From Zwartia hollandica (GTDB taxonomy: Bacteria; Pseudomonadota; Gammaproteobacteria; Burkholderiales; Burkholderiaceae_B), in contig NZ_JAHXRI010000005.1 in assembly GCF_019923725.1 (NCBI RefSeq), positions 1 through 48,876 of the forward strand: a stretch of 48,876 bases of DNA, in the 5' to 3' direction. The first letter of the stretch is position 1; every line of letters begins with the position of its first letter. The translations under genes were made by a program, and so were the position numbers. The notes under the pieces were generated by a model, which ran no database searches, had not been told where the DNA came from, and saw only the letters and a program-made list of their open reading frames with translations. Below are positions 1 to 48,876 of the stretch, one piece after another.

Positions 1-89
1 GCGAGATCACCCGCTAGCTTCCACGGCAGCGTGTTTTCACGGCCAATCGTACGATTTTCGGCGTAGGCGACAATCAGGCTCAGGGGCAT
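1..89 (-). CDS. folA: Dihydrofolate reductase, N-terminal part (cut by window edge)
   Basis: Partial gene running off the left edge; only the first 29 codons are inside. The reverse complement begins at an ATG (87-89) and reads MPLSLIVAYAENRTIGRENT, then LPWKLAGDL. This is the classic DHFR amino end: a first beta strand (SLIVAYAEN), the loop with IG, and the LPW motif that contacts folate and NADPH. DHFR reduces dihydrofolate to tetrahydrofolate with NADPH in the cytoplasm. It lies 19 bases downstream of thyA on the same strand, the common thyA-folA arrangement in which thymidylate synthase makes dihydrofolate and DHFR recycles it. The identification is firm despite the short fragment. Confidence 0.9.
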   Translation of the reverse strand, partial: MPLSLIVAYAENRTIGRENTLPWKLAGDL

Positions 90-108
90 ATTGTGCTCGG
101 TCTCAACG

Positions 109-903
109 CTACACCGCCACGGGCGCTTTGATGTGCGGGTGGTGGTTGTAATTCTCAATGACGAAGTCGTCGTAACGGTAATCGAACAGTGAGTCCGGTT
201 TGCGTTGAATCACAAGTTGAGGGTATGCGTTCGGTTCGCGAGAAAGCTGTAGCTCGACCTGCTCAAAGTGATTGGTGTAGATGTGGCAATCGCCACCGGT
301 CCAAACAAAATCACCAACTTCAAGTCCGCACTGTTGTGCCACCATATGTGTCAGTAAGGCATAGCTTGCGATATTGAAGGGGACGCCAAGAAAAATATCG
401 GCACTGCGCTGATATAGCTGGCAGGACAGCTTGCCCTCAGCAACATAAAACTGAAAAAAAGCATGACAGGGCGGAAGTGCCATGTTTTTGATTTCACTGA
501 CATTCCATGCAGAAACAATCAGTCTTCGTGAATCGGGTGTTTTTCTGATTTGCTCGAGTACCTGTGAAATCTGATCAATATGTTGCCCATCGGGGGTAGG
601 CCACGAGCGCCATTGCACACCGTAGACGGGGCCTAGGTCACCTGTCGGGCTTGCCCATTCGTCCCAGATTGTGCAGCCATTTTCTTGCAGCCACCGTACA
701 TTCGAGTCGCCTCTTAGAAACCAGAGAAGTTCGACAAAAATACTGCGGGTATGTAGTTTTTTTGTTGTGACGAGCGGGAAACCTTTGGAGAGATCGAAAC
801 GCATTTGATAGCCAAAGACCGAGCGCGTGCCTGTGCCTGTGCGATCTGTTTTGTTGACGCCCGTGGTGTAGACGTGGCGCATGAAGGTTTCGTACTGGTT
901 CAT
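109..903 (-). CDS. thyA: Thymidylate synthase
   Basis: Converts dUMP plus methylene-tetrahydrofolate to dTMP and dihydrofolate. Starting at the second of two tandem ATGs gives 264 residues, the E. coli length, and places the nucleophile ([12 protein letters not shown]) at Cys146 and the phosphate-binding arginines (KTDRTGTGT at Arg21, SRRLIV at 126-127) at their E. coli numbers. That is why 903 is preferred over 906. Other family blocks are visible: [10 protein letters not shown], the [11 protein letters not shown] stretch, and [12 protein letters not shown]. It sits between an OsmC gene (19 bases upstream) and folA (19 bases downstream), all on the minus strand, probably one transcript. No strong Shine-Dalgarno is visible. 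Confidence 0.97.
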
Positions 904-924
904 CATGTTGACAGAGTCATCCGA

Positions 925-1371
925 TTAAGCGGCTGGCTGCGCAGCTGCGCCAGACTGGACGATTTCGGCGGACCAAGTGATGGCCGCAGTGTGCGCAAGC
1001 ATGGCAGAGGCAGAGCAATATTTTTCGTGGGATAAGGCAATAGCGCGTTCAACAGCAGCCCGAGGAAGATTGTCACCCGTGACTGTAAAGACAAAATGGA
1101 TTTTTGTGAAAACCTTGGGATCGACCTCGGCACGCTCTGCTTGCAGTTTGACTGAGCAGCCTGTGATGGCGTGGCGACCGCGTTTCAGGATGAGTACGAC
1201 ATCGTAAGCTGTGCAGCCGCCTGTTCCGACTAGCAGCAGTTCCATCGGGCGAGGAGCGAGGTTGTGACCCCCACCCTCAGGCGCACCATCCATGGCCGCA
1301 ATGTGTCCGGTTCCCGTTTTTGCAACGAACAGCATACCTTGCGGTCCGCCCCAGTCAATGTTGACTTCCAT
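925..1371 (-). CDS. OsmC/Ohr family peroxiredoxin-like protein
   Basis: A 148-residue OsmC-fold protein, closest in layout to the YhfA-type branch. These enzymes reduce organic hydroperoxides using two cysteines. Both are present: Cys53 in VGTGGCTAYD and Cys119 in HEKYCSASAM, in the usual central and C-terminal helix positions. The start is supported by AAGGA six bases before the ATG. The C-terminus ends in a short Ala/Gln/Pro tail (AAAQPAA) that is probably disordered. It heads the osmC-thyA-folA run and diverges from coq7. A perfect inverted repeat (1404-1426) in the shared intergenic region could be a regulatory site. The physiological substrate is not readable from sequence. Confidence 0.88.
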   Translation of the reverse strand: MEVNIDWGGPQGMLFVAKTGTGHIAAMDGAPEGGGHNLAPRPMELLLVGTGGCTAYDVVLILKRGRHAITGCSVKLQAERAEVDPKVFTKIHFVFTVTGDNLPRAAVERAIALSHEKYCSASAMLAHTAAITWSAEIVQSGAAAQPAA

Positions 1372-1403
1372 ATCGAATCCTTAGCGTTGAAGCAAGAATG
1401 ATA

Positions 1404-1426
1404 ATCCTTTCGGGCCTCGAAAGGAT
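1404..1426. promoter_or_regulatory. Perfect 9-bp inverted repeat between divergent osmC and coq7
   Basis: ATCCTTTCG (1404-1412), five-base spacer GGCCT, then CGAAAGGAT (1418-1426). It sits in the 114-base divergent intergenic region. On the minus strand a TATCAT-like -10 abuts it, so protein binding here could affect osmC transcription. It may be an operator dyad or an RNA hairpin. The identity of any binding protein is unknown. Confidence 0.5.
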
Positions 1427-1485
1427 CAGGTTTTCTGCAAGATAGGGCGGGCTAGAATGCTTGTAAATCTAACTAGGAGTCAGTC

Positions 1486-2163
1486 ATGCAGGATTCTGTG
1501 CCGAAGTTTGCTTCCGGCTTTGTGCGTCGTCATGGGCTGTTTGATGCCCTGATCGCGGAGGCGGATATGGCCCTGCAGGTGCTGTCGGGATCGGTCGGAG
1601 CGAAGCGTCCAAACCCGGCGGATGTCCTGGCGCCAGATGCGCAGGCGTTAGACGCGACTCAAAAGACGCATGCGGCGGGACTCATGCGTGTAAATCATGT
1701 GGGCGAAATATGTGCGCAGGCGCTTTATCGTGGTCAGTCCGTGGTGTGTAAGGATCCAGCTTGTACAGAGCTATTGCTCGACGCAGCTGCGGAAGAGGTG
1801 GATCACTTAGCCTGGTGTGGGCAGCGCTTAGCGGAATTGAATGCTCGCCCAAGTGTTCTAAACCCCCTTTGGTATGCGGGATCGTTTGTCCTCGGCGCTC
1901 TGGCGGGTCGATCGGGCGTAGCGCACAATCTTGGGTTTATGGCAGAAACAGAGCGTCAGGTTGAGGCGCACTTGGATAACCATCTTGAGCGTCTGCCGGT
2001 CCACGATGATCGGTCTCGCGCGATTGTCCTACAAATGAAAGAAGATGAGATCAAACACCGCAAAACGGCGGAAGATCATGGGGCCTCCGCCCTAGCAGCG
2101 CCGGTCAAGGCCGTGATGCGGACCGTTTCCCGGGTGATGACGACAACCGCATACCGAATCTAG
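1486..2163 (+). CDS. coq7: Demethoxyubiquinone hydroxylase (Coq7/CAT5 di-iron monooxygenase)
   Basis: Carries out the late ring hydroxylation of ubiquinone synthesis (2-polyprenyl-3-methyl-6-methoxybenzoquinol hydroxylase) at the membrane. The 225-residue protein has the duplicated ferritin-like carboxylate-histidine motifs that hold the di-iron centre: [23 protein letters not shown], and later [12 protein letters not shown] and [13 protein letters not shown] hydrophobic stretch ([12 protein letters not shown]) fits the membrane-associated helix. The start is fixed by AGGAG a few bases before the ATG. A TAGAAT -10-like box lies at 1453-1458 without a convincing -35. It is the Coq7-type enzyme used by many betaproteobacteria rather than the flavin enzyme UbiF. 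Confidence 0.95.
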
Positions 2164-2251
2164 GGCAGGACGACATTCTGGTTGCCACATGTTGTTGCGA
2201 CGCACAAAAACAACAAAATTCCATGTATTTCATAGGTAGATTTAAATATTC

Positions 2252-2280
2252 TTGCAATGCACAAAAAAATGGTTTAGTAT
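2252..2280 (+). promoter_or_regulatory. Sigma70-type promoter for candidate small RNA
   Basis: -35 TTGCAA (2252-2257), a 17-base spacer, and -10 TAGTAT (2275-2280), preceded by an AT-rich UP-like tract. The predicted start is near 2287. This is the best promoter in the 391-base gene-free stretch and points into the hairpin/terminator region, not directly at tviB. Confidence 0.55.
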
Positions 2281-2286
2281 TTGGCA

Positions 2287-2458
2287 TATGGAAGTTAAGT
2301 ACAAAGTTGTTGAAACTAAACCTGCCGAAAGCAGATAAATGTTTAAACAACGGAGGCGTCCAGAAAGCTCTCGCCTCCTTAGCTTGCCAAGCTTGTCTCC
2401 TCCACCCTCCTCCTTTGGTGGATTTAGCCCAAGACTGTAAAGTCTTGGGCTTTTTTTT
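2287..2458 (+). ncRNA. Candidate small RNA (or tviB leader) with CUCC anti-Shine-Dalgarno motifs
   Basis: Inferred transcript of about 172 nt between the promoter at 2252-2280 and the terminator at 2426-2458. Visible hairpins are CTGC-CGAAA-GCAG (2322-2334), a 7-bp stem GGAGGCG/CGCCTCC (2352-2378), AGCTT/AAGCT (2381-2393), TCCACC/GGTGGA with loop CTCCTCCTTT (2401-2422), and the 11-bp terminator. The CUCC motif recurs (2374-2378, 2397-2402, 2407-2412), one copy in an exposed loop, as in anti-Shine-Dalgarno regulatory RNAs such as the CuckooRNAs of alphaproteobacteria. No convincing ORF covers it. No match to a riboswitch class was recognised. The alternative is a 5-prime leader/attenuator of tviB, which starts about 100 bases beyond the terminator. 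Confidence 0.5.
2426..2458 (+). terminator. Strong intrinsic terminator
   Basis: Perfect 11-bp stem AGCCCAAGACT (2426-2436) / AGTCTTGGGCT (2441-2451) with a GTAA loop and a run of eight T. It ends the coq7-proximal region or the candidate small RNA. Because tviB lies downstream on the same strand, it either insulates tviB or attenuates it. Confidence 0.92.
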
Positions 2459-2554
2459 GTATAGCCTCGCTCTCCCTTATCATCATGGTTTTGGCTGGTC
2501 ACGGATAGACAGCTATTGCGCACCCCGCAGTGATGCGCCTTGTCGGAGAATATT

Positions 2555-3829
2555 TTGCGTATACAGGATGTCAATCTTGCCGTTGTGGGGCTTGGGTACG
2601 TGGGTTTGCCACTGGCTGTAGAGTTCGGTAAGCATCGGAGTGTCCTAGGCTTTGATATCAACACGGCACGTATCGATGAGCTCAAAAACGGGCATGATCA
2701 CACGCTGGAGGTCGACGACGTCGAGTTGGCCACCGCCAAACACTTGCGTTACACGGCCCAGCGCGCAGACCTTGGACAAGCCAATGTCTTTATCGTTACT
2801 GTGCCCACGCCGATTGATGAATACAAACAGCCTGACTTGACACCGTTGGTGAAGGCGAGTGAAACAATTGGGCAGGCTCTTAAGGTCGGTGACATCGTCA
2901 TCTATGAATCCACTGTTTACCCAGGGGCAACTGAAGAGGTTTGTGTACCTGTACTCGAGCGAGTCTCTGGCTTGCGGTACAACGTCGATTTTTTTGCAGG
3001 GTATAGCCCAGAACGCATCAATCCTGGTGACAAAGAGCATCGCGTCAGCACCATTAAGAAAGTCACTTCCGGGTCAACACCTGAGGTTGCGGCACTTGTA
3101 GATGCTTTGTATCGCCAGATCGTGGTGGCCGGCACGCACCTGGCACCGAGTATCCGTGTGGCGGAGGCGGCTAAAGTCATTGAGAATACGCAGCGTGACG
3201 TCAATATTGCGTTGATTAATGAGCTGGCGTTGATTTTTAACAAGCTCGGCATCGATACAGAAGCCGTCTTGCAAGCCGCCGGGACAAAGTGGAATTTTCT
3301 TCCGTTCAGGCCGGGTTTAGTTGGTGGACATTGCATTGGTGTGGACCCGTATTACTTGACGCATAAGGCTCAGTCGATCGGCTATCACCCAGAGATTATT
3401 CTGGCGGGGCGCCGGCTCAATGACAGTATGGGTGGGTATGTTGTGTCTCAGCTGGTTAAGGCGATGACACGGGAACGTATTTACGTGCAGGGGGCACGTG
3501 TGCTGGTCATGGGTTTGACCTTCAAGGAAAACTGCCCTGATTTACGCAATACACGTGTTGTTGATATCGTCAAAGAGCTTGGTGAGTACAACGTTGACGT
3601 AGATGTGTATGACCCGTGGGTTGAGGCAAAGGAGGCTGTGCATGAGTACGGCATCCATCCTGTACAGACGCTTGAAAATGGGCGCTACGATGCGGTGATT
3701 ATGGCCGTGGCACATCGACAGTTTGCCGAGCTGGGTATCGATGCGATCCGCGCATTAGGAAAACCCAAACATGTGCTTTATGACTTGAAATATATCTTCA
3801 AGACTGAGCAGTCGGACCTGCGTCTTTAA
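2555..3829 (+). CDS. tviB: UDP-N-acetylglucosamine/galactosamine 6-dehydrogenase (TviB/VipA, WbpO type)
   Basis: NAD-dependent enzyme that oxidises C6 of a UDP-HexNAc in two steps to the uronic acid, for surface polysaccharide. The TTG at 2555 is chosen because GGAG lies six bases before it; an in-frame TTG at 2540 lacks a ribosome site. The 424-residue product has the N-terminal Rossmann motif [12 protein letters not shown], the central SPERINPGD block, and the catalytic cysteine in [12 protein letters not shown] (about residue 260), followed by the C-terminal UDP-binding domain ([18 protein letters not shown]). It lies 16 bases before the epimerase gene, so the two probably act as a pair making UDP-GalNAcA. 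No glycosyltransferases or export genes are adjacent, so the polymer is assembled from genes elsewhere. Confidence 0.92.
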
Positions 3830-3845
3830 CCTTTAATAGAGTCAC

Positions 3846-4874
3846 ATGACAATCACCCGCTACCATCAGGTCCAGGCGTCCTTACGCGCGAAGCCAAGAA
3901 AATGGCTTGTAACAGGCTGTGCAGGTTTTATCGGATCTAATCTGGTTGAAACTCTCCTGTCACTTGACCAGCAGGTCATCGGGCTCGACAACTTTGCTAC
4001 CGGATATCGACACAATTTGGAAGAGATTCAAGCCTCTGTGTCAGGGTCTCAGTGGTCTCGCTTTGTCTTTTATGAAGGCGATATTCGTGATCCTGCCATG
4101 TGTGCCCACGCGGTGTCCGGAGTGGATTGTGTGTTGCATCAGGCAGCACTTGGTTCAGTGCCGCGCTCTCTTAAAGATCCGGCAACCACTAACGACGTCA
4201 ACATTTCTGGTTATCTAAATATGTTGATAGCCGCTCGTGACGCAGCGGTGTCTGCCTTTGTTTATGCAGCCTCAAGCTCGACGTACGGAGATCACCCCGG
4301 CTTGCCGAAAGTTGAAGATCGAATTGGCAAACCGCTTTCTCCGTATGCCGTGACAAAGTATGTCAATGAGTTGTACGCCGATGTGTTCGCTCGCTCGTAT
4401 GGTTTTGCGAGTGTGGGCCTGCGCTACTTCAATGTCTTTGGTAAGCGACAAGACCCGGAAGGCGCCTATGCCGCGGTCATACCCAAATGGGTTGCCGCCA
4501 TGATTCGCGGTGATGACGTGCTTGTTAACGGTGACGGCGAAACGAGTCGTGATTTTTGTTTTGTCGAAAATGCCGTGCAGGCCAATATCCTTGCTGCTGT
4601 CGCCGCGCCTGAGGGAGTTAATCAAGTCTATAACGTTGCGGTGCATGCGCGCACGAGCCTCAACGCGCTCTTTGATCTGTTGACGCATGCTCTGGGACGA
4701 CAGGGCGTACAGTACGACAAAGAGGCCGTGTATCAAGACTTCAGGGCCGGCGATGTACGTCATTCGCAAGCGGACATCAGTAAGGCGCGCACACTCTTAG
4801 GCTATTCCCCCACGCATACGATTGCTGAGGGGTTGGAAGTGGCCATGCCTTGGTACGTCAAATTTTTGGGCTAA
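3846..4874 (+). CDS. tviC: UDP-N-acetylglucosamine C4-epimerase (TviC/WbpP type)
   Basis: Extended short-chain dehydrogenase of 342 residues that interconverts UDP-GlcNAc and UDP-GalNAc (or their uronates) through a 4-keto intermediate. The sequence shows the NAD motif TGCAGFIG (23-30), the [11 protein letters not shown] block typical of the WbpP group, a serine triplet (143-145), the catalytic Tyr167 and Lys171 in SPYAVTK, and the substrate block [13 protein letters not shown]. The N-terminus is about 18 residues longer than the Rossmann core needs, as in WbpP. It is co-directional with tviB and convergent with pgi (25 bases between stops). Together tviB and tviC supply UDP-GalNAcA, the precursor found in Vi-like capsules and some O-antigens. 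Confidence 0.92.
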
Positions 4875-4899
4875 TGAGACAGGCGCGCGATGCCTCGAT

Positions 4900-6465
4900 C
4901 TAGCCGCTCGCAAGCTTACGGACCCAGTGGGCCGTAGATGGATCATAGGGACTGACTGCAGGGTCGCTGCCAAGTGCGTCGAGTCGCCGTTCGATGTCGC
5001 CGGCCAAGCGTTTACCGAACTCCACACCCCATTGATCGAAGGGGTTAATGCCCCACAGTACCCCTTCGGTAAAGACTTTGTGCTCATAAAGCGCAAGTAG
5101 CGCGCCAAGTTGTTTAGGATCTAATTGGGGCATGACGATCAGTGTGGAAGGACGACCGCCTGGATGCACACGGTGTTTCGCGAGTGCTGCAGCGGCCTGT
5201 GGATTTTTCTCTTTGAGTGAGACTTCAGCGAGTGCCTGCTCAAAGGACTTTCCTTCCAGAAGCGCTGCGCGTTGCGCCAAACAATTTGCGATAAGCAAGC
5301 GATGGTGGCGGGTGTGGCGATGGTCTGGTTTAGCGCAGAGGATGAAGTCTACGGGCGCGCCTTTGCCGTCCTGGTGCAACCACTGAAAAAATGTGTGCTG
5401 ACTATCCGTTCCGGGCATTCCCCAAACTGCTGGGCTACTCGCGACATCAAGCGTGGTGCCATCGCGTTGCGTAGATTTACCAAGCGACTCCATTTCGAGT
5501 TGTTGCAACCAGGGGACTAAGTGTCGCAGGCGCGCATCATACGGGCATAAAGCAAATGACGCGTAGCCGAGCACGCTACAGTTCGCAACGGCGCTTAAGG
5601 CCATTTGCACGGGTGCGTTCTCTTCAAGGGTGGCATTCAGGAAGTGCTCATCCATCTGCGCTGCGCCAGCACGCAAGTCATTGAGTGTGTCCATTCCTAG
5701 GCCAAGCGCAATTGGTAAGCCTATGGAAGACCATATCGAATACCGTCCGCCGACCCAATCCCAGAACTCGAAAATGTGTTCTTCGCGAATCCCGAATTCA
5801 CGCGCGGCTTGTGCGTTTGCTGTGACAGCAACAAAGTGATCAAGCGGCTGCTTGACTCCGCCTGCGCGTAACCAATCAATTGCACATGCCGCATTGGCGA
5901 GTGATTCAATCGTTGTAAAGGACTTAGACGAAATGATGATTAAGGTGTCAGACGGATCGAGACCCTCGAGCGCTGCCGTGATCGCGTGCGCGTCGACGTT
6001 TGAGGCAAAGCGAATCGTGCGCCGCCCAGCGTGTCCGGCCAAAGATTCCACTGCGAGTCTAGGGCCCCAATCACTGCCTCCGATTCCCAGGTGCACGACA
6101 TTGCGATAGAGGTTTTGTGCATTGACTCTCTCGACAAAGCCGGCGAGTTTTGCTTGTTCGGCCTGCACCGCATGAGCAACCCGGGACGGGGGCGTTGGTG
6201 CTCGCAATGCCGTATGCCAGGCCGCACGATTTTCTGTCCAATTGATCGGCGCACCTTCAAACAAATCAGCGCGCGCTTGTTCAAAGCCTTGTTGGTTGAG
6301 CAACGCTCGAGCGGCAATCACAAGCGCGGGACTATGGCGTTGTGTGCTGAGATCGACCTCAAGTTCGGCGGCGCGCAGGATACGCAGCGTGGCGGGCTTG
6401 GTGGGGCTTGCGGACACCGCATGCGAAAACGATTTCCAAGCGGTAGTTTGCGAAAGGGCGCTCAT
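4900..6465 (-). CDS. pgi: Glucose-6-phosphate isomerase
   Basis: Interconverts glucose-6-phosphate and fructose-6-phosphate. The 521-residue product has both family signatures: the DWVGGRYSIWSSIG block and the QWGVEFGKRLA block near the C-terminus. It also has GIGGSDWGPRLA, which binds the phosphate, and MESLGKSTQRDG, which carries active-site residues. It is slightly shorter than the 549-residue E. coli enzyme. It lies 30 bases downstream of the phosphomanno/phosphoglucomutase gene on the same strand, forming a two-gene hexose-phosphate unit that can feed sugar-nucleotide synthesis for the neighbouring tviB/tviC products. No ribosome-binding site is obvious at the ATG. Confidence 0.97.
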   Translation of the reverse strand: MSALSQTTAWKSFSHAVSASPTKPATLRILRAAELEVDLSTQRHSPALVIAARALLNQQGFEQARADLFEGAPINWTENRAAWHTALRAPTPPSRVAHAVQAEQAKLAGFVERVNAQNLYRNVVHLGIGGSDWGPRLAVESLAGHAGRRTIRFASNVDAHAITAALEGLDPSDTLIIISSKSFTTIESLANAACAIDWLRAGGVKQPLDHFVAVTANAQAAREFGIREEHIFEFWDWVGGRYSIWSSIGLPIALGLGMDTLNDLRAGAAQMDEHFLNATLEENAPVQMALSAVANCSVLGYASFALCPYDARLRHLVPWLQQLEMESLGKSTQRDGTTLDVASSPAVWGMPGTDSQHTFFQWLHQDGKGAPVDFILCAKPDHRHTRHHRLLIANCLAQRAALLEGKSFEQALAEVSLKEKNPQAAAALAKHRVHPGGRPSTLIVMPQLDPKQLGALLALYEHKVFTEGVLWGINPFDQWGVEFGKRLAGDIERRLDALGSDPAVSPYDPSTAHWVRKLASG

Positions 6466-6495
6466 AGGGGCAGGCGTAAAGTCAATGGAGATCGG

Positions 6496-7884
6496 TCAGA
6501 AGGGGAGTTTGACGTGCGGTGCAAGCGCGAGCAATTGTTTGCGAAAGGCGTCTTGGATGCGAGCGAGCGCTTCGACGGAGTCACCCTCAAAACGCAGTAC
6601 GACAACGGGTGTTGTGTTTGAAGCGCGCGCTAAGCCAAAGCCATCTGGGTAGTCGGCACGCAGGCCATCAATTTTGACGATTTCGCTTGCGCCCTCGAAT
6701 ACGCCTTCGTTCTGTAGGCGTTTGATTAAAGCGTGTGGCTCGCCTTCGCGCATTTCGAGTTTCAGTTCAGGCGTTGAAACACCTTGTGGCAACGCTTCGA
6801 GGACGGCCGATGGGTTGGCCGAGCGAGAAAGGATCTCGAGCAAGCGTGCGCCGGTGTAGAGGCCATCGTCAAAGCCGAACCAGCGTTCTTTAAAAAACAC
6901 ATGGCCACTCATCTCGCCGGCAAGCGGTGCGCCTGTTTCGGCAAGCTTGGCTTTGATAAGTGAATGCCCGGTTTGCCACATGAGCGGCTTGCCACCCGCA
7001 GCGCGGATTTGCACCGCAACGTGACGACTGCACTTCACGTCGTAAATAATCGTCTCGCCAGGGCAGCGTTCTAGAACATCACGCGCATACAGAATGAGTT
7101 GGCGATCTGGCCAGATGATTTGTCCGGATTTTGTGACCACGCCCAAGCGGTCGCCATCCCCGTCAAATGCCAAACCGATTTCGCAATCAGTCGTTTGTAC
7201 GCAGTGGATGAGGTCTTCAAGGTTGTGGGGCTCGGCGGGGTCGGGGTGGTGATTCGGGAATGTGCCATCGACTTCGCAAAAGAGTTCAGTGACCTCGCAC
7301 CCCAGTCCGCGAAACAGTTGCGGCGCAACGGCTCCGGCAACTCCGTTGCCGCAGTCAATCGCGATTTTCATTGGGCGCTTGAGCTTAATGTCGCCTAGGA
7401 CCCGCGCCAAGTAGGGGGTAAGGATATCGACGCTTTTTGCCTCACCTGGTGTTGTGGCGTGTGCGGGGCCCGCCGCGACCTCATCGCGCAATGCCAAAAT
7501 TGCATCGCCATGCAGTGTGCCGCCCCCCATCATCATTTTGAAACCGTTGTATTCGGGCGGGTTGTGGCTACCCGTGACGGCGACGCCAGAGCCGGTTTTT
7601 AGCGTGTAGGCGGCGAAGTAGACCAACGGGGTGGGTACCTGACCCACATCGATGGTGTTAATGCCGCCCTGGCGCATGCCCTCTTGTAGGGCGCCGGCCA
7701 GTTCGGGGCTGCTCAGACGACCATCCCGACCGACGACCATTGTCGTGACGCCCACCGCATGGGCTCGTGCGGCAAGGCCGCGTCCGAGTTCGCGCGCAAA
7801 GGCGGGATTGAGTGCTGTGGGTACGACGCCACGAATGTCGTAGGCTTTGAAACTCGAATGTGGAAACGGATGTGATGCGGACAC
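6496..7884 (-). CDS. Phosphomannomutase/phosphoglucomutase (AlgC/ManB family)
   Basis: Interconverts hexose 1- and 6-phosphates through a phosphoserine. The GTG at 7884 is chosen because GGAG lies eight bases upstream and the product (MSASHPFPHSSFKAYDIRG...) is 462 residues, matching the roughly 463-residue AlgC. With this start the catalytic serine (GSHNPPEYNGFK) is Ser106 and the metal loop DGDGDRLG has aspartates 241, 243 and 245, within one or two of AlgC numbering. The frame stays open to an ATG at 7983 that also has an AGAGG in front, giving 495 residues. That extension has no family counterpart and contains a GATAAT -10-like box, so it is less likely. It is followed by pgi after 30 bases. 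Confidence 0.93.
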   Translation of the reverse strand: MSASHPFPHSSFKAYDIRGVVPTALNPAFARELGRGLAARAHAVGVTTMVVGRDGRLSSPELAGALQEGMRQGGINTIDVGQVPTPLVYFAAYTLKTGSGVAVTGSHNPPEYNGFKMMMGGGTLHGDAILALRDEVAAGPAHATTPGEAKSVDILTPYLARVLGDIKLKRPMKIAIDCGNGVAGAVAPQLFRGLGCEVTELFCEVDGTFPNHHPDPAEPHNLEDLIHCVQTTDCEIGLAFDGDGDRLGVVTKSGQIIWPDRQLILYARDVLERCPGETIIYDVKCSRHVAVQIRAAGGKPLMWQTGHSLIKAKLAETGAPLAGEMSGHVFFKERWFGFDDGLYTGARLLEILSRSANPSAVLEALPQGVSTPELKLEMREGEPHALIKRLQNEGVFEGASEIVKIDGLRADYPDGFGLARASNTTPVVVLRFEGDSVEALARIQDAFRKQLLALAPHVKLPF

Positions 7885-8089
7885 GAGTGCTGCTCCGGGT
7901 TCGGTGGGCACACTAAAAAGCGGGGTGAGCCCAAGACGCAAAATGAATCCCGTATTATCGCCTATTTGACTAGTGGCAAGCATCCTGAGAACCTCTTAAT
8001 TGATGACGGTTTTCAATGAACTACCCTACAATTTGTTGAATGGTTACAAAAAAATTGGCCGGTAAGTCCAACCCTAAAATGAGATTTGA

Positions 8090-9505
8090 ATGAGCGTATT
8101 GAAACAACTGCAGGACATCGTTGGCGCTGCTCAGGTGTTAACCGGCGAGGCAATGGACCCTTATGTAGTGGATTGGCGGGGCCGTTATCGCGGTCAGGCG
8201 TTGGCTGTTGTGCGCCCGGCCTCAACACAAGAGGTCGCTGATGTCGTCAAAGTCTGTGTCTCCAATAAAACACCGATCGTGCCTTCTGGTGGCAATACCA
8301 GCCTATGTGGCGGGGCAACGCCTGATGACACTGGGCGTGCGGTGGTGGTTTGCCTGGCGCGCTTAAACAAGGTGCGAGCGATTGATACAGATAACGACAC
8401 GATGACAGTCGAAGCCGGTTGTATTTTGCAAGCGGTACAAGAGGCAGCACGTGGCGCTGACCGGCTGTTCCCGCTTAGTTTGGCGGCCGAGGGCAGCTGC
8501 ACCATTGGTGGCAATTTGGCCACCAATGCCGGCGGCACCCAGGTATTGCGTTATGGCAATACGCGGGATCTCGCCTTGGGGCTGGAAGTTGTGACGGCCG
8601 AAGGCGAGATTTGGCACGGACTGCGCGGATTGCGCAAGGACAATACGGGCTACGACCTGAGAGACTTATTCATTGGAAGCGAAGGTACGCTGGGCATCAT
8701 CACCGCTGCGACGCTGAAGTTATACCCTTTGCCGGTTGCCCAGCGCACTGCGATGCTAGCGTTAAACACCATGGAGGATGCAATTACCGTATTGTCGCGT
8801 GCGCGAGCCGGTTTTGGTGCCTCGCTCACGGGGTTTGAAGTCATGATGGGCCCAGTTTTGCAGGCGGTGGTCAGATTGTTTCCGCAGCAGCGACTGCCCT
8901 TTGAAGGGGCTTCTGCCCAATCGCCTTGGTTTGCTTTGCTAGAGCTTTCGGATAGCGAGAGCGCGGAGCATGCGCAAGGACGCTTCGAGGCAGTCCTAGG
9001 TGCGGCGATCGAAGATGGTCTTGTGACCGATGCGGCCATCGCAGAGAATATCGCTCAGAGCAAGGCGATGTGGCATTTGCGCGAGAGCATCCCCCTGGCT
9101 GAGGCTGAGCTTGGCAAAAGCATCAAGCACGATGTGTCGATACCTATCTCTTCGATCGGGAGATTCGTCCAGGTGACTAACGCAGCGCTACAGAAGCGGT
9201 TCCCGGGTATTCAGCATATTGTGTTCGGTCACCTTGGCGACGGCAATTTGCACTACAACGTGGCGCGCGCGCCGAATCAAACGGAACAAGAGCTCCTCGC
9301 ATCACAATACGATGTTTACCAGTTGGTGCATGACAGTGTGCATGCGCACGCGGGCTCGATTAGTGCTGAACACGGTGTTGGGCAACTCAAGCGTGATGAG
9401 CTCACCCGGTACAAGAGCGAACTGGAACTCAAACTGATGAAGCAGATTAAAACAGCCCTTGACCCGCAAGGGCTGATGAATCCGGGCAAGGTCTTGCAGG
9501 CTTAA
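8090..9505 (+). CDS. FAD-linked D-2-hydroxyacid dehydrogenase (GlcD / D-2-hydroxyglutarate dehydrogenase family)
   Basis: 471-residue flavoenzyme of the VAO/PCMH family. The FAD-binding half has PSGGNTSLCGG (65-75), GSCTIGGNLATNAGG and FIGSEGTLGIIT. The C-terminal cap domain has GHLGDGNLHYN, the ISAEHGVGQLKRDEL block (a conserved histidine-glutamate region that helps bind metal and substrate) and MNPGKVL at the end. Such enzymes oxidise D-lactate, glycolate, D-2-hydroxyglutarate or similar acids and pass electrons to a quinone, ETF or cytochrome. The substrate cannot be decided here, since no GlcE or GlcF subunit is adjacent and the gene stands alone. Its stop codon abuts that of mutM with no base between (TAATTA). 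Confidence 0.88.
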   Translation: MSVLKQLQDIVGAAQVLTGEAMDPYVVDWRGRYRGQALAVVRPASTQEVADVVKVCVSNKTPIVPSGGNTSLCGGATPDDTGRAVVVCLARLNKVRAIDTDNDTMTVEAGCILQAVQEAARGADRLFPLSLAAEGSCTIGGNLATNAGGTQVLRYGNTRDLALGLEVVTAEGEIWHGLRGLRKDNTGYDLRDLFIGSEGTLGIITAATLKLYPLPVAQRTAMLALNTMEDAITVLSRARAGFGASLTGFEVMMGPVLQAVVRLFPQQRLPFEGASAQSPWFALLELSDSESAEHAQGRFEAVLGAAIEDGLVTDAAIAENIAQSKAMWHLRESIPLAEAELGKSIKHDVSIPISSIGRFVQVTNAALQKRFPGIQHIVFGHLGDGNLHYNVARAPNQTEQELLASQYDVYQLVHDSVHAHAGSISAEHGVGQLKRDELTRYKSELELKLMKQIKTALDPQGLMNPGKVLQA

Positions 9506-10333
9506 TTAGCGTTTTTGGCAGGTCGAGCAGTAATAGGTGGCTCGCTGTCCCTGCACGAGTCGTTTGATCGGGCGGGAACACGTTTTGCATGGTTTGCCGT
9601 CTTGTTCATAAACGGCGGCATGCAATGTGAAATAGGCGCCTGCCTCGCCCGTGGCATTGACATAGTCACGCAAGGTGCTGCCACCGGACTCGAGCGCATC
9701 TTTAAGCGTACCGCGTAGGGCAACGACTAAGCGTTCACAACGCTCGTACGATAGGCGTGCCGCGGGGGTGGCAGGGTGAATTTTGGCGCGGAATAGGCAC
9801 TCTGAGGCATAAATATTCCCAGCACCCACCACAACATCGCCCGCTAGTAAGGCCTGTTTAACCGCCATTTGTCGCCCCGCAAAGCCTTTGCGCAGGTGCT
9901 CTGCGTTAAAGCGGGGGTCAAACGGCTCAATTCCAAGTTTTTGTAGCAACGGATGCCGCTCGGCTGGGCCGTCTTCGGCTGGGTGCCAAAGCACAGCCCC
10001 AAATCGTCTGGGGTCATGCAGACGCAGGGTTAGGTGCTCAAAATGCCATTCAACATGATCGTGTTTGCGCAATATTTCGCCAGTTTGGACGCTGCGCAGC
10101 GAGCCGGACATCCCCAAGTGAATCAGTTGGGTGCCCCGATCGAACTCTAATAGCAGGTATTTCCCTCGGCGCCGACAGGCATTTACCTTCTGCTCTTTCA
10201 CCCATTCCGGTAGCCCTGCAGGGATAGGCCAGCGCATGCGCGAGTCGTGTACGACCATGCGCTGGAGCACCCGTCCTGTTGCAACGGCATCAATTCCTTT
10301 ACGAGTTGTTTCAACTTCTGGTAGTTCTGGCAT
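9506..10333 (-). CDS. mutM: Formamidopyrimidine-DNA glycosylase
   Basis: Base-excision-repair enzyme that removes 8-oxoguanine and formamidopyrimidines and cleaves the strand by beta/delta elimination. The 275-residue protein starts MPELPEVETTRKG: the mature Pro1 and Glu2 are the catalytic residues. Lys58 in RGKYLLLEF is the conserved lysine, the helix-two-turn-helix region (VGAGNIYASE) follows, and the C-terminal zinc finger is C249-x2-C252-x16-C269-x2-C272. All catalytic elements are intact. It ends exactly against the hydroxyacid dehydrogenase stop. It diverges from the TPR/lolB/ispE operon across about 60 bases. Confidence 0.97.
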   Translation of the reverse strand: MPELPEVETTRKGIDAVATGRVLQRMVVHDSRMRWPIPAGLPEWVKEQKVNACRRRGKYLLLEFDRGTQLIHLGMSGSLRSVQTGEILRKHDHVEWHFEHLTLRLHDPRRFGAVLWHPAEDGPAERHPLLQKLGIEPFDPRFNAEHLRKGFAGRQMAVKQALLAGDVVVGAGNIYASECLFRAKIHPATPAARLSYERCERLVVALRGTLKDALESGGSTLRDYVNATGEAGAYFTLHAAVYEQDGKPCKTCSRPIKRLVQGQRATYYCSTCQKR

Positions 10334-10394
10334 GGGCGAGTGCTAACATCTTGTCACTGAGTCAGTTGATTGTGCCACCAACTAGGCGGTTCGC

Positions 10395-12230
10395 GTGAAG
10401 TCGTCGTTTAAATTTCGTATTACCCCTTGGCTTGCTACCTTGCCCGTGGCCGTGTCGATTTCACTTTTTGTGTCGCCGGTTTGGGCGCAGGTGGGGCAGA
10501 CCAAAGGAACCTCTCAAAACACCCCTCTTCAGATTCAGCCTCGCGTCGCTGAGTCCGAAGAGATCCATTTGCGCTTTGGCCAGCTGCCCGAAGTCACACT
10601 TACATCCTCCCTTTTGTTTCGAATACTGGCTGCCGAGATCGCGGCGCAGCGAGGGTCGTTTTTGTCTGCGGGCAAAACGATGCTGGAGCTAGCGCGTGAG
10701 GTGGGCGACTATCGTCTTGCCCGCAGAGCGCTTGAGTTTTATCTAGGAGGCGGAAATTTGCCTGGCGCGTTGGACTCCGCGCGTGTTTGGTTAAGGATTA
10801 CGCCGGATGACCCAGAGGCCGCCTCTACTGAAATGGCGCTTGCAGCTGCCTCCGGGCAGACAAGCGGTCTTGCAACGGCACTGCGTAAGCAAATTGATGC
10901 CACGGCAGACAAAAATGTCGGCATCGCACAAGCAGCACATATTTTGAGCCGTATGCCGGATAAGCGTAATGCGCTGAGTATCCTATCGACTGCAATTGCG
11001 GAAAGCACAGCTCGCAACACGCTTGCTGCGCATCTGGCGCTTGCTGATATGGCCAGTGCGGCCGCAGATCGCGAACGCGCCTTGGAAGAGGCCCGTAAAG
11101 CCCTTGCGGTTGCCCCACGCTCGGAAGACGCGGCGATGCGCGTATTTGAGTACGGTTTAGGTGTTGACCCAGCGGCAGCGCTACGTGATGCGTCGGCTTT
11201 TGCTGCTGCACAGCCTCAGGCTCGTCGTTTGCGCTTGATGATGGTTAGTCATCTGACGGATTTGCGGCAGTACGACACCGCAATGAATGAACTTCAGTCA
11301 ATGGCTAAACGGTCGCCAGAAGATTTCGACTTGCTGTTCGTTCAGGCCCAGGTCGCGTACCGTGCGAAAAAGCTAGATCAGGCGCGAGGTTTTCTAGAGC
11401 AGTTTGTCATCGTCCAGACGCAGCGTGAACGCGGGTCTGCTCCCGGCGCAACTGACGCGCCCTCTGCACTTGCTGAGGCATATCAACTTTACGCACAAAT
11501 TGCTGATGAGCAGGGCAAACTCGATGAGGCTGTTAGTTTGCTCGCCAAAATCGAGGATCCCTCCGCGCGTTACTCTGCCCGGATTAAGCAGGCAATGATT
11601 CGTGCGCGTCAAAAGCGTGTGGACGAAGCGATTGCCTTGATTGATTCTGGTAGCCCGCAAAGCGATGATGAACGAATTCTTGGCTTTTCGGCAGGTGCAC
11701 AGATTTTGCGTGATGCAGATCGAATCGGCGACGCGATTAAACGTTTGAACGCAGCTAATAAAGAGTTACCAGATACGATTGAGATTAAATACGAGCTCGC
11801 GATGCTCTATGAGCGCGAGAATAAAATGCGTGATACCGAGAAACTCTTGCGCGAAGTGATTGCGCTTGATCCCGGACACGCGCATGCGCACAATGCCTTA
11901 GGGTATTCGTTAGCGGATCGAAATCAGCGCTTGCCTGAGGCGCTTGAGCTGATCACCCGTGCGCTGTCTTTAGCGCCCAAGGACCCCTTCATTTTGGATA
12001 GTATGGGTTGGGTGAAGTTTCGGATGGGCGATAACCAACAAGCGTTGGAGTACCTCGAACAAGCTTATGCTAAACGCCCTGAGGCTGATATTGCTGCGCA
12101 TCTTGCCGAAGTGTTGTGGCGACTTGGGCGTCGTGATGAGGCTCAAAAGTACCTCAAAGAGGGCGCGCAACGCGACCCCAAAAATCCCACACTCATTGAT
12201 ACGGCGAAGCGACTCGGAGTGCGCCTTTGA
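10395..12230 (+). CDS. Periplasmic TPR-repeat protein
   Basis: 611-residue protein with a Sec-type signal peptide (TPWLATLPVAVSISLFVSPVWAQ, cleavage after AQ likely) followed almost entirely by helical TPR-like repeats. Clear TPR units lie near the C-terminus (LGYSLADRNQRLPEAL, then MGWVKFRMGDNQQALEYLEQAY). The GTG start has AGGCGG a few bases before it. Proteins of this type precede lolB and ispE in many betaproteobacteria. Its stop overlaps the lolB start (TTGA), so the two are translationally coupled, suggesting a role in envelope or lipoprotein biogenesis. The specific function is not known, and the TPR assignment is by repeat pattern only. Confidence 0.82.
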   Translation: MKSSFKFRITPWLATLPVAVSISLFVSPVWAQVGQTKGTSQNTPLQIQPRVAESEEIHLRFGQLPEVTLTSSLLFRILAAEIAAQRGSFLSAGKTMLELAREVGDYRLARRALEFYLGGGNLPGALDSARVWLRITPDDPEAASTEMALAAASGQTSGLATALRKQIDATADKNVGIAQAAHILSRMPDKRNALSILSTAIAESTARNTLAAHLALADMASAAADRERALEEARKALAVAPRSEDAAMRVFEYGLGVDPAAALRDASAFAAAQPQARRLRLMMVSHLTDLRQYDTAMNELQSMAKRSPEDFDLLFVQAQVAYRAKKLDQARGFLEQFVIVQTQRERGSAPGATDAPSALAEAYQLYAQIADEQGKLDEAVSLLAKIEDPSARYSARIKQAMIRARQKRVDEAIALIDSGSPQSDDERILGFSAGAQILRDADRIGDAIKRLNAANKELPDTIEIKYELAMLYERENKMRDTEKLLREVIALDPGHAHAHNALGYSLADRNQRLPEALELITRALSLAPKDPFILDSMGWVKFRMGDNQQALEYLEQAYAKRPEADIAAHLAEVLWRLGRRDEAQKYLKEGAQRDPKNPTLIDTAKRLGVRL

Positions 12231-12811
12231 AGGTGACGTTTTTATTGGTCTGGGTGAGGGCACTCGTTGGCTTTACTCTGATCGCACTGGTTGGGTGCGC
12301 GACGCAGCAAGCAAGTCTCGCACCGCAACCCTTGGATTCCTTTGCTAGAAGTGGACGGTTTGCTTTACGGGTAGAAGAGCCACTGTCTCCTGCGCAAGCC
12401 GTGCAGGGTGGCTTTTCCTGGCGAGATGCGAACGGCCGGCTTGAACTAGATTTAACCAATCCGTTTGGCAATATTTTGGCTCGCATTGAGGTGACAGGTA
12501 AACGTGCCGTGCTGACTCAAAGTAATGGCGTTAAGTTAGAAGCGCTCACCCCAGAGGAGCTTGTAAAAACTGCAGTGGGCGAGGCGATCCCCGTCAAGAA
12601 TTTGCGTACTTGGTTACGTAGTCAAACAAGCGCTGAGCCTGCGATGACGCGAGTGAGTCGGGATGAGCAAGGACGAGTCGCAAGCTTCGAACAAGCTGGC
12701 TGGCGAGTAGAGCTCTCGCGTTTTGATGCTTCTGGTCCGCGACTCTTGGTTCTTTCGCGACAGGATGACGCAAAAAAAATCGTAATTCGCCTAGTTGTTG
12801 ATGGGACCTAA
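12227..12811 (+). CDS. lolB: Outer-membrane lipoprotein receptor LolB
   Basis: LolB accepts lipoproteins from the periplasmic chaperone LolA and inserts them into the outer membrane. The 194-residue product starts at a TTG that overlaps the TGA of the preceding gene. GGAG seven bases upstream supports it. The signal peptide ends in the lipobox LVGC with the lipidated cysteine at residue 24. The rest follows the LolB pattern: GRFALRVEE, GGFSWRDANGRLELDLTNPFG, then a basic beta-rich core. In sequence it is weakly conserved, so the call relies on the lipobox, size, core pattern and position directly before ispE, a well-known arrangement. Confidence 0.9.
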   Translation: MKVTFLLVWVRALVGFTLIALVGCATQQASLAPQPLDSFARSGRFALRVEEPLSPAQAVQGGFSWRDANGRLELDLTNPFGNILARIEVTGKRAVLTQSNGVKLEALTPEELVKTAVGEAIPVKNLRTWLRSQTSAEPAMTRVSRDEQGRVASFEQAGWRVELSRFDASGPRLLVLSRQDDAKKIVIRLVVDGT

Positions 12812-12836
12812 AAGCGCCGTAAAGGCTTGATTTAAT

Positions 12837-13778
12837 ATGCTTTATGACCTCGTTGCTCCCGCCAAGCTAAATCTTTTCCTGCACGTTGTTGGTCGACGTT
12901 CAGACGGCTACCATTTGATTCAAACGGTGTTTCGGCTTATCGACTTGGCCGACTTACTTGATATTGATACGCGCAGTGACGGTCAAATTGTTCGTGAAAC
13001 GGACATGTTGGGAGTAGCGCACGACGACGATCTGGTGGTGCGCGCGGCCAAAGCGTTGCAACAATATACGGGCACCAAGCTCGGCGCTCAGATTCGTCTG
13101 CGCAAGCATATTCCGTCAGGCGCAGGGCTTGGGGGCGGCTCGAGCGATGCGGCGACTGTGTTGATCGCCTTGAATCGATTGTGGCGAACCGGTCTGAGTC
13201 GACAGGCGCTGATGCAGTTGGGGCTAAGTTTGGGAGCCGATGTTCCAGTGTTTATTTATGGGCAAAATGCGTTTGCGGAAGGAATTGGTGAAAAGCTCAC
13301 GACCGTAGAGTTGCCTGAACAGGCCTATTTGGTGGTCCAGCCGGCGCAACATGTGCCCACGCAAGGGATTTTTCAGGATCCGGATTTGACAAGAAACACC
13401 GATCCGGTCAAAATACTGGACTTTTCTGGGCGTCAAATCGCGGGATGCGAAAGCACCGCAGATTTGGGTTTTGGGCGCAATGATTTGCAGCCTGTTGTGT
13501 TAAAGCGTTACCCGGTGGTACAGCAAGCGCTAGATTGGCTAAACAAAGCCGAATTTAGTGTAGGTGGTTTTGAAGCGCGTATGACGGGGTCTGGGGCATG
13601 TTTATTTATAAATTTTCCTGACGCCACACAAGCTGAGCTCGCTCGCCAGAAATTGCTCGCTAAAATAAGTTCGGATTTTTCCGATACTGCAACGGCGGAC
13701 ATGTTCAACCCGATACAGTCTATTTTGCTGTGTAAAGGTTTAAATGTGCACCCGCTGCAGGATTGGGTTGATAGTTAG
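12837..13778 (+). CDS. ispE: 4-diphosphocytidyl-2-C-methyl-D-erythritol kinase
   Basis: Phosphorylates CDP-methylerythritol in the non-mevalonate isoprenoid pathway. The 313-residue GHMP kinase has the N-terminal substrate motif PAKLNLFLHVVGRRSDGYH with Lys10, the glycine-rich ATP loop PSGAGLGGGSSDAATVL (93-109), the catalytic aspartate in LGADVPVF, and the C-terminal MTGSGACLF motif. It is the third gene of the TPR-lolB-ispE run. tRNA-Gln follows after a single base, then prs, rplY and pth. A frame-internal stretch RQIAGCESTADLGFGRNDLQPVV matches the family NDL block. Isoprenoid output feeds ubiquinone, linking loosely to coq7 upstream. Confidence 0.96.
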   Translation: MLYDLVAPAKLNLFLHVVGRRSDGYHLIQTVFRLIDLADLLDIDTRSDGQIVRETDMLGVAHDDDLVVRAAKALQQYTGTKLGAQIRLRKHIPSGAGLGGGSSDAATVLIALNRLWRTGLSRQALMQLGLSLGADVPVFIYGQNAFAEGIGEKLTTVELPEQAYLVVQPAQHVPTQGIFQDPDLTRNTDPVKILDFSGRQIAGCESTADLGFGRNDLQPVVLKRYPVVQQALDWLNKAEFSVGGFEARMTGSGACLFINFPDATQAELARQKLLAKISSDFSDTATADMFNPIQSILLCKGLNVHPLQDWVDS

Positions 13779-13779
13779 T

Positions 13780-13853
13780 TGGGGAGTCGCCAAGCTGGTT
13801 AAGGCACCGGATTTTGATTCCGGCATGCGAAGGTTCGAATCCTTCCTCCCCAG
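13780..13853 (+). tRNA. tRNA-Gln (anticodon UUG)
   Basis: 74-base cloverleaf: acceptor TGGGGAG (13780-13786) pairs CTCCCCA (13846-13852). Anticodon stem CCGGA/TCCGG encloses loop TTTTGAT with TTG at 13814-13816. T stem GAAGG/CCTTC encloses TTCGAAT (13834-13840). The discriminator is G13853. The CCA end is not encoded (CCC follows). The U1-A72 pair is the usual identity feature of glutamine tRNAs. It starts one base after the ispE stop, so it is probably processed from the ispE transcript. Confidence 0.97.
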
Positions 13854-13864
13854 CCCCATTGCAG

Positions 13865-13915
13865 AGCTGTTGAACTAGCCAACGTGTGTAAGGGCATTTG
13901 TTCAGCAGCTTTTTT
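13865..13915 (+). terminator. Intrinsic terminator between tRNA-Gln and prs
   Basis: AGCTGTTGAAC (13865-13875) pairs GTTCAGCAGCT (13900-13910), 11 bp with one G-U, a 24-base loop and six T. It ends the ispE-tRNA transcript about 40 bases before the prs start, leaving little room for a separate prs promoter. Confidence 0.75.
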
Positions 13916-13956
13916 GTTCCGCATCTAAATTCTTACTGTCTGTGACTGCCTCGACC

Positions 13957-14907
13957 ATGGCCAACGATAGTTTTATGATTTTTACCGGTACAGCCAATAC
14001 AAGGCTGGCCGTTGATGTGGTTAACCACCTAGACATGTCCCTAGGTCGAATGACCGTCGGCCGTTTCTCGGACGGGGAAGTCATGGTTGAAATTAACGAA
14101 AACGTCCGCGGTAAAGACGTTTTTGTGTTGCAACCGACCTGTGCCCCCACCAATGACAACCTGATGGAAGTAATGGTGATGGTCGACGCGTTGCGTCGTG
14201 CTTCGGCCGGCCGTATCACCGCCGCGATCCCTTACTTTGGGTACGCCCGTCAAGATCGTCGCCCACGCTCGGCCCGAGTTGCAATTACCGCCAAGGTTGT
14301 CGCAAACATGTTGCAGGTGGCTGGTATTGATCGCGTGCTAACAATGGATTTGCATGCAGATCAGATCCAAGGTTTCTTTGATATCCCTGTAGACAACATT
14401 TACGCTGGCCCGATTTTGTTAGGCGATATCTGGCGCCGCAATTTGACTAATCTCGTTGTGGTGTCACCGGATATTGGTGGTGTGGTGCGTGCCCGGGCCT
14501 TGGCGAAGCAGCTTGAGGCCGACCTGGCCATTATCGACAAGCGTCGCCCTCGTGCCAACGTTTCAGAAGTGATGAATATCATTGGTGAAGTCGATGGCCG
14601 CACTTGTTTGATCATGGATGACATGGTTGACACCGCTGGTACGCTTTGTAAGGCAGCACAAGCGTTGAAAGAGCGTGGCGCTGGGGCTGTGTATGCCTAC
14701 TGTACGCATGCCGTTCTGTCTGGCGGTGCGATTGAGCGTATTAATAATTCTGAGCTCAATGAGTTGGTTGTGACCGATACGATTCCACTGTCTGAGGAAG
14801 GTCGCGCTTGCGGCAAAATCAGACAGCTGTCATGCGCAGCTTTGCTGGGTGAGACCATCTTACGAATTTCAAATGCTGAGTCAGTGAGCTCACTGTTCGT
14901 TGACTAA
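13957..14907 (+). CDS. prs: Ribose-phosphate pyrophosphokinase (PRPP synthetase)
   Basis: Makes PRPP from ribose-5-phosphate and ATP for purine, pyrimidine, NAD, histidine and tryptophan synthesis. The ATG at 13957 gives 316 residues beginning [18 protein letters not shown], one more than E. coli Prs. An in-frame GTG at 13942 would add five residues and is less typical. Visible features are the [11 protein letters not shown] block, the Mg-binding signature [15 protein letters not shown], the flexible loop [16 protein letters not shown], and the PRPP motif [10 protein letters not shown]. No strong Shine-Dalgarno is visible. It lies directly after an intrinsic terminator, suggesting a short independent promoter or read-through control. 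Followed by rplY. Confidence 0.97.
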
Positions 14908-14918
14908 AGCGAGAAGAA

Positions 14919-15003
14919 TTTGTTAGCCACTGGTCGCGGTGGCCGACAAACGCGTTGACTGATATTCAGGCAGCGTTTTAACCGGGTGATATCCACCCTT
15001 TTT
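14919..15003 (+). promoter_or_regulatory. Structured rplY leader (two hairpins)
   Basis: First hairpin: TTTGT-TA-GCCAC (14919-14930) pairs GTGGC-CG-ACAAA (14939-14950). Second: GGGTG-ATATC-CACCC (14984-14998) followed by five T just before the rplY ribosome site GGAG (15004-15007). It could be a weak attenuator or a leader allowing separate control of rplY from prs. No known riboswitch was recognised. Confidence 0.4.
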
Positions 15004-15014
15004 GGAGTTTTTTC

Positions 15015-15638
15015 ATGCAATTTAATGCAACCCCACGAAGCGTACAGGGAACGAGTGCGAGCCGCCGCCTGCGCCGTGAAAGCCGCGTCCCAGCCATTGT
15101 TTACGGTGGCAAAGAGCAGCCAATCAACATCGAACTCGATCACAACGAAATTTTTCACGCCTTGCGTAAAGAAAAATTTCACGCATCCATTCTCGACATG
15201 CAACTCGAAGGCAAAAGCCAACAAGTTCTGTTGCGTTCGGTTCAGTGGCACCCCTTCAAGCAGATCGTGATGCACGTTGACTTCCAGCGTGTTTCAGCGG
15301 ACCAAGCTTTGCACACCAAGGTGCCACTGCACTTCATGAACGCTGAGCTTTCGCCTGCTGTCAAAATCAGCGCTGCAATCATCTCGCATGTGTTGACGGA
15401 CCTTGACATCTCTTGCTTGCCAGCGAACCTGCCAGAATTCATCGAAGTAGATCTGAGCAAATTGGTTGGTGGTGGTTCGATCCACTTGGCTGACATCACG
15501 TTGCCAAGCGGCGTGACCCACGTTCCCCATCGCGGTGACACGAATCCTGTGTTGGTGACTGCAATCGTTAAGGGTGGCGCGAGCGATGATGCTGATGCCA
15601 AGCCAGAAGGCGCAGCCCCTGCAGCCCCTGCCGCTTAA
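15015..15638 (+). CDS. rplY: 50S ribosomal protein L25 (CTC/TL5 long form)
   Basis: 5S-rRNA-binding ribosomal protein. The 207-residue product has the N-terminal L25 domain (about residues 1-90: FNATPRSVQGTSASRRLRRE, PAIVYGG) and the C-terminal TL5 beta domain (about 95-185) that E. coli L25 (94 residues) lacks. It ends in an Ala/Pro-rich tail (EGAAPAAPAA). The start is set by GGAG seven bases upstream. The long form is standard in betaproteobacteria and is related to general stress protein CTC. It lies between prs and pth, with an intrinsic terminator between rplY and pth and a structured leader upstream. Confidence 0.96.
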   Translation: MQFNATPRSVQGTSASRRLRRESRVPAIVYGGKEQPINIELDHNEIFHALRKEKFHASILDMQLEGKSQQVLLRSVQWHPFKQIVMHVDFQRVSADQALHTKVPLHFMNAELSPAVKISAAIISHVLTDLDISCLPANLPEFIEVDLSKLVGGGSIHLADITLPSGVTHVPHRGDTNPVLVTAIVKGGASDDADAKPEGAAPAAPAA

Positions 15639-15688
15639 GGATCGAATGGTGCTGAACCCTTAGGGTTCGGTCGCCGCACGTTCCGATC

Positions 15689-15721
15689 GCCCCGCTAGCG
15701 TTTTGCGCAAGCGGGGCTTTT
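15689..15721 (+). terminator. Intrinsic terminator after rplY
   Basis: GCCCCGCT (15689-15696) pairs AGCGGGGC (15710-15717), with an inner GCG/CGC extension around TTTTG and four T following. It overlaps an in-frame TTG at 15720, which argues that pth starts at the later ATG (15738). Confidence 0.88.
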
Positions 15722-15737
15722 GCTTTCTAATGCAGGC

Positions 15738-16334
15738 ATGTCTAAGCCAATCAAACTTATCGTAGGTCTTGGTAATCCTGGGCCGGATTATGAACGCACG
15801 CGTCATAACGCGGGTTTTTGGTTGGTCGATGCGATTGCAGAGGATTTGCGCGCGAGCTTCACGAATGAAAAGTCTTTTTCAGGACTAGTCGCCAAGGCGC
15901 GAGTGCAGGCCGAGCAGGTCTTTCTTGCCAAGCCTCAAACCTATATGAACCGTTCAGGTCAGTGTGTGGGCGCCTTGGCGCGTTTCTATAAATTGGAAGC
16001 ACAAGAAATCTTGGTGGTGCACGACGAGCTTGATCTCTTTCCGGGGCAGGTTAAAGTCAAGCAAGGGGGCGGTCATGCTGGCCATAACGGATTGCGGGAT
16101 ATCCAGGCAGTGCTTGGTAGTGCAGACTTTTGGCGTTTGCGTTTGGGCATTGGTCATCCAAGAACTCTTAATCTGACCCAAGAGGTCGCAGATTTCGTTC
16201 TGCATCCGCCTCGCCGAGAAGACCAGATGGCGATTGATGATTGCCTGACACGTTGCCGGGCTGTGATGCCACTTTTTTTTGCGGGCGATTTTGCACGTGC
16301 CACGGCTCAACTGCATCGTGATAACCCCGCATGA
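15738..16334 (+). CDS. pth: Peptidyl-tRNA hydrolase
   Basis: Releases peptides from peptidyl-tRNA dropped by ribosomes. The ATG at 15738 gives 198 residues starting [18 protein letters not shown]. The open frame extends to a TTG at 15720, but that lies in the terminator. Catalytic and binding residues are present: His23 (TRHNAGFW), Asn71 (TYMNRSG), Asp96 (VVHDELDL) and Asn117 ([11 protein letters not shown]). The downstream CPBP gene starts inside its last codons (ATGA), so the two are translationally coupled. The rplY-pth pair is a common arrangement. Confidence 0.96.
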
Positions 16335-17110
16335 TTGAGCAGTCTCGGGTGACGGGCGTGTTGCCCTTTCGCGAGGAGCTCGTGCACTGTCTTCGCTTTA
16401 TTAGACGTCCGACCCTGACTCGGGCTTTTGCAAACCGCTCTGCCGGCGCACGGGGTGGGGGTGCATGGCACGCAGACTGGTGGCCTGGCATCTCCGTCAA
16501 GCGCTTATTGGCGTGGGCAGCACTGCTGTGGTTCGTCAACATCGTCTTATTGGGCCCTCTGGTCTTGGGTGTTTTTGAGTTGAGCGGTGCCAGCCATCGA
16601 ATTGACGTGCATAACCTGCCCTGGTTTCAGGCCTTGCTTTGGGCGCCCATTGTTGAGGAATTATTGTTTCGGTTTGGGTTGCGGCGTCCGGTGCACGCGC
16701 TGTGGTTAGTGCCCGTGCTCATCCTCGTATTTCTAAATGGTATGCAGTGGTGGGCCGGTAGCTTGCTCGGTCTGTCAGTGTTGGTGTTGTGGTGGCTTGC
16801 GCGCTGGGATGTGATGCCTAGCGTGTGGTCCTGGTCTTGGTTAAGAGCCTACTGCAAGGTATTTCCTTGGGTGATGCATGCCTCGGTCGTGGCATTTGCT
16901 GCGCTACATCTGCATAATTTTAAATTCGAGCAGATGGCGTGGTGGATGATGGTCGTATTGGTGCTCCCGCAGTGGGTGACGGGGCTCGTGTTGGCCTGGA
17001 TGCGGGTGGAGCGTGGCATCGGTGCCGCGATATTGCTACACGGCTTGTTTAATGCGGGCCCGCTCGCCGTTGCTTGGGTTGCGCTTCAGTTTGCGAATGC
17101 AGCAAGCTAA
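16331..17110 (+). CDS. CPBP-family intramembrane metalloprotease (ABI/CAAX-like)
   Basis: 259-residue integral membrane protein with about six hydrophobic segments. It carries the CPBP motifs: Glu109-Glu110 with Arg114 (VEELLFRFG), the FxxxH motif (Phe189-His193, in FAALHLHNF), and the HxxxN motif His237-Asn241 (LLHGLFN). These residues form the metal-binding active site of Rce1-like intramembrane proteases. Substrates are unknown for bacterial members; some cleave sigma-factor regulators or peptides. The start overlaps the pth stop (ATGA). Its own stop shares three bases with the convergent acyl-CoA ligase stop (CTAA at 17107-17110). The N-terminal 50 residues are basic and not part of the domain. 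Confidence 0.85.
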
Positions 17111-18693
17111 GATTTAGCTGTGTACTCCTCTCGCAACTGTCTCTTTAAGATCTTGCCGATCTCGCTGCGGGGGAGGCGATCAATGCAAATTAAATCAGCT
17201 AGGCGCTGGGTCTTCCCGACCCGAGCATTGAGCCATTGGAGCAAGCTCTCGGCGCTGACGTCCGACTGCGGGCGCAACACCACATAGGCGACTGGCGTTT
17301 CGCCCCATTGACGTGAGGGCACACCGACCACCGCAGACTCACGAACCGCTGGGTGCTGACTCAACTCAGCCTCGAGATCGCTCGGGTAAATATTGAAGCC
17401 GCCCGAGATCACCACATCCTTTTTGCGATCAGACAAGGTCAGAAAACCATCTTCGTCATAACGTCCGATATCGCCGGTGCGAATAAAGCGCTTGCCCTTG
17501 GCGTCAAACCATTCGACCTCTCGCGTTTTTTCTGGCATGCCGAAATAGCCTTCCATCATGGCAGCGGAGCTACCTACGATTTCACCAGTCTCGCCTGGCG
17601 CAACTTCCTGGCCCTGCTCGTTAATGAGCCTAATGTCGTGCCCGCTCGCGGGCTTTCCAATGGTGTGGAGCTTATGGGGGTAGTTGTGCGCTTCAAGTTC
17701 GCAACGTCCGCCGCCTTCGGTCATCCCATAAATTTCAGTTAGGCGGCCCGGCCAGCGACGTAATACGTCGGCCTTGAGCGCAGCACTGAAAGGAGCGCTC
17801 GTTGAAAACTTCGCCTGAAAAGAAGAAAGATCGAAGTCATCAAAATTGGGATCATCCATGAGCCGCTGATATTGCACCGGCACGAGCATCGTGTGCGTGA
17901 CACGATGCTGCTGGGCGAGCTCCAAATAGCGGCGGGTGTCGAACTTCGACATCAAGATTACGGTGCCGCCTAGGGCAAGTGTCGGTAAGAGTGCGACGAG
18001 CGTTGTATTGGAATAAATGGGTGTGGACGCCAGCATGATCGTATCTGGGCCATAGCCGTTGGTCGCTGCGCGTTGCACATGCGCCCACCGCATTGAGCAG
18101 GGTTGCACGATCCCTTTTGGCGTTCCGGTCGTGCCCGAGGAGTAGATTAAATTAAAGGGCCAGTGCGGCTCGGGAAAAATTGGCGTTGGGGTGGCGTGCG
18201 GGGTAAGCCAGCTGGACCAGTCGGATGCGTCGCCCGAGGAGTCGTCGAGCCAGACCCGGTTGAGTCCCGCTGCGGCTTGTTCATCCGTTGACCATTGGCG
18301 CGCGCAAGCTTGATCCATAAACAAGATCTTGGCACCAGAGTTGGCCAGCATGGCGGAAAGGTTTTGTGGGGTCGCGGAGGGGGGCAGAGGGGTCATGAGA
18401 CCGCCTGCCCGAAGAACACCTAAAAAAAGCGCAACGTACTCAATGGAAGTACTCGCGCAGGCTGCAACGGCCTGGCCTTGTTTTAGGCCTTCCCGTTGTA
18501 GGCTGTTAGCCACCCGCCCGATAAGCGCATCCAGTCCAGCGTAGCTGAGGGTATGCCCATCCAGTATTAAGGCTGGTTGAGTTGGGCGCTCTGCGGCCGT
18601 GACATGGACGAGTGCCGGGATAGACCCAAAAGGACGAGCGAGGTGGTCATCGAGATACATGGCGGGACCCAAAGCGTTAAACTCAATCCTCAT
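17107..18693 (-). CDS. AMP-forming acyl-CoA synthetase/ligase
   Basis: ANL-superfamily enzyme that activates a carboxylic acid with ATP to the acyl-AMP and then the CoA thioester. The 528-residue protein shows the P-loop [12 protein letters not shown] (183-194), the adenine-binding IYGMTEGG, the hinge region [23 protein letters not shown], and the C-terminal catalytic lysine in [11 protein letters not shown]. The substrate is not readable; medium/long-chain or aromatic acids are all possible. An in-frame ATG at 18660 ([12 protein letters not shown]) may be the true start, because TATAGAAT, a -10-like box, lies immediately before the first ATG and neither ATG has a good ribosome site. It diverges from ychF and may serve the neighbouring catabolic cluster. 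Confidence 0.85.
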
Positions 18694-18735
18694 ATTCTAT
18701 ACAGCTGTTCCACCCTTCAGAAATTCAGGATTCTC

Positions 18736-19827
18736 ATGGCTCTGCAATGTGGCATCGTGGGTTTGCCCAACGTCGGTAAATCCACCCTTTTTAATGCCCT
18801 CACTAAGGCGGGTATCGCCGCCGAAAACTATCCTTTTTGTACGATCGAGCCAAACGTGGGCGTGGTCGAGGTACCTGACGCCCGCCTAGGCAAGCTCGCC
18901 GAAATCGTCAACCCCGAGCGCATCTTGCATGCCACGGTTGAATTTGTGGATATCGCAGGCTTGGTGGCTGGCGCCAGTCAAGGCGAAGGCCTGGGCAATC
19001 AGTTCTTGTCACACATCCGCGAAACCAACGCCATCATCAACGTGGTGCGCTGCTTTGAGGACGACAACGTCATCCACGTCGCCGGCCGTGTCGATCCGAT
19101 TTCTGACATTCAAGTGATTGAAACTGAGCTTGCCTTGGCCGATATGCAAACCGCTGAAAAAGCCTTGCATCGCTATCAAAAAACTGCACGCTCGGGCGAT
19201 AAAGACGCACAAAAAGTTGTCGCGATTCTTGAAGTGGTCATCAAGCAGTTAAACGATGCACAGCCGATTCGTGCGCTCGGTTTGTCAGACGAAGACATGG
19301 CCTTGATAGCACCGCTATGCTTTATCACTGCCAAACCCGCCATGTACGTAGGCAACGTCAGTGATCACGGCTTTAAAGACAACCCGATGCTTGATCGCCT
19401 GACAGAATACGCCACGGCACGCAAAGCACCCGTCGTGGCGATCTGCGCCGCGATTGAATCTGAAATTGCAGAACTGCCTGACGACGATAAGGCTGTGTTT
19501 CTCGAAGACATGGGCATGCAAGAGCCAGGCTTAAACCGCCTGATTCGTGGCGCCTTCACCTTGTTAGGTTTGCAAACCTATTTCACCGCCGGTGTAAAAG
19601 AAGTACGCGCCTGGACAGTACCGATCGGCGCAACAGGCCCACAAGCTGCCGGCGTGATCCATACCGATTTTGAGCGCGGCTTTATTCGCGCACAAACCAT
19701 CGCCTACGAGGATTTCATTACCTTTAAGGGCGAACAAGGCGCCAAGGAAGCAGGCAAGATGCGCGCCGAGGGCAAGGAATACATCGTGCAGGATGGCGAC
19801 GTCATGAACTTCTTGTTTAACGTATAA
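18736..19827 (+). CDS. ychF: Redox-regulated ATPase/GTPase YchF (OLA1 family)
   Basis: Obg-related, ribosome-associated ATPase. The frame is open from 18577, but the ATG at 18736 gives 363 residues, exactly the E. coli YchF length, starting [19 protein letters not shown]. The P-loop is GLPNVGKST (9-17), the switch-II motif is [10 protein letters not shown], and the TGS domain occupies the C-terminus ([18 protein letters not shown]). The usual G4 motif is replaced, consistent with ATP preference. A short GGA precedes the start. It is followed after 14 bases by an Ldh-family dehydrogenase. That pairing is unusual for a housekeeping gene and suggests the catabolic genes inserted behind it. Confidence 0.96.
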
Positions 19828-19841
19828 AAAGGGCGCTTGTC

Positions 19842-20918
19842 ATGGCTGACATGCACATCATTCCGATTGAGCGATTGCGTTCCGCAGTGCGCTATCTCGT
19901 TTCTGGCTTTGGTAGCGATGCGCGCGAAATCGAACTCGTTACCGAAAATTTAATTCAAGCGAATCTAACCGGACATGACTCGCATGGCGTTGGCATGTTG
20001 CCACGCTATGCCGAAGCCTATCTCGAAGGTAGCCTAAAGCCAAACGCCAAGATTCAAACGCGGATGGATAGCGGCACCATGATCGGTCTGGATGGCGAGT
20101 GTGGTTTTGGCCAGGCGATTGGGCATCAAGCGATGGAGTTGGCGATCGCACGTGCGAAAGAGCATGGCAGCTGCATTATGGCCTTAGGCAACTCTCATCA
20201 CCTCTGCCGTATCGGCGCCTGGGCTGAAATGACTGTCGCTCAAGGGTTGATTTCGATTCATTTCGTCAATGTCATTTCGCGCCCCATCGTTGCACCCTTT
20301 GGCGGTGGCGATGCACGCTTTGGTACGAACCCCTTTACGGTGGGTATCCCCGTGGCGGGTCAAGATCCGATCTTGCTCGATTTTGCGACCAGCATCATTG
20401 CGCAGGGTAAAGCCCGTGTCGCTTTCAACAAAGGCGAGCAATTGCCTGAGGGGTATCTGATCGACAGTGAAGGCAAACCTACAACAGATCCTGTCTACGC
20501 AGTCAAGCCTCCGCTTGGTGCGTTGTGCACCTTTGGTGACCACAAAGGATTCGGCTTGGCGTTGATTTGCGAACTGCTGGGCGGCGCACTGGCAGGTGGC
20601 ATGACAACGCATGCTCCCGCTGACGGCAAGCGTCGTGTCGTCAACGGCATGCTGTCGATCGTCTTTGATCCCGCTAAGCTTGCGGACGGCTCTGTGTTTG
20701 AGCACGAGATGAAGGCGTTTATCGACTGGGTCAAGGCTTCGCCACCGCTCCCAGGAGGCGAGGGCGTACGTGTTGCAGGTGAGCCTGAGCGCGAGTCGCG
20801 TGCAAAGCGCACGAAGTACGGTATACCCGTGGATCACACCACGTGGTCTGACATGTTGGACACGGCAAAGAAGTTAGGGCTTGATCCTGTGCAAATGCAG
20901 CAGCTTGCCGGCCTCTAG
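19842..20918 (+). CDS. Ldh-family malate/L-lactate/2-hydroxyacid dehydrogenase (YbiC-like)
   Basis: NAD(P)-dependent dehydrogenase of the LDH2/MDG family, which has a fold unrelated to classical lactate dehydrogenase. The 358-residue protein has the catalytic histidine in TGHDSHGVGMLPRY (His48), the NSHHLCRIGAW block, the nucleotide region RFGTNPFTVGIPV, and GDHKGFGLALI. The C-terminal segment RVAGEPERESRAKR...GIPVD is characteristic of the YbiC (hydroxycarboxylate dehydrogenase B) branch. AAGGGCG precedes the ATG. It sits 14 bases after ychF and 44 bases before a ThDP-dependent decarboxylase. The pair could oxidise a 2-hydroxy acid to a 2-oxo acid and then decarboxylate it. That order of reactions is an inference from adjacency. 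Confidence 0.88.
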   Translation: MADMHIIPIERLRSAVRYLVSGFGSDAREIELVTENLIQANLTGHDSHGVGMLPRYAEAYLEGSLKPNAKIQTRMDSGTMIGLDGECGFGQAIGHQAMELAIARAKEHGSCIMALGNSHHLCRIGAWAEMTVAQGLISIHFVNVISRPIVAPFGGGDARFGTNPFTVGIPVAGQDPILLDFATSIIAQGKARVAFNKGEQLPEGYLIDSEGKPTTDPVYAVKPPLGALCTFGDHKGFGLALICELLGGALAGGMTTHAPADGKRRVVNGMLSIVFDPAKLADGSVFEHEMKAFIDWVKASPPLPGGEGVRVAGEPERESRAKRTKYGIPVDHTTWSDMLDTAKKLGLDPVQMQQLAGL

Positions 20919-20962
20919 AGCTGGCGGCTATGAATACAGAAAAATGATCTAGGGAGACATAA

Positions 20963-22639
20963 ATGGCTATTCAAAAAATGACAGGTCGTCAGGCTTTCAT
21001 CAAGCTGCTGCTTGACGAGGGCGTGACACACATGTTCGGTAATCCGGGTACGACCGAGCTTGCCATTATGGAAGCGGTGCCTCAGTTCCCTGAGCTGACC
21101 TATGTGTTGGGCTTGCAAGAGTCGATCGTAGTTGGGATGGCCGATGGTTTTGCTCGCGCTACGAACAAATTGGTTGCTTGTAACTTGCACTGTGCGCCGG
21201 GACTTGGCCATGCGATGGGGGCGATCTATAGCGCTAAGTTTTCTGGCTCGCCTTTATTGATTACGGCAGGTCAGTACGAAGTGGGCTATGGTCTGCAAGA
21301 GCCGCTGCTGTATGAGCCCTTAGTGCCGATGGCTGCGCCGTTGGTGAAGTGGGCGTTTGAGGTCACACGGTTAGAAGACCTGCCACGCATTATTCGACGT
21401 GCCGCAAAGATTGCCCGAACTCCACCCATGGGGCCGGTGTTTATTAGTTTGCCAGGCTCGGTACTCGACGAAGAAGCAGAAATCGAATTTGGCTTTCCGA
21501 CGGTCGTGGACGCCGCAGTGCGTCCTAGTGATACTGCACTTAAACAGATCGCGCAAACCTTGCTTGCCGCGAAAAAGCCCGTCATTGTTGCCGGTCGCGA
21601 GATCGCCAACGCGGATATGTTTGCACAAGCGTGCGAGCTTGCCGAGCTGTTAGGTGCCGCGGTCTATCAAGAGTCCGTGCCGTATAACGCGCGCTACCCC
21701 TCGTCACACCCGACTTGTATGGGCGACCTGACACGTAATCAAAAGAAAGTGCGTCAGACGCTTGAACAATACGACCACCTCTTGTGCTTGGGTGCGGATC
21801 TATTACGCATGTCGCCCATGAGCACGGTAGAGCCTCTGCCTCCAGAGCTGCCCGTCACCCACATTACTGAACGAGATTGGGAACTCGGCAAAAATTACTC
21901 GACTGCGACCGCTGTGCGTGCGGATGTGAAAGAGACGCTACTGGCACTGCTGCCGATTTTGCGGGCAGCACGTACGACAGAACAAGCTCAGCAAGCCCAA
22001 GCGCGGGTAAAAGAGCTTGCGACACGCAACTGGTCTGCAGCCCGTGCAAAGACGCGGCAGGATGTCGCGGCGAGTGCGAATGCCAAGCCGATTGATCAGC
22101 GTTATCTGGTCAGCCAGTTGGTAGATGTCTTGCCTAAAGATGTCATCGTTGTAGACGAAACACTCACGGCTGCACCAGCGATTTCTGCGATGCTACCTAT
22201 GGATGATCCACACGCCTACTATGGCTTAGCAAGTGGTGGCTTAGGCTTTGGGATGGCCGGCGCGGTGGGTGTGAGCCTAGCGCATCCGAAGCGGCAAGTG
22301 GTCGCGACCATTGGCGATGGCAGTGCGATGTACAGTATTCAGTCGTTGTGGACCGCTGCACATTTAAAGTTGCCAATCACCTATGTGATCATCAATAACC
22401 GCAGCTACCGCATTATCAAAGAGCGTTTGCTTGCCATGCGCGGCACCGATCAGTTTGTGGCGATGGATATGGATAATCCTGCTATCGATTTTGCGGGTGT
22501 TGCCAAGAGTATGGGCATGCCTTCGCGTTTAGTGACCGATCCAAGCCAAATCGCCACGGTGCTGAAAGAAGCGTTAGCAAGTGGCGGACCGAACTTGGTC
22601 GAGGTCATTGTGGCGCGGGGTTTTGGCGAAGCTACCTAG
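20963..22639 (+). CDS. ThDP-dependent 2-oxoacid decarboxylase, benzoylformate-decarboxylase-like
   Basis: 558-residue thiamine-diphosphate enzyme. It has the catalytic glutamate in LGLQESIVVG (Glu53) and the ThDP/Mg motif GDGSAMYSIQSLW...INN (451-479). Its N-terminal half tracks Pseudomonas benzoylformate decarboxylase closely, including the active-site histidine (NLHCAPGLGHAMG, His76, equivalent to BFD His70). The BFD Ser26 position is Thr30 (FGNPGTTEL), and the region of BFD His281 has no histidine (LLRMSPMS), so activity or specificity may differ. GGGAGA precedes the ATG. An acetolactate-synthase-like role is possible but less likely given the histidine. It is last in the ychF-ldh run and converges with an SDR gene. 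Confidence 0.83.
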   Translation: MAIQKMTGRQAFIKLLLDEGVTHMFGNPGTTELAIMEAVPQFPELTYVLGLQESIVVGMADGFARATNKLVACNLHCAPGLGHAMGAIYSAKFSGSPLLITAGQYEVGYGLQEPLLYEPLVPMAAPLVKWAFEVTRLEDLPRIIRRAAKIARTPPMGPVFISLPGSVLDEEAEIEFGFPTVVDAAVRPSDTALKQIAQTLLAAKKPVIVAGREIANADMFAQACELAELLGAAVYQESVPYNARYPSSHPTCMGDLTRNQKKVRQTLEQYDHLLCLGADLLRMSPMSTVEPLPPELPVTHITERDWELGKNYSTATAVRADVKETLLALLPILRAARTTEQAQQAQARVKELATRNWSAARAKTRQDVAASANAKPIDQRYLVSQLVDVLPKDVIVVDETLTAAPAISAMLPMDDPHAYYGLASGGLGFGMAGAVGVSLAHPKRQVVATIGDGSAMYSIQSLWTAAHLKLPITYVIINNRSYRIIKERLLAMRGTDQFVAMDMDNPAIDFAGVAKSMGMPSRLVTDPSQIATVLKEALASGGPNLVEVIVARGFGEAT

Positions 22640-22672
22640 CGACCCACTGCGCGAGCCCTGCAGTCGCAAGGC

Positions 22673-23428
22673 TCAGCGCATCAAGGTGCCGCCATTGACA
22701 TCCATGATGGCACCTGACACAAAGCTAGCGGCGGGTGAACAGAGATAGGTCAGCATGCCTGCGATCTCTTCGGGCTCGCCAAGACGCTTCATCGGGTAGA
22801 TGTTCGGTTCATAGCCGCCAGTTTCTGTCATGCCCGTCGCAATGGGACCGGGGGCGACGCCGTTGACGTTGACGTGATGCGGGGCCGCGCGCCCGGCAAA
22901 CCACCGCACAAGCGCGTGGACGCTCCCCTTGGAGGCAGAATAGTGCGGACCTGCCCTTAGGCCGCCCGTCCAGCCTGCGATGGAACCACACAAAGCAATA
23001 CGACCATGTTTACGCTCCATCATGCCGGGCAAGATCGCACGGACCAAATTGATCGGGCCAAGTACGTTTACTTTCATCACGCGCATGAACTCGACCTCAT
23101 TCCAGCTGGGATCCATCCAGTCGTCATGAAAGGGGCAAATACCCGCTGTGTCAGCCATTGCAGTCAAGGGGCCGTGGCGGTGGACCATCGCCTCGACCGC
23201 GGCGCGGTCTGTCACATCGCAAGACTCTACCGCTGTCACACCCTTTAGCTGCTGCGCAAGCTCTTCGAGTTTCGCTTGCTGCCCAAAGTCGCTTAACACC
23301 AACGTGGCGCCAAGTTGATTGCACAGGCGAGCGGTGGCTGAACCGATGCCACCTGCTGCGCCGGTAATGAGCATGCGGGTGCCCGACAGGTCAAACGCTT
23401 GCGCAGCGGTGTGATGAGAGATGTGCAT
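22673..23428 (-). CDS. Short-chain dehydrogenase/reductase, distal gene of the liv-type operon
   Basis: 251-residue classical SDR. The cofactor motif is TGAAGGIG (22-29), with catalytic Ser149, Tyr163 and Lys167 (CGSIAG, HYSASKGSV). The usual NNAG motif of strand four reads DTAG (93-96), an atypical variant of a residue that structures the active site. The C-terminus (FVSGAIMDVNGGTLMR) is typical. It follows livF by 19 bases on the same strand, so it is probably the last gene of the transporter operon, acting on the imported compound or a derivative. It converges on the decarboxylase gene with 33 bases between. The substrate is unknown. Confidence 0.85.
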   Translation of the reverse strand: MHISHHTAAQAFDLSGTRMLITGAAGGIGSATARLCNQLGATLVLSDFGQQAKLEELAQQLKGVTAVESCDVTDRAAVEAMVHRHGPLTAMADTAGICPFHDDWMDPSWNEVEFMRVMKVNVLGPINLVRAILPGMMERKHGRIALCGSIAGWTGGLRAGPHYSASKGSVHALVRWFAGRAAPHHVNVNGVAPGPIATGMTETGGYEPNIYPMKRLGEPEEIAGMLTYLCSPAASFVSGAIMDVNGGTLMR

Positions 23429-23447
23429 TGTTGAGTGATAGAAAGAG

Positions 23448-24161
23448 TTAGACGGACAAATAGCGTTGTTTAATTTCAGCGTTGGCGTTCAATTCTGAAA
23501 TCGTGCCACAGAACACATCCTTGCCCTTATCGATGACCACAGCACGATCGGCTAAGCCTAAACAAAAGTGCAAATTCTGTTCCGCTAGCACGATGGTCTT
23601 CCCCATTTTCCGTAGGGATTGAATTAGATCGTCAATCTTTTGAACCATGATTGGGGCGAGACCTTCACTGGGCTCGTCGAGCAACAGAACATCCGGGTTG
23701 CCCATCAGGGAGCGACCGACCGTCAGCATTTGCTGTTCGCCGCCTGAAAGTTGTCCCCCCAAGCGTTCACGTAGAGGCTTAAGCAGCGGCAGCATGTCAT
23801 AGACACGATCAACACTCCAGTCGTCTTCACCGTTGGCGCCTTTTTTGACCGCGATAGTGAGATTGTCCTCAACAGTCAGGTCAGGAAAAATCTGGCGATC
23901 TTCGGGCACATAGCCCACGCCAGCCCGTGCGATTAAATGGGCGGCCTTGCCCGTTACAACTCGGTTGTGCAAAGTAACGGTCCCTTTGCGTGCTGGGATA
24001 ACGCCTGCGACCGATTTCATGGTCGTGCTCTTGCCTGCTCCGTTGCGCCCGAGTAAGGCTAAGGTTTCACCTTGTTGTACATCGAAGGACAAACCGAATA
24101 GCGCTTGGCTCGTCCCGTAAAAAACATCGATGCCGTCGACTTTCAATACTTGCTTGCTCAT
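23448..24161 (-). CDS. livF: Branched-chain-amino-acid-type ABC transporter ATPase LivF
   Basis: 237-residue cytoplasmic ATPase of a HAAT/LIV-type importer. Walker A is GRNGAGKST (38-46), the signature is LSGGEQQML, and Walker B is VLLLDEPSEGL. The short form without a C-terminal extension and the VGYVPEDRQIFPDLTVEDNL stretch are diagnostic of LivF rather than LivG. Its start overlaps the livG stop (ATGA), so the two are coupled. With livG, livM, livH and livK it makes a complete five-part uptake system. LIV-type systems also carry amides, urea and aromatic acids, so amino acids should not be assumed as substrate here. Confidence 0.93.
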   Translation of the reverse strand: MSKQVLKVDGIDVFYGTSQALFGLSFDVQQGETLALLGRNGAGKSTTMKSVAGVIPARKGTVTLHNRVVTGKAAHLIARAGVGYVPEDRQIFPDLTVEDNLTIAVKKGANGEDDWSVDRVYDMLPLLKPLRERLGGQLSGGEQQMLTVGRSLMGNPDVLLLDEPSEGLAPIMVQKIDDLIQSLRKMGKTIVLAEQNLHFCLGLADRAVVIDKGKDVFCGTISELNANAEIKQRYLSV

Positions 24162-24910
24162 GCGTGCACCTCCGCTGGCTTTCCTAGATAGGCTTCGATC
24201 ACCGCTGGATTGTTACGAATTTGCTCGGCATTACCCTCGGCAAGCACCTTTCCGTATGACAGCACATGAATGTGCTGAGAGATACGGAAGACGATCTCCA
24301 TGTCATGTTCGATCAGTACGACGGTGAGCCCACCTTTTTTCCAAAGCGCGTAAACAGTTTGAATCATCTGCTCACGCTCTTCGGGCCCCATGCCCGCAAC
24401 AGGCTCATCGAGCAACAGTACTTTTGGCTTGAGCACAAGTGCTAAAGCCATATCGAGGAGCTTTTGATCCCCATGAGAGAGATTGCCACTAATGACATCT
24501 GCTTTGGTGTGCAAACCAAGTTGTTCCATGACCTCATAAGCGCGGTCGCGCGTTTGCGCTAAGGGAAAGCGACCATGCATTTGCGAGGACTTCCCGAGAG
24601 GCGACATCAGGGCACCCCGTAAGGACTCTTCTACCGTTAAGGTTTTGAAGAGTTTGGCTACCTGAAATGCACGACCAATCCCTTTGTGCACAATTTCGCT
24701 GCTGGGCAGGCCGACGATATCCTCACCATCTAGCAAAATCCTACCTGAGTCAGGTCGTAACGCGCCAGAGATCAAGTTAAAGAAGGTGGTCTTGCCAGCA
24801 CCATTGGGACCAATGACAGCGCTTAGCGATTCTGTTTTGAAATGAATCGAGACATCTGAGGTCGCAACGACACCACCAAAGGACTTATTAAGGTGTTCGA
24901 TCTTGAGCAT
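24158..24910 (-). CDS. livG: Branched-chain-amino-acid-type ABC transporter ATPase LivG
   Basis: 250-residue ATPase partner of LivF. Walker A is GPNGAGKTT (34-42), the signature region is LSHGDQKLLD, and Walker B is VLLLDEPVAGM. The C-terminal extension after IEHDMEIVF (AEGNAEQIRNNPAVIEAYLG) is the LivG-type tail. The ATG shares its first base with the last base of the upstream SDR stop (TAATG), and its end overlaps livF. This places the SDR gene physically inside the transporter operon and ties their translation. Confidence 0.93.
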   Translation of the reverse strand: MLKIEHLNKSFGGVVATSDVSIHFKTESLSAVIGPNGAGKTTFFNLISGALRPDSGRILLDGEDIVGLPSSEIVHKGIGRAFQVAKLFKTLTVEESLRGALMSPLGKSSQMHGRFPLAQTRDRAYEVMEQLGLHTKADVISGNLSHGDQKLLDMALALVLKPKVLLLDEPVAGMGPEEREQMIQTVYALWKKGGLTVVLIEHDMEIVFRISQHIHVLSYGKVLAEGNAEQIRNNPAVIEAYLGKPAEVHA

Positions 24911-25710
24911 TACTTACGACCCTCGCTTTGTACGTTGCGTGCGGGCGGAACACCGCCGTATGTTTGCCAAGTTGATCCAGCCAACCAACCCGCGTCAACA
25001 GGAAGATTGATGCCCGTAATGGCTTTTGCGGCTGGCGATAACAAGAAACCGACTGAGTCTGCGATTTCATCGGGTGTCACGAAACGACCCATTGCTGCTT
25101 GTGAGGTCAGGTCTTCGGGGTTGCGATCCTTGCGATCAATCGCAGCCTGTAGTGCCTCAGTCAGCACATAGCCAGGAGAAATTGCGTTGATCCGCACGCC
25201 CGAGCGGCCCCACTCCGCCGCTAAGCAGGCCGTCATGGAGGCGACCGCAGCTTTTGCAGGGCCATAGGCGTGTAGCGGAGAGGACCGCAGTGAGGTGATC
25301 GACGCAATGTTAACAATCGCGCCTCCGCCGAGCTCCACCATGCGTGAGCCGTAAATGGCACACGCTAGATATGTACCGCGCAGATCGATATCGACGACGC
25401 GATCCCACTCCGTCATGGTGAGGCGATCTGGGGGCAGACGATGCTGAAGAATTCCAGCGCAGTTCACAAGTGCGGTGACGGGACCATGCGTGGCCTCGAT
25501 CATTTCTGCGACTTTACGCATGCCATCGTCATCCGTCACGTTACACGCATAAGCCTGTACGCCCATCGGTTTCATTTTTTCGTCGGACCACGTACCTGGC
25601 AGATCAAGCGAGACAACATGGTCACCGCGCTTGGCGAGATGACGTACACAGGCTGCACCAATTCCGCTTGAGCCACCTGTAACGACAGTAATAGAGGGCT
25701 TCTTGCTCAT
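24910..25710 (-). CDS. Short-chain dehydrogenase/reductase embedded within the liv-type operon
   Basis: 266-residue classical SDR. Cofactor motif TGGSSGIG (11-18), NCAG (83-86), Ser138 in NIASITS, and Tyr149/Lys153 in HAYGPAKAAV are all present. An aspartate after strand two (SLDLPGT) suggests NAD preference. A C-terminal extension of about 20 residues after the usual PVDAGWLAG is present. Both ends overlap transporter genes: ATGA with livM upstream and TAATG with livG downstream. Such tight placement suggests the enzyme acts on the transported molecule. The substrate is unknown. Together with the second SDR and the decarboxylase it points to alcohol or aldehyde chemistry. Confidence 0.86.
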   Translation of the reverse strand: MSKKPSITVVTGGSSGIGAACVRHLAKRGDHVVSLDLPGTWSDEKMKPMGVQAYACNVTDDDGMRKVAEMIEATHGPVTALVNCAGILQHRLPPDRLTMTEWDRVVDIDLRGTYLACAIYGSRMVELGGGAIVNIASITSLRSSPLHAYGPAKAAVASMTACLAAEWGRSGVRINAISPGYVLTEALQAAIDRKDRNPEDLTSQAAMGRFVTPDEIADSVGFLLSPAAKAITGINLPVDAGWLAGSTWQTYGGVPPARNVQSEGRK

Positions 25711-26675
25711 GGACGTGCTCCTTTGCGACTAAGCGACTGATAAATTTGAACAACGAAATCCGTCATGCCTCGTTTGAGACCTAAGGCAAAAAACAGGACG
25801 ATGATACCTAGCGCTAAACCGTGATACTCGGTTGTGCGTGTGATGATGTCGTTGAAGATCATCAACAGCCCTGCGCCCACCACAGGACCAATAAAGGTAT
25901 GTAGACCACCCATCATGATCATGAATACAGCTTCGCCTGACATCGTCCAGTAGCTGAACTCCGGGTAGGCGCCTGAAACGAACAAGGCCATGATGACACC
26001 GCCAACGCTTGCAAAGCAGCTAGCTAAGATAAAGGCATAGAGTCGCACTCTCCAGACGTTAATGCCTAAGAACTGTGCACGATCTGCGTTGTCGCGCACC
26101 ATCCGCAAGGTGTAACCGAAAGGTGACTGGAGGATGTAGCGCATGAGAAAGAGGCAAACTACGCCAAGCACGCAAGAAAACCAATACAGGGTCTGTACAT
26201 CAGCGAGGTTCAAACTGCCCCAGACGCGCGGAATACCGCCCATCAGTCCTTGATCGCCACCCGTCAGTGATGTCCAGGTGATGATGATGCTGTGGATCAA
26301 CATTTGAAATGCGAGGGTAAGGAATGAAAAATAGATTTCCTTTAGCCTCACGCAGATCGAACCGATGACAAAGCCTAAGACGGCACAAAACAGGACGGCA
26401 CCAAGTATTGCTACTGGGATAGAAGCACCGCCTTTCTGCATCAGCAGGCCAAAGGCGTAGGCTCCACCGCCAAAAAACATGGCATGCCCAAACGACACCA
26501 TGCCGCCATAGCCCACCAAAATGTTGAGGGAGGTCGCAAAAAGACCAAAGGCAGCTAAACGGATGACAAAGTCTAACGCCACGCGTCCAGGTGAGAAAAA
26601 TGGAATCGCGACTAAGATCGCGAGTCCGGCCAACGCGACGAGTAGGTCCTTATTGAAGCTTGAATGCGTGGTCAT
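25707..26675 (-). CDS. livM: Branched-chain-amino-acid-type ABC transporter permease LivM
   Basis: 322-residue inner-membrane permease with about nine to ten hydrophobic segments. Family stretches are visible: NILVGYGGMVSFGHAMFFGGG, LAFQMLIHSIIITWTSLTGG, and the cytoplasmic loop RDNADRAQFLGINVWRVRLYAF that docks the ATPase (EAA-like). The TGGDQGLMGGIPR stretch is typical of LivM. Its start overlaps the livH stop by one base and its stop overlaps the SDR start. It forms the translocation pore with LivH. Confidence 0.92.
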   Translation of the reverse strand: MTTHSSFNKDLLVALAGLAILVAIPFFSPGRVALDFVIRLAAFGLFATSLNILVGYGGMVSFGHAMFFGGGAYAFGLLMQKGGASIPVAILGAVLFCAVLGFVIGSICVRLKEIYFSFLTLAFQMLIHSIIITWTSLTGGDQGLMGGIPRVWGSLNLADVQTLYWFSCVLGVVCLFLMRYILQSPFGYTLRMVRDNADRAQFLGINVWRVRLYAFILASCFASVGGVIMALFVSGAYPEFSYWTMSGEAVFMIMMGGLHTFIGPVVGAGLLMIFNDIITRTTEYHGLALGIIVLFFALGLKRGMTDFVVQIYQSLSRKGARP

Positions 26676-27577
26676 CAGCGTTGCTCCTTACCAAGAAGGC
26701 CGCTCGGCTTGAGTATAAGAATCAAGGCCATCGCAAGAAACATGATGCCCTCTACAAAAAGAGGAAATCCGATCGAGCCAAAAGAGCGCACGAGACCGAT
26801 CAGTAACGCGCCAACTAACGCTCCGCTCACTGAGCCCATGCCACCAATCACCGTGACGATGAAGGACTCAATCAGAATTGAGAAGCCCATGCCAGCAGAC
26901 ATCGAGCGAACCGGCGCGGCGAGCGCTCCAGCAAGCCCCGCCAAGGCTCCGCCAAACACGAAAACGCCAGCGTAAATCCATGTCGTATTTAGACCAAGCA
27001 CGGATGTCATTGTCGGATTGTGGGCTGCTGCGCGCACAATCTTCCCAATGCGCGTACGCGTCAGAACGTACCATAGGATCGCACCGATCACGGCAGCGGC
27101 ACCCATCATAAATACGTAGAAGACCGGCACGATGCCGCCGCCAATGAAGAGCGGTGGTGTTTGGAAGGCGGCGGGCATACCCATCGATTGAAACTCGTGA
27201 CCCCAAATAATTTTGACTGCATCGTCAAGAATCAATATGAAGGCATAGCAGACCAATAGTTGCAGCAGAACATCGGCGTTGTAGACACGCCGCATGAAAA
27301 AGCGCTCGAAGATCAGGCTAAAGAGACCCACTCCAATTCCGGCAATCAGCGCTGCAAGCAGATAGCTGTCAGTTAGGCGGTATGCAGACAGCGCGATGTA
27401 GGCGCCCAGCATATAAAACGAGCCATGCGAAAAGTTAATGACGCCGAGCACGCCAAAGATAAGCGTGAGGCCTGCGGCAACTAGAAATAGCAGCGCTCCC
27501 ACGATGAGTCCCGTACTGGTCTGGGTGACGATACAGGAGATGGACGAGAGGCATTCGAATAGTGCGGTGGGATCCAA
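26675..27577 (-). CDS. livH: Branched-chain-amino-acid-type ABC transporter permease LivH
   Basis: 300-residue inner-membrane permease. The frame is open to an ATG at 27664, but a TTG at 27577 has GGAG six bases upstream and gives a family-length product beginning MDPTALFECLSSIS. The extra 29 residues look unlike LivH. Typical blocks are GLTLIFGVLGVINFSHGSFYMLGAY near the N-terminus and GGMGSVSGALVGALLIG near the C-terminus. A 26-base perfect inverted repeat lies between livK and livH and may tune the ratio of binding protein to membrane components. Confidence 0.91.
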   Translation of the reverse strand: MDPTALFECLSSISCIVTQTSTGLIVGALLFLVAAGLTLIFGVLGVINFSHGSFYMLGAYIALSAYRLTDSYLLAALIAGIGVGLFSLIFERFFMRRVYNADVLLQLLVCYAFILILDDAVKIIWGHEFQSMGMPAAFQTPPLFIGGGIVPVFYVFMMGAAAVIGAILWYVLTRTRIGKIVRAAAHNPTMTSVLGLNTTWIYAGVFVFGGALAGLAGALAAPVRSMSAGMGFSILIESFIVTVIGGMGSVSGALVGALLIGLVRSFGSIGFPLFVEGIMFLAMALILILKPSGLLGKEQR

Positions 27578-27650
27578 AGATGTCTCCGAGTGAAACCAAC
27601 GTGTGGCACAGCGAGGGCGAGCAGTAACAACGCCATCGCTCGATACGAAA

Positions 27651-27683
27651 GGGGTCTCTGCCAATCAACATGGCAGAGACCCC
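27651..27683 (-). terminator. Perfect 13-bp stem-loop between livK and livH
   Basis: GGGGTCTCTGCCA (27651-27663) pairs TGGCAGAGACCCC (27671-27683) around a 7-base loop. On the minus strand it is followed by only TTT, so it is more likely a partial terminator or an mRNA-stabilising structure that boosts livK relative to the rest of the operon. Confidence 0.7.
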
Positions 27684-27712
27684 GTCGACTTCAGTGTGAA
27701 GCGCAGCGGGGC

Positions 27713-28987
27713 TTATGCCCAACCTTTACGCTTCTTCCATTCGGTTTCGAGTTCATAAATTTGAGCCCAGCTACCGTTGACCTGGTTGGTCATGTATGGC
27801 TCTTTGTTGGTGAGAGAGCCGTAGCCAATCGCGTAGTTCACCAGCGTGTGGTCCTCAGCCCGCATGGTGAGCGTACCGTCTGCGCCGAAAGGCGAGTCAA
27901 TTTTCAAGCCGCGCATCACTTCCGCTATTTTTTTGCCATCAGAACTATTGGCTTTTTTCATTGCGGTCATAATGAGGTTAATACCGGCAGAGTTTTCCCA
28001 AGACCAGTTCAGTGCGAGCTCTTTGAACTTGGCTTGATAGGCATCGGCCCACGCATTGTTTGCGGGAGTATTTGGGAAGCTACGCAGGTAGCGGTTGCCT
28101 GAGTGCATATTTGGCGGAACGTTCTTGACCGCTGTCAGTACCGCATACTCTGCTAAGTTTGGCGAAAAGAATTGCTTGTCCTTGAACAGAGCGTAGATGC
28201 CTGCCTGATCGATGAAGGAGGTCATGTCGCCGCCCCACAGCGCGGAGTAAAGCGCTTGTGGTTTGCCTTGAACGAGACGTGTAATGTTTTCGCTATAGTC
28301 CGCCTGGAAGAGCTTGGGCCAAACTTGACCGACGACTTCAATGTCTTTGTTGAAGTGTTTGAGATATTCAAAGTATTCGGCTGTGGTGTCGCGACCATAG
28401 GCATAGTCAGGCGAGATACTCATCCAGCGGTTGAGTTTGAGACGCTTGGCAACCTCGGCGCCATAGGACCCACCAACGATTGCATCGTGGATGCCTTGGC
28501 GCGCGGAGCGGAACGCCGTTGGGAAGCGCAATTTTGGATCTGCAGTCAGAGACGACGTCTCTGAACAAGTATGCACGACAAGTACTCCCAAATCTTTGGC
28601 CACTTCGTGTACGGCAAAGGCGCCTGAAGACGCTTCCGCATCCAAAATCATTTCACAGCCGTCGCCGGTGATCAGTTCGCGGGCAACGCGTGCGGCCTCT
28701 TGAGGCTGGCCTTTGGAATCGCGCACGACCATTTCGATCATACGTCCGCCCAAGCCACCGGCTGCGTTAAATTTCTCAACTTCAAGCGCAACGGCGTTAC
28801 GTGAGGAGATGCCAAGCATGGCGACACGGCCAGACAGAATCGTCGGCATACCGATACGAATGGTCTTATTCTGCGCTAATGAGATCGCTGGGGCACCCAA
28901 GACTGCCATACCAGCGGTTGCGGCTGCGCCTTTTAGTAATTTGCGGCGAAGGGCCGTTTTTGAGTTCGATGTTGAAGCTGCGCTCAT
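27713..28987 (-). CDS. livK: LIV-type ABC transporter periplasmic substrate-binding protein
   Basis: 424-residue type I periplasmic binding protein. It has a twin-arginine-like signal (LRRKLLKGAAATAGMAVLG, then PAISLAQ cleavage), common for such proteins in Burkholderiales. The mature part starts KTIRIGMPTILSGRVAMLG, the usual first strand and ligand loop. SAEASSGAF-like and SPDYAYGRDTTAEYF blocks follow the HAAT family pattern. At 424 residues it is longer than E. coli LivK, as in the amide/aromatic-acid branch. GGGAGA precedes the ATG. It is first in the operon. The ligand cannot be inferred from sequence. Confidence 0.88.
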   Translation of the reverse strand: MSAASTSNSKTALRRKLLKGAAATAGMAVLGAPAISLAQNKTIRIGMPTILSGRVAMLGISSRNAVALEVEKFNAAGGLGGRMIEMVVRDSKGQPQEAARVARELITGDGCEMILDAEASSGAFAVHEVAKDLGVLVVHTCSETSSLTADPKLRFPTAFRSARQGIHDAIVGGSYGAEVAKRLKLNRWMSISPDYAYGRDTTAEYFEYLKHFNKDIEVVGQVWPKLFQADYSENITRLVQGKPQALYSALWGGDMTSFIDQAGIYALFKDKQFFSPNLAEYAVLTAVKNVPPNMHSGNRYLRSFPNTPANNAWADAYQAKFKELALNWSWENSAGINLIMTAMKKANSSDGKKIAEVMRGLKIDSPFGADGTLTMRAEDHTLVNYAIGYGSLTNKEPYMTNQVNGSWAQIYELETEWKKRKGWA

Positions 28988-29040
28988 CTTTTGTCTCCCG
29001 TAGTGTTCAGATGATAGTTATGTGTTTTGAACTAACCTCT

Positions 29041-29069
29041 ATAGGACGTTTTTACTTAGTTTTTGTCAA
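29041..29069 (-). promoter_or_regulatory. Possible livK promoter
   Basis: On the minus strand a perfect -35 TTGACA (29064-29069) is followed after 17 bases by TCCTAT (29041-29046), or after 20 by TATAGA. The -10 is weak, so an activator may be needed. It lies about 55-80 bases upstream of the livK ATG, and nothing else in the 179-base gap fits better. Confidence 0.35.
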
Positions 29070-29166
29070 GAACCGAAGTCTCAGGAAAACCCTAGGCGTG
29101 TTGTTTCTAGGTGTGGCGGGATGCGCTAAAGTGTCGCTAGAGTGAAACCTTTTGGATGCTAGCTAA

Positions 29167-29550
29167 ATGACACAAGCAAAGTTTTTTCCAGTGGCCGGTT
29201 GTGCCGGTACAGACCATAGGTTGGCGGGTGACTACCACCACCGCTGGATGGTGATCGATGCGCAGGGCGAGTGGTTAACTTCTTTGGCGTGCCCAAAGTT
29301 GCTAGAGGTGACGGTCGATTTGAAAATGGGTGCTCTGGTGCTGCGTGCGCCGGGAATGCTGCGTATGGATATCCCGCTCGATGTGATTGAGGATGATGAA
29401 AGTGTGAATCGTCCGGCTACTATTGCCGCGCAGCCTGTTGTCGTCATTGATGAGGGCGAGGTTGCCGCGGTATGGTTCAGCAAAGCGCTTGGTCAATCAT
29501 GTCGCTTTGTCAAAATTCATCCCGACAAGAAACAACCGGTTTGGCCGTAA
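29167..29550 (+). CDS. Stand-alone MOSC N-terminal beta-barrel domain protein
   Basis: 127-residue protein matching the N-terminal domain that normally precedes a MOSC (molybdenum cofactor sulfurase C-terminal) domain. Recognisable features are RLAGDYHHRWMVIDAQGEWL, the CPKLLEVTVDL stretch, LVLRAPGM and MDIPLDV, then WFSKALGQSCRFVKI. In full-length proteins (about 270-370 residues) the catalytic MOSC domain with its conserved cysteine follows. Here the frame stops after KKQPVWP, with only 20 bases before the convergent ferredoxin, so the MOSC domain is absent, not frameshifted. It may be a degraded remnant or a genuine single-domain protein. No clear ribosome site is visible. Function unknown. 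Confidence 0.65.
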   Translation: MTQAKFFPVAGCAGTDHRLAGDYHHRWMVIDAQGEWLTSLACPKLLEVTVDLKMGALVLRAPGMLRMDIPLDVIEDDESVNRPATIAAQPVVVIDEGEVAAVWFSKALGQSCRFVKIHPDKKQPVWP

Positions 29551-29570
29551 GGGTGAGCCTTCCCGCTGCT

Positions 29571-29852
<282 letters not shown>

Positions 29853-29874
29853 TCAGGCGCAATCCCTTTTGGGA

Positions 29875-30947
<1,073 letters not shown>

Positions 30948-30948
30948 T

Positions 30949-32220
30949 ATGTTTCGCTTTTTCAAGAAAAAAACTACGCCCGTTGAGCCTCTTCCAGAGG
31001 CCCAGACCACGACGCCTGCGCCGGATCTGAGCATCTCGCAGAATACCAGTACCGAGGTCTCCCCGGATGCGGCGCAGAGCCCTCCCGTGCAGGGCCGACG
31101 CTTTATGTTGTCCCAGGCCTTATCAGGCGCCCCGCTTGGTCGCCAGACTGGGCTGCCCATTGTGTCGGCCGACATTGCGCAGCCGAGTGCGGCAGTCCCT
31201 ATTGTTTCTGTGGACGCGGCTCAACAGCCTGAAGCGCCGGCTCACGCGCCAGCACTTGAGCTGGTAGAAGACCAGAGCGCAGAACAAACAGAAGAACAAA
31301 TTGCAGAACAAAAAACGTCTTGGCTAGCCAAGTTGAAGGGCGGTTTGGCCAAAACTGGGCAAAGTCTTGGAAGTCTGTTTGTCGGCGTACGTGTTGACGA
31401 GGATTTGTTCGAAGAGCTTGAGACGGCTTTGATCATGGCCGATGCGGGCGTTGAGGCGACCGAGCAACTGATGTCGGCGCTACGTGCCCGTGTAAAACGA
31501 GACCGAATCGAAGACGCCGATGCCGTACGTCAAGCTTTGAAAGACGTGCTGGCTGACCACTTAAAGATTCTCGAAAAGCCTTTTGATGTTGGGCATGTTA
31601 AGCCGCTTGTCGTGATGATTACTGGCGTGAATGGTGCTGGCAAAACAACATCGATTGGAAAGTTGGCAAACGCGCTGCAGCAACGCGGGGCTAAGGTGTT
31701 GCTGGCTGCAGGTGATACGTTTCGCGCTGCCGCACGTGAGCAGCTAGTTGAGTGGGGCAATCGCAATAATGTTTCTGTTGTCGCGCAAGACGGTGGTGAT
31801 CCTGCTGCGGTGGCCTTTGATTCTGTTCATGCGGGTCGTGCGCGTGGCATGGATATCGTGATGATCGACACAGCAGGGCGTCTACCAACGCAATTGCATT
31901 TGATGGACGAACTGAAAAAAATTCGCCGTGTGATTGCCAAGGCTGATCCGACAGCGCCGCATGAGGTCTTACTTGTTGTCGACGGCAACTCCGGACAAAA
32001 CGTACTGTCGCAAATCCGGAGTTTTGACGCAGCGGTTGGATTAACCGGGTTGATCGTTACAAAATTAGATGGGACCGCGAAAGGTGGCACCCTGGCTGCC
32101 GTAGCTGCTGGATCCCAAGGCACACGTCCGGTTCCCGTCTATTGGATTGGCGTCGGCGAAAAAATGGAAGATCTGCAGCCCTTTGTGGCCGCAGACTTTG
32201 CGGCTGCGTTAGTAGGCTAA
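30949..32220 (+). CDS. ftsY: Signal recognition particle receptor FtsY
   Basis: GTPase that docks SRP-ribosome complexes at the inner membrane for co-translational insertion. The 423-residue protein starts MFRFFKKKTTPVEPLP, a basic amphipathic start followed by an acidic, low-complexity A domain (to about residue 115), then the NG domain. GTPase motifs: GVNGAGKTTSIGKLA, DTFRAAAREQL, IDTAGRLP, and TKLDGTAKGGTL. The frame is open from 30835, but that would overlap rsmD. No Shine-Dalgarno precedes the ATG. A TATACT -10-like box (30935-30940) lies eight bases before the ATG, raising the possibility of a near-leaderless mRNA. Its stop overlaps the CYTH-CHAD stop (CTAA). Confidence 0.96.
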   Translation: MFRFFKKKTTPVEPLPEAQTTTPAPDLSISQNTSTEVSPDAAQSPPVQGRRFMLSQALSGAPLGRQTGLPIVSADIAQPSAAVPIVSVDAAQQPEAPAHAPALELVEDQSAEQTEEQIAEQKTSWLAKLKGGLAKTGQSLGSLFVGVRVDEDLFEELETALIMADAGVEATEQLMSALRARVKRDRIEDADAVRQALKDVLADHLKILEKPFDVGHVKPLVVMITGVNGAGKTTSIGKLANALQQRGAKVLLAAGDTFRAAAREQLVEWGNRNNVSVVAQDGGDPAAVAFDSVHAGRARGMDIVMIDTAGRLPTQLHLMDELKKIRRVIAKADPTAPHEVLLVVDGNSGQNVLSQIRSFDAAVGLTGLIVTKLDGTAKGGTLAAVAAGSQGTRPVPVYWIGVGEKMEDLQPFVAADFAAALVG

Positions 32221-33785
32221 CGCCAGGGCCTGTGGGTGTTCGCAAGCGCTTTGAAGGCCTCTGTCGCCTCAAGCGTCAAGGTATCAAGTCGCGAGGTAAT
32301 CCACCCGCAGGCAAACCAAGCACTAGGTTGTGTGTCGCGTAAGCCGACGAAGCGTTCACGCGCTACGATCAGATCATTCATCTCGCCCAGAATATTCTGT
32401 ACGCGCGCAAGAGCCTTTTTGTATGGAGCCAGTCGACGTTGTGGCAAGATCGACTCACAGAACTGCAGCGCATAACGCAGCTTTTTGCCCCGTTTGCGCA
32501 GCTCATGCCGGGCTTCCATGTCTAGCGTTGGAAGTTGGCTCCCCTCCGCTACAACTTTGCGATCCCATTTCTTTAGTTTTTTGCTGAGCGTTTGTTCAAG
32601 CGATTGCTCTACAGGTTTCGCAAGCACTTCTTCGTCAGTCTGTACAGTGGCCGAAGCGGCCGGGACCGAAGGCAGTACAACACGCGCCAGCATCTCAAGC
32701 AGCCAAGACTGGTAACGCACGCTGCGAACGGTTGTCGCGGCATGGTTATCTTGCACTGCTTGTTCCAGAACTAATGGAGGTTGCCCTGCTTTGCGCAAAA
32801 TGGGCAAAATCAGTTCTCGCAAGACGTCGTCATCGCGAGCGCCACCCAGCTGAGCAAAATGCATTTTTATTTCAGTGCGTACTTCCAGGCTGGGTAAGTC
32901 GGTCAGCCCATTGAAAAAAGACCAGGCAGAGCGTAGCCGACGAATGCCGACACGCAGCTGGTGCACATGTTCAGAGCGCTTGTCTAGGTAGAGGTCACCG
33001 GTATCCACGCCAGCAATGAATGCGCTGTTTCGAATGATTTGATCCAGGCACTCGGCAGATACGTCGCGCAAGGCTTGTGCAGCATTGCTTTGTGCGTCTA
33101 ACACGATCGGCGTGACCGGTTGGGGCGCCCAGAATGCGGCGACTGCCTCGATGCGTTTTGTTTCTGAGTCTTGTGCGTTCAGCGCATCAAGCGCAGTCAA
33201 GGTTTTGTTTAGCTGAGCCAAGCGATCCCCGCGCTCAGCTTTGCTGCGCGCATCGAGAAGCAAGGCAAATTTTTGTTGCCAGCGCTTACCAAGTGTAAAT
33301 ATCGTTTCGAGCGGCCCCGATAGCAGTTCAAATTCAATTTCAGAAATCGGTAGCTCAAGCGCGCCAGCACGAATAACGCCGCGGTCATACGCAACTTCGA
33401 CGCGACCAGTTTTGTCTCGAAGGATTCGGGACAGTCTCAGGACATTCGTTTCATATCGAACTTCCAAAGGTTCGGTCAGTGACGTGAGGACAACGCCTGC
33501 TGGAAGTCCCGCATATACACTCAGGTCAAGAACGGGGCCAGGGCGAGCCTGATTGAGTTCGATGCGGGAGAGGCTATCGGACCCTGGCATCTTTAGTGTT
33601 TGTACCCAGCGCCGACCTTCTAAGCGAAGTCGCAACGAAATTTTCGCGCGGGCAAGGGTGCGTGTTGGCGTATCAAAATAGAGCGCCCGTAACCGAGTGC
33701 GCGTAAGCGCTCCCCGAGCCAGTTCGCGCTCAACGCCGAGGCGGGCTGTCACAGGCACATGCAATTTGAGTTCTTGTTCTAGCAT
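32217..33785 (-). CDS. CYTH-CHAD protein, inorganic triphosphatase (YgiF-like)
   Basis: 522 residues from the ATG at 33785, chosen because it places the CYTH signature ExExK (EQELKL, residues 3-7) at the start and avoids overlap with the next gene; the frame continues to 33923. The N-terminal CYTH domain (about 1-205) is a tunnel-fold triphosphatase. Arginine/lysine-rich strands (SLRLRLEGRRWVQTLK) fit phosphate binding. The C-terminal CHAD domain (about 235-520) is helical with repeated histidine/arginine helices (HVHQLRVGIRRLRSAW, RHELRKRGKKLRYAL), and CHAD domains bind polyphosphate. E. coli YgiF, with the same architecture, hydrolyses inorganic triphosphate. It lies 76 bases after the HAD gene. 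Confidence 0.9.
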   Translation of the reverse strand: MLEQELKLHVPVTARLGVERELARGALTRTRLRALYFDTPTRTLARAKISLRLRLEGRRWVQTLKMPGSDSLSRIELNQARPGPVLDLSVYAGLPAGVVLTSLTEPLEVRYETNVLRLSRILRDKTGRVEVAYDRGVIRAGALELPISEIEFELLSGPLETIFTLGKRWQQKFALLLDARSKAERGDRLAQLNKTLTALDALNAQDSETKRIEAVAAFWAPQPVTPIVLDAQSNAAQALRDVSAECLDQIIRNSAFIAGVDTGDLYLDKRSEHVHQLRVGIRRLRSAWSFFNGLTDLPSLEVRTEIKMHFAQLGGARDDDVLRELILPILRKAGQPPLVLEQAVQDNHAATTVRSVRYQSWLLEMLARVVLPSVPAASATVQTDEEVLAKPVEQSLEQTLSKKLKKWDRKVVAEGSQLPTLDMEARHELRKRGKKLRYALQFCESILPQRRLAPYKKALARVQNILGEMNDLIVARERFVGLRDTQPSAWFACGWITSRLDTLTLEATEAFKALANTHRPWR

Positions 33786-33861
33786 TCGGGTGTTTAAGCA
33801 GCCTTTAGGGAAGCAAAGTGTATCGACCACCCCACCTAAATTTGATGACAAGGTAAAAAAG

Positions 33862-34671
33862 CTAAGAATTCTGTATCTTTTTTGCCTCGAGAATCCAGTT
33901 GGCCAGTTCAACAAAGCCGGCACCGCCTAAAGAGGGCGTGACAAACTTGGGCTTATGCGTCAGACGGTGCAGTTGAGTTTGAATATTGGCCACGCCGACC
34001 GAATAATCAAAGAACCGGAACATCGGCTCGTCGTTCGGTGAGTCCCCAGCGAACGCACACACGGGCAGGAGCTCCTCGAGCCGACTTGAAAATTCGCGAG
34101 CGAACAAGGTGCGCGTCATGGAAAGCTTGTCATAGTGGCCAAACCAACCATTGACGTGGATGGAGCTGACCTTCGCTTGCGCACCCTCTGCTTCAAAGAG
34201 TGAGACAATTTTCTTGACTGCGTCCTCGGGCAAAGGCGGGACATCCTCACAAAAATCAATGGCTAGATCCGCCTCACGATAGTTTTGATCACTTGCCAGC
34301 GCACAGCCTGGAACACCACTCAAAATCTTGATTGAGAGGGAATTTAGACGCTCCCGATTGGCTCGACGCTCTGTATCGCTCGCGAAATGGTGGGTCAGCA
34401 TCCGCCTTTGTTCGTGGTCATAGCGCATATAAAACGCCCCGTTTTCACCTACAACCGCAAAAACTGGCCACATACGCGCGATGTGGTCGCACCAGCCGGC
34501 AGGTCGCCCTGTGATGGGGATAACAGTGATGCCAGAAGCCCAAAGACGCTCAAGTGCCGCGTAGGCGTCTGCCGTGAGACGCCCTTCGGTCGTTAAGGTG
34601 TCATCGATATCAGTCAGTAGAAACTGGATCTTAGCGGCGTGCTCGGGTCTAAGGGTATTGAGTGCGCGCAT
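33862..34671 (-). CDS. HAD-IIB family phosphatase
   Basis: 269-residue haloacid-dehalogenase-fold hydrolase with a C2B cap. Motif I is LLTDIDDTLTT (nucleophile Asp21, general acid Asp23), motif II is PITGRPAGW, and motif IV is FAGDSPNDEPMF. The layout matches sugar phosphatases (trehalose-6-phosphate, sucrose-phosphate or mannosyl-glycerate-type), but no partner synthase is adjacent, so the substrate is unresolved. A GGAA lies six bases upstream of the start. It precedes the CYTH-CHAD gene on the same strand, which suggests a shared role in phosphate metabolism, but this is conjecture. It diverges from ribBX. Confidence 0.86.
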   Translation of the reverse strand: MRALNTLRPEHAAKIQFLLTDIDDTLTTEGRLTADAYAALERLWASGITVIPITGRPAGWCDHIARMWPVFAVVGENGAFYMRYDHEQRRMLTHHFASDTERRANRERLNSLSIKILSGVPGCALASDQNYREADLAIDFCEDVPPLPEDAVKKIVSLFEAEGAQAKVSSIHVNGWFGHYDKLSMTRTLFAREFSSRLEELLPVCAFAGDSPNDEPMFRFFDYSVGVANIQTQLHRLTHKPKFVTPSLGGAGFVELANWILEAKKIQNS

Positions 34672-34735
34672 GCGTATTCCGGGAGGAAGTTTGGGCGCCA
34701 GTAGGCTGGGGCCGTATGGTTTATCTTAACGATTC

Positions 34736-34741
34736 TATAAT
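34736..34741 (+). promoter_or_regulatory. Consensus -10 box upstream of ribBX
   Basis: Exact TATAAT, 33 bases before the ribBX ATG, in the 103-base divergent gap. No good -35 is found at 16-18 bases (CGTATG), so the promoter may need an activator. No FMN riboswitch is recognisable. Confidence 0.45.
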
Positions 34742-34774
34742 AGGTGTTTAGATTCGCCTGATTGTCCGACAACC

Positions 34775-35953
34775 ATGTCCGCCAAAATTTCTCTCGCAAC
34801 GAGCACAACTCCCGTACCGCCCTCGGCGATTTCACCGGTCTCTGAGATTATCGATGAGCTCCGAATGGGGCGTATGGTGATCCTAGTGGACGAGGAAGAC
34901 CGTGAAAACGAGGGTGACCTTGTCATGGCAGCAGAGTTCGTGACCCCCGAGGCGATCAACTTCATGGTCACGCATGGGCGTGGCTTGGTTTGTCTCACCT
35001 TGACGGAAGAGCGTTGTCGGCAACTCGAATTGCCGCTGATGTCGAATAAAAACGGTACCCCGTACGGTACAAACTTTACGGTTTCGATTGAGGCGGCTGA
35101 GGGGGTTGAAACTGGAATTTCGGTAGCAGACCGCGCGCGGACGGTGCGCGTAGCTGTTGCACGGGATGCGAAGGCCTCTGACTTAGTCCAGCCTGGTCAT
35201 ATTTTTCCGCTACGTGCCGTTCCTGGCGGCGTGCTGGTGCGCGCTGGTCATACCGAGGCAGGTTGCGACTTGACCGCGATGGCTGGATTGACACCCGCAG
35301 CCGTAATTTGCGAAATCCTGAAGCCCGACGGCACGATGGCACGGCTGCCGGATCTGATTGAGTACGGGCGCACACATAATTTAAAACTCGGCACGATTGC
35401 TGATTTGATTCAGTACCGTAGTGAGCACGAGTCTGTGATCGAGCGTGTTGGAGCGCGCCCCGTACAAACCCCTTGGGGTGAATTTCAGATGATTGCCTAT
35501 CGTGATACCGTGGCCGGACATCCGCATCTTGCCTTGGTGTACGGTCAAATTGATCCCGGCCGGGAAACGCTAGTGCGAGTGCACGAGCCCACGTCGGTGC
35601 TCGATGTGATCGATGTGCAAAGCCCCGGTCACAGCTGGGGCGTGGGCGAAGCGCTCAAGGCGATCCGAGAGGCTTCGGCGGGCGTCATGGTTTTTTTGAA
35701 CTGCCAGGGCTCGGCAGACCACTTGTTTGGTCAAATTGCGAGCTGGCAGGGAGCACCCAGCGCACCGCCCGTTAAGCGTGAATCTGGACGTATGGATTTA
35801 CGCACCTATGGCATGGGCGCTCAGATTTTACGAGACTTGAACGTCGGACAAATGCGCCTGTTGGCGCGCCCGCGCAAGATGCCAAGCATCATGCCAGGCT
35901 TCGGTCTGGACGTGACAGGTTACGAACACCAACCCCCCACCCGTAACAAATAG
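34775..35953 (+). CDS. ribB: RibBX: DHBP synthase fused to a degenerate GTP cyclohydrolase II-like domain
   Basis: 392 residues. The N-terminal half (about 1-220) is an intact 3,4-dihydroxy-2-butanone-4-phosphate synthase: [16 protein letters not shown] (39-54), THGRGLVC, and [11 protein letters not shown]. It converts ribulose-5-phosphate for riboflavin. The C-terminal half (about 225-382) has the GCH-II fold order ([28 protein letters not shown]) but lacks the zinc cysteines and the catalytic RxExRGxG-type segment; its only cysteine is Cys310. This matches RibBX-type hybrids described in proteobacteria, whose RibX half lacks GCH-II activity. A separate ribA should exist elsewhere. It is first of ribBX-ribH-nusB-thiL-pgpA-pncC. 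Confidence 0.93.
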
Positions 35954-35963
35954 GAAGCACACC

Positions 35964-36479
35964 ATGAGCCCATACACCTTGACCCCCGACATGAATGGCG
36001 AGGGCCTGCATATTGGCATCGTTCGTGCCCGCTTCAATGAGGATATCGGCTTAATTGAACTGGATGCTTGCTTGCAAGAGCTCGAGAGCCTTGGTGTTGA
36101 CGAGCGTGACATTATGGTCGTCACGGTACCTGGGGCCCTAGAGCTTGGTGTAACACTCGCGCGTATGGCCGAGACCTTTGAGTTTGATGCGTTGATTGCA
36201 CTGGGCGCCGTCATTCGCGGTGAAACCTATCATTTTGAAATTGTGAGCAATGAAAGTGCTTCAGCAATTTCTCGCATTTCCCTCGAAACAGGGATCCCGG
36301 TTGCTAACGGTGTGTTGACAACCGAGACTGACGAACAGGCCGAAGTGCGTGCCGCCGATAAAGGTCGCGACTGCGCACAGTGTGCGGTAGAGATGGCAAA
36401 TCTTGTGGCTGCGCTTGAGCCTGAAGCCGACGAAGATGAAGAGGACGAAGATCTTGAACAATCCGACGCACGACGCTGA
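35964..36479 (+). CDS. ribH: 6,7-dimethyl-8-ribityllumazine synthase
   Basis: Joins the ribBX product with the pyrimidinedione to form lumazine, the penultimate riboflavin step. The 171-residue protein has RARFNEDI (substrate-stacking aromatic), VPGALELG, and [14 protein letters not shown] with the catalytic His90. AGGAAG precedes the ATG, and the gene starts 10 bases after ribBX. An unusual highly acidic tail ([18 protein letters not shown], from about residue 154) extends past the family end and overlaps the nusB start in another frame. The tail may exist chiefly because of that overlap. Confidence 0.96.
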
Positions 36480-36945
36480 AGCGGGCGCGGTAACTCCGCC
36501 ACGCAGCGCGCGCAGACGGGCGCGAGAACTTGCTTTGCAAGGTTTGTACGCCTGGCTAGTGCGTGATACGGATAGCTTGCAGGATGCTGGCGAGATTGAG
36601 GCGCACTTGCGGGACGAAGATGAGTTTGAGCAGGCTGATGCAGTCTGGTTTCAAACGCTATTGCATGGCGCGATGAAAGACGCGGGGCCATTGCGAGAGA
36701 AATTTTCTCCCTTCATTGACCGGCCTCTTGCCGAGTTATCCCCAATTGAGCATGGTATTTTGTTGATTGGCAGCTACGAGCTTGTGCATCACGTTGAAGT
36801 GCCTTACCGGGTGGCGATTAACGAGGCCGTCGAGCTCGCCAAGTCGTTCGGTGGCACCGATGGCTTTAAGTTCGTAAACGGCGTACTCGACAAACTTGCC
36901 GCGCAAGTGCGTGCACCTGAAACCCGAGCGACAACCCGTCGTTGA
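36436..36945 (+). CDS. nusB: Transcription antitermination factor NusB
   Basis: All-helical protein that binds boxA RNA with NusE (S10) in rRNA antitermination. From the ATG at 36436 it has 169 residues; the conserved part begins [17 protein letters not shown]. The C-terminus has the [18 protein letters not shown] and [10 protein letters not shown] blocks that define the family. An alternative TTG at 36454 has GAGG nine bases upstream, so the start is uncertain by six codons. Either start lies inside the ribH acidic tail coding region, giving a 26-44 base overlap. The stop overlaps a possible thiL TTG (TTGA). ribH-nusB linkage is widespread. Confidence 0.93.
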
Positions 36946-36968
36946 GCGTCTCCGGGGCAACCATACTC

Positions 36969-37949
36969 GTGCCATCCGAATTCGAACTCATCACGCGCTA
37001 CTTTAGTCGACCTGTGCCAGGTGACATGCTTGGTGCGGGCGATGACTGCGCGTTGTTTTCCGTGAAGCCGGGTATGCAGTTGGCGACCAGCACGGATCTG
37101 TTGCTCGAGGGGCGCCATTTTTTTGCTGGGACGGATCCATTCCGGCTTGGGCATAAGGCGCTGGCCGTCAACCTCTCGGATTTGGCTGCAGTAGGCGCCA
37201 AACCCCTTGCGTGTCTGTTGGGACTTGGCTTACCAAGTGTCGACGAACAATGGGTATCTCGTTTTGCGGATGGGTTTTATGCGCTTGCCGATGAATTCGG
37301 TTGCGCGCTGATCGGTGGCGACACCACGCGCAGCATGCAGGGTGTCACGCTGAGTGTCACGGTCTTTGGTGAAGTAGCCCCCGAGCTAGCGATGCGTCGA
37401 AGCGCCGCAGTGCTGGGTGATGACATCTGGGTATCTGGAGACCTCGGCGCAGCGGACATTGCATGCCGAATGCTGGCTGGCGAGCTGCCGCGGGACGAAA
37501 AACTTCTGGCACAAACACGTCTTGCTCTAGAGAAACCTACGCCGCGGGTTGCGTTGGGTCGCAGGCTCGCCTCGCATGTGCATGCGGCGATTGATCTGTC
37601 GGATGGGCTTGTGCAAGATCTTGGACATATTCTCAAGGCGAGTGGCGTTGCCGCTGAGCTTGAGGAGGTCGCAATGCCTGTACACGACGCGTTAACGGGC
37701 TATGACGCCGCGCATGTGCGTCGCGCGATCCTTGCTGGTGGTGATGTGTACGAGCTTTGCTTCACCGCATCGCCTGCGCAGCGAGACAGTCTTCAGCGCA
37801 TCGCAATCGAAACGGGCGTTCCCTTGGCCCGCGTTGGTCGAATCACCAGCGGATCGGGTGTAGTCGTGCGGGATGCAGGCGGGCATGCGTTGTCCGACCT
37901 TCCGAACGGGTTTGATCATTTCAGGAGTTCTGGTGACGCGCGTCTCTGA
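36969..37949 (+). CDS. thiL: Thiamine-monophosphate kinase
   Basis: Phosphorylates thiamine monophosphate to the active diphosphate used, for example, by the ThDP enzyme at 20963. The GTG at 36969 gives 326 residues starting MPSEFELITRYF, close to the E. coli N-terminus. A TTG at 36942 that overlaps the nusB stop would add nine residues and could be translationally coupled; neither has a strong ribosome site. Motifs: GAGDDCALF, TSTDLLLEGRHF, AVNLSDLAAVGAKP, LIGGDTTRS and IDLSDGLVQDL, all of the PurM/ThiL fold. Its end overlaps the pgpA start by 17 bases. Confidence 0.94.
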   Translation: MPSEFELITRYFSRPVPGDMLGAGDDCALFSVKPGMQLATSTDLLLEGRHFFAGTDPFRLGHKALAVNLSDLAAVGAKPLACLLGLGLPSVDEQWVSRFADGFYALADEFGCALIGGDTTRSMQGVTLSVTVFGEVAPELAMRRSAAVLGDDIWVSGDLGAADIACRMLAGELPRDEKLLAQTRLALEKPTPRVALGRRLASHVHAAIDLSDGLVQDLGHILKASGVAAELEEVAMPVHDALTGYDAAHVRRAILAGGDVYELCFTASPAQRDSLQRIAIETGVPLARVGRITSGSGVVVRDAGGHALSDLPNGFDHFRSSGDARL

Positions 37950-38448
37950 AAGGCATCTGACCAAGTGGCCGACCTTGTCTTGGGTGTTTTCTGACCCCGG
38001 GCGAATGATGATGTTTGGGTTTGGCTCGGGATTGGTTCGGCCAGGTTCTGGCACGTGGGGCACGTTGCTCGCGTGGCTACTCTGGAGCTTCTCGGCACCG
38101 GGTGTGGGTGACACGGCGATCGCCGTGTTCTTGGTCGCCTGTTTCATTTATGGCTGTTGGGCTTGCGAGCGAGTGACCGCGCAGCTGGGTGTTGCCGACC
38201 ATGTGGGGATCGTCTGGGATGAGTTCGTTGCCTTTTGGATCGTGCTGTGGCTCGTGCCAGATTCGTTAACGGCACAGGCTGCTGCTTTTGTGTTGTTTCG
38301 TTTTTTTGATACGGTCAAGCCCCCTCCTATTCGTCAAGTCGATACCCGCTTCAAAGGGGGAGTAGGGGTGATGGTTGATGATTTACTGGCCGCAGGTTAC
38401 ACCTTGCTAGTAATGGCTATTTTGGTTCGAGTTGGCATCGCTTTCTGA
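37933..38448 (+). CDS. pgpA: Phosphatidylglycerophosphatase A
   Basis: Removes phosphate from phosphatidylglycerophosphate to make phosphatidylglycerol in the inner membrane. The GTG at 37933 is chosen for AGGAG five bases upstream and gives 171 residues, next to the 172 of E. coli. The frame is open from 37873 within thiL. Family motifs: GFGSGLVRPGSGTWGT, VWDEFVAFWIVLW, and FRFFDTVKPPPIRQVD. Four hydrophobic segments are visible. It overlaps thiL and precedes pncC by 32 bases. Confidence 0.94.
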   Translation: MTRVSERHLTKWPTLSWVFSDPGRMMMFGFGSGLVRPGSGTWGTLLAWLLWSFSAPGVGDTAIAVFLVACFIYGCWACERVTAQLGVADHVGIVWDEFVAFWIVLWLVPDSLTAQAAAFVLFRFFDTVKPPPIRQVDTRFKGGVGVMVDDLLAAGYTLLVMAILVRVGIAF

Positions 38449-38480
38449 GCACTCGACGCGTACATTTAGGAGGTGTTTGC

Positions 38481-38981
38481 ATGCAAACTGATACCGATGC
38501 CTTGGCCCTGCGGCTTGGGCAGTTATTAGTCGCTCGGCAAGGTTGGCTTGCCACGGCGGAATCTTGCACCGGCGGTTTATTAGCGGGAGCAGCGACCGCC
38601 GTTGCCGGCTCGAGCGCTTGGTTTGAGCAAGGCTGGGTGACTTACAGCAATGGTGCAAAGCACGTCCAGCTTGGTGTGCCCAAAGACACGCTCGTTCAGT
38701 TTGGCGCGGTGAGTAAAGAAGTGGCAGAGGCGATGGCAGCAGGGGTGTTGGCGCACTCTCCGCCTGCGACACTTGCGCTTACTACGACGGGCATCGCGGG
38801 CCCGGGCGGTGGTACGGCCCACAAACCTGTGGGCCTGGTGTGGTTTGGATTCGCACAGCGCTTACCCTCGGGGATCGTGGTGCATGCGACCTCCAAAGTC
38901 TTTGAAGGCGATCGAAGTGCGGTGCGCCATGCGTCAGTGGCGTTTGCACTGCAGTCTGCCTGCGACCTACTGACCTCTTAG
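38481..38981 (+). CDS. pncC: Nicotinamide-nucleotide amidohydrolase (CinA C-terminal domain)
   Basis: Deamidates NMN to nicotinic acid mononucleotide in the pyridine nucleotide cycle. The 166-residue single-domain protein matches the CinA C-terminal domain with no N-terminal COG1058 domain. It has TAESCTGGLLAG (Glu27, Ser28), FGAVSKEVAEAMA, and GIAGPGGGTAHKPVG. An excellent Shine-Dalgarno AGGAGGT lies six bases before the ATG, the strongest in the cluster. It ends the ribBX-to-pncC run and converges on pyrF with 10 bases between the stops. Confidence 0.94.
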   Translation: MQTDTDALALRLGQLLVARQGWLATAESCTGGLLAGAATAVAGSSAWFEQGWVTYSNGAKHVQLGVPKDTLVQFGAVSKEVAEAMAAGVLAHSPPATLALTTTGIAGPGGGTAHKPVGLVWFGFAQRLPSGIVVHATSKVFEGDRSAVRHASVAFALQSACDLLTS

Positions 38982-38991
38982 TCAGCAACTC

Positions 38992-39807
38992 TCAGCGATG
39001 CGCGTTGATGTCATCGCGCGTCTGTTTTGCTGCTGCGGCGGCAGCTTCAGTCCAATGTCCTGGGCCCTTCGCATAAAGAATCGCTCGCGATGAGTTGATC
39101 ATCATGCCGGTCTTCTGCGTGTTGCAACCCGCAGCGCAGGTTGCAGCGATGTCCCCACCTTGCGCACCGATTCCCGGCACAAGCAGTGGAATATCGTTTC
39201 CCACTGCTTTGCGCACCGCAGCGAGCTCTTTGGGGAAGGTTGCCCCGACCACAAGCCCGCACTGACCCGTTTTGTTCCATTTGTTCGCTACCAAATCGGC
39301 TACGCGCAGATAAAGTGGCACGCCGTCCGTCATCAAAAACTGCAGATCCGACCCGCCTGGGTTGGATGTCCGGCACAACACGATCACGCCACGATCTTCC
39401 CATTCCAAATACGGGTCCACCGAGTCTGCGCCGAGGTAGGGGCTCACCGTGACGGCATGAGCGTTGTAGCGACCAAATACCTCTTTCGCATACTGCGTGG
39501 CTGTCGCGCCAATATCGCCGCGCTTGGCGTCGAGTACCAGGGGCAACTGTGGATAAGTCTCGCGAATATAGGCACACAGGTCCTCGAGCTGACCTTCCGC
39601 GCGTTCCGCCGCGAAATACGCGATCTGGGGCTTAAATCCACACACAAAAGGTGCGGTGGCATCGACAATTTGTTTGCAGAACTGAAAAATCGAATCGGGT
39701 CTGCCGGCTAGTTCGGCAGGCATCTTTGTGATGTCCGGGTCTAGCCCGACCATCAGCAGGGAATTTGACTTGATCCAGGCGGCGTTAAGGGTGTTGATAA
39801 ATGACAT
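38992..39807 (-). CDS. pyrF: Orotidine 5-phosphate decarboxylase (type 2)
   Basis: Last step of UMP synthesis. The 271-residue length and motif [14 protein letters not shown] (Asp93, Lys95, Asp98) mark the type 2 enzyme used by many actinobacteria and betaproteobacteria rather than the shorter E. coli type. Other blocks: LMVGLDPD at the N-terminus, [15 protein letters not shown], and [10 protein letters not shown] for phosphate binding. It is monocistronic on the minus strand and diverges from the tautomerase gene across 80 bases. Confidence 0.96.
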
Positions 39808-39839
39808 AGATGAGGAAACTTGGTTTATAAAGACCGACC

Positions 39840-39860
39840 GCCTGTACGATTCAGGCTTTT
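39840..39860 (+). terminator. Small hairpin with T tract in the tautomerase leader
   Basis: GCCTG (39840-39844) pairs CAGGC (39852-39856) around TACGATT, then TTTT. It lies between divergent pyrF and the tautomerase, so no upstream plus-strand gene ends here. If transcribed it could weakly attenuate the tautomerase gene. Confidence 0.3.
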
Positions 39861-39887
39861 CATTTTACTTCGGGAAGATAGCACGCC

Positions 39888-40262
39888 ATGCCAATGCTCA
39901 ACGTCCAGATCCTGCAAGGCTACAGTCCTGCCAACAAGACCGAGCTCTTGAAAAAGTTAACACAGTCCGTTGTGGACAGTATCGCCGCCCCGTTGGCTTC
40001 GGTGCGTGTTGTGTTGCAAGAGATTCCCGCTGAGCATGTCATCGTGGCCGGTGAGTTGGGCAAAGAAATGGTGATGATCACCGTAGGCTTGATTCGTGGA
40101 CGTACTGAGGAACAAAAGGCGGCGCTGATTGCTGCGATGGCGGATGCCACAGAGCGCGCCATTGGGGTTTCCAAACAAAACATCCGTGTGATTTTGTTCG
40201 ATCGTCCAGCGACCGATTTTGGCGTGGCGGGCGGCATTACTGCCAAAGCGGCTGGACGTTAG
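39888..40262 (+). CDS. Fused (double-length) 4-oxalocrotonate tautomerase family protein
   Basis: 124 residues, twice the 62 of a typical 4-OT subunit. Domain one begins MPMLNVQILQ, giving the catalytic Pro1 after Met removal. Its R11 position is not arginine (GYSPANK), though Arg40 is near the R39 position. Domain two (from about residue 61) begins MVMITVGLIRGRTEEQK, so its Pro1 position is valine, but it supplies arginines 70/72 and 100 in the R11/R39 regions and FDRPATDFGVAGG at its end. Proline in one half and arginines in the other resembles known fused tautomerases. The substrate is unknown. It precedes a crotonase gene by 68 bases. Confidence 0.78.
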   Translation: MPMLNVQILQGYSPANKTELLKKLTQSVVDSIAAPLASVRVVLQEIPAEHVIVAGELGKEMVMITVGLIRGRTEEQKAALIAAMADATERAIGVSKQNIRVILFDRPATDFGVAGGITAKAAGR

Positions 40263-40330
40263 GCGTTGCAAGACCGCTTAAGCGCTGACAGCCTCTTCTT
40301 TCATTTTTCAACATAAGCGAAGGTCAAAGA

Positions 40331-41134
40331 ATGACAACCGTTTTGCAATACGAACAAGATGATTTGGGCGTGGTGACGCTTACGCTCAATCACCCAGAGA
40401 CCCGCAACGCACTGACCGGCACCGGCATCGTCGAGGCAATGCTTGATGCGTGCCATCGCATTGAGCATGATCCGAGCGTGCGTGCCGTCATCATCACGGC
40501 CTCAGGCCCGGTGTTTTCCTCGGGCGGCAAGATCGACGAAATGCAGAGACAGATTGGGTCCGGCTTTGGTAGCGACGTGCTGCGGCAGGAGTACCGGCAA
40601 GGCATTCAGCGCTTGCCCTTAGCGATTCACCAGATTGAGGTCCCCACGATTGCGGCAGTGAATGGACCAGCCATTGGCGCAGGATGCGATCTGGCCTGCA
40701 TGTGCGACCTACGGATTGCCTCAGAGCAGGCGACGTTTGCCGAAAGCTTTGTGAAGGTCGGGATTGTGGCGGGTGATGGCGGCGCCTGGTTCTTGCCGCG
40801 CGTCATTGGCATGGCAAGGGCAGCCGAAATGTCCTTCACAGGAGAGGCGATCGATGCAAAGACGGCACTGGATTGGGGAATGGTGTCGCGCGTTGTGCCC
40901 GCCGCGGATCTGCTGACGACAGCCCAGACGCTTGCGCGCAAGATGGCCGTGAATTCACCACCTGCTGTGCGCATGACCAAGCGTTTGTTACGCGAGGGAC
41001 AGACAGCCTCGCTGGCGAATTTGCTTGAGTTATCAGCAGCTTACCAAGCGATTGCCCATAAAACGCCCGAGCACGCCAAGATTGTGAATGATTTCATGGA
41101 GGCCAAGGCCGCCCGACAGGCAGCGCGTAAATAG
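40331..41134 (+). CDS. Enoyl-CoA hydratase/isomerase family protein (crotonase)
   Basis: 267-residue crotonase-fold enzyme acting on acyl-CoA thioesters. The oxyanion-hole segments are VFSSGGKIDEM (61-71) and GPAIGAGCDLACMCDLRIA (112-130). The second acid/base region reads FVKVGIVAGDGGAWFLPR, with Asp149 rather than the glutamate of classic hydratases. This is similar to PaaG-type isomerases (PDCGGTWLLPR), so isomerase or ring-opening-related chemistry is possible. It is co-directional with the tautomerase gene, and could act with it in aromatic degradation, though no other such genes are adjacent. AAGG precedes the ATG. Confidence 0.86.
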   Translation: MTTVLQYEQDDLGVVTLTLNHPETRNALTGTGIVEAMLDACHRIEHDPSVRAVIITASGPVFSSGGKIDEMQRQIGSGFGSDVLRQEYRQGIQRLPLAIHQIEVPTIAAVNGPAIGAGCDLACMCDLRIASEQATFAESFVKVGIVAGDGGAWFLPRVIGMARAAEMSFTGEAIDAKTALDWGMVSRVVPAADLLTTAQTLARKMAVNSPPAVRMTKRLLREGQTASLANLLELSAAYQAIAHKTPEHAKIVNDFMEAKAARQAARK

Positions 41135-41163
41135 GCAAACTCCTAAGTTTTCTCAAGCCGGAC

Positions 41164-41191
41164 TTGAAATCCGGCAAAGAGACCTTATAAT
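41164..41191 (+). promoter_or_regulatory. groE promoter
   Basis: -35 TTGAAA (41164-41169), 16-base spacer, consensus -10 TATAAT (41186-41191) that shares its last base with CIRCE. The preceding CTTGAAA also fits a sigma32 -35. The -35 lies in the loop of an inverted repeat GCCGGA/TCCGGC (41157-41175). Confidence 0.88.
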
Positions 41192-41217
41192 TAGCACTCG
41201 ACTTCAATGAGTGCTAA
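41191..41217 (+). promoter_or_regulatory. CIRCE operator (HrcA-binding site)
   Basis: Perfect TTAGCACTC (41191-41199), nine-base spacer, GAGTGCTAA (41209-41217), the exact consensus. It overlaps the -10 and the start of transcription, so HrcA bound here blocks groESL; heat-unfolded HrcA releases it. hrcA is not in this window. Confidence 0.97.
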
Positions 41218-41281
41218 CAATATTGTTGGCTACTCAGCGAAGTGTTTCTCACAACCATTATTTTTGTAACAGGAGTTCTAC

Positions 41282-41569
41282 ATGGCCCTGCGTCCCCTGC
41301 ACGATCGCGTGATCGTCAAACGCCTGGACAACGAGCGCAAAACTGCCTCGGGCATCGTTATCCCTGAAAGCGCCGCTGAAAAGCCCGATCAGGGTGAGGT
41401 GTTAGCCGTTGGTCCCGGTAAACAAACCGAAGACGGCAAAGTGTTGAAGATGGATGTCAAAGTCGGCGACAAAGTTCTGTTCGGCAAATACGCCGGTCAG
41501 ACCGTTAAAGTCGATGGCGAAGAAGTCCTCGTCATCCGCGAGGAAGAAATCCTCGCTGTGGTCCAGTAA
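41282..41569 (+). CDS. groES: Co-chaperonin GroES
   Basis: 95-residue lid of the GroEL chamber, a heptamer. It starts [15 protein letters not shown] and has the mobile loop with [15 protein letters not shown] that contacts GroEL, followed by [25 protein letters not shown] precedes the ATG by seven bases. It is first gene of the groESL operon under the CIRCE promoter, 26 bases before groEL. Confidence 0.98.
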
Positions 41570-41595
41570 TTCACAGAATACGGAAGGAAATCTAA

Positions 41596-43251
<1,656 letters not shown>

Positions 43252-43297
43252 GCCCAGGTCTTTCACACACCGACCTCGATTTTTCGGGGTATGCACC

Positions 43298-43329
43298 AAA
43301 CCCCCGGGTAGGTTACCGGGGGTTTTTTT
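43298..43329 (+). terminator. Intrinsic terminator of groESL
   Basis: AAACCCCCGG (43298-43307) pairs CCGGGGGTTT (43316-43325) around GTAGGTTA, with a run of seven T (43323-43329). Strong terminator directly after groEL. Confidence 0.93.
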
Positions 43330-43421
43330 ATGCGTGGCGTCTTTGCGTACAATCTCCGCCCATGACGGCAAGCTCGCTCGCGGGTATGCTTTGGCTCACA
43401 CAAGTAATGAGGCGGTTGCAG

Positions 43422-44471
43422 ATGACCCAAAATGCACAGGTACAAACGGTATGGTCCGAGGCCGAGTTATCGGCTTTAGCGGTCAAGGCTTTCCAAGGAC
43501 TTGGTTTAACCCTGGCCGATGCCAAAGATGTTGTGCAAGTGCTTGTTATGGCCGATCTCTTTGGCCTAAGTACGCACGGATTGTCTCGGGTAGAGTCCTA
43601 CGGCGAGCGCTTGCTAGTCAAAGGTATCAGTGCACGCCCTAACATTACGGTGCAATCGCCAGCACCTGCCTTACGACTAGTCGATGGTGACAACGGTGTC
43701 GGACCACTTGTCGGTATGCATGCGCTGAGGGCGGCGATGCAAGCGGCTAAAGAGTGCGGCATTGGTATGGCATTTGCTCGCGGCAGCAATCATTTTGGAC
43801 CGATTTCCCCTTATTCCTTGCTTGCTGCGCAAGAAGGCTTTGCCAGCATTATTGGAAGCAATGCGACAACGACGATTGCACCTTGGGGCGGCAGTGATGC
43901 CCGTTTGGGTAACAGCCCCCTGGGGTTCGGTGTACCCAACCCAGGTGGTGATCCTTTTCTGCTTGATATGGCAATGAGCGTCGTGGCGCGCGCCAAGATT
44001 CGTAACGCGTTCAAGCGGGGGGAGGCTATCCCTGACACCTGGGCAACGGATGATAAAGGCCGAGCAACAACAGACCCGAAGGCCGCACTCGACGGCTTCT
44101 TGCAGCCGATTGGTGGCCACAAGGGGTATGGACTGGCCCTACTAGTTGATTTGTTTGCGGGCCTGCTTTCGAACGCTGCCTATTTAACTCACGTGAAATC
44201 TTGGGTAGATGCTCCGGATGAGCCACAAAATCTAGGCCACTTCTTTATTTTGATTAATACGCAGATGCTTGGGTCGACGCAATGGCTCGCTGAACGCATG
44301 ACTGATTTTGCTTCGATCTTGCATGACAGCCCGGCTGCGGTCGAGGGGCGCCCGGTCATTGTCCCTGGCGAAATCGAATTGCATAAAATGAAGCAGCAAC
44401 GCGCCCAGGGCATTACGCTTGATGCCACGACTGTTATTTTGCTGCATCAGCACGCAGCACGAGCAAAATGA
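43422..44471 (+). CDS. Ldh-family malate/L-lactate/2-hydroxyacid dehydrogenase (second copy)
   Basis: 349-residue LDH2/MDG-family NAD(P)-dependent oxidoreductase. The ATG at 43422 is preferred because AGGCGG lies six bases before it and the family start is WSEAELSALAVKAF; the frame extends to 43362. The catalytic histidine is His52 (LSTHGLSRVESY). ARGSNHFGPISPYSLLA, the nucleotide region RLGNSPLGFGVPN, and GHKGYGLALLVDL follow. It differs clearly from the paralogue at 19842 (no RVAGEPE block), so it belongs to another branch. It lies 48 bases before an EamA transporter, which might move its substrate or product. Confidence 0.87.
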   Translation: MTQNAQVQTVWSEAELSALAVKAFQGLGLTLADAKDVVQVLVMADLFGLSTHGLSRVESYGERLLVKGISARPNITVQSPAPALRLVDGDNGVGPLVGMHALRAAMQAAKECGIGMAFARGSNHFGPISPYSLLAAQEGFASIIGSNATTTIAPWGGSDARLGNSPLGFGVPNPGGDPFLLDMAMSVVARAKIRNAFKRGEAIPDTWATDDKGRATTDPKAALDGFLQPIGGHKGYGLALLVDLFAGLLSNAAYLTHVKSWVDAPDEPQNLGHFFILINTQMLGSTQWLAERMTDFASILHDSPAAVEGRPVIVPGEIELHKMKQQRAQGITLDATTVILLHQHAARAK

Positions 44472-44519
44472 TTGCACCTACTTTAATCGAGCCTTTTTTA
44501 TATAGACAGGTAGCCCAAG

Positions 44520-45434
44520 ATGACTGAGCATGAGTGGACGTGGTTATGGATCCCCGCTTCAATTTTTGCAGCGGCTGCTCAGGCAGGACGTAATGCCATT
44601 CAGCGCAGCCTGACTGAGCAACTCGGCACGCTTGGCGCAACACAGGTCCGATTTTTGTATGGATTCCCGTTCGCGTTTTTGTTCACACTGATTGCCATCT
44701 TTGTGACGGGGTCTGTATTGCCCTCGATGAACATGAACTTCGCCTTATTTGTTCTGGCTGGGGCGCTGTCGCAAATCGCGGCGACCGCTTTGATGTTAGC
44801 TGCTATGCGGCAACGCGCCTTTGTTGTGGTCACGGCCTGGACAAAGACGGAGCCTGTTCAGGTTGCGCTGTTTGGTCTCATTGTGTTGGGCGATCAAATT
44901 TCTTTATTAGCGATGGGGGCGATTATTGTCGCGACTGTGGGCGTAACCATCATGGCGTCTAAGCCAGCGGCTGGCGGTGAGACAGGATCTTCCTGGCAGC
45001 CTGTCGTATTGGGGTTGTTGGCAGCCGCCTGTTTCGCGATTGCTGCTGTTTCATTTCGAGGCGGCATCTTGGCTTTAGGTGAGGCGCATTTTTTCGTACG
45101 CGCTTCTTGGACGCTTACCTGTGGACTTGGTTTACAGACAATATTGCTGGCTGCCTGGATGATGACCTTTCATTACGAAGCGTGGGTGCGTTGCTTGAAG
45201 GCCTGGCGTATTTCAATCTGGGGTGGCTTGCTTGGCGCCTCGGCGTCACAAGGTTGGTTTCTTGGTTTCGCCTTGACAGCCGCGGCGAATGTGCGCACGC
45301 TTGGGCTCGTTGAAGTGTTATTCGCACAGTTGCTTTCTTGGCGGGTGTTCTTGAGTAAGAGCACACGACGGGAGACGCTCGGCATCGTGTTAATTGTTGC
45401 CGGAGTCGCCTGTCTGCTACTAACGATGCCCTGA
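44520..45434 (+). CDS. EamA/DMT-superfamily transporter
   Basis: 304-residue inner-membrane protein with ten predicted hydrophobic segments in two EamA repeats, breaking near residues 148-162. Repeat one runs from IPASIFAAAAQAGRNA to VGVTIMAS; repeat two from VVLGLLAAACFAIAAVSFRGG to IVAGVACLLLTM. DMT proteins export metabolites such as amino acids or transport nucleotide sugars; no specificity can be read. The last codons and stop form half of a perfect 9-bp hairpin (45423-45446) in the short gap before convergent cpoB. Confidence 0.86.
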   Translation: MTEHEWTWLWIPASIFAAAAQAGRNAIQRSLTEQLGTLGATQVRFLYGFPFAFLFTLIAIFVTGSVLPSMNMNFALFVLAGALSQIAATALMLAAMRQRAFVVVTAWTKTEPVQVALFGLIVLGDQISLLAMGAIIVATVGVTIMASKPAAGGETGSSWQPVVLGLLAAACFAIAAVSFRGGILALGEAHFFVRASWTLTCGLGLQTILLAAWMMTFHYEAWVRCLKAWRISIWGGLLGASASQGWFLGFALTAAANVRTLGLVEVLFAQLLSWRVFLSKSTRRETLGIVLIVAGVACLLLTMP

Positions 45435-45446
45435 TCTGGGCATCGT
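45423..45446. terminator. Perfect 9-bp hairpin across the EamA stop codon
   Basis: ACGATGCCC (45423-45431), loop TGATCT containing the stop TGA, GGGCATCGT (45438-45446). It lies between convergent genes. There is no T tract on either strand, so it is only a possible bidirectional terminator or 3-prime mRNA-protecting structure. Confidence 0.45.
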
Positions 45447-45476
45447 ACAAACCAGCACCGAACCGCCAAAGAAGCG

Positions 45477-46169
45477 TTACTGTAAAAGCGGCAGACGCTT
45501 TGCTGCGGTATCGGCAGCAGGGGTGCCCTTGTAGTCTTTAATGATGCGTTGTAGCGTTACCTTTGCACCTGGACGATTGTTGAGTTCAATCTGGCAAGCG
45601 GCCACCATTAATAAGGCGTCAGGTGCGCGTTGCTGGGTCGGATACTTCTGAACCATTGCTTGCAGTGTCCCCATCGCACCTTTGAAGTCCTTTAAGGCGT
45701 AACGGCTGCTACCCAGATAAAACTGTGCGGTCGGTGCCAGGGCGCTGTCTGGATACAGCGTCATAAATGCGGTTAGATTTTGAATTGTTTCTTTGTATTG
45801 GCCTTTGCGAAATGTTTCCATCGACTGATCAAAGGCCGACTGCTCTCTGGGGTCCTGTGAGCGTGCGTCTGGAGCACGTCCCCCACCCGCTGCATTGGCA
45901 GCATTACCTGCGCCACCTGGGCGTGTGAGTTGCTCCATCTCGCCACGTAAGCGCGCTACCTCTTGCTCTAGCCCTTCAATTTGGTCGGCTAGCTGGATGC
46001 GTGCACGTTGATTGGCCTCGGTGAGCACTTTAATCTGTTGGCGTAAATCCACGATTGCCCTGCGCGCATCGTCATCGGCAAAGGCGAAAGCCGTTTGTGT
46101 CAGCAGGACGCTACCAGTAAGTGTGACACCAACCACAATCTGGCGGACAAGCGATGATTTAAAAATCAT
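45477..46169 (-). CDS. cpoB: Tol-Pal coordinator CpoB (YbgF)
   Basis: Periplasmic protein that links Tol-Pal constriction to peptidoglycan synthesis. The ATG at 46169 with AAAGGA upstream gives 230 residues; the frame extends to 46229. A signal peptide (MIFKSSLVRQIVVGVTLTG... cleaving near FAFA) is followed by a coiled-coil trimerisation segment (ARRAIVDLRQQIKVLTEANQ through VARLRGEMEQL), a flexible Gly/Ala/Asn linker, and C-terminal TPR units (YKETIQNLTAFMTLYPDS, YALKDFKGAMGTLQAMV). It is the last gene of the tolA-tolB-pal-cpoB run, separated from pal by a strong stem-loop. Confidence 0.94.
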   Translation of the reverse strand: MIFKSSLVRQIVVGVTLTGSVLLTQTAFAFADDDARRAIVDLRQQIKVLTEANQRARIQLADQIEGLEQEVARLRGEMEQLTRPGGAGNAANAAGGGRAPDARSQDPREQSAFDQSMETFRKGQYKETIQNLTAFMTLYPDSALAPTAQFYLGSSRYALKDFKGAMGTLQAMVQKYPTQQRAPDALLMVAACQIELNNRPGAKVTLQRIIKDYKGTPAADTAAKRLPLLQ

Positions 46170-46191
46170 GGGTAATTCCTTTCGAAAGTAA

Positions 46192-46215
46192 CAGGGCGGC
46201 TGATAAGCCGCCCTG
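46192..46215 (-). terminator. Perfect 10-bp stem-loop between pal and cpoB
   Basis: CAGGGCGGCT (46192-46201) pairs AGCCGCCCTG (46206-46215) around GATA. On the minus strand only TTACTTT follows, so partial termination or protection of the pal mRNA, lowering cpoB relative to abundant Pal, is more likely than full termination. Confidence 0.6.
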
Positions 46216-46241
46216 AACAGGTCTAACACAAACGCTACGAA

Positions 46242-46727
46242 TTAGCGCTTGTAGTTGAAATCTGCACGACGGTTTTCAGCGTAGTCTGCGTCGCTATCAC
46301 CCAAAGCTTTTGGTTTTTCTTTACCGAAGCTAATGGTCTCAACTTGGGTATCAGACACACCAATTAAGGTAAGCATACGGCGAACTGCTTCTGCACGGCG
46401 CTGACCGAGCGCTAAGTTGTACTCGGAGCCGCCGCGTGCATCCGTGTTGCCTTCAATGACAACGCGTTGTTGTGGCTTACTGGCCAAGTATTTGCCATGC
46501 GTATCAACCAAGCTGCGGTATTGCTCGCTGACGGTGTAGCTGTTGAAGTCGAAGTAAACGGAACGTTGTTTAGCTAAGATGCTTTGTGGGTTGAACGGGT
46601 CAAGAATGCCCGAGCCATCCGCGCCGGCACCAGCGCCAGCCTGATCGTCCAGTGACACTGAACTACAAGCAGCGAGACTAGCGGCAACTGCCGCAATGGT
46701 TAATGCTTTGGCGATACGAGCTTTCAT
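46242..46727 (-). CDS. pal: Peptidoglycan-associated lipoprotein Pal
   Basis: Outer-membrane lipoprotein that tethers the membrane to peptidoglycan and binds TolB/TolA. The 161-residue precursor has a signal peptide ending in lipobox LAAC (Cys21), a short linker (GAGAGADGSGILDPFNP), and the OmpA-like C-terminal domain with YFDFNSYTV, VIEGNTDARGGSEYNLALGQ and RRAEAVRRML, the diaminopimelate-binding motif. AAAGGA precedes the ATG. It is 26 bases after tolB. Confidence 0.97.
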   Translation of the reverse strand: MKARIAKALTIAAVAASLAACSSVSLDDQAGAGAGADGSGILDPFNPQSILAKQRSVYFDFNSYTVSEQYRSLVDTHGKYLASKPQQRVVIEGNTDARGGSEYNLALGQRRAEAVRRMLTLIGVSDTQVETISFGKEKPKALGDSDADYAENRRADFNYKR

Positions 46728-46753
46728 GATGTTTCCTTTGCTAGGAGATTCGA

Positions 46754-48082
46754 CTATTTGGAAAACGGGCCCCAGGTGGGTTCGCGGATTTCACCGTTGA
46801 GGATCGATAGTGTTTGGCGCACACGTCCATCGCTGGAAACACCTGCCAACACACTTCGACCACCTTGCACGGCGGCGTACAAAACTTGCATGCCATTAGG
46901 CGCGAAACTAGGCGACTGATCATCTCGTCCGGCTGTTAGGAAGGACTCGGTGTTGTTCGTCAGGTTCAACGAAACGATACGGTATGCCCCGTCTCGGCGC
47001 GTTACAGTGAGCAACGTTTTGCCGTCTGGAGAAATTCTAGGTGAGATATTGTAACCGCCGTTGAACGTTACGCGGCGTGCTTCACCACCATCGAGCCCAA
47101 CTTGGTAGATCTGCGGACTGCCGCTGCGGTCGCTTGTAAAGTAGATGGAGCGCCCATCAGGACTGAATACAGGCTCGGTGTCGATGAGCGGCGAGCGCGT
47201 GATGCGTCGCAAGTTCGAGCCATCGGCAGCGCTCACAGTGTAAATCTGTGACAAGCCATCACGTGTCAGCACGACCGCTAACTGGCTACCGTCAGGTGAC
47301 CAGGCGGGTGCCGAGTTGTTGCCTTTGTAATTGGCAACCGGAAAGCGCTTGCTGGTTGCCAGTTGGTGCACGTATACCACCGGCTTGCCGGACTCGAAGC
47401 TGACATAAGCTAGACGTGAGCCGTCTGGAGACCACGCAGGAGAAATAACCGGTTCACGCGAACGCAGCGCGACTTGGGGGTTTTGACCATCCGCATCGGC
47501 AATTTGCAATTCATAGGTGTTACCTTGCTTTAGTACGTAGGCTATGCGCGTCGCAAAAACGCCCCGGATTCCGGTAATCTTTTCGTAGATGCGATCAGCG
47601 ATTTGATGCGCAACGCGTCTAAGTTCTTTCTCGGTTCCCGAAAAAGCGACTCCATCAAGAGGGCCGCGTTTAACCGTATCACCAAGACGGTACTTCACCT
47701 CAAAGCGCCCATCGGGTAAGCGCACCACTGTGCCATAGGCGATGAAATCCGCACCACGGGTGCGCCACTCGTCGAAGGCAATCGGTGTGTCTACCGTCAG
47801 ATTGGACCCAGAGGTTGAAATCAAGCGAAATTGTCCCGAGCGCGTCAGATCGGCACGAATGATTTCAGCAATTTGTGCGCCAGCTGGGTCGCCACTGAAA
47901 TCGGCTATTGCAACAGGGTATTGTTGTGCCCCGGTGCCGGAGATGTCGACACGGAGTTGTGCATTTGCTGGAAGGGCTGCCGCAAGGCCTAAGAGCACGA
48001 GGCAAAGGGCTAGCCACACCCGTGTGCTCTGTAAAAGAGCGCGGATAGATTCTCGGTTGCCGAACGTGCGGGTAAGCGTCAT
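46754..48082 (-). CDS. tolB: Tol-Pal system protein TolB
   Basis: Periplasmic protein of the Tol-Pal complex. The ATG at 48082 gives 442 residues with a Sec signal peptide (VWLALCLVLLGLAAALPANAQ); the frame is open to 48175 but would overlap tolA. The N-terminal domain (to about residue 160) precedes a six-bladed beta propeller with repeated SPAWSPDGSRLAYVS, APAWSPDGSQLAVVL, EPVFSPDGRSIYFTS, SPRISPDGKTLLTVT and SPSFAPNGMQVLYAA units, one per blade. The propeller binds Pal and colicins. Lies 17 bases after tolA. Confidence 0.97.
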   Translation of the reverse strand: MTLTRTFGNRESIRALLQSTRVWLALCLVLLGLAAALPANAQLRVDISGTGAQQYPVAIADFSGDPAGAQIAEIIRADLTRSGQFRLISTSGSNLTVDTPIAFDEWRTRGADFIAYGTVVRLPDGRFEVKYRLGDTVKRGPLDGVAFSGTEKELRRVAHQIADRIYEKITGIRGVFATRIAYVLKQGNTYELQIADADGQNPQVALRSREPVISPAWSPDGSRLAYVSFESGKPVVYVHQLATSKRFPVANYKGNNSAPAWSPDGSQLAVVLTRDGLSQIYTVSAADGSNLRRITRSPLIDTEPVFSPDGRSIYFTSDRSGSPQIYQVGLDGGEARRVTFNGGYNISPRISPDGKTLLTVTRRDGAYRIVSLNLTNNTESFLTAGRDDQSPSFAPNGMQVLYAAVQGGRSVLAGVSSDGRVRQTLSILNGEIREPTWGPFSK

Positions 48083-48099
48083 ATTTTTGCGAGCTCCTG

Positions 48100-48876
48100 T
48101 CAATCGTACATATTGTAATTGACGTCTATGTAACCTGGATAGGTGCCAGAGGGTGGTTTGGGGAAGGGCGTGCATCGCCGAATGCCGGTCTCCACAGCTC
48201 GGTCGAAGTTCGGATTGCCTGACCCGCGGGTGAGCTTCACGTCGGAAATCGTGCCATCCGGGCGCAGTTGTACGCGGTACACCGCTGCAGGATTTGTTGA
48301 GCCACTGCGTGGTGGTGTCGGGAAGGCCACGCCTGGCTGCACGCAGGCCCGGACCTGGGCGCCATAGCCGTCATTGCGGCCACCACCAGCTTGATTGCGG
48401 TCGGCTGTGCCGCCCGGGATGCCGGCGGCCCCCATGGCGTCATTACGGAACGCATCACGCAAGGCTTGCTCGCGTTTTGCCGCGGCTGCAGCCGCTTCTT
48501 TGGCCTTTTGATCCGCCTGAGCCTTCTCCTTTGCCTTTTGGTCAGCCTCGGCTTTTTCTTTAGCCTTTTTGTCGGCTTCTTCTTTTTTCTTCTTCTCTAG
48601 AGCGGCTTTAGCGACCGCCTCCTCCTTGGCGCGTTTTTCTGCTTCGATACGTTCGGCTTTTTCGCGCTGTTGCTCTAAGCGTTCGCGCTCACGTTTGGCC
48701 GCAAGCTCGCGTTCACGCTTGATTCGCTCTTCTTCCTTCCTAACCTCTTCACGCTCGAGCCGCTCTTGTTCTTCTCGCTTCTTGCGCTCTTCATCCAATG
48801 CAATTTCTGGATCCACCTCGGCCTTGGGTGGGGGGGCGGACGTGGAAGGCGTAGGGGGCGGGGGGGGCGGCGGGGG
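48100..48876 (-). CDS. tolA: Cell-envelope protein TolA, C-terminal part (cut by window edge)
   Basis: The visible 258 codons run off the right edge without a start; the in-frame GTG at 48816 is internal, because a proline-rich stretch continues in frame to the end. Order from the N-side: poly-proline/serine/threonine linker, a long Lys/Glu/Ala/Arg coiled coil (TolA domain II; repeated AKEKA-xADQK units), a Gly/Asn linker, and the globular domain III (YRVQLRPDGTISDVKL, FDRAVETGIRRCTPFP) that contacts TolB, Pal and colicins. The missing N-terminus should hold the membrane anchor. TolQ/TolR should lie beyond the window. Confidence 0.93.
   Translation of the reverse strand, partial: PPPPPPPPTPSTSAPPPKAEVDPEIALDEERKKREEQERLEREEVRKEEERIKRERELAAKRERERLEQQREKAERIEAEKRAKEEAVAKAALEKKKKEEADKKAKEKAEADQKAKEKAQADQKAKEAAAAAAKREQALRDAFRNDAMGAAGIPGGTADRNQAGGGRNDGYGAQVRACVQPGVAFPTPPRSGSTNPAAVYRVQLRPDGTISDVKLTRGSGNPNFDRAVETGIRRCTPFPKPPSGTYPGYIDVNYNMYD

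What the first reader, a model, noticed from the sequence alone, without database searches (positions are those of the whole stretch)
2252..2458. Candidate unannotated small RNA with repeated CUCC motifs upstream of the polysaccharide genes
A TTGCAA-17-TAGTAT promoter and an 11-bp, eight-T terminator bracket about 170 nt with no ORF. It holds at least three further hairpins and several CUCC runs, one exposed in the loop CTCCTCCTTT (2407-2416). CUCC loops pair with Shine-Dalgarno sequences in known bacterial sRNAs, such as the CuckooRNAs. The presence of a complete promoter-to-terminator unit is seen directly; anti-Shine-Dalgarno action is inferred. It may instead be an attenuating leader of tviB.
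Basis: partly seen in the sequence, partly recalled or inferred. Interest (0 to 1): 0.72.

Follow-up and report, generated by a model that had tools for sequence, protein, structure and literature searches.

The report
Storage-plastic-linked anti-ribosome-site small RNA
The stretch encodes a member of an already known bacterial small RNA family that blocks ribosome-binding sites, and comparison across many genomes suggests that its promoter is controlled by PhaR, the sensor of the storage plastic PHB, which would answer what switches this widespread RNA on.

Summary
Window 2394-2458 matches Rfam RF02278, Betaproteobacteria_toxic_sRNA, full length (70.2 bits). It sits beside coq7 like Bordetella pertussis S17 (PMC11722255), whose ~190-nt transcript is cut by RNase E to a 67-nt Hfq-bound RNA repressing mRNAs at ribosome-binding sites. 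The tviB-leader alternative is disfavoured: a tviB match starts within 1.5 kb downstream in 9 of 80 named and 24 of 42 unnamed loci.

New: the promoter carries an operator-like motif of PhaR, the PHB-sensing repressor. A perfect site (2192-2208) and a one-mismatch site (2249-2265) over the -35 stand 57 bp apart; the genome's phasin gene has such a pair 56 bp apart. In an order-wide sample a site within two mismatches lies upstream in 33 of 43 PhaR+ and 1 of 17 PhaR- genomes (preset rule); exact TGCRNYGCA, chosen afterwards, in 35 of 43 and 0 of 17. In three genomes of one family a sub-threshold RF02278-like RNA lies 17-66 bp behind a phasin gene divergent from phaR. Binding is predicted, not measured. 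Searches found no paper making this link.

The parts
2192..2208 (.). distal PhaR-type operator, TTGTTGCGACGCACAAA, 0 mismatches to YTKNTGCRNYGCANMAR
   Evidence: consensus from PMC12849132. One of 8 perfect sites in the 3.22-Mb genome; PhaR binding not tested
2249..2265 (.). proximal PhaR-type operator, TTCTTGCAATGCACAAA, 1 mismatch, covers the -35 hexamer; 57 bp from the distal one
   Evidence: site conserved in relatives
2252..2257 (+). -35 element TTGCAA
   Evidence: S17 has TTGCAT-17-TACTAT
2275..2280 (+). -10 element TAGTAT, spacer 17
2287..2458 (+). predicted long primary transcript (start within about one base, by analogy with S17L), about 172 nt
   Evidence: start inferred
2339..2440 (+). 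33-codon ORF overlapping the sRNA, start not conserved
   Evidence: ATG in this frame in 9 of 37 loci incl. the window, 34 of 78 named loci
2394..2458 (+). mature short sRNA, RF02278 match 1-64/64, predicted RNase E product about 65 nt
   Evidence: 5' end by analogy with S17S
2395..2403 (+). site 1: GUCUCCUCC, anti-Shine-Dalgarno, nearly invariant, single-stranded except that its last three bases also pair in hairpin 1
2401..2422 (+). hairpin 1, stem 2401-2406/2417-2422
   Evidence: covariation
2407..2416 (+). site 2: loop CUCCUCCUUU, second anti-Shine-Dalgarno segment
2426..2458 (+). hairpin 2, intrinsic terminator with eight T
1486..2163 (+). coq7 neighbour (PF03232)
2540..3829 (+). tviB-like UDP-sugar dehydrogenase (TTG start is mechanical); neighbour, not part of the unit

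Best explanation
This is an RF02278 / S17-type sRNA gene under control of the PHB-sensing repressor PhaR. When no storage polymer is present, PhaR would hold two operators 57 bp apart, one lying on the -35 element, and keep the promoter shut. When carbon is in excess and PHB granules form, PhaR leaves DNA for the granule surface; a long transcript (about 2287-2458) is made, and RNase E cuts it at about 2393/2394 to a stable two-hairpin RNA of about 65 nt. Its two CU-rich segments then pair, presumably with Hfq, with Shine-Dalgarno regions of many mRNAs, mainly transport and catabolism genes, damping uptake while carbon is stored. Shown here: family membership, structure with covariation, a conserved operator-like motif, its co-occurrence with phaR, linkage to phasin/phaR genes in some other genomes. 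Known from homologues: processing, Hfq binding, repression at ribosome-binding sites. Inferred: that PhaR binds these operators and that PHB induces the RNA.
For: sRNA: RF02278 70.2 bits over a gathering score of 50; 43 cells with changes on both sides of a pair versus 11.0 in shuffles, covariation score 0.323 versus 0.148, 0 of 500 shuffles as high for both; same position as S17. PhaR: perfect and 1-mismatch consensus sites; own genome has phaR and one PF09361 phasin with the same kind of pair upstream; unbiased scan of 832 dyads upstream of 79 loci ranks TGC-N3-GCA first, 89 versus 13.0 expected, in 61 loci, with central R-N-Y in 74 of 83 sites against 65 of 327 elsewhere; <=2 mismatches in 59 of 70 PhaR+ and 2 of 9 PhaR- named loci, null 110 of 1841 windows; order sample, preset rule, 33 of 43 PhaR+ against 1 of 17 PhaR- genomes counting the best copy, 30 of 43 against 1 of 17 counting the top-scoring copy, 39 of 67 against 1 of 23 counting all hits; exact core, chosen after, 35 of 43 against 0 of 17 genomes, 43 of 67 against 0 of 23 hits, families 15 of 18 against 0 of 8; controls for the exact core 59 of 1841 windows, 1 of 40 upstream of osmC and 4 of 68 downstream. 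Linkage: behind a phasin gene divergent from phaR in G057, G364, G400 (one family); divergent from phaR with two sites 57 bp apart in G412.
Against: No binding or expression data in this organism. 11 of 70 named PhaR+ loci lack a <=2-mismatch site, among them 5 of 6 Cupriavidus, and 8 of 43 PhaR+ genomes (24 of 67 hits) lack the exact core; the four Ralstonia loci have no site in the usual place. L135 has a good site and L133 an out-of-place one with no phaR found. Genomes are related, so counts overstate independence; the family-level count is 15 of 18 against 0 of 8. The three genomes with the RNA behind a phasin gene, and G412, have hits of 32-40 bits, below gathering; in those three no exact site was found in the 350 bp before the RNA, which is phasin coding DNA for the most part. 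No exact site was seen before the genome's own phaR gene in L047. The number of covarying pairs alone (7) is reached by 25 of 500 shuffles.
Confidence: 0.8

Rival explanations
1. S17-type sRNA with an ordinary housekeeping promoter; the palindrome around the -35 is conserved by descent or binds another regulator, and PhaR is not involved.
For: No binding data. S17 is transcribed by sigmaA RNA polymerase alone in vitro. Some PhaR+ lineages lack the site. Sequences are related.
Against: The second half-site is not a promoter requirement yet is kept with R-N-Y centre; the site persists in lineages with different promoter layouts; the exact core is absent in 17 of 17 PhaR- genomes of the order sample and in two more scored; linkage to phasin and phaR genes. 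A promoter active in vitro without an activator is what a repressor-controlled promoter looks like (inference).
Confidence: 0.15
2. Attenuating leader of tviB rather than a separate RNA.
For: tviB starts 82 bp after the terminator on the same strand; a tviB match starts within 1.5 kb in 24 of 42 unnamed loci, most of them of the same genus.
Against: Only 9 of 80 named loci have it, 8 of 57 with at least 2 kb downstream held; the conserved part is the anti-Shine-Dalgarno RNA and terminator; homologues are free sRNAs.
Confidence: 0.03
3. Dual-function RNA that also encodes the 33-residue peptide (2339-2440).
For: S17 also has a 32-codon ORF that includes the processing site.
Against: An ATG in this frame occurs in 9 of 37 loci (window plus L002-L037) and 34 of 78 named loci, and the frame upstream of the core is not kept.
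Confidence: 0.04

Closest known systems
S17 (CT_433) sRNA of Bordetella pertussis, PMC11722255 (abstract, Results part 1 of 2, Discussion and search passages seen)
   Same: Place beside coq7, promoter TTGCAT-17-TACTAT, long form with terminator, two CU-rich sites
   Different: Different species; no Bvg link known here. Its authors postulate an unnamed repressor; two other Bordetella loci, L094 and L103, carry the PhaR-type site (2 mismatches) on the -35; the B. pertussis sequence itself was not fetched
Burkholderia double-hairpin / 'toxic' sRNAs ncS03, ncS05, ncS27, ncS62 (RF02278), PMC5688073 and PMC4603805 (passages seen)
   Same: Same Rfam family, two hairpins, CU-rich sites predicted to cover ribosome-binding sites
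   Different: Several copies per genome there, one here; growth inhibition not tested here
MmgR of Sinorhizobium meliloti (alpha-r8), PMC8401924 and PMC12542648 (passages seen)
   Same: Hfq-dependent sRNA repressed by PhaR/AniA, with PhaR binding to its promoter shown by EMSA
   Different: Different class and RNA family; sequence homology not tested here
NmsRb / NgncR_163 of Neisseria (RF02877)
   Same: Full-length sub-gathering match, 42.1 bits (gathering 52), similar layout
   Different: Not over the cut-off; relationship unproven
CuckooRNAs / CcsR of Alphaproteobacteria
   Same: CUCC-bearing loops (recalled)
   Different: Analogy only, not compared by any search

Membership tests
RF02278 Betaproteobacteria toxic sRNA | covariance-model score at or above gathering (50 bits) | tested here: met
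   70.2 bits, 1-64/64
RF02278 Betaproteobacteria toxic sRNA | two hairpins, second a terminator, with compensatory changes | tested here: met
RF02278 Betaproteobacteria toxic sRNA | growth inhibition on overexpression | not testable with these tools
   needs an experiment; S17S itself only modestly slowed E. coli on entering stationary phase
S17 orthologue group | same neighbour coq7 next to the sRNA | tested here: met
S17 orthologue group | sigma70-type promoter giving a long precursor cut at the conserved 5' end | tested here: inconclusive
   promoter elements and conserved cut region present; processing not testable
S17 orthologue group | Hfq binding and repression at ribosome-binding sites | not testable with these tools
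   reported for S17
PhaR regulon | consensus operator at the promoter | tested here: met
PhaR regulon | phaR in the same genome | tested here: met
PhaR regulon | across genomes, site present where phaR is present and absent where it is absent | tested here: met
   as a strong association with exceptions: 11 of 70 and 8 of 43 PhaR+ without, 2 of 9 named PhaR- with
PhaR regulon | PhaR binding and derepression by PHB | not testable with these tools
   no experiment
tviB leader / attenuator | kept together with tviB | tested here: not met
   9 of 80 named loci, 8 of 57 with room; 24 of 42 unnamed, mostly same-genus loci

The most novel reading that the evidence does not exclude
Across the Betaproteobacteria the RF02278/S17/double-hairpin sRNAs are the RNA arm of the PhaR regulon: PHB granule formation releases PhaR and switches on a global anti-Shine-Dalgarno sRNA, so that the state of the carbon store itself tunes translation. 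Lineages reach the same wiring by different routes (operator on the -35, operator upstream of the -35, RNA behind a phasin gene), and Alphaproteobacteria have a parallel in MmgR. PhaR would then be the repressor postulated for the S17 promoter.
Probability: 0.75. Interest if true: 0.72.

Novelty: new member of a known kind. Interest (0 to 1): 0.58.

Why it matters
The sRNA family is widely kept in Betaproteobacteria (match in 103 of 160 genomes of the order sample, 63 over the cut-off), yet its regulator is not known: for Burkholderia cenocepacia the authors say that what regulates sRNA accumulation there is unknown, and for Bordetella an unnamed repressor is postulated. A PhaR operator makes this directly testable and gives the family a physiological signal, carbon storage. 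It also fits the published rise of three Burkholderia double-hairpin RNAs in glucose medium low in peptone and yeast extract (ncS03 8.0, ncS05 6.9, ncS27 4.3 fold), a condition expected to favour PHB (inference), although these RNAs also rise in biofilm, starvation and, for two of them, osmotic stress.

Tried and rejected
tviB attenuator: disfavoured on synteny. Coding function of the 33-codon ORF: start not conserved (one search used a wrong frame and is discarded). Self-sequestering hairpin GGAGGCG of the window: not seen in relatives in the part shown. sRNA aimed at the genome's own phasin mRNA: not special, rank 23 of 45 start regions by duplex energy. Further copies in the own genome: none found (one match). 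Class-wide sample: 52 of 184 genomes with a match, 2 over the cut-off, not used further.

Rows left out and choices: searches use the 80 listed of the 120 stretches found; L101 (24 bp upstream) was dropped. The <=2-mismatch rule was written down before the order sample was scored; the exact core was chosen. One search scored 90 hits in 60 of the 103 genomes with a match: 55 of the 63 over-cut-off genomes plus five PhaR- genomes with 43-49 bits added to widen the PhaR- side. The other eight over-cut-off genomes were already held: seven were scored for the exact core (site in 4 of 5 PhaR+, G056 having only a CGC variant; 0 of 2 PhaR-), the eighth is the window's own genome, which has the sites. 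The top copy of G042 (L042), left out, has no exact site, nor has L043. Other matches under 50 bits were not scored, except the four beside phaR and L039. Some genomes occur in both the named and the unnamed sets.

Papers: of all papers cited I saw passages only, apart from PMC11722255 (abstract, Results part 1 of 2, Discussion, passages). No supplement was read; the NcS27 paper of 2019 was seen only as a reference and in a review's passage.

Full report
What is there. TTGCAA (2252-2257), a 17-nt spacer and TAGTAT (2275-2280) precede about 172 nt that end in an 11-bp terminator stem and eight T. The last 65 nt, 2394-2458, match the Rfam family RF02278, Betaproteobacteria_toxic_sRNA, over the whole model with 70.2 bits against a gathering score of 50. 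They fold into two hairpins (z -6.2). On an alignment of 40 diverse relatives, 7 of 12 tested pairs have changes on both sides (25 of 500 shuffles reach 7), with 43 such cells against 11.0 in shuffles and a covariation score of 0.323 against 0.148 (0 of 500 for both). GTCTCCTC at the 5' end is invariant in the 40. One match was found in the own genome.

Which RNA it is. The locus corresponds to S17 of Bordetella pertussis, which lies next to coq7. There a sigmaA promoter TTGCAT-17-TACTAT makes a ~190-nt RNA that RNase E trims to a stable 67-nt form; it associates with Hfq, and its two CU-rich sites match ribosome-binding regions, with direct repression shown for BP2158. A RIL-seq study found four shared targets (passage). 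The Burkholderia double-hairpin RNAs belong to the same Rfam family. In the collected loci coq7 lies just upstream on the same strand in 33 of 80 named and 34 of 42 unnamed ones; an osmC match lies within 2 kb upstream in 57 of 80 named loci, 43 of the 50 with that much sequence held. A tviB match starts within 1.5 kb downstream in 9 of 80 named and 24 of 42 unnamed loci, 8 of the 57 named ones with at least 2 kb downstream (15 within 2 kb). The downstream gene is thus the variable side, which speaks against the tviB-leader reading. A 33-codon ORF over the sRNA (2339-2440) has no conserved start.

The operator. Around the promoter lie two copies of a palindrome that matches the PhaR consensus YTKNTGCRNYGCANMAR of Ralstonia eutropha and resembles the footprinted PhbF motif TG[N]TGC[N]3GCAA of Herbaspirillum seropedicae: 2192-2208 without mismatch and 2249-2265 with one, the latter covering the -35. 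In the 3.22-Mb genome there are 8 perfect sites and 99 with at most one mismatch, against 24 for the reversed pattern. The genome encodes PhaR and one PF09361 phasin, and the phasin's upstream DNA carries a perfect and a one-mismatch site 56 bp apart. In the sRNA promoter the two are 57 bp apart. Among the 47 pairs of exact core sites found upstream of the sRNA, 29 are 55-57 bp apart and 5 are 77-78 bp apart, a difference of two helical turns (inference: same face of the helix); the other 13 lie at 24, 104, 155, 180, 185 and 196-197 bp, seven of them at 196-197, mostly in Pandoraea loci. Many of these loci are of one genus and some genomes are counted in both sets. All 36 loci L002-L037 (34 of the genus or family, 2 of the order) have at least one exact site.

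Tests against chance. In the 80 listed named loci (of 120) sites with at most one mismatch cluster upstream of the RNA core: 28 in the 300 bp before it, 24 of them between -51 and -200, against 12 in 533,929 positions elsewhere; the reversed pattern gives 1 and 5. A scan that tried all 832 trinucleotide dyads put TGC-N3-GCA first, 89 against 13.0 expected, in 61 of 79 loci, and its centre is R-N-Y in 74 of 83 sites upstream against 65 of 327 elsewhere; AT-rich dyads follow, as expected of intergenic DNA. Controls for the exact core TGCRNYGCA: 59 of 1841 300-bp windows elsewhere, 1 of 40 regions upstream of the neighbouring osmC (7485 bases in all, so shorter than 300 bp each on average) and 4 of 68 downstream of the sRNA, against 59 of 70 upstream of it.

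Test by presence of PhaR. PhaR was found in 71 of the 80 genomes. A site within two mismatches lies upstream in 59 of 70 PhaR+ (L101 dropped) and 2 of 9 PhaR- loci, Fisher p 3e-4; null windows 110 of 1841. Of the two PhaR- cases, L133 is out of place and L135 looks real, in an assembly where phaR was not found. A second sample, drawn across the order and selected by covariance score, gave with the same rule, fixed beforehand, 33 of 43 PhaR+ against 1 of 17 PhaR- genomes by best copy, 30 of 43 against 1 of 17 by top-scoring copy, and 39 of 67 against 1 of 23 hits. With the exact core, chosen afterwards, it is 35 of 43 against 0 of 17 genomes, p 3e-9, and 43 of 67 against 0 of 23 hits; by family 15 of 18 against 0 of 8. 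Family f192 contains both states: the PhaR+ member has the site, three PhaR- members do not. The layouts differ: the site lies on the -35 of a long-form promoter, on a promoter abutting the core (about -34), or just upstream of the -35 (about -90) (promoter reading by eye). Keeping the site through such changes is hard to explain by descent of one promoter alone. Against the reading, 11 of 70 and 8 of 43 PhaR+ cases lack it, including 5 of 6 Cupriavidus.

Linkage. In three genomes of one family (G057, G364, G400) an RF02278-like RNA starts 17, 33 and 66 bp behind the stop codon of a phasin gene (PF09361) that is divergent from phaR (distances by arithmetic). There the RNA could come from the phasin transcript, which would place it under PhaR without a site of its own; none was found in the 350 bp before it. 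In G412 the RNA gene is divergent from phaR and has two sites 57 bp apart. These four RNAs score 32-40 bits, under the gathering score, but show a GTCTCCTCC start and a terminator. Gene neighbourhood thus points to PhaR independently of the motif, in two families.

How it most likely works. PhaR represses the phasin gene phaP1 until PHB granules take it off the DNA (PMC12849132). Applied here, the sRNA would be silent without PHB and made when carbon is stored, then damp translation of uptake and catabolic genes. This fits the rise of ncS03, ncS05 and ncS27 in glucose medium (8.0, 6.9, 4.3 fold) and the growth slowdown by ncS27 overexpression; the same RNAs also rise in starvation (2.6 to 3.9) and biofilm (2.9 to 9.7), so glucose is not the only trigger. 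The authors there say that what regulates sRNA accumulation in the bacterium is unknown, and the S17 authors postulate an unnamed repressor. Sinorhizobium meliloti offers a proven parallel: PhaR/AniA binds the promoter of the sRNA MmgR and represses it.

Novelty. The RNA is a new member of a known family. The PhaR link for this family was not found in the held library: two searches and term searches inside PMC5688073, PMC4603805, PMC7011215, PMC10987360 and PMC12235514. Subscription papers, among them the NcS27 paper of 2019, and supplements were not readable, so it may exist there. PhaR binding is a prediction.

Noticed in passing
window 30387-30403: A perfect PhaR-consensus palindrome at the junction of a cytidylyltransferase-like gene (29875-30387) and a Cons_hypoth95 methyltransferase gene (30384-31175); it lies in coding DNA and is probably chance.
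   Followed up: partly
L292 1074, L293 230, L294 1590: RF02278-like RNA (33-40 bits) directly behind a phasin gene, in reach of the same transcript: a candidate 3'UTR-derived sRNA of phaP.
   Followed up: partly
window 2384-2394 and L002-L034: A TTGCCA-like stretch just before the predicted cut site is kept in most genus and family loci, outside the Rfam model; perhaps an RNase E context (partial output).
   Followed up: no
window 2376-2456: Sub-gathering full-length match to Neisseria NmsRb (42.1 bits, gathering 52) and weaker to Burkholderia anti-hemB: possible wider superfamily of anti-Shine-Dalgarno sRNAs.
   Followed up: no
L154: A record titled Klebsiella pneumoniae MAG carries this sRNA with osmC (61%) and coq7 (51%) matches next to it and a phaR elsewhere; likely a mislabelled or contaminated assembly.
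   Followed up: no
L090, L096, L124, L139, L158; L117, L120, L127, L144: Five of six Cupriavidus loci lack a <=2-mismatch PhaR site and the four Ralstonia loci lack it in the usual place although phaR is present; loss or different control there.
   Followed up: no
L039 (G013 C6:140986-141048): A weak second RF02278-like copy in a same-genus genome (39 bits), lacking the second CU loop.
   Followed up: no
L214, L236, L257, L272, L273, L288, L290: Several PhaR- families share a different sequence before the sRNA, ending in ATATTAGA(T/G/A)AAT-like letters: another common regulator or a strong promoter.
   Followed up: no
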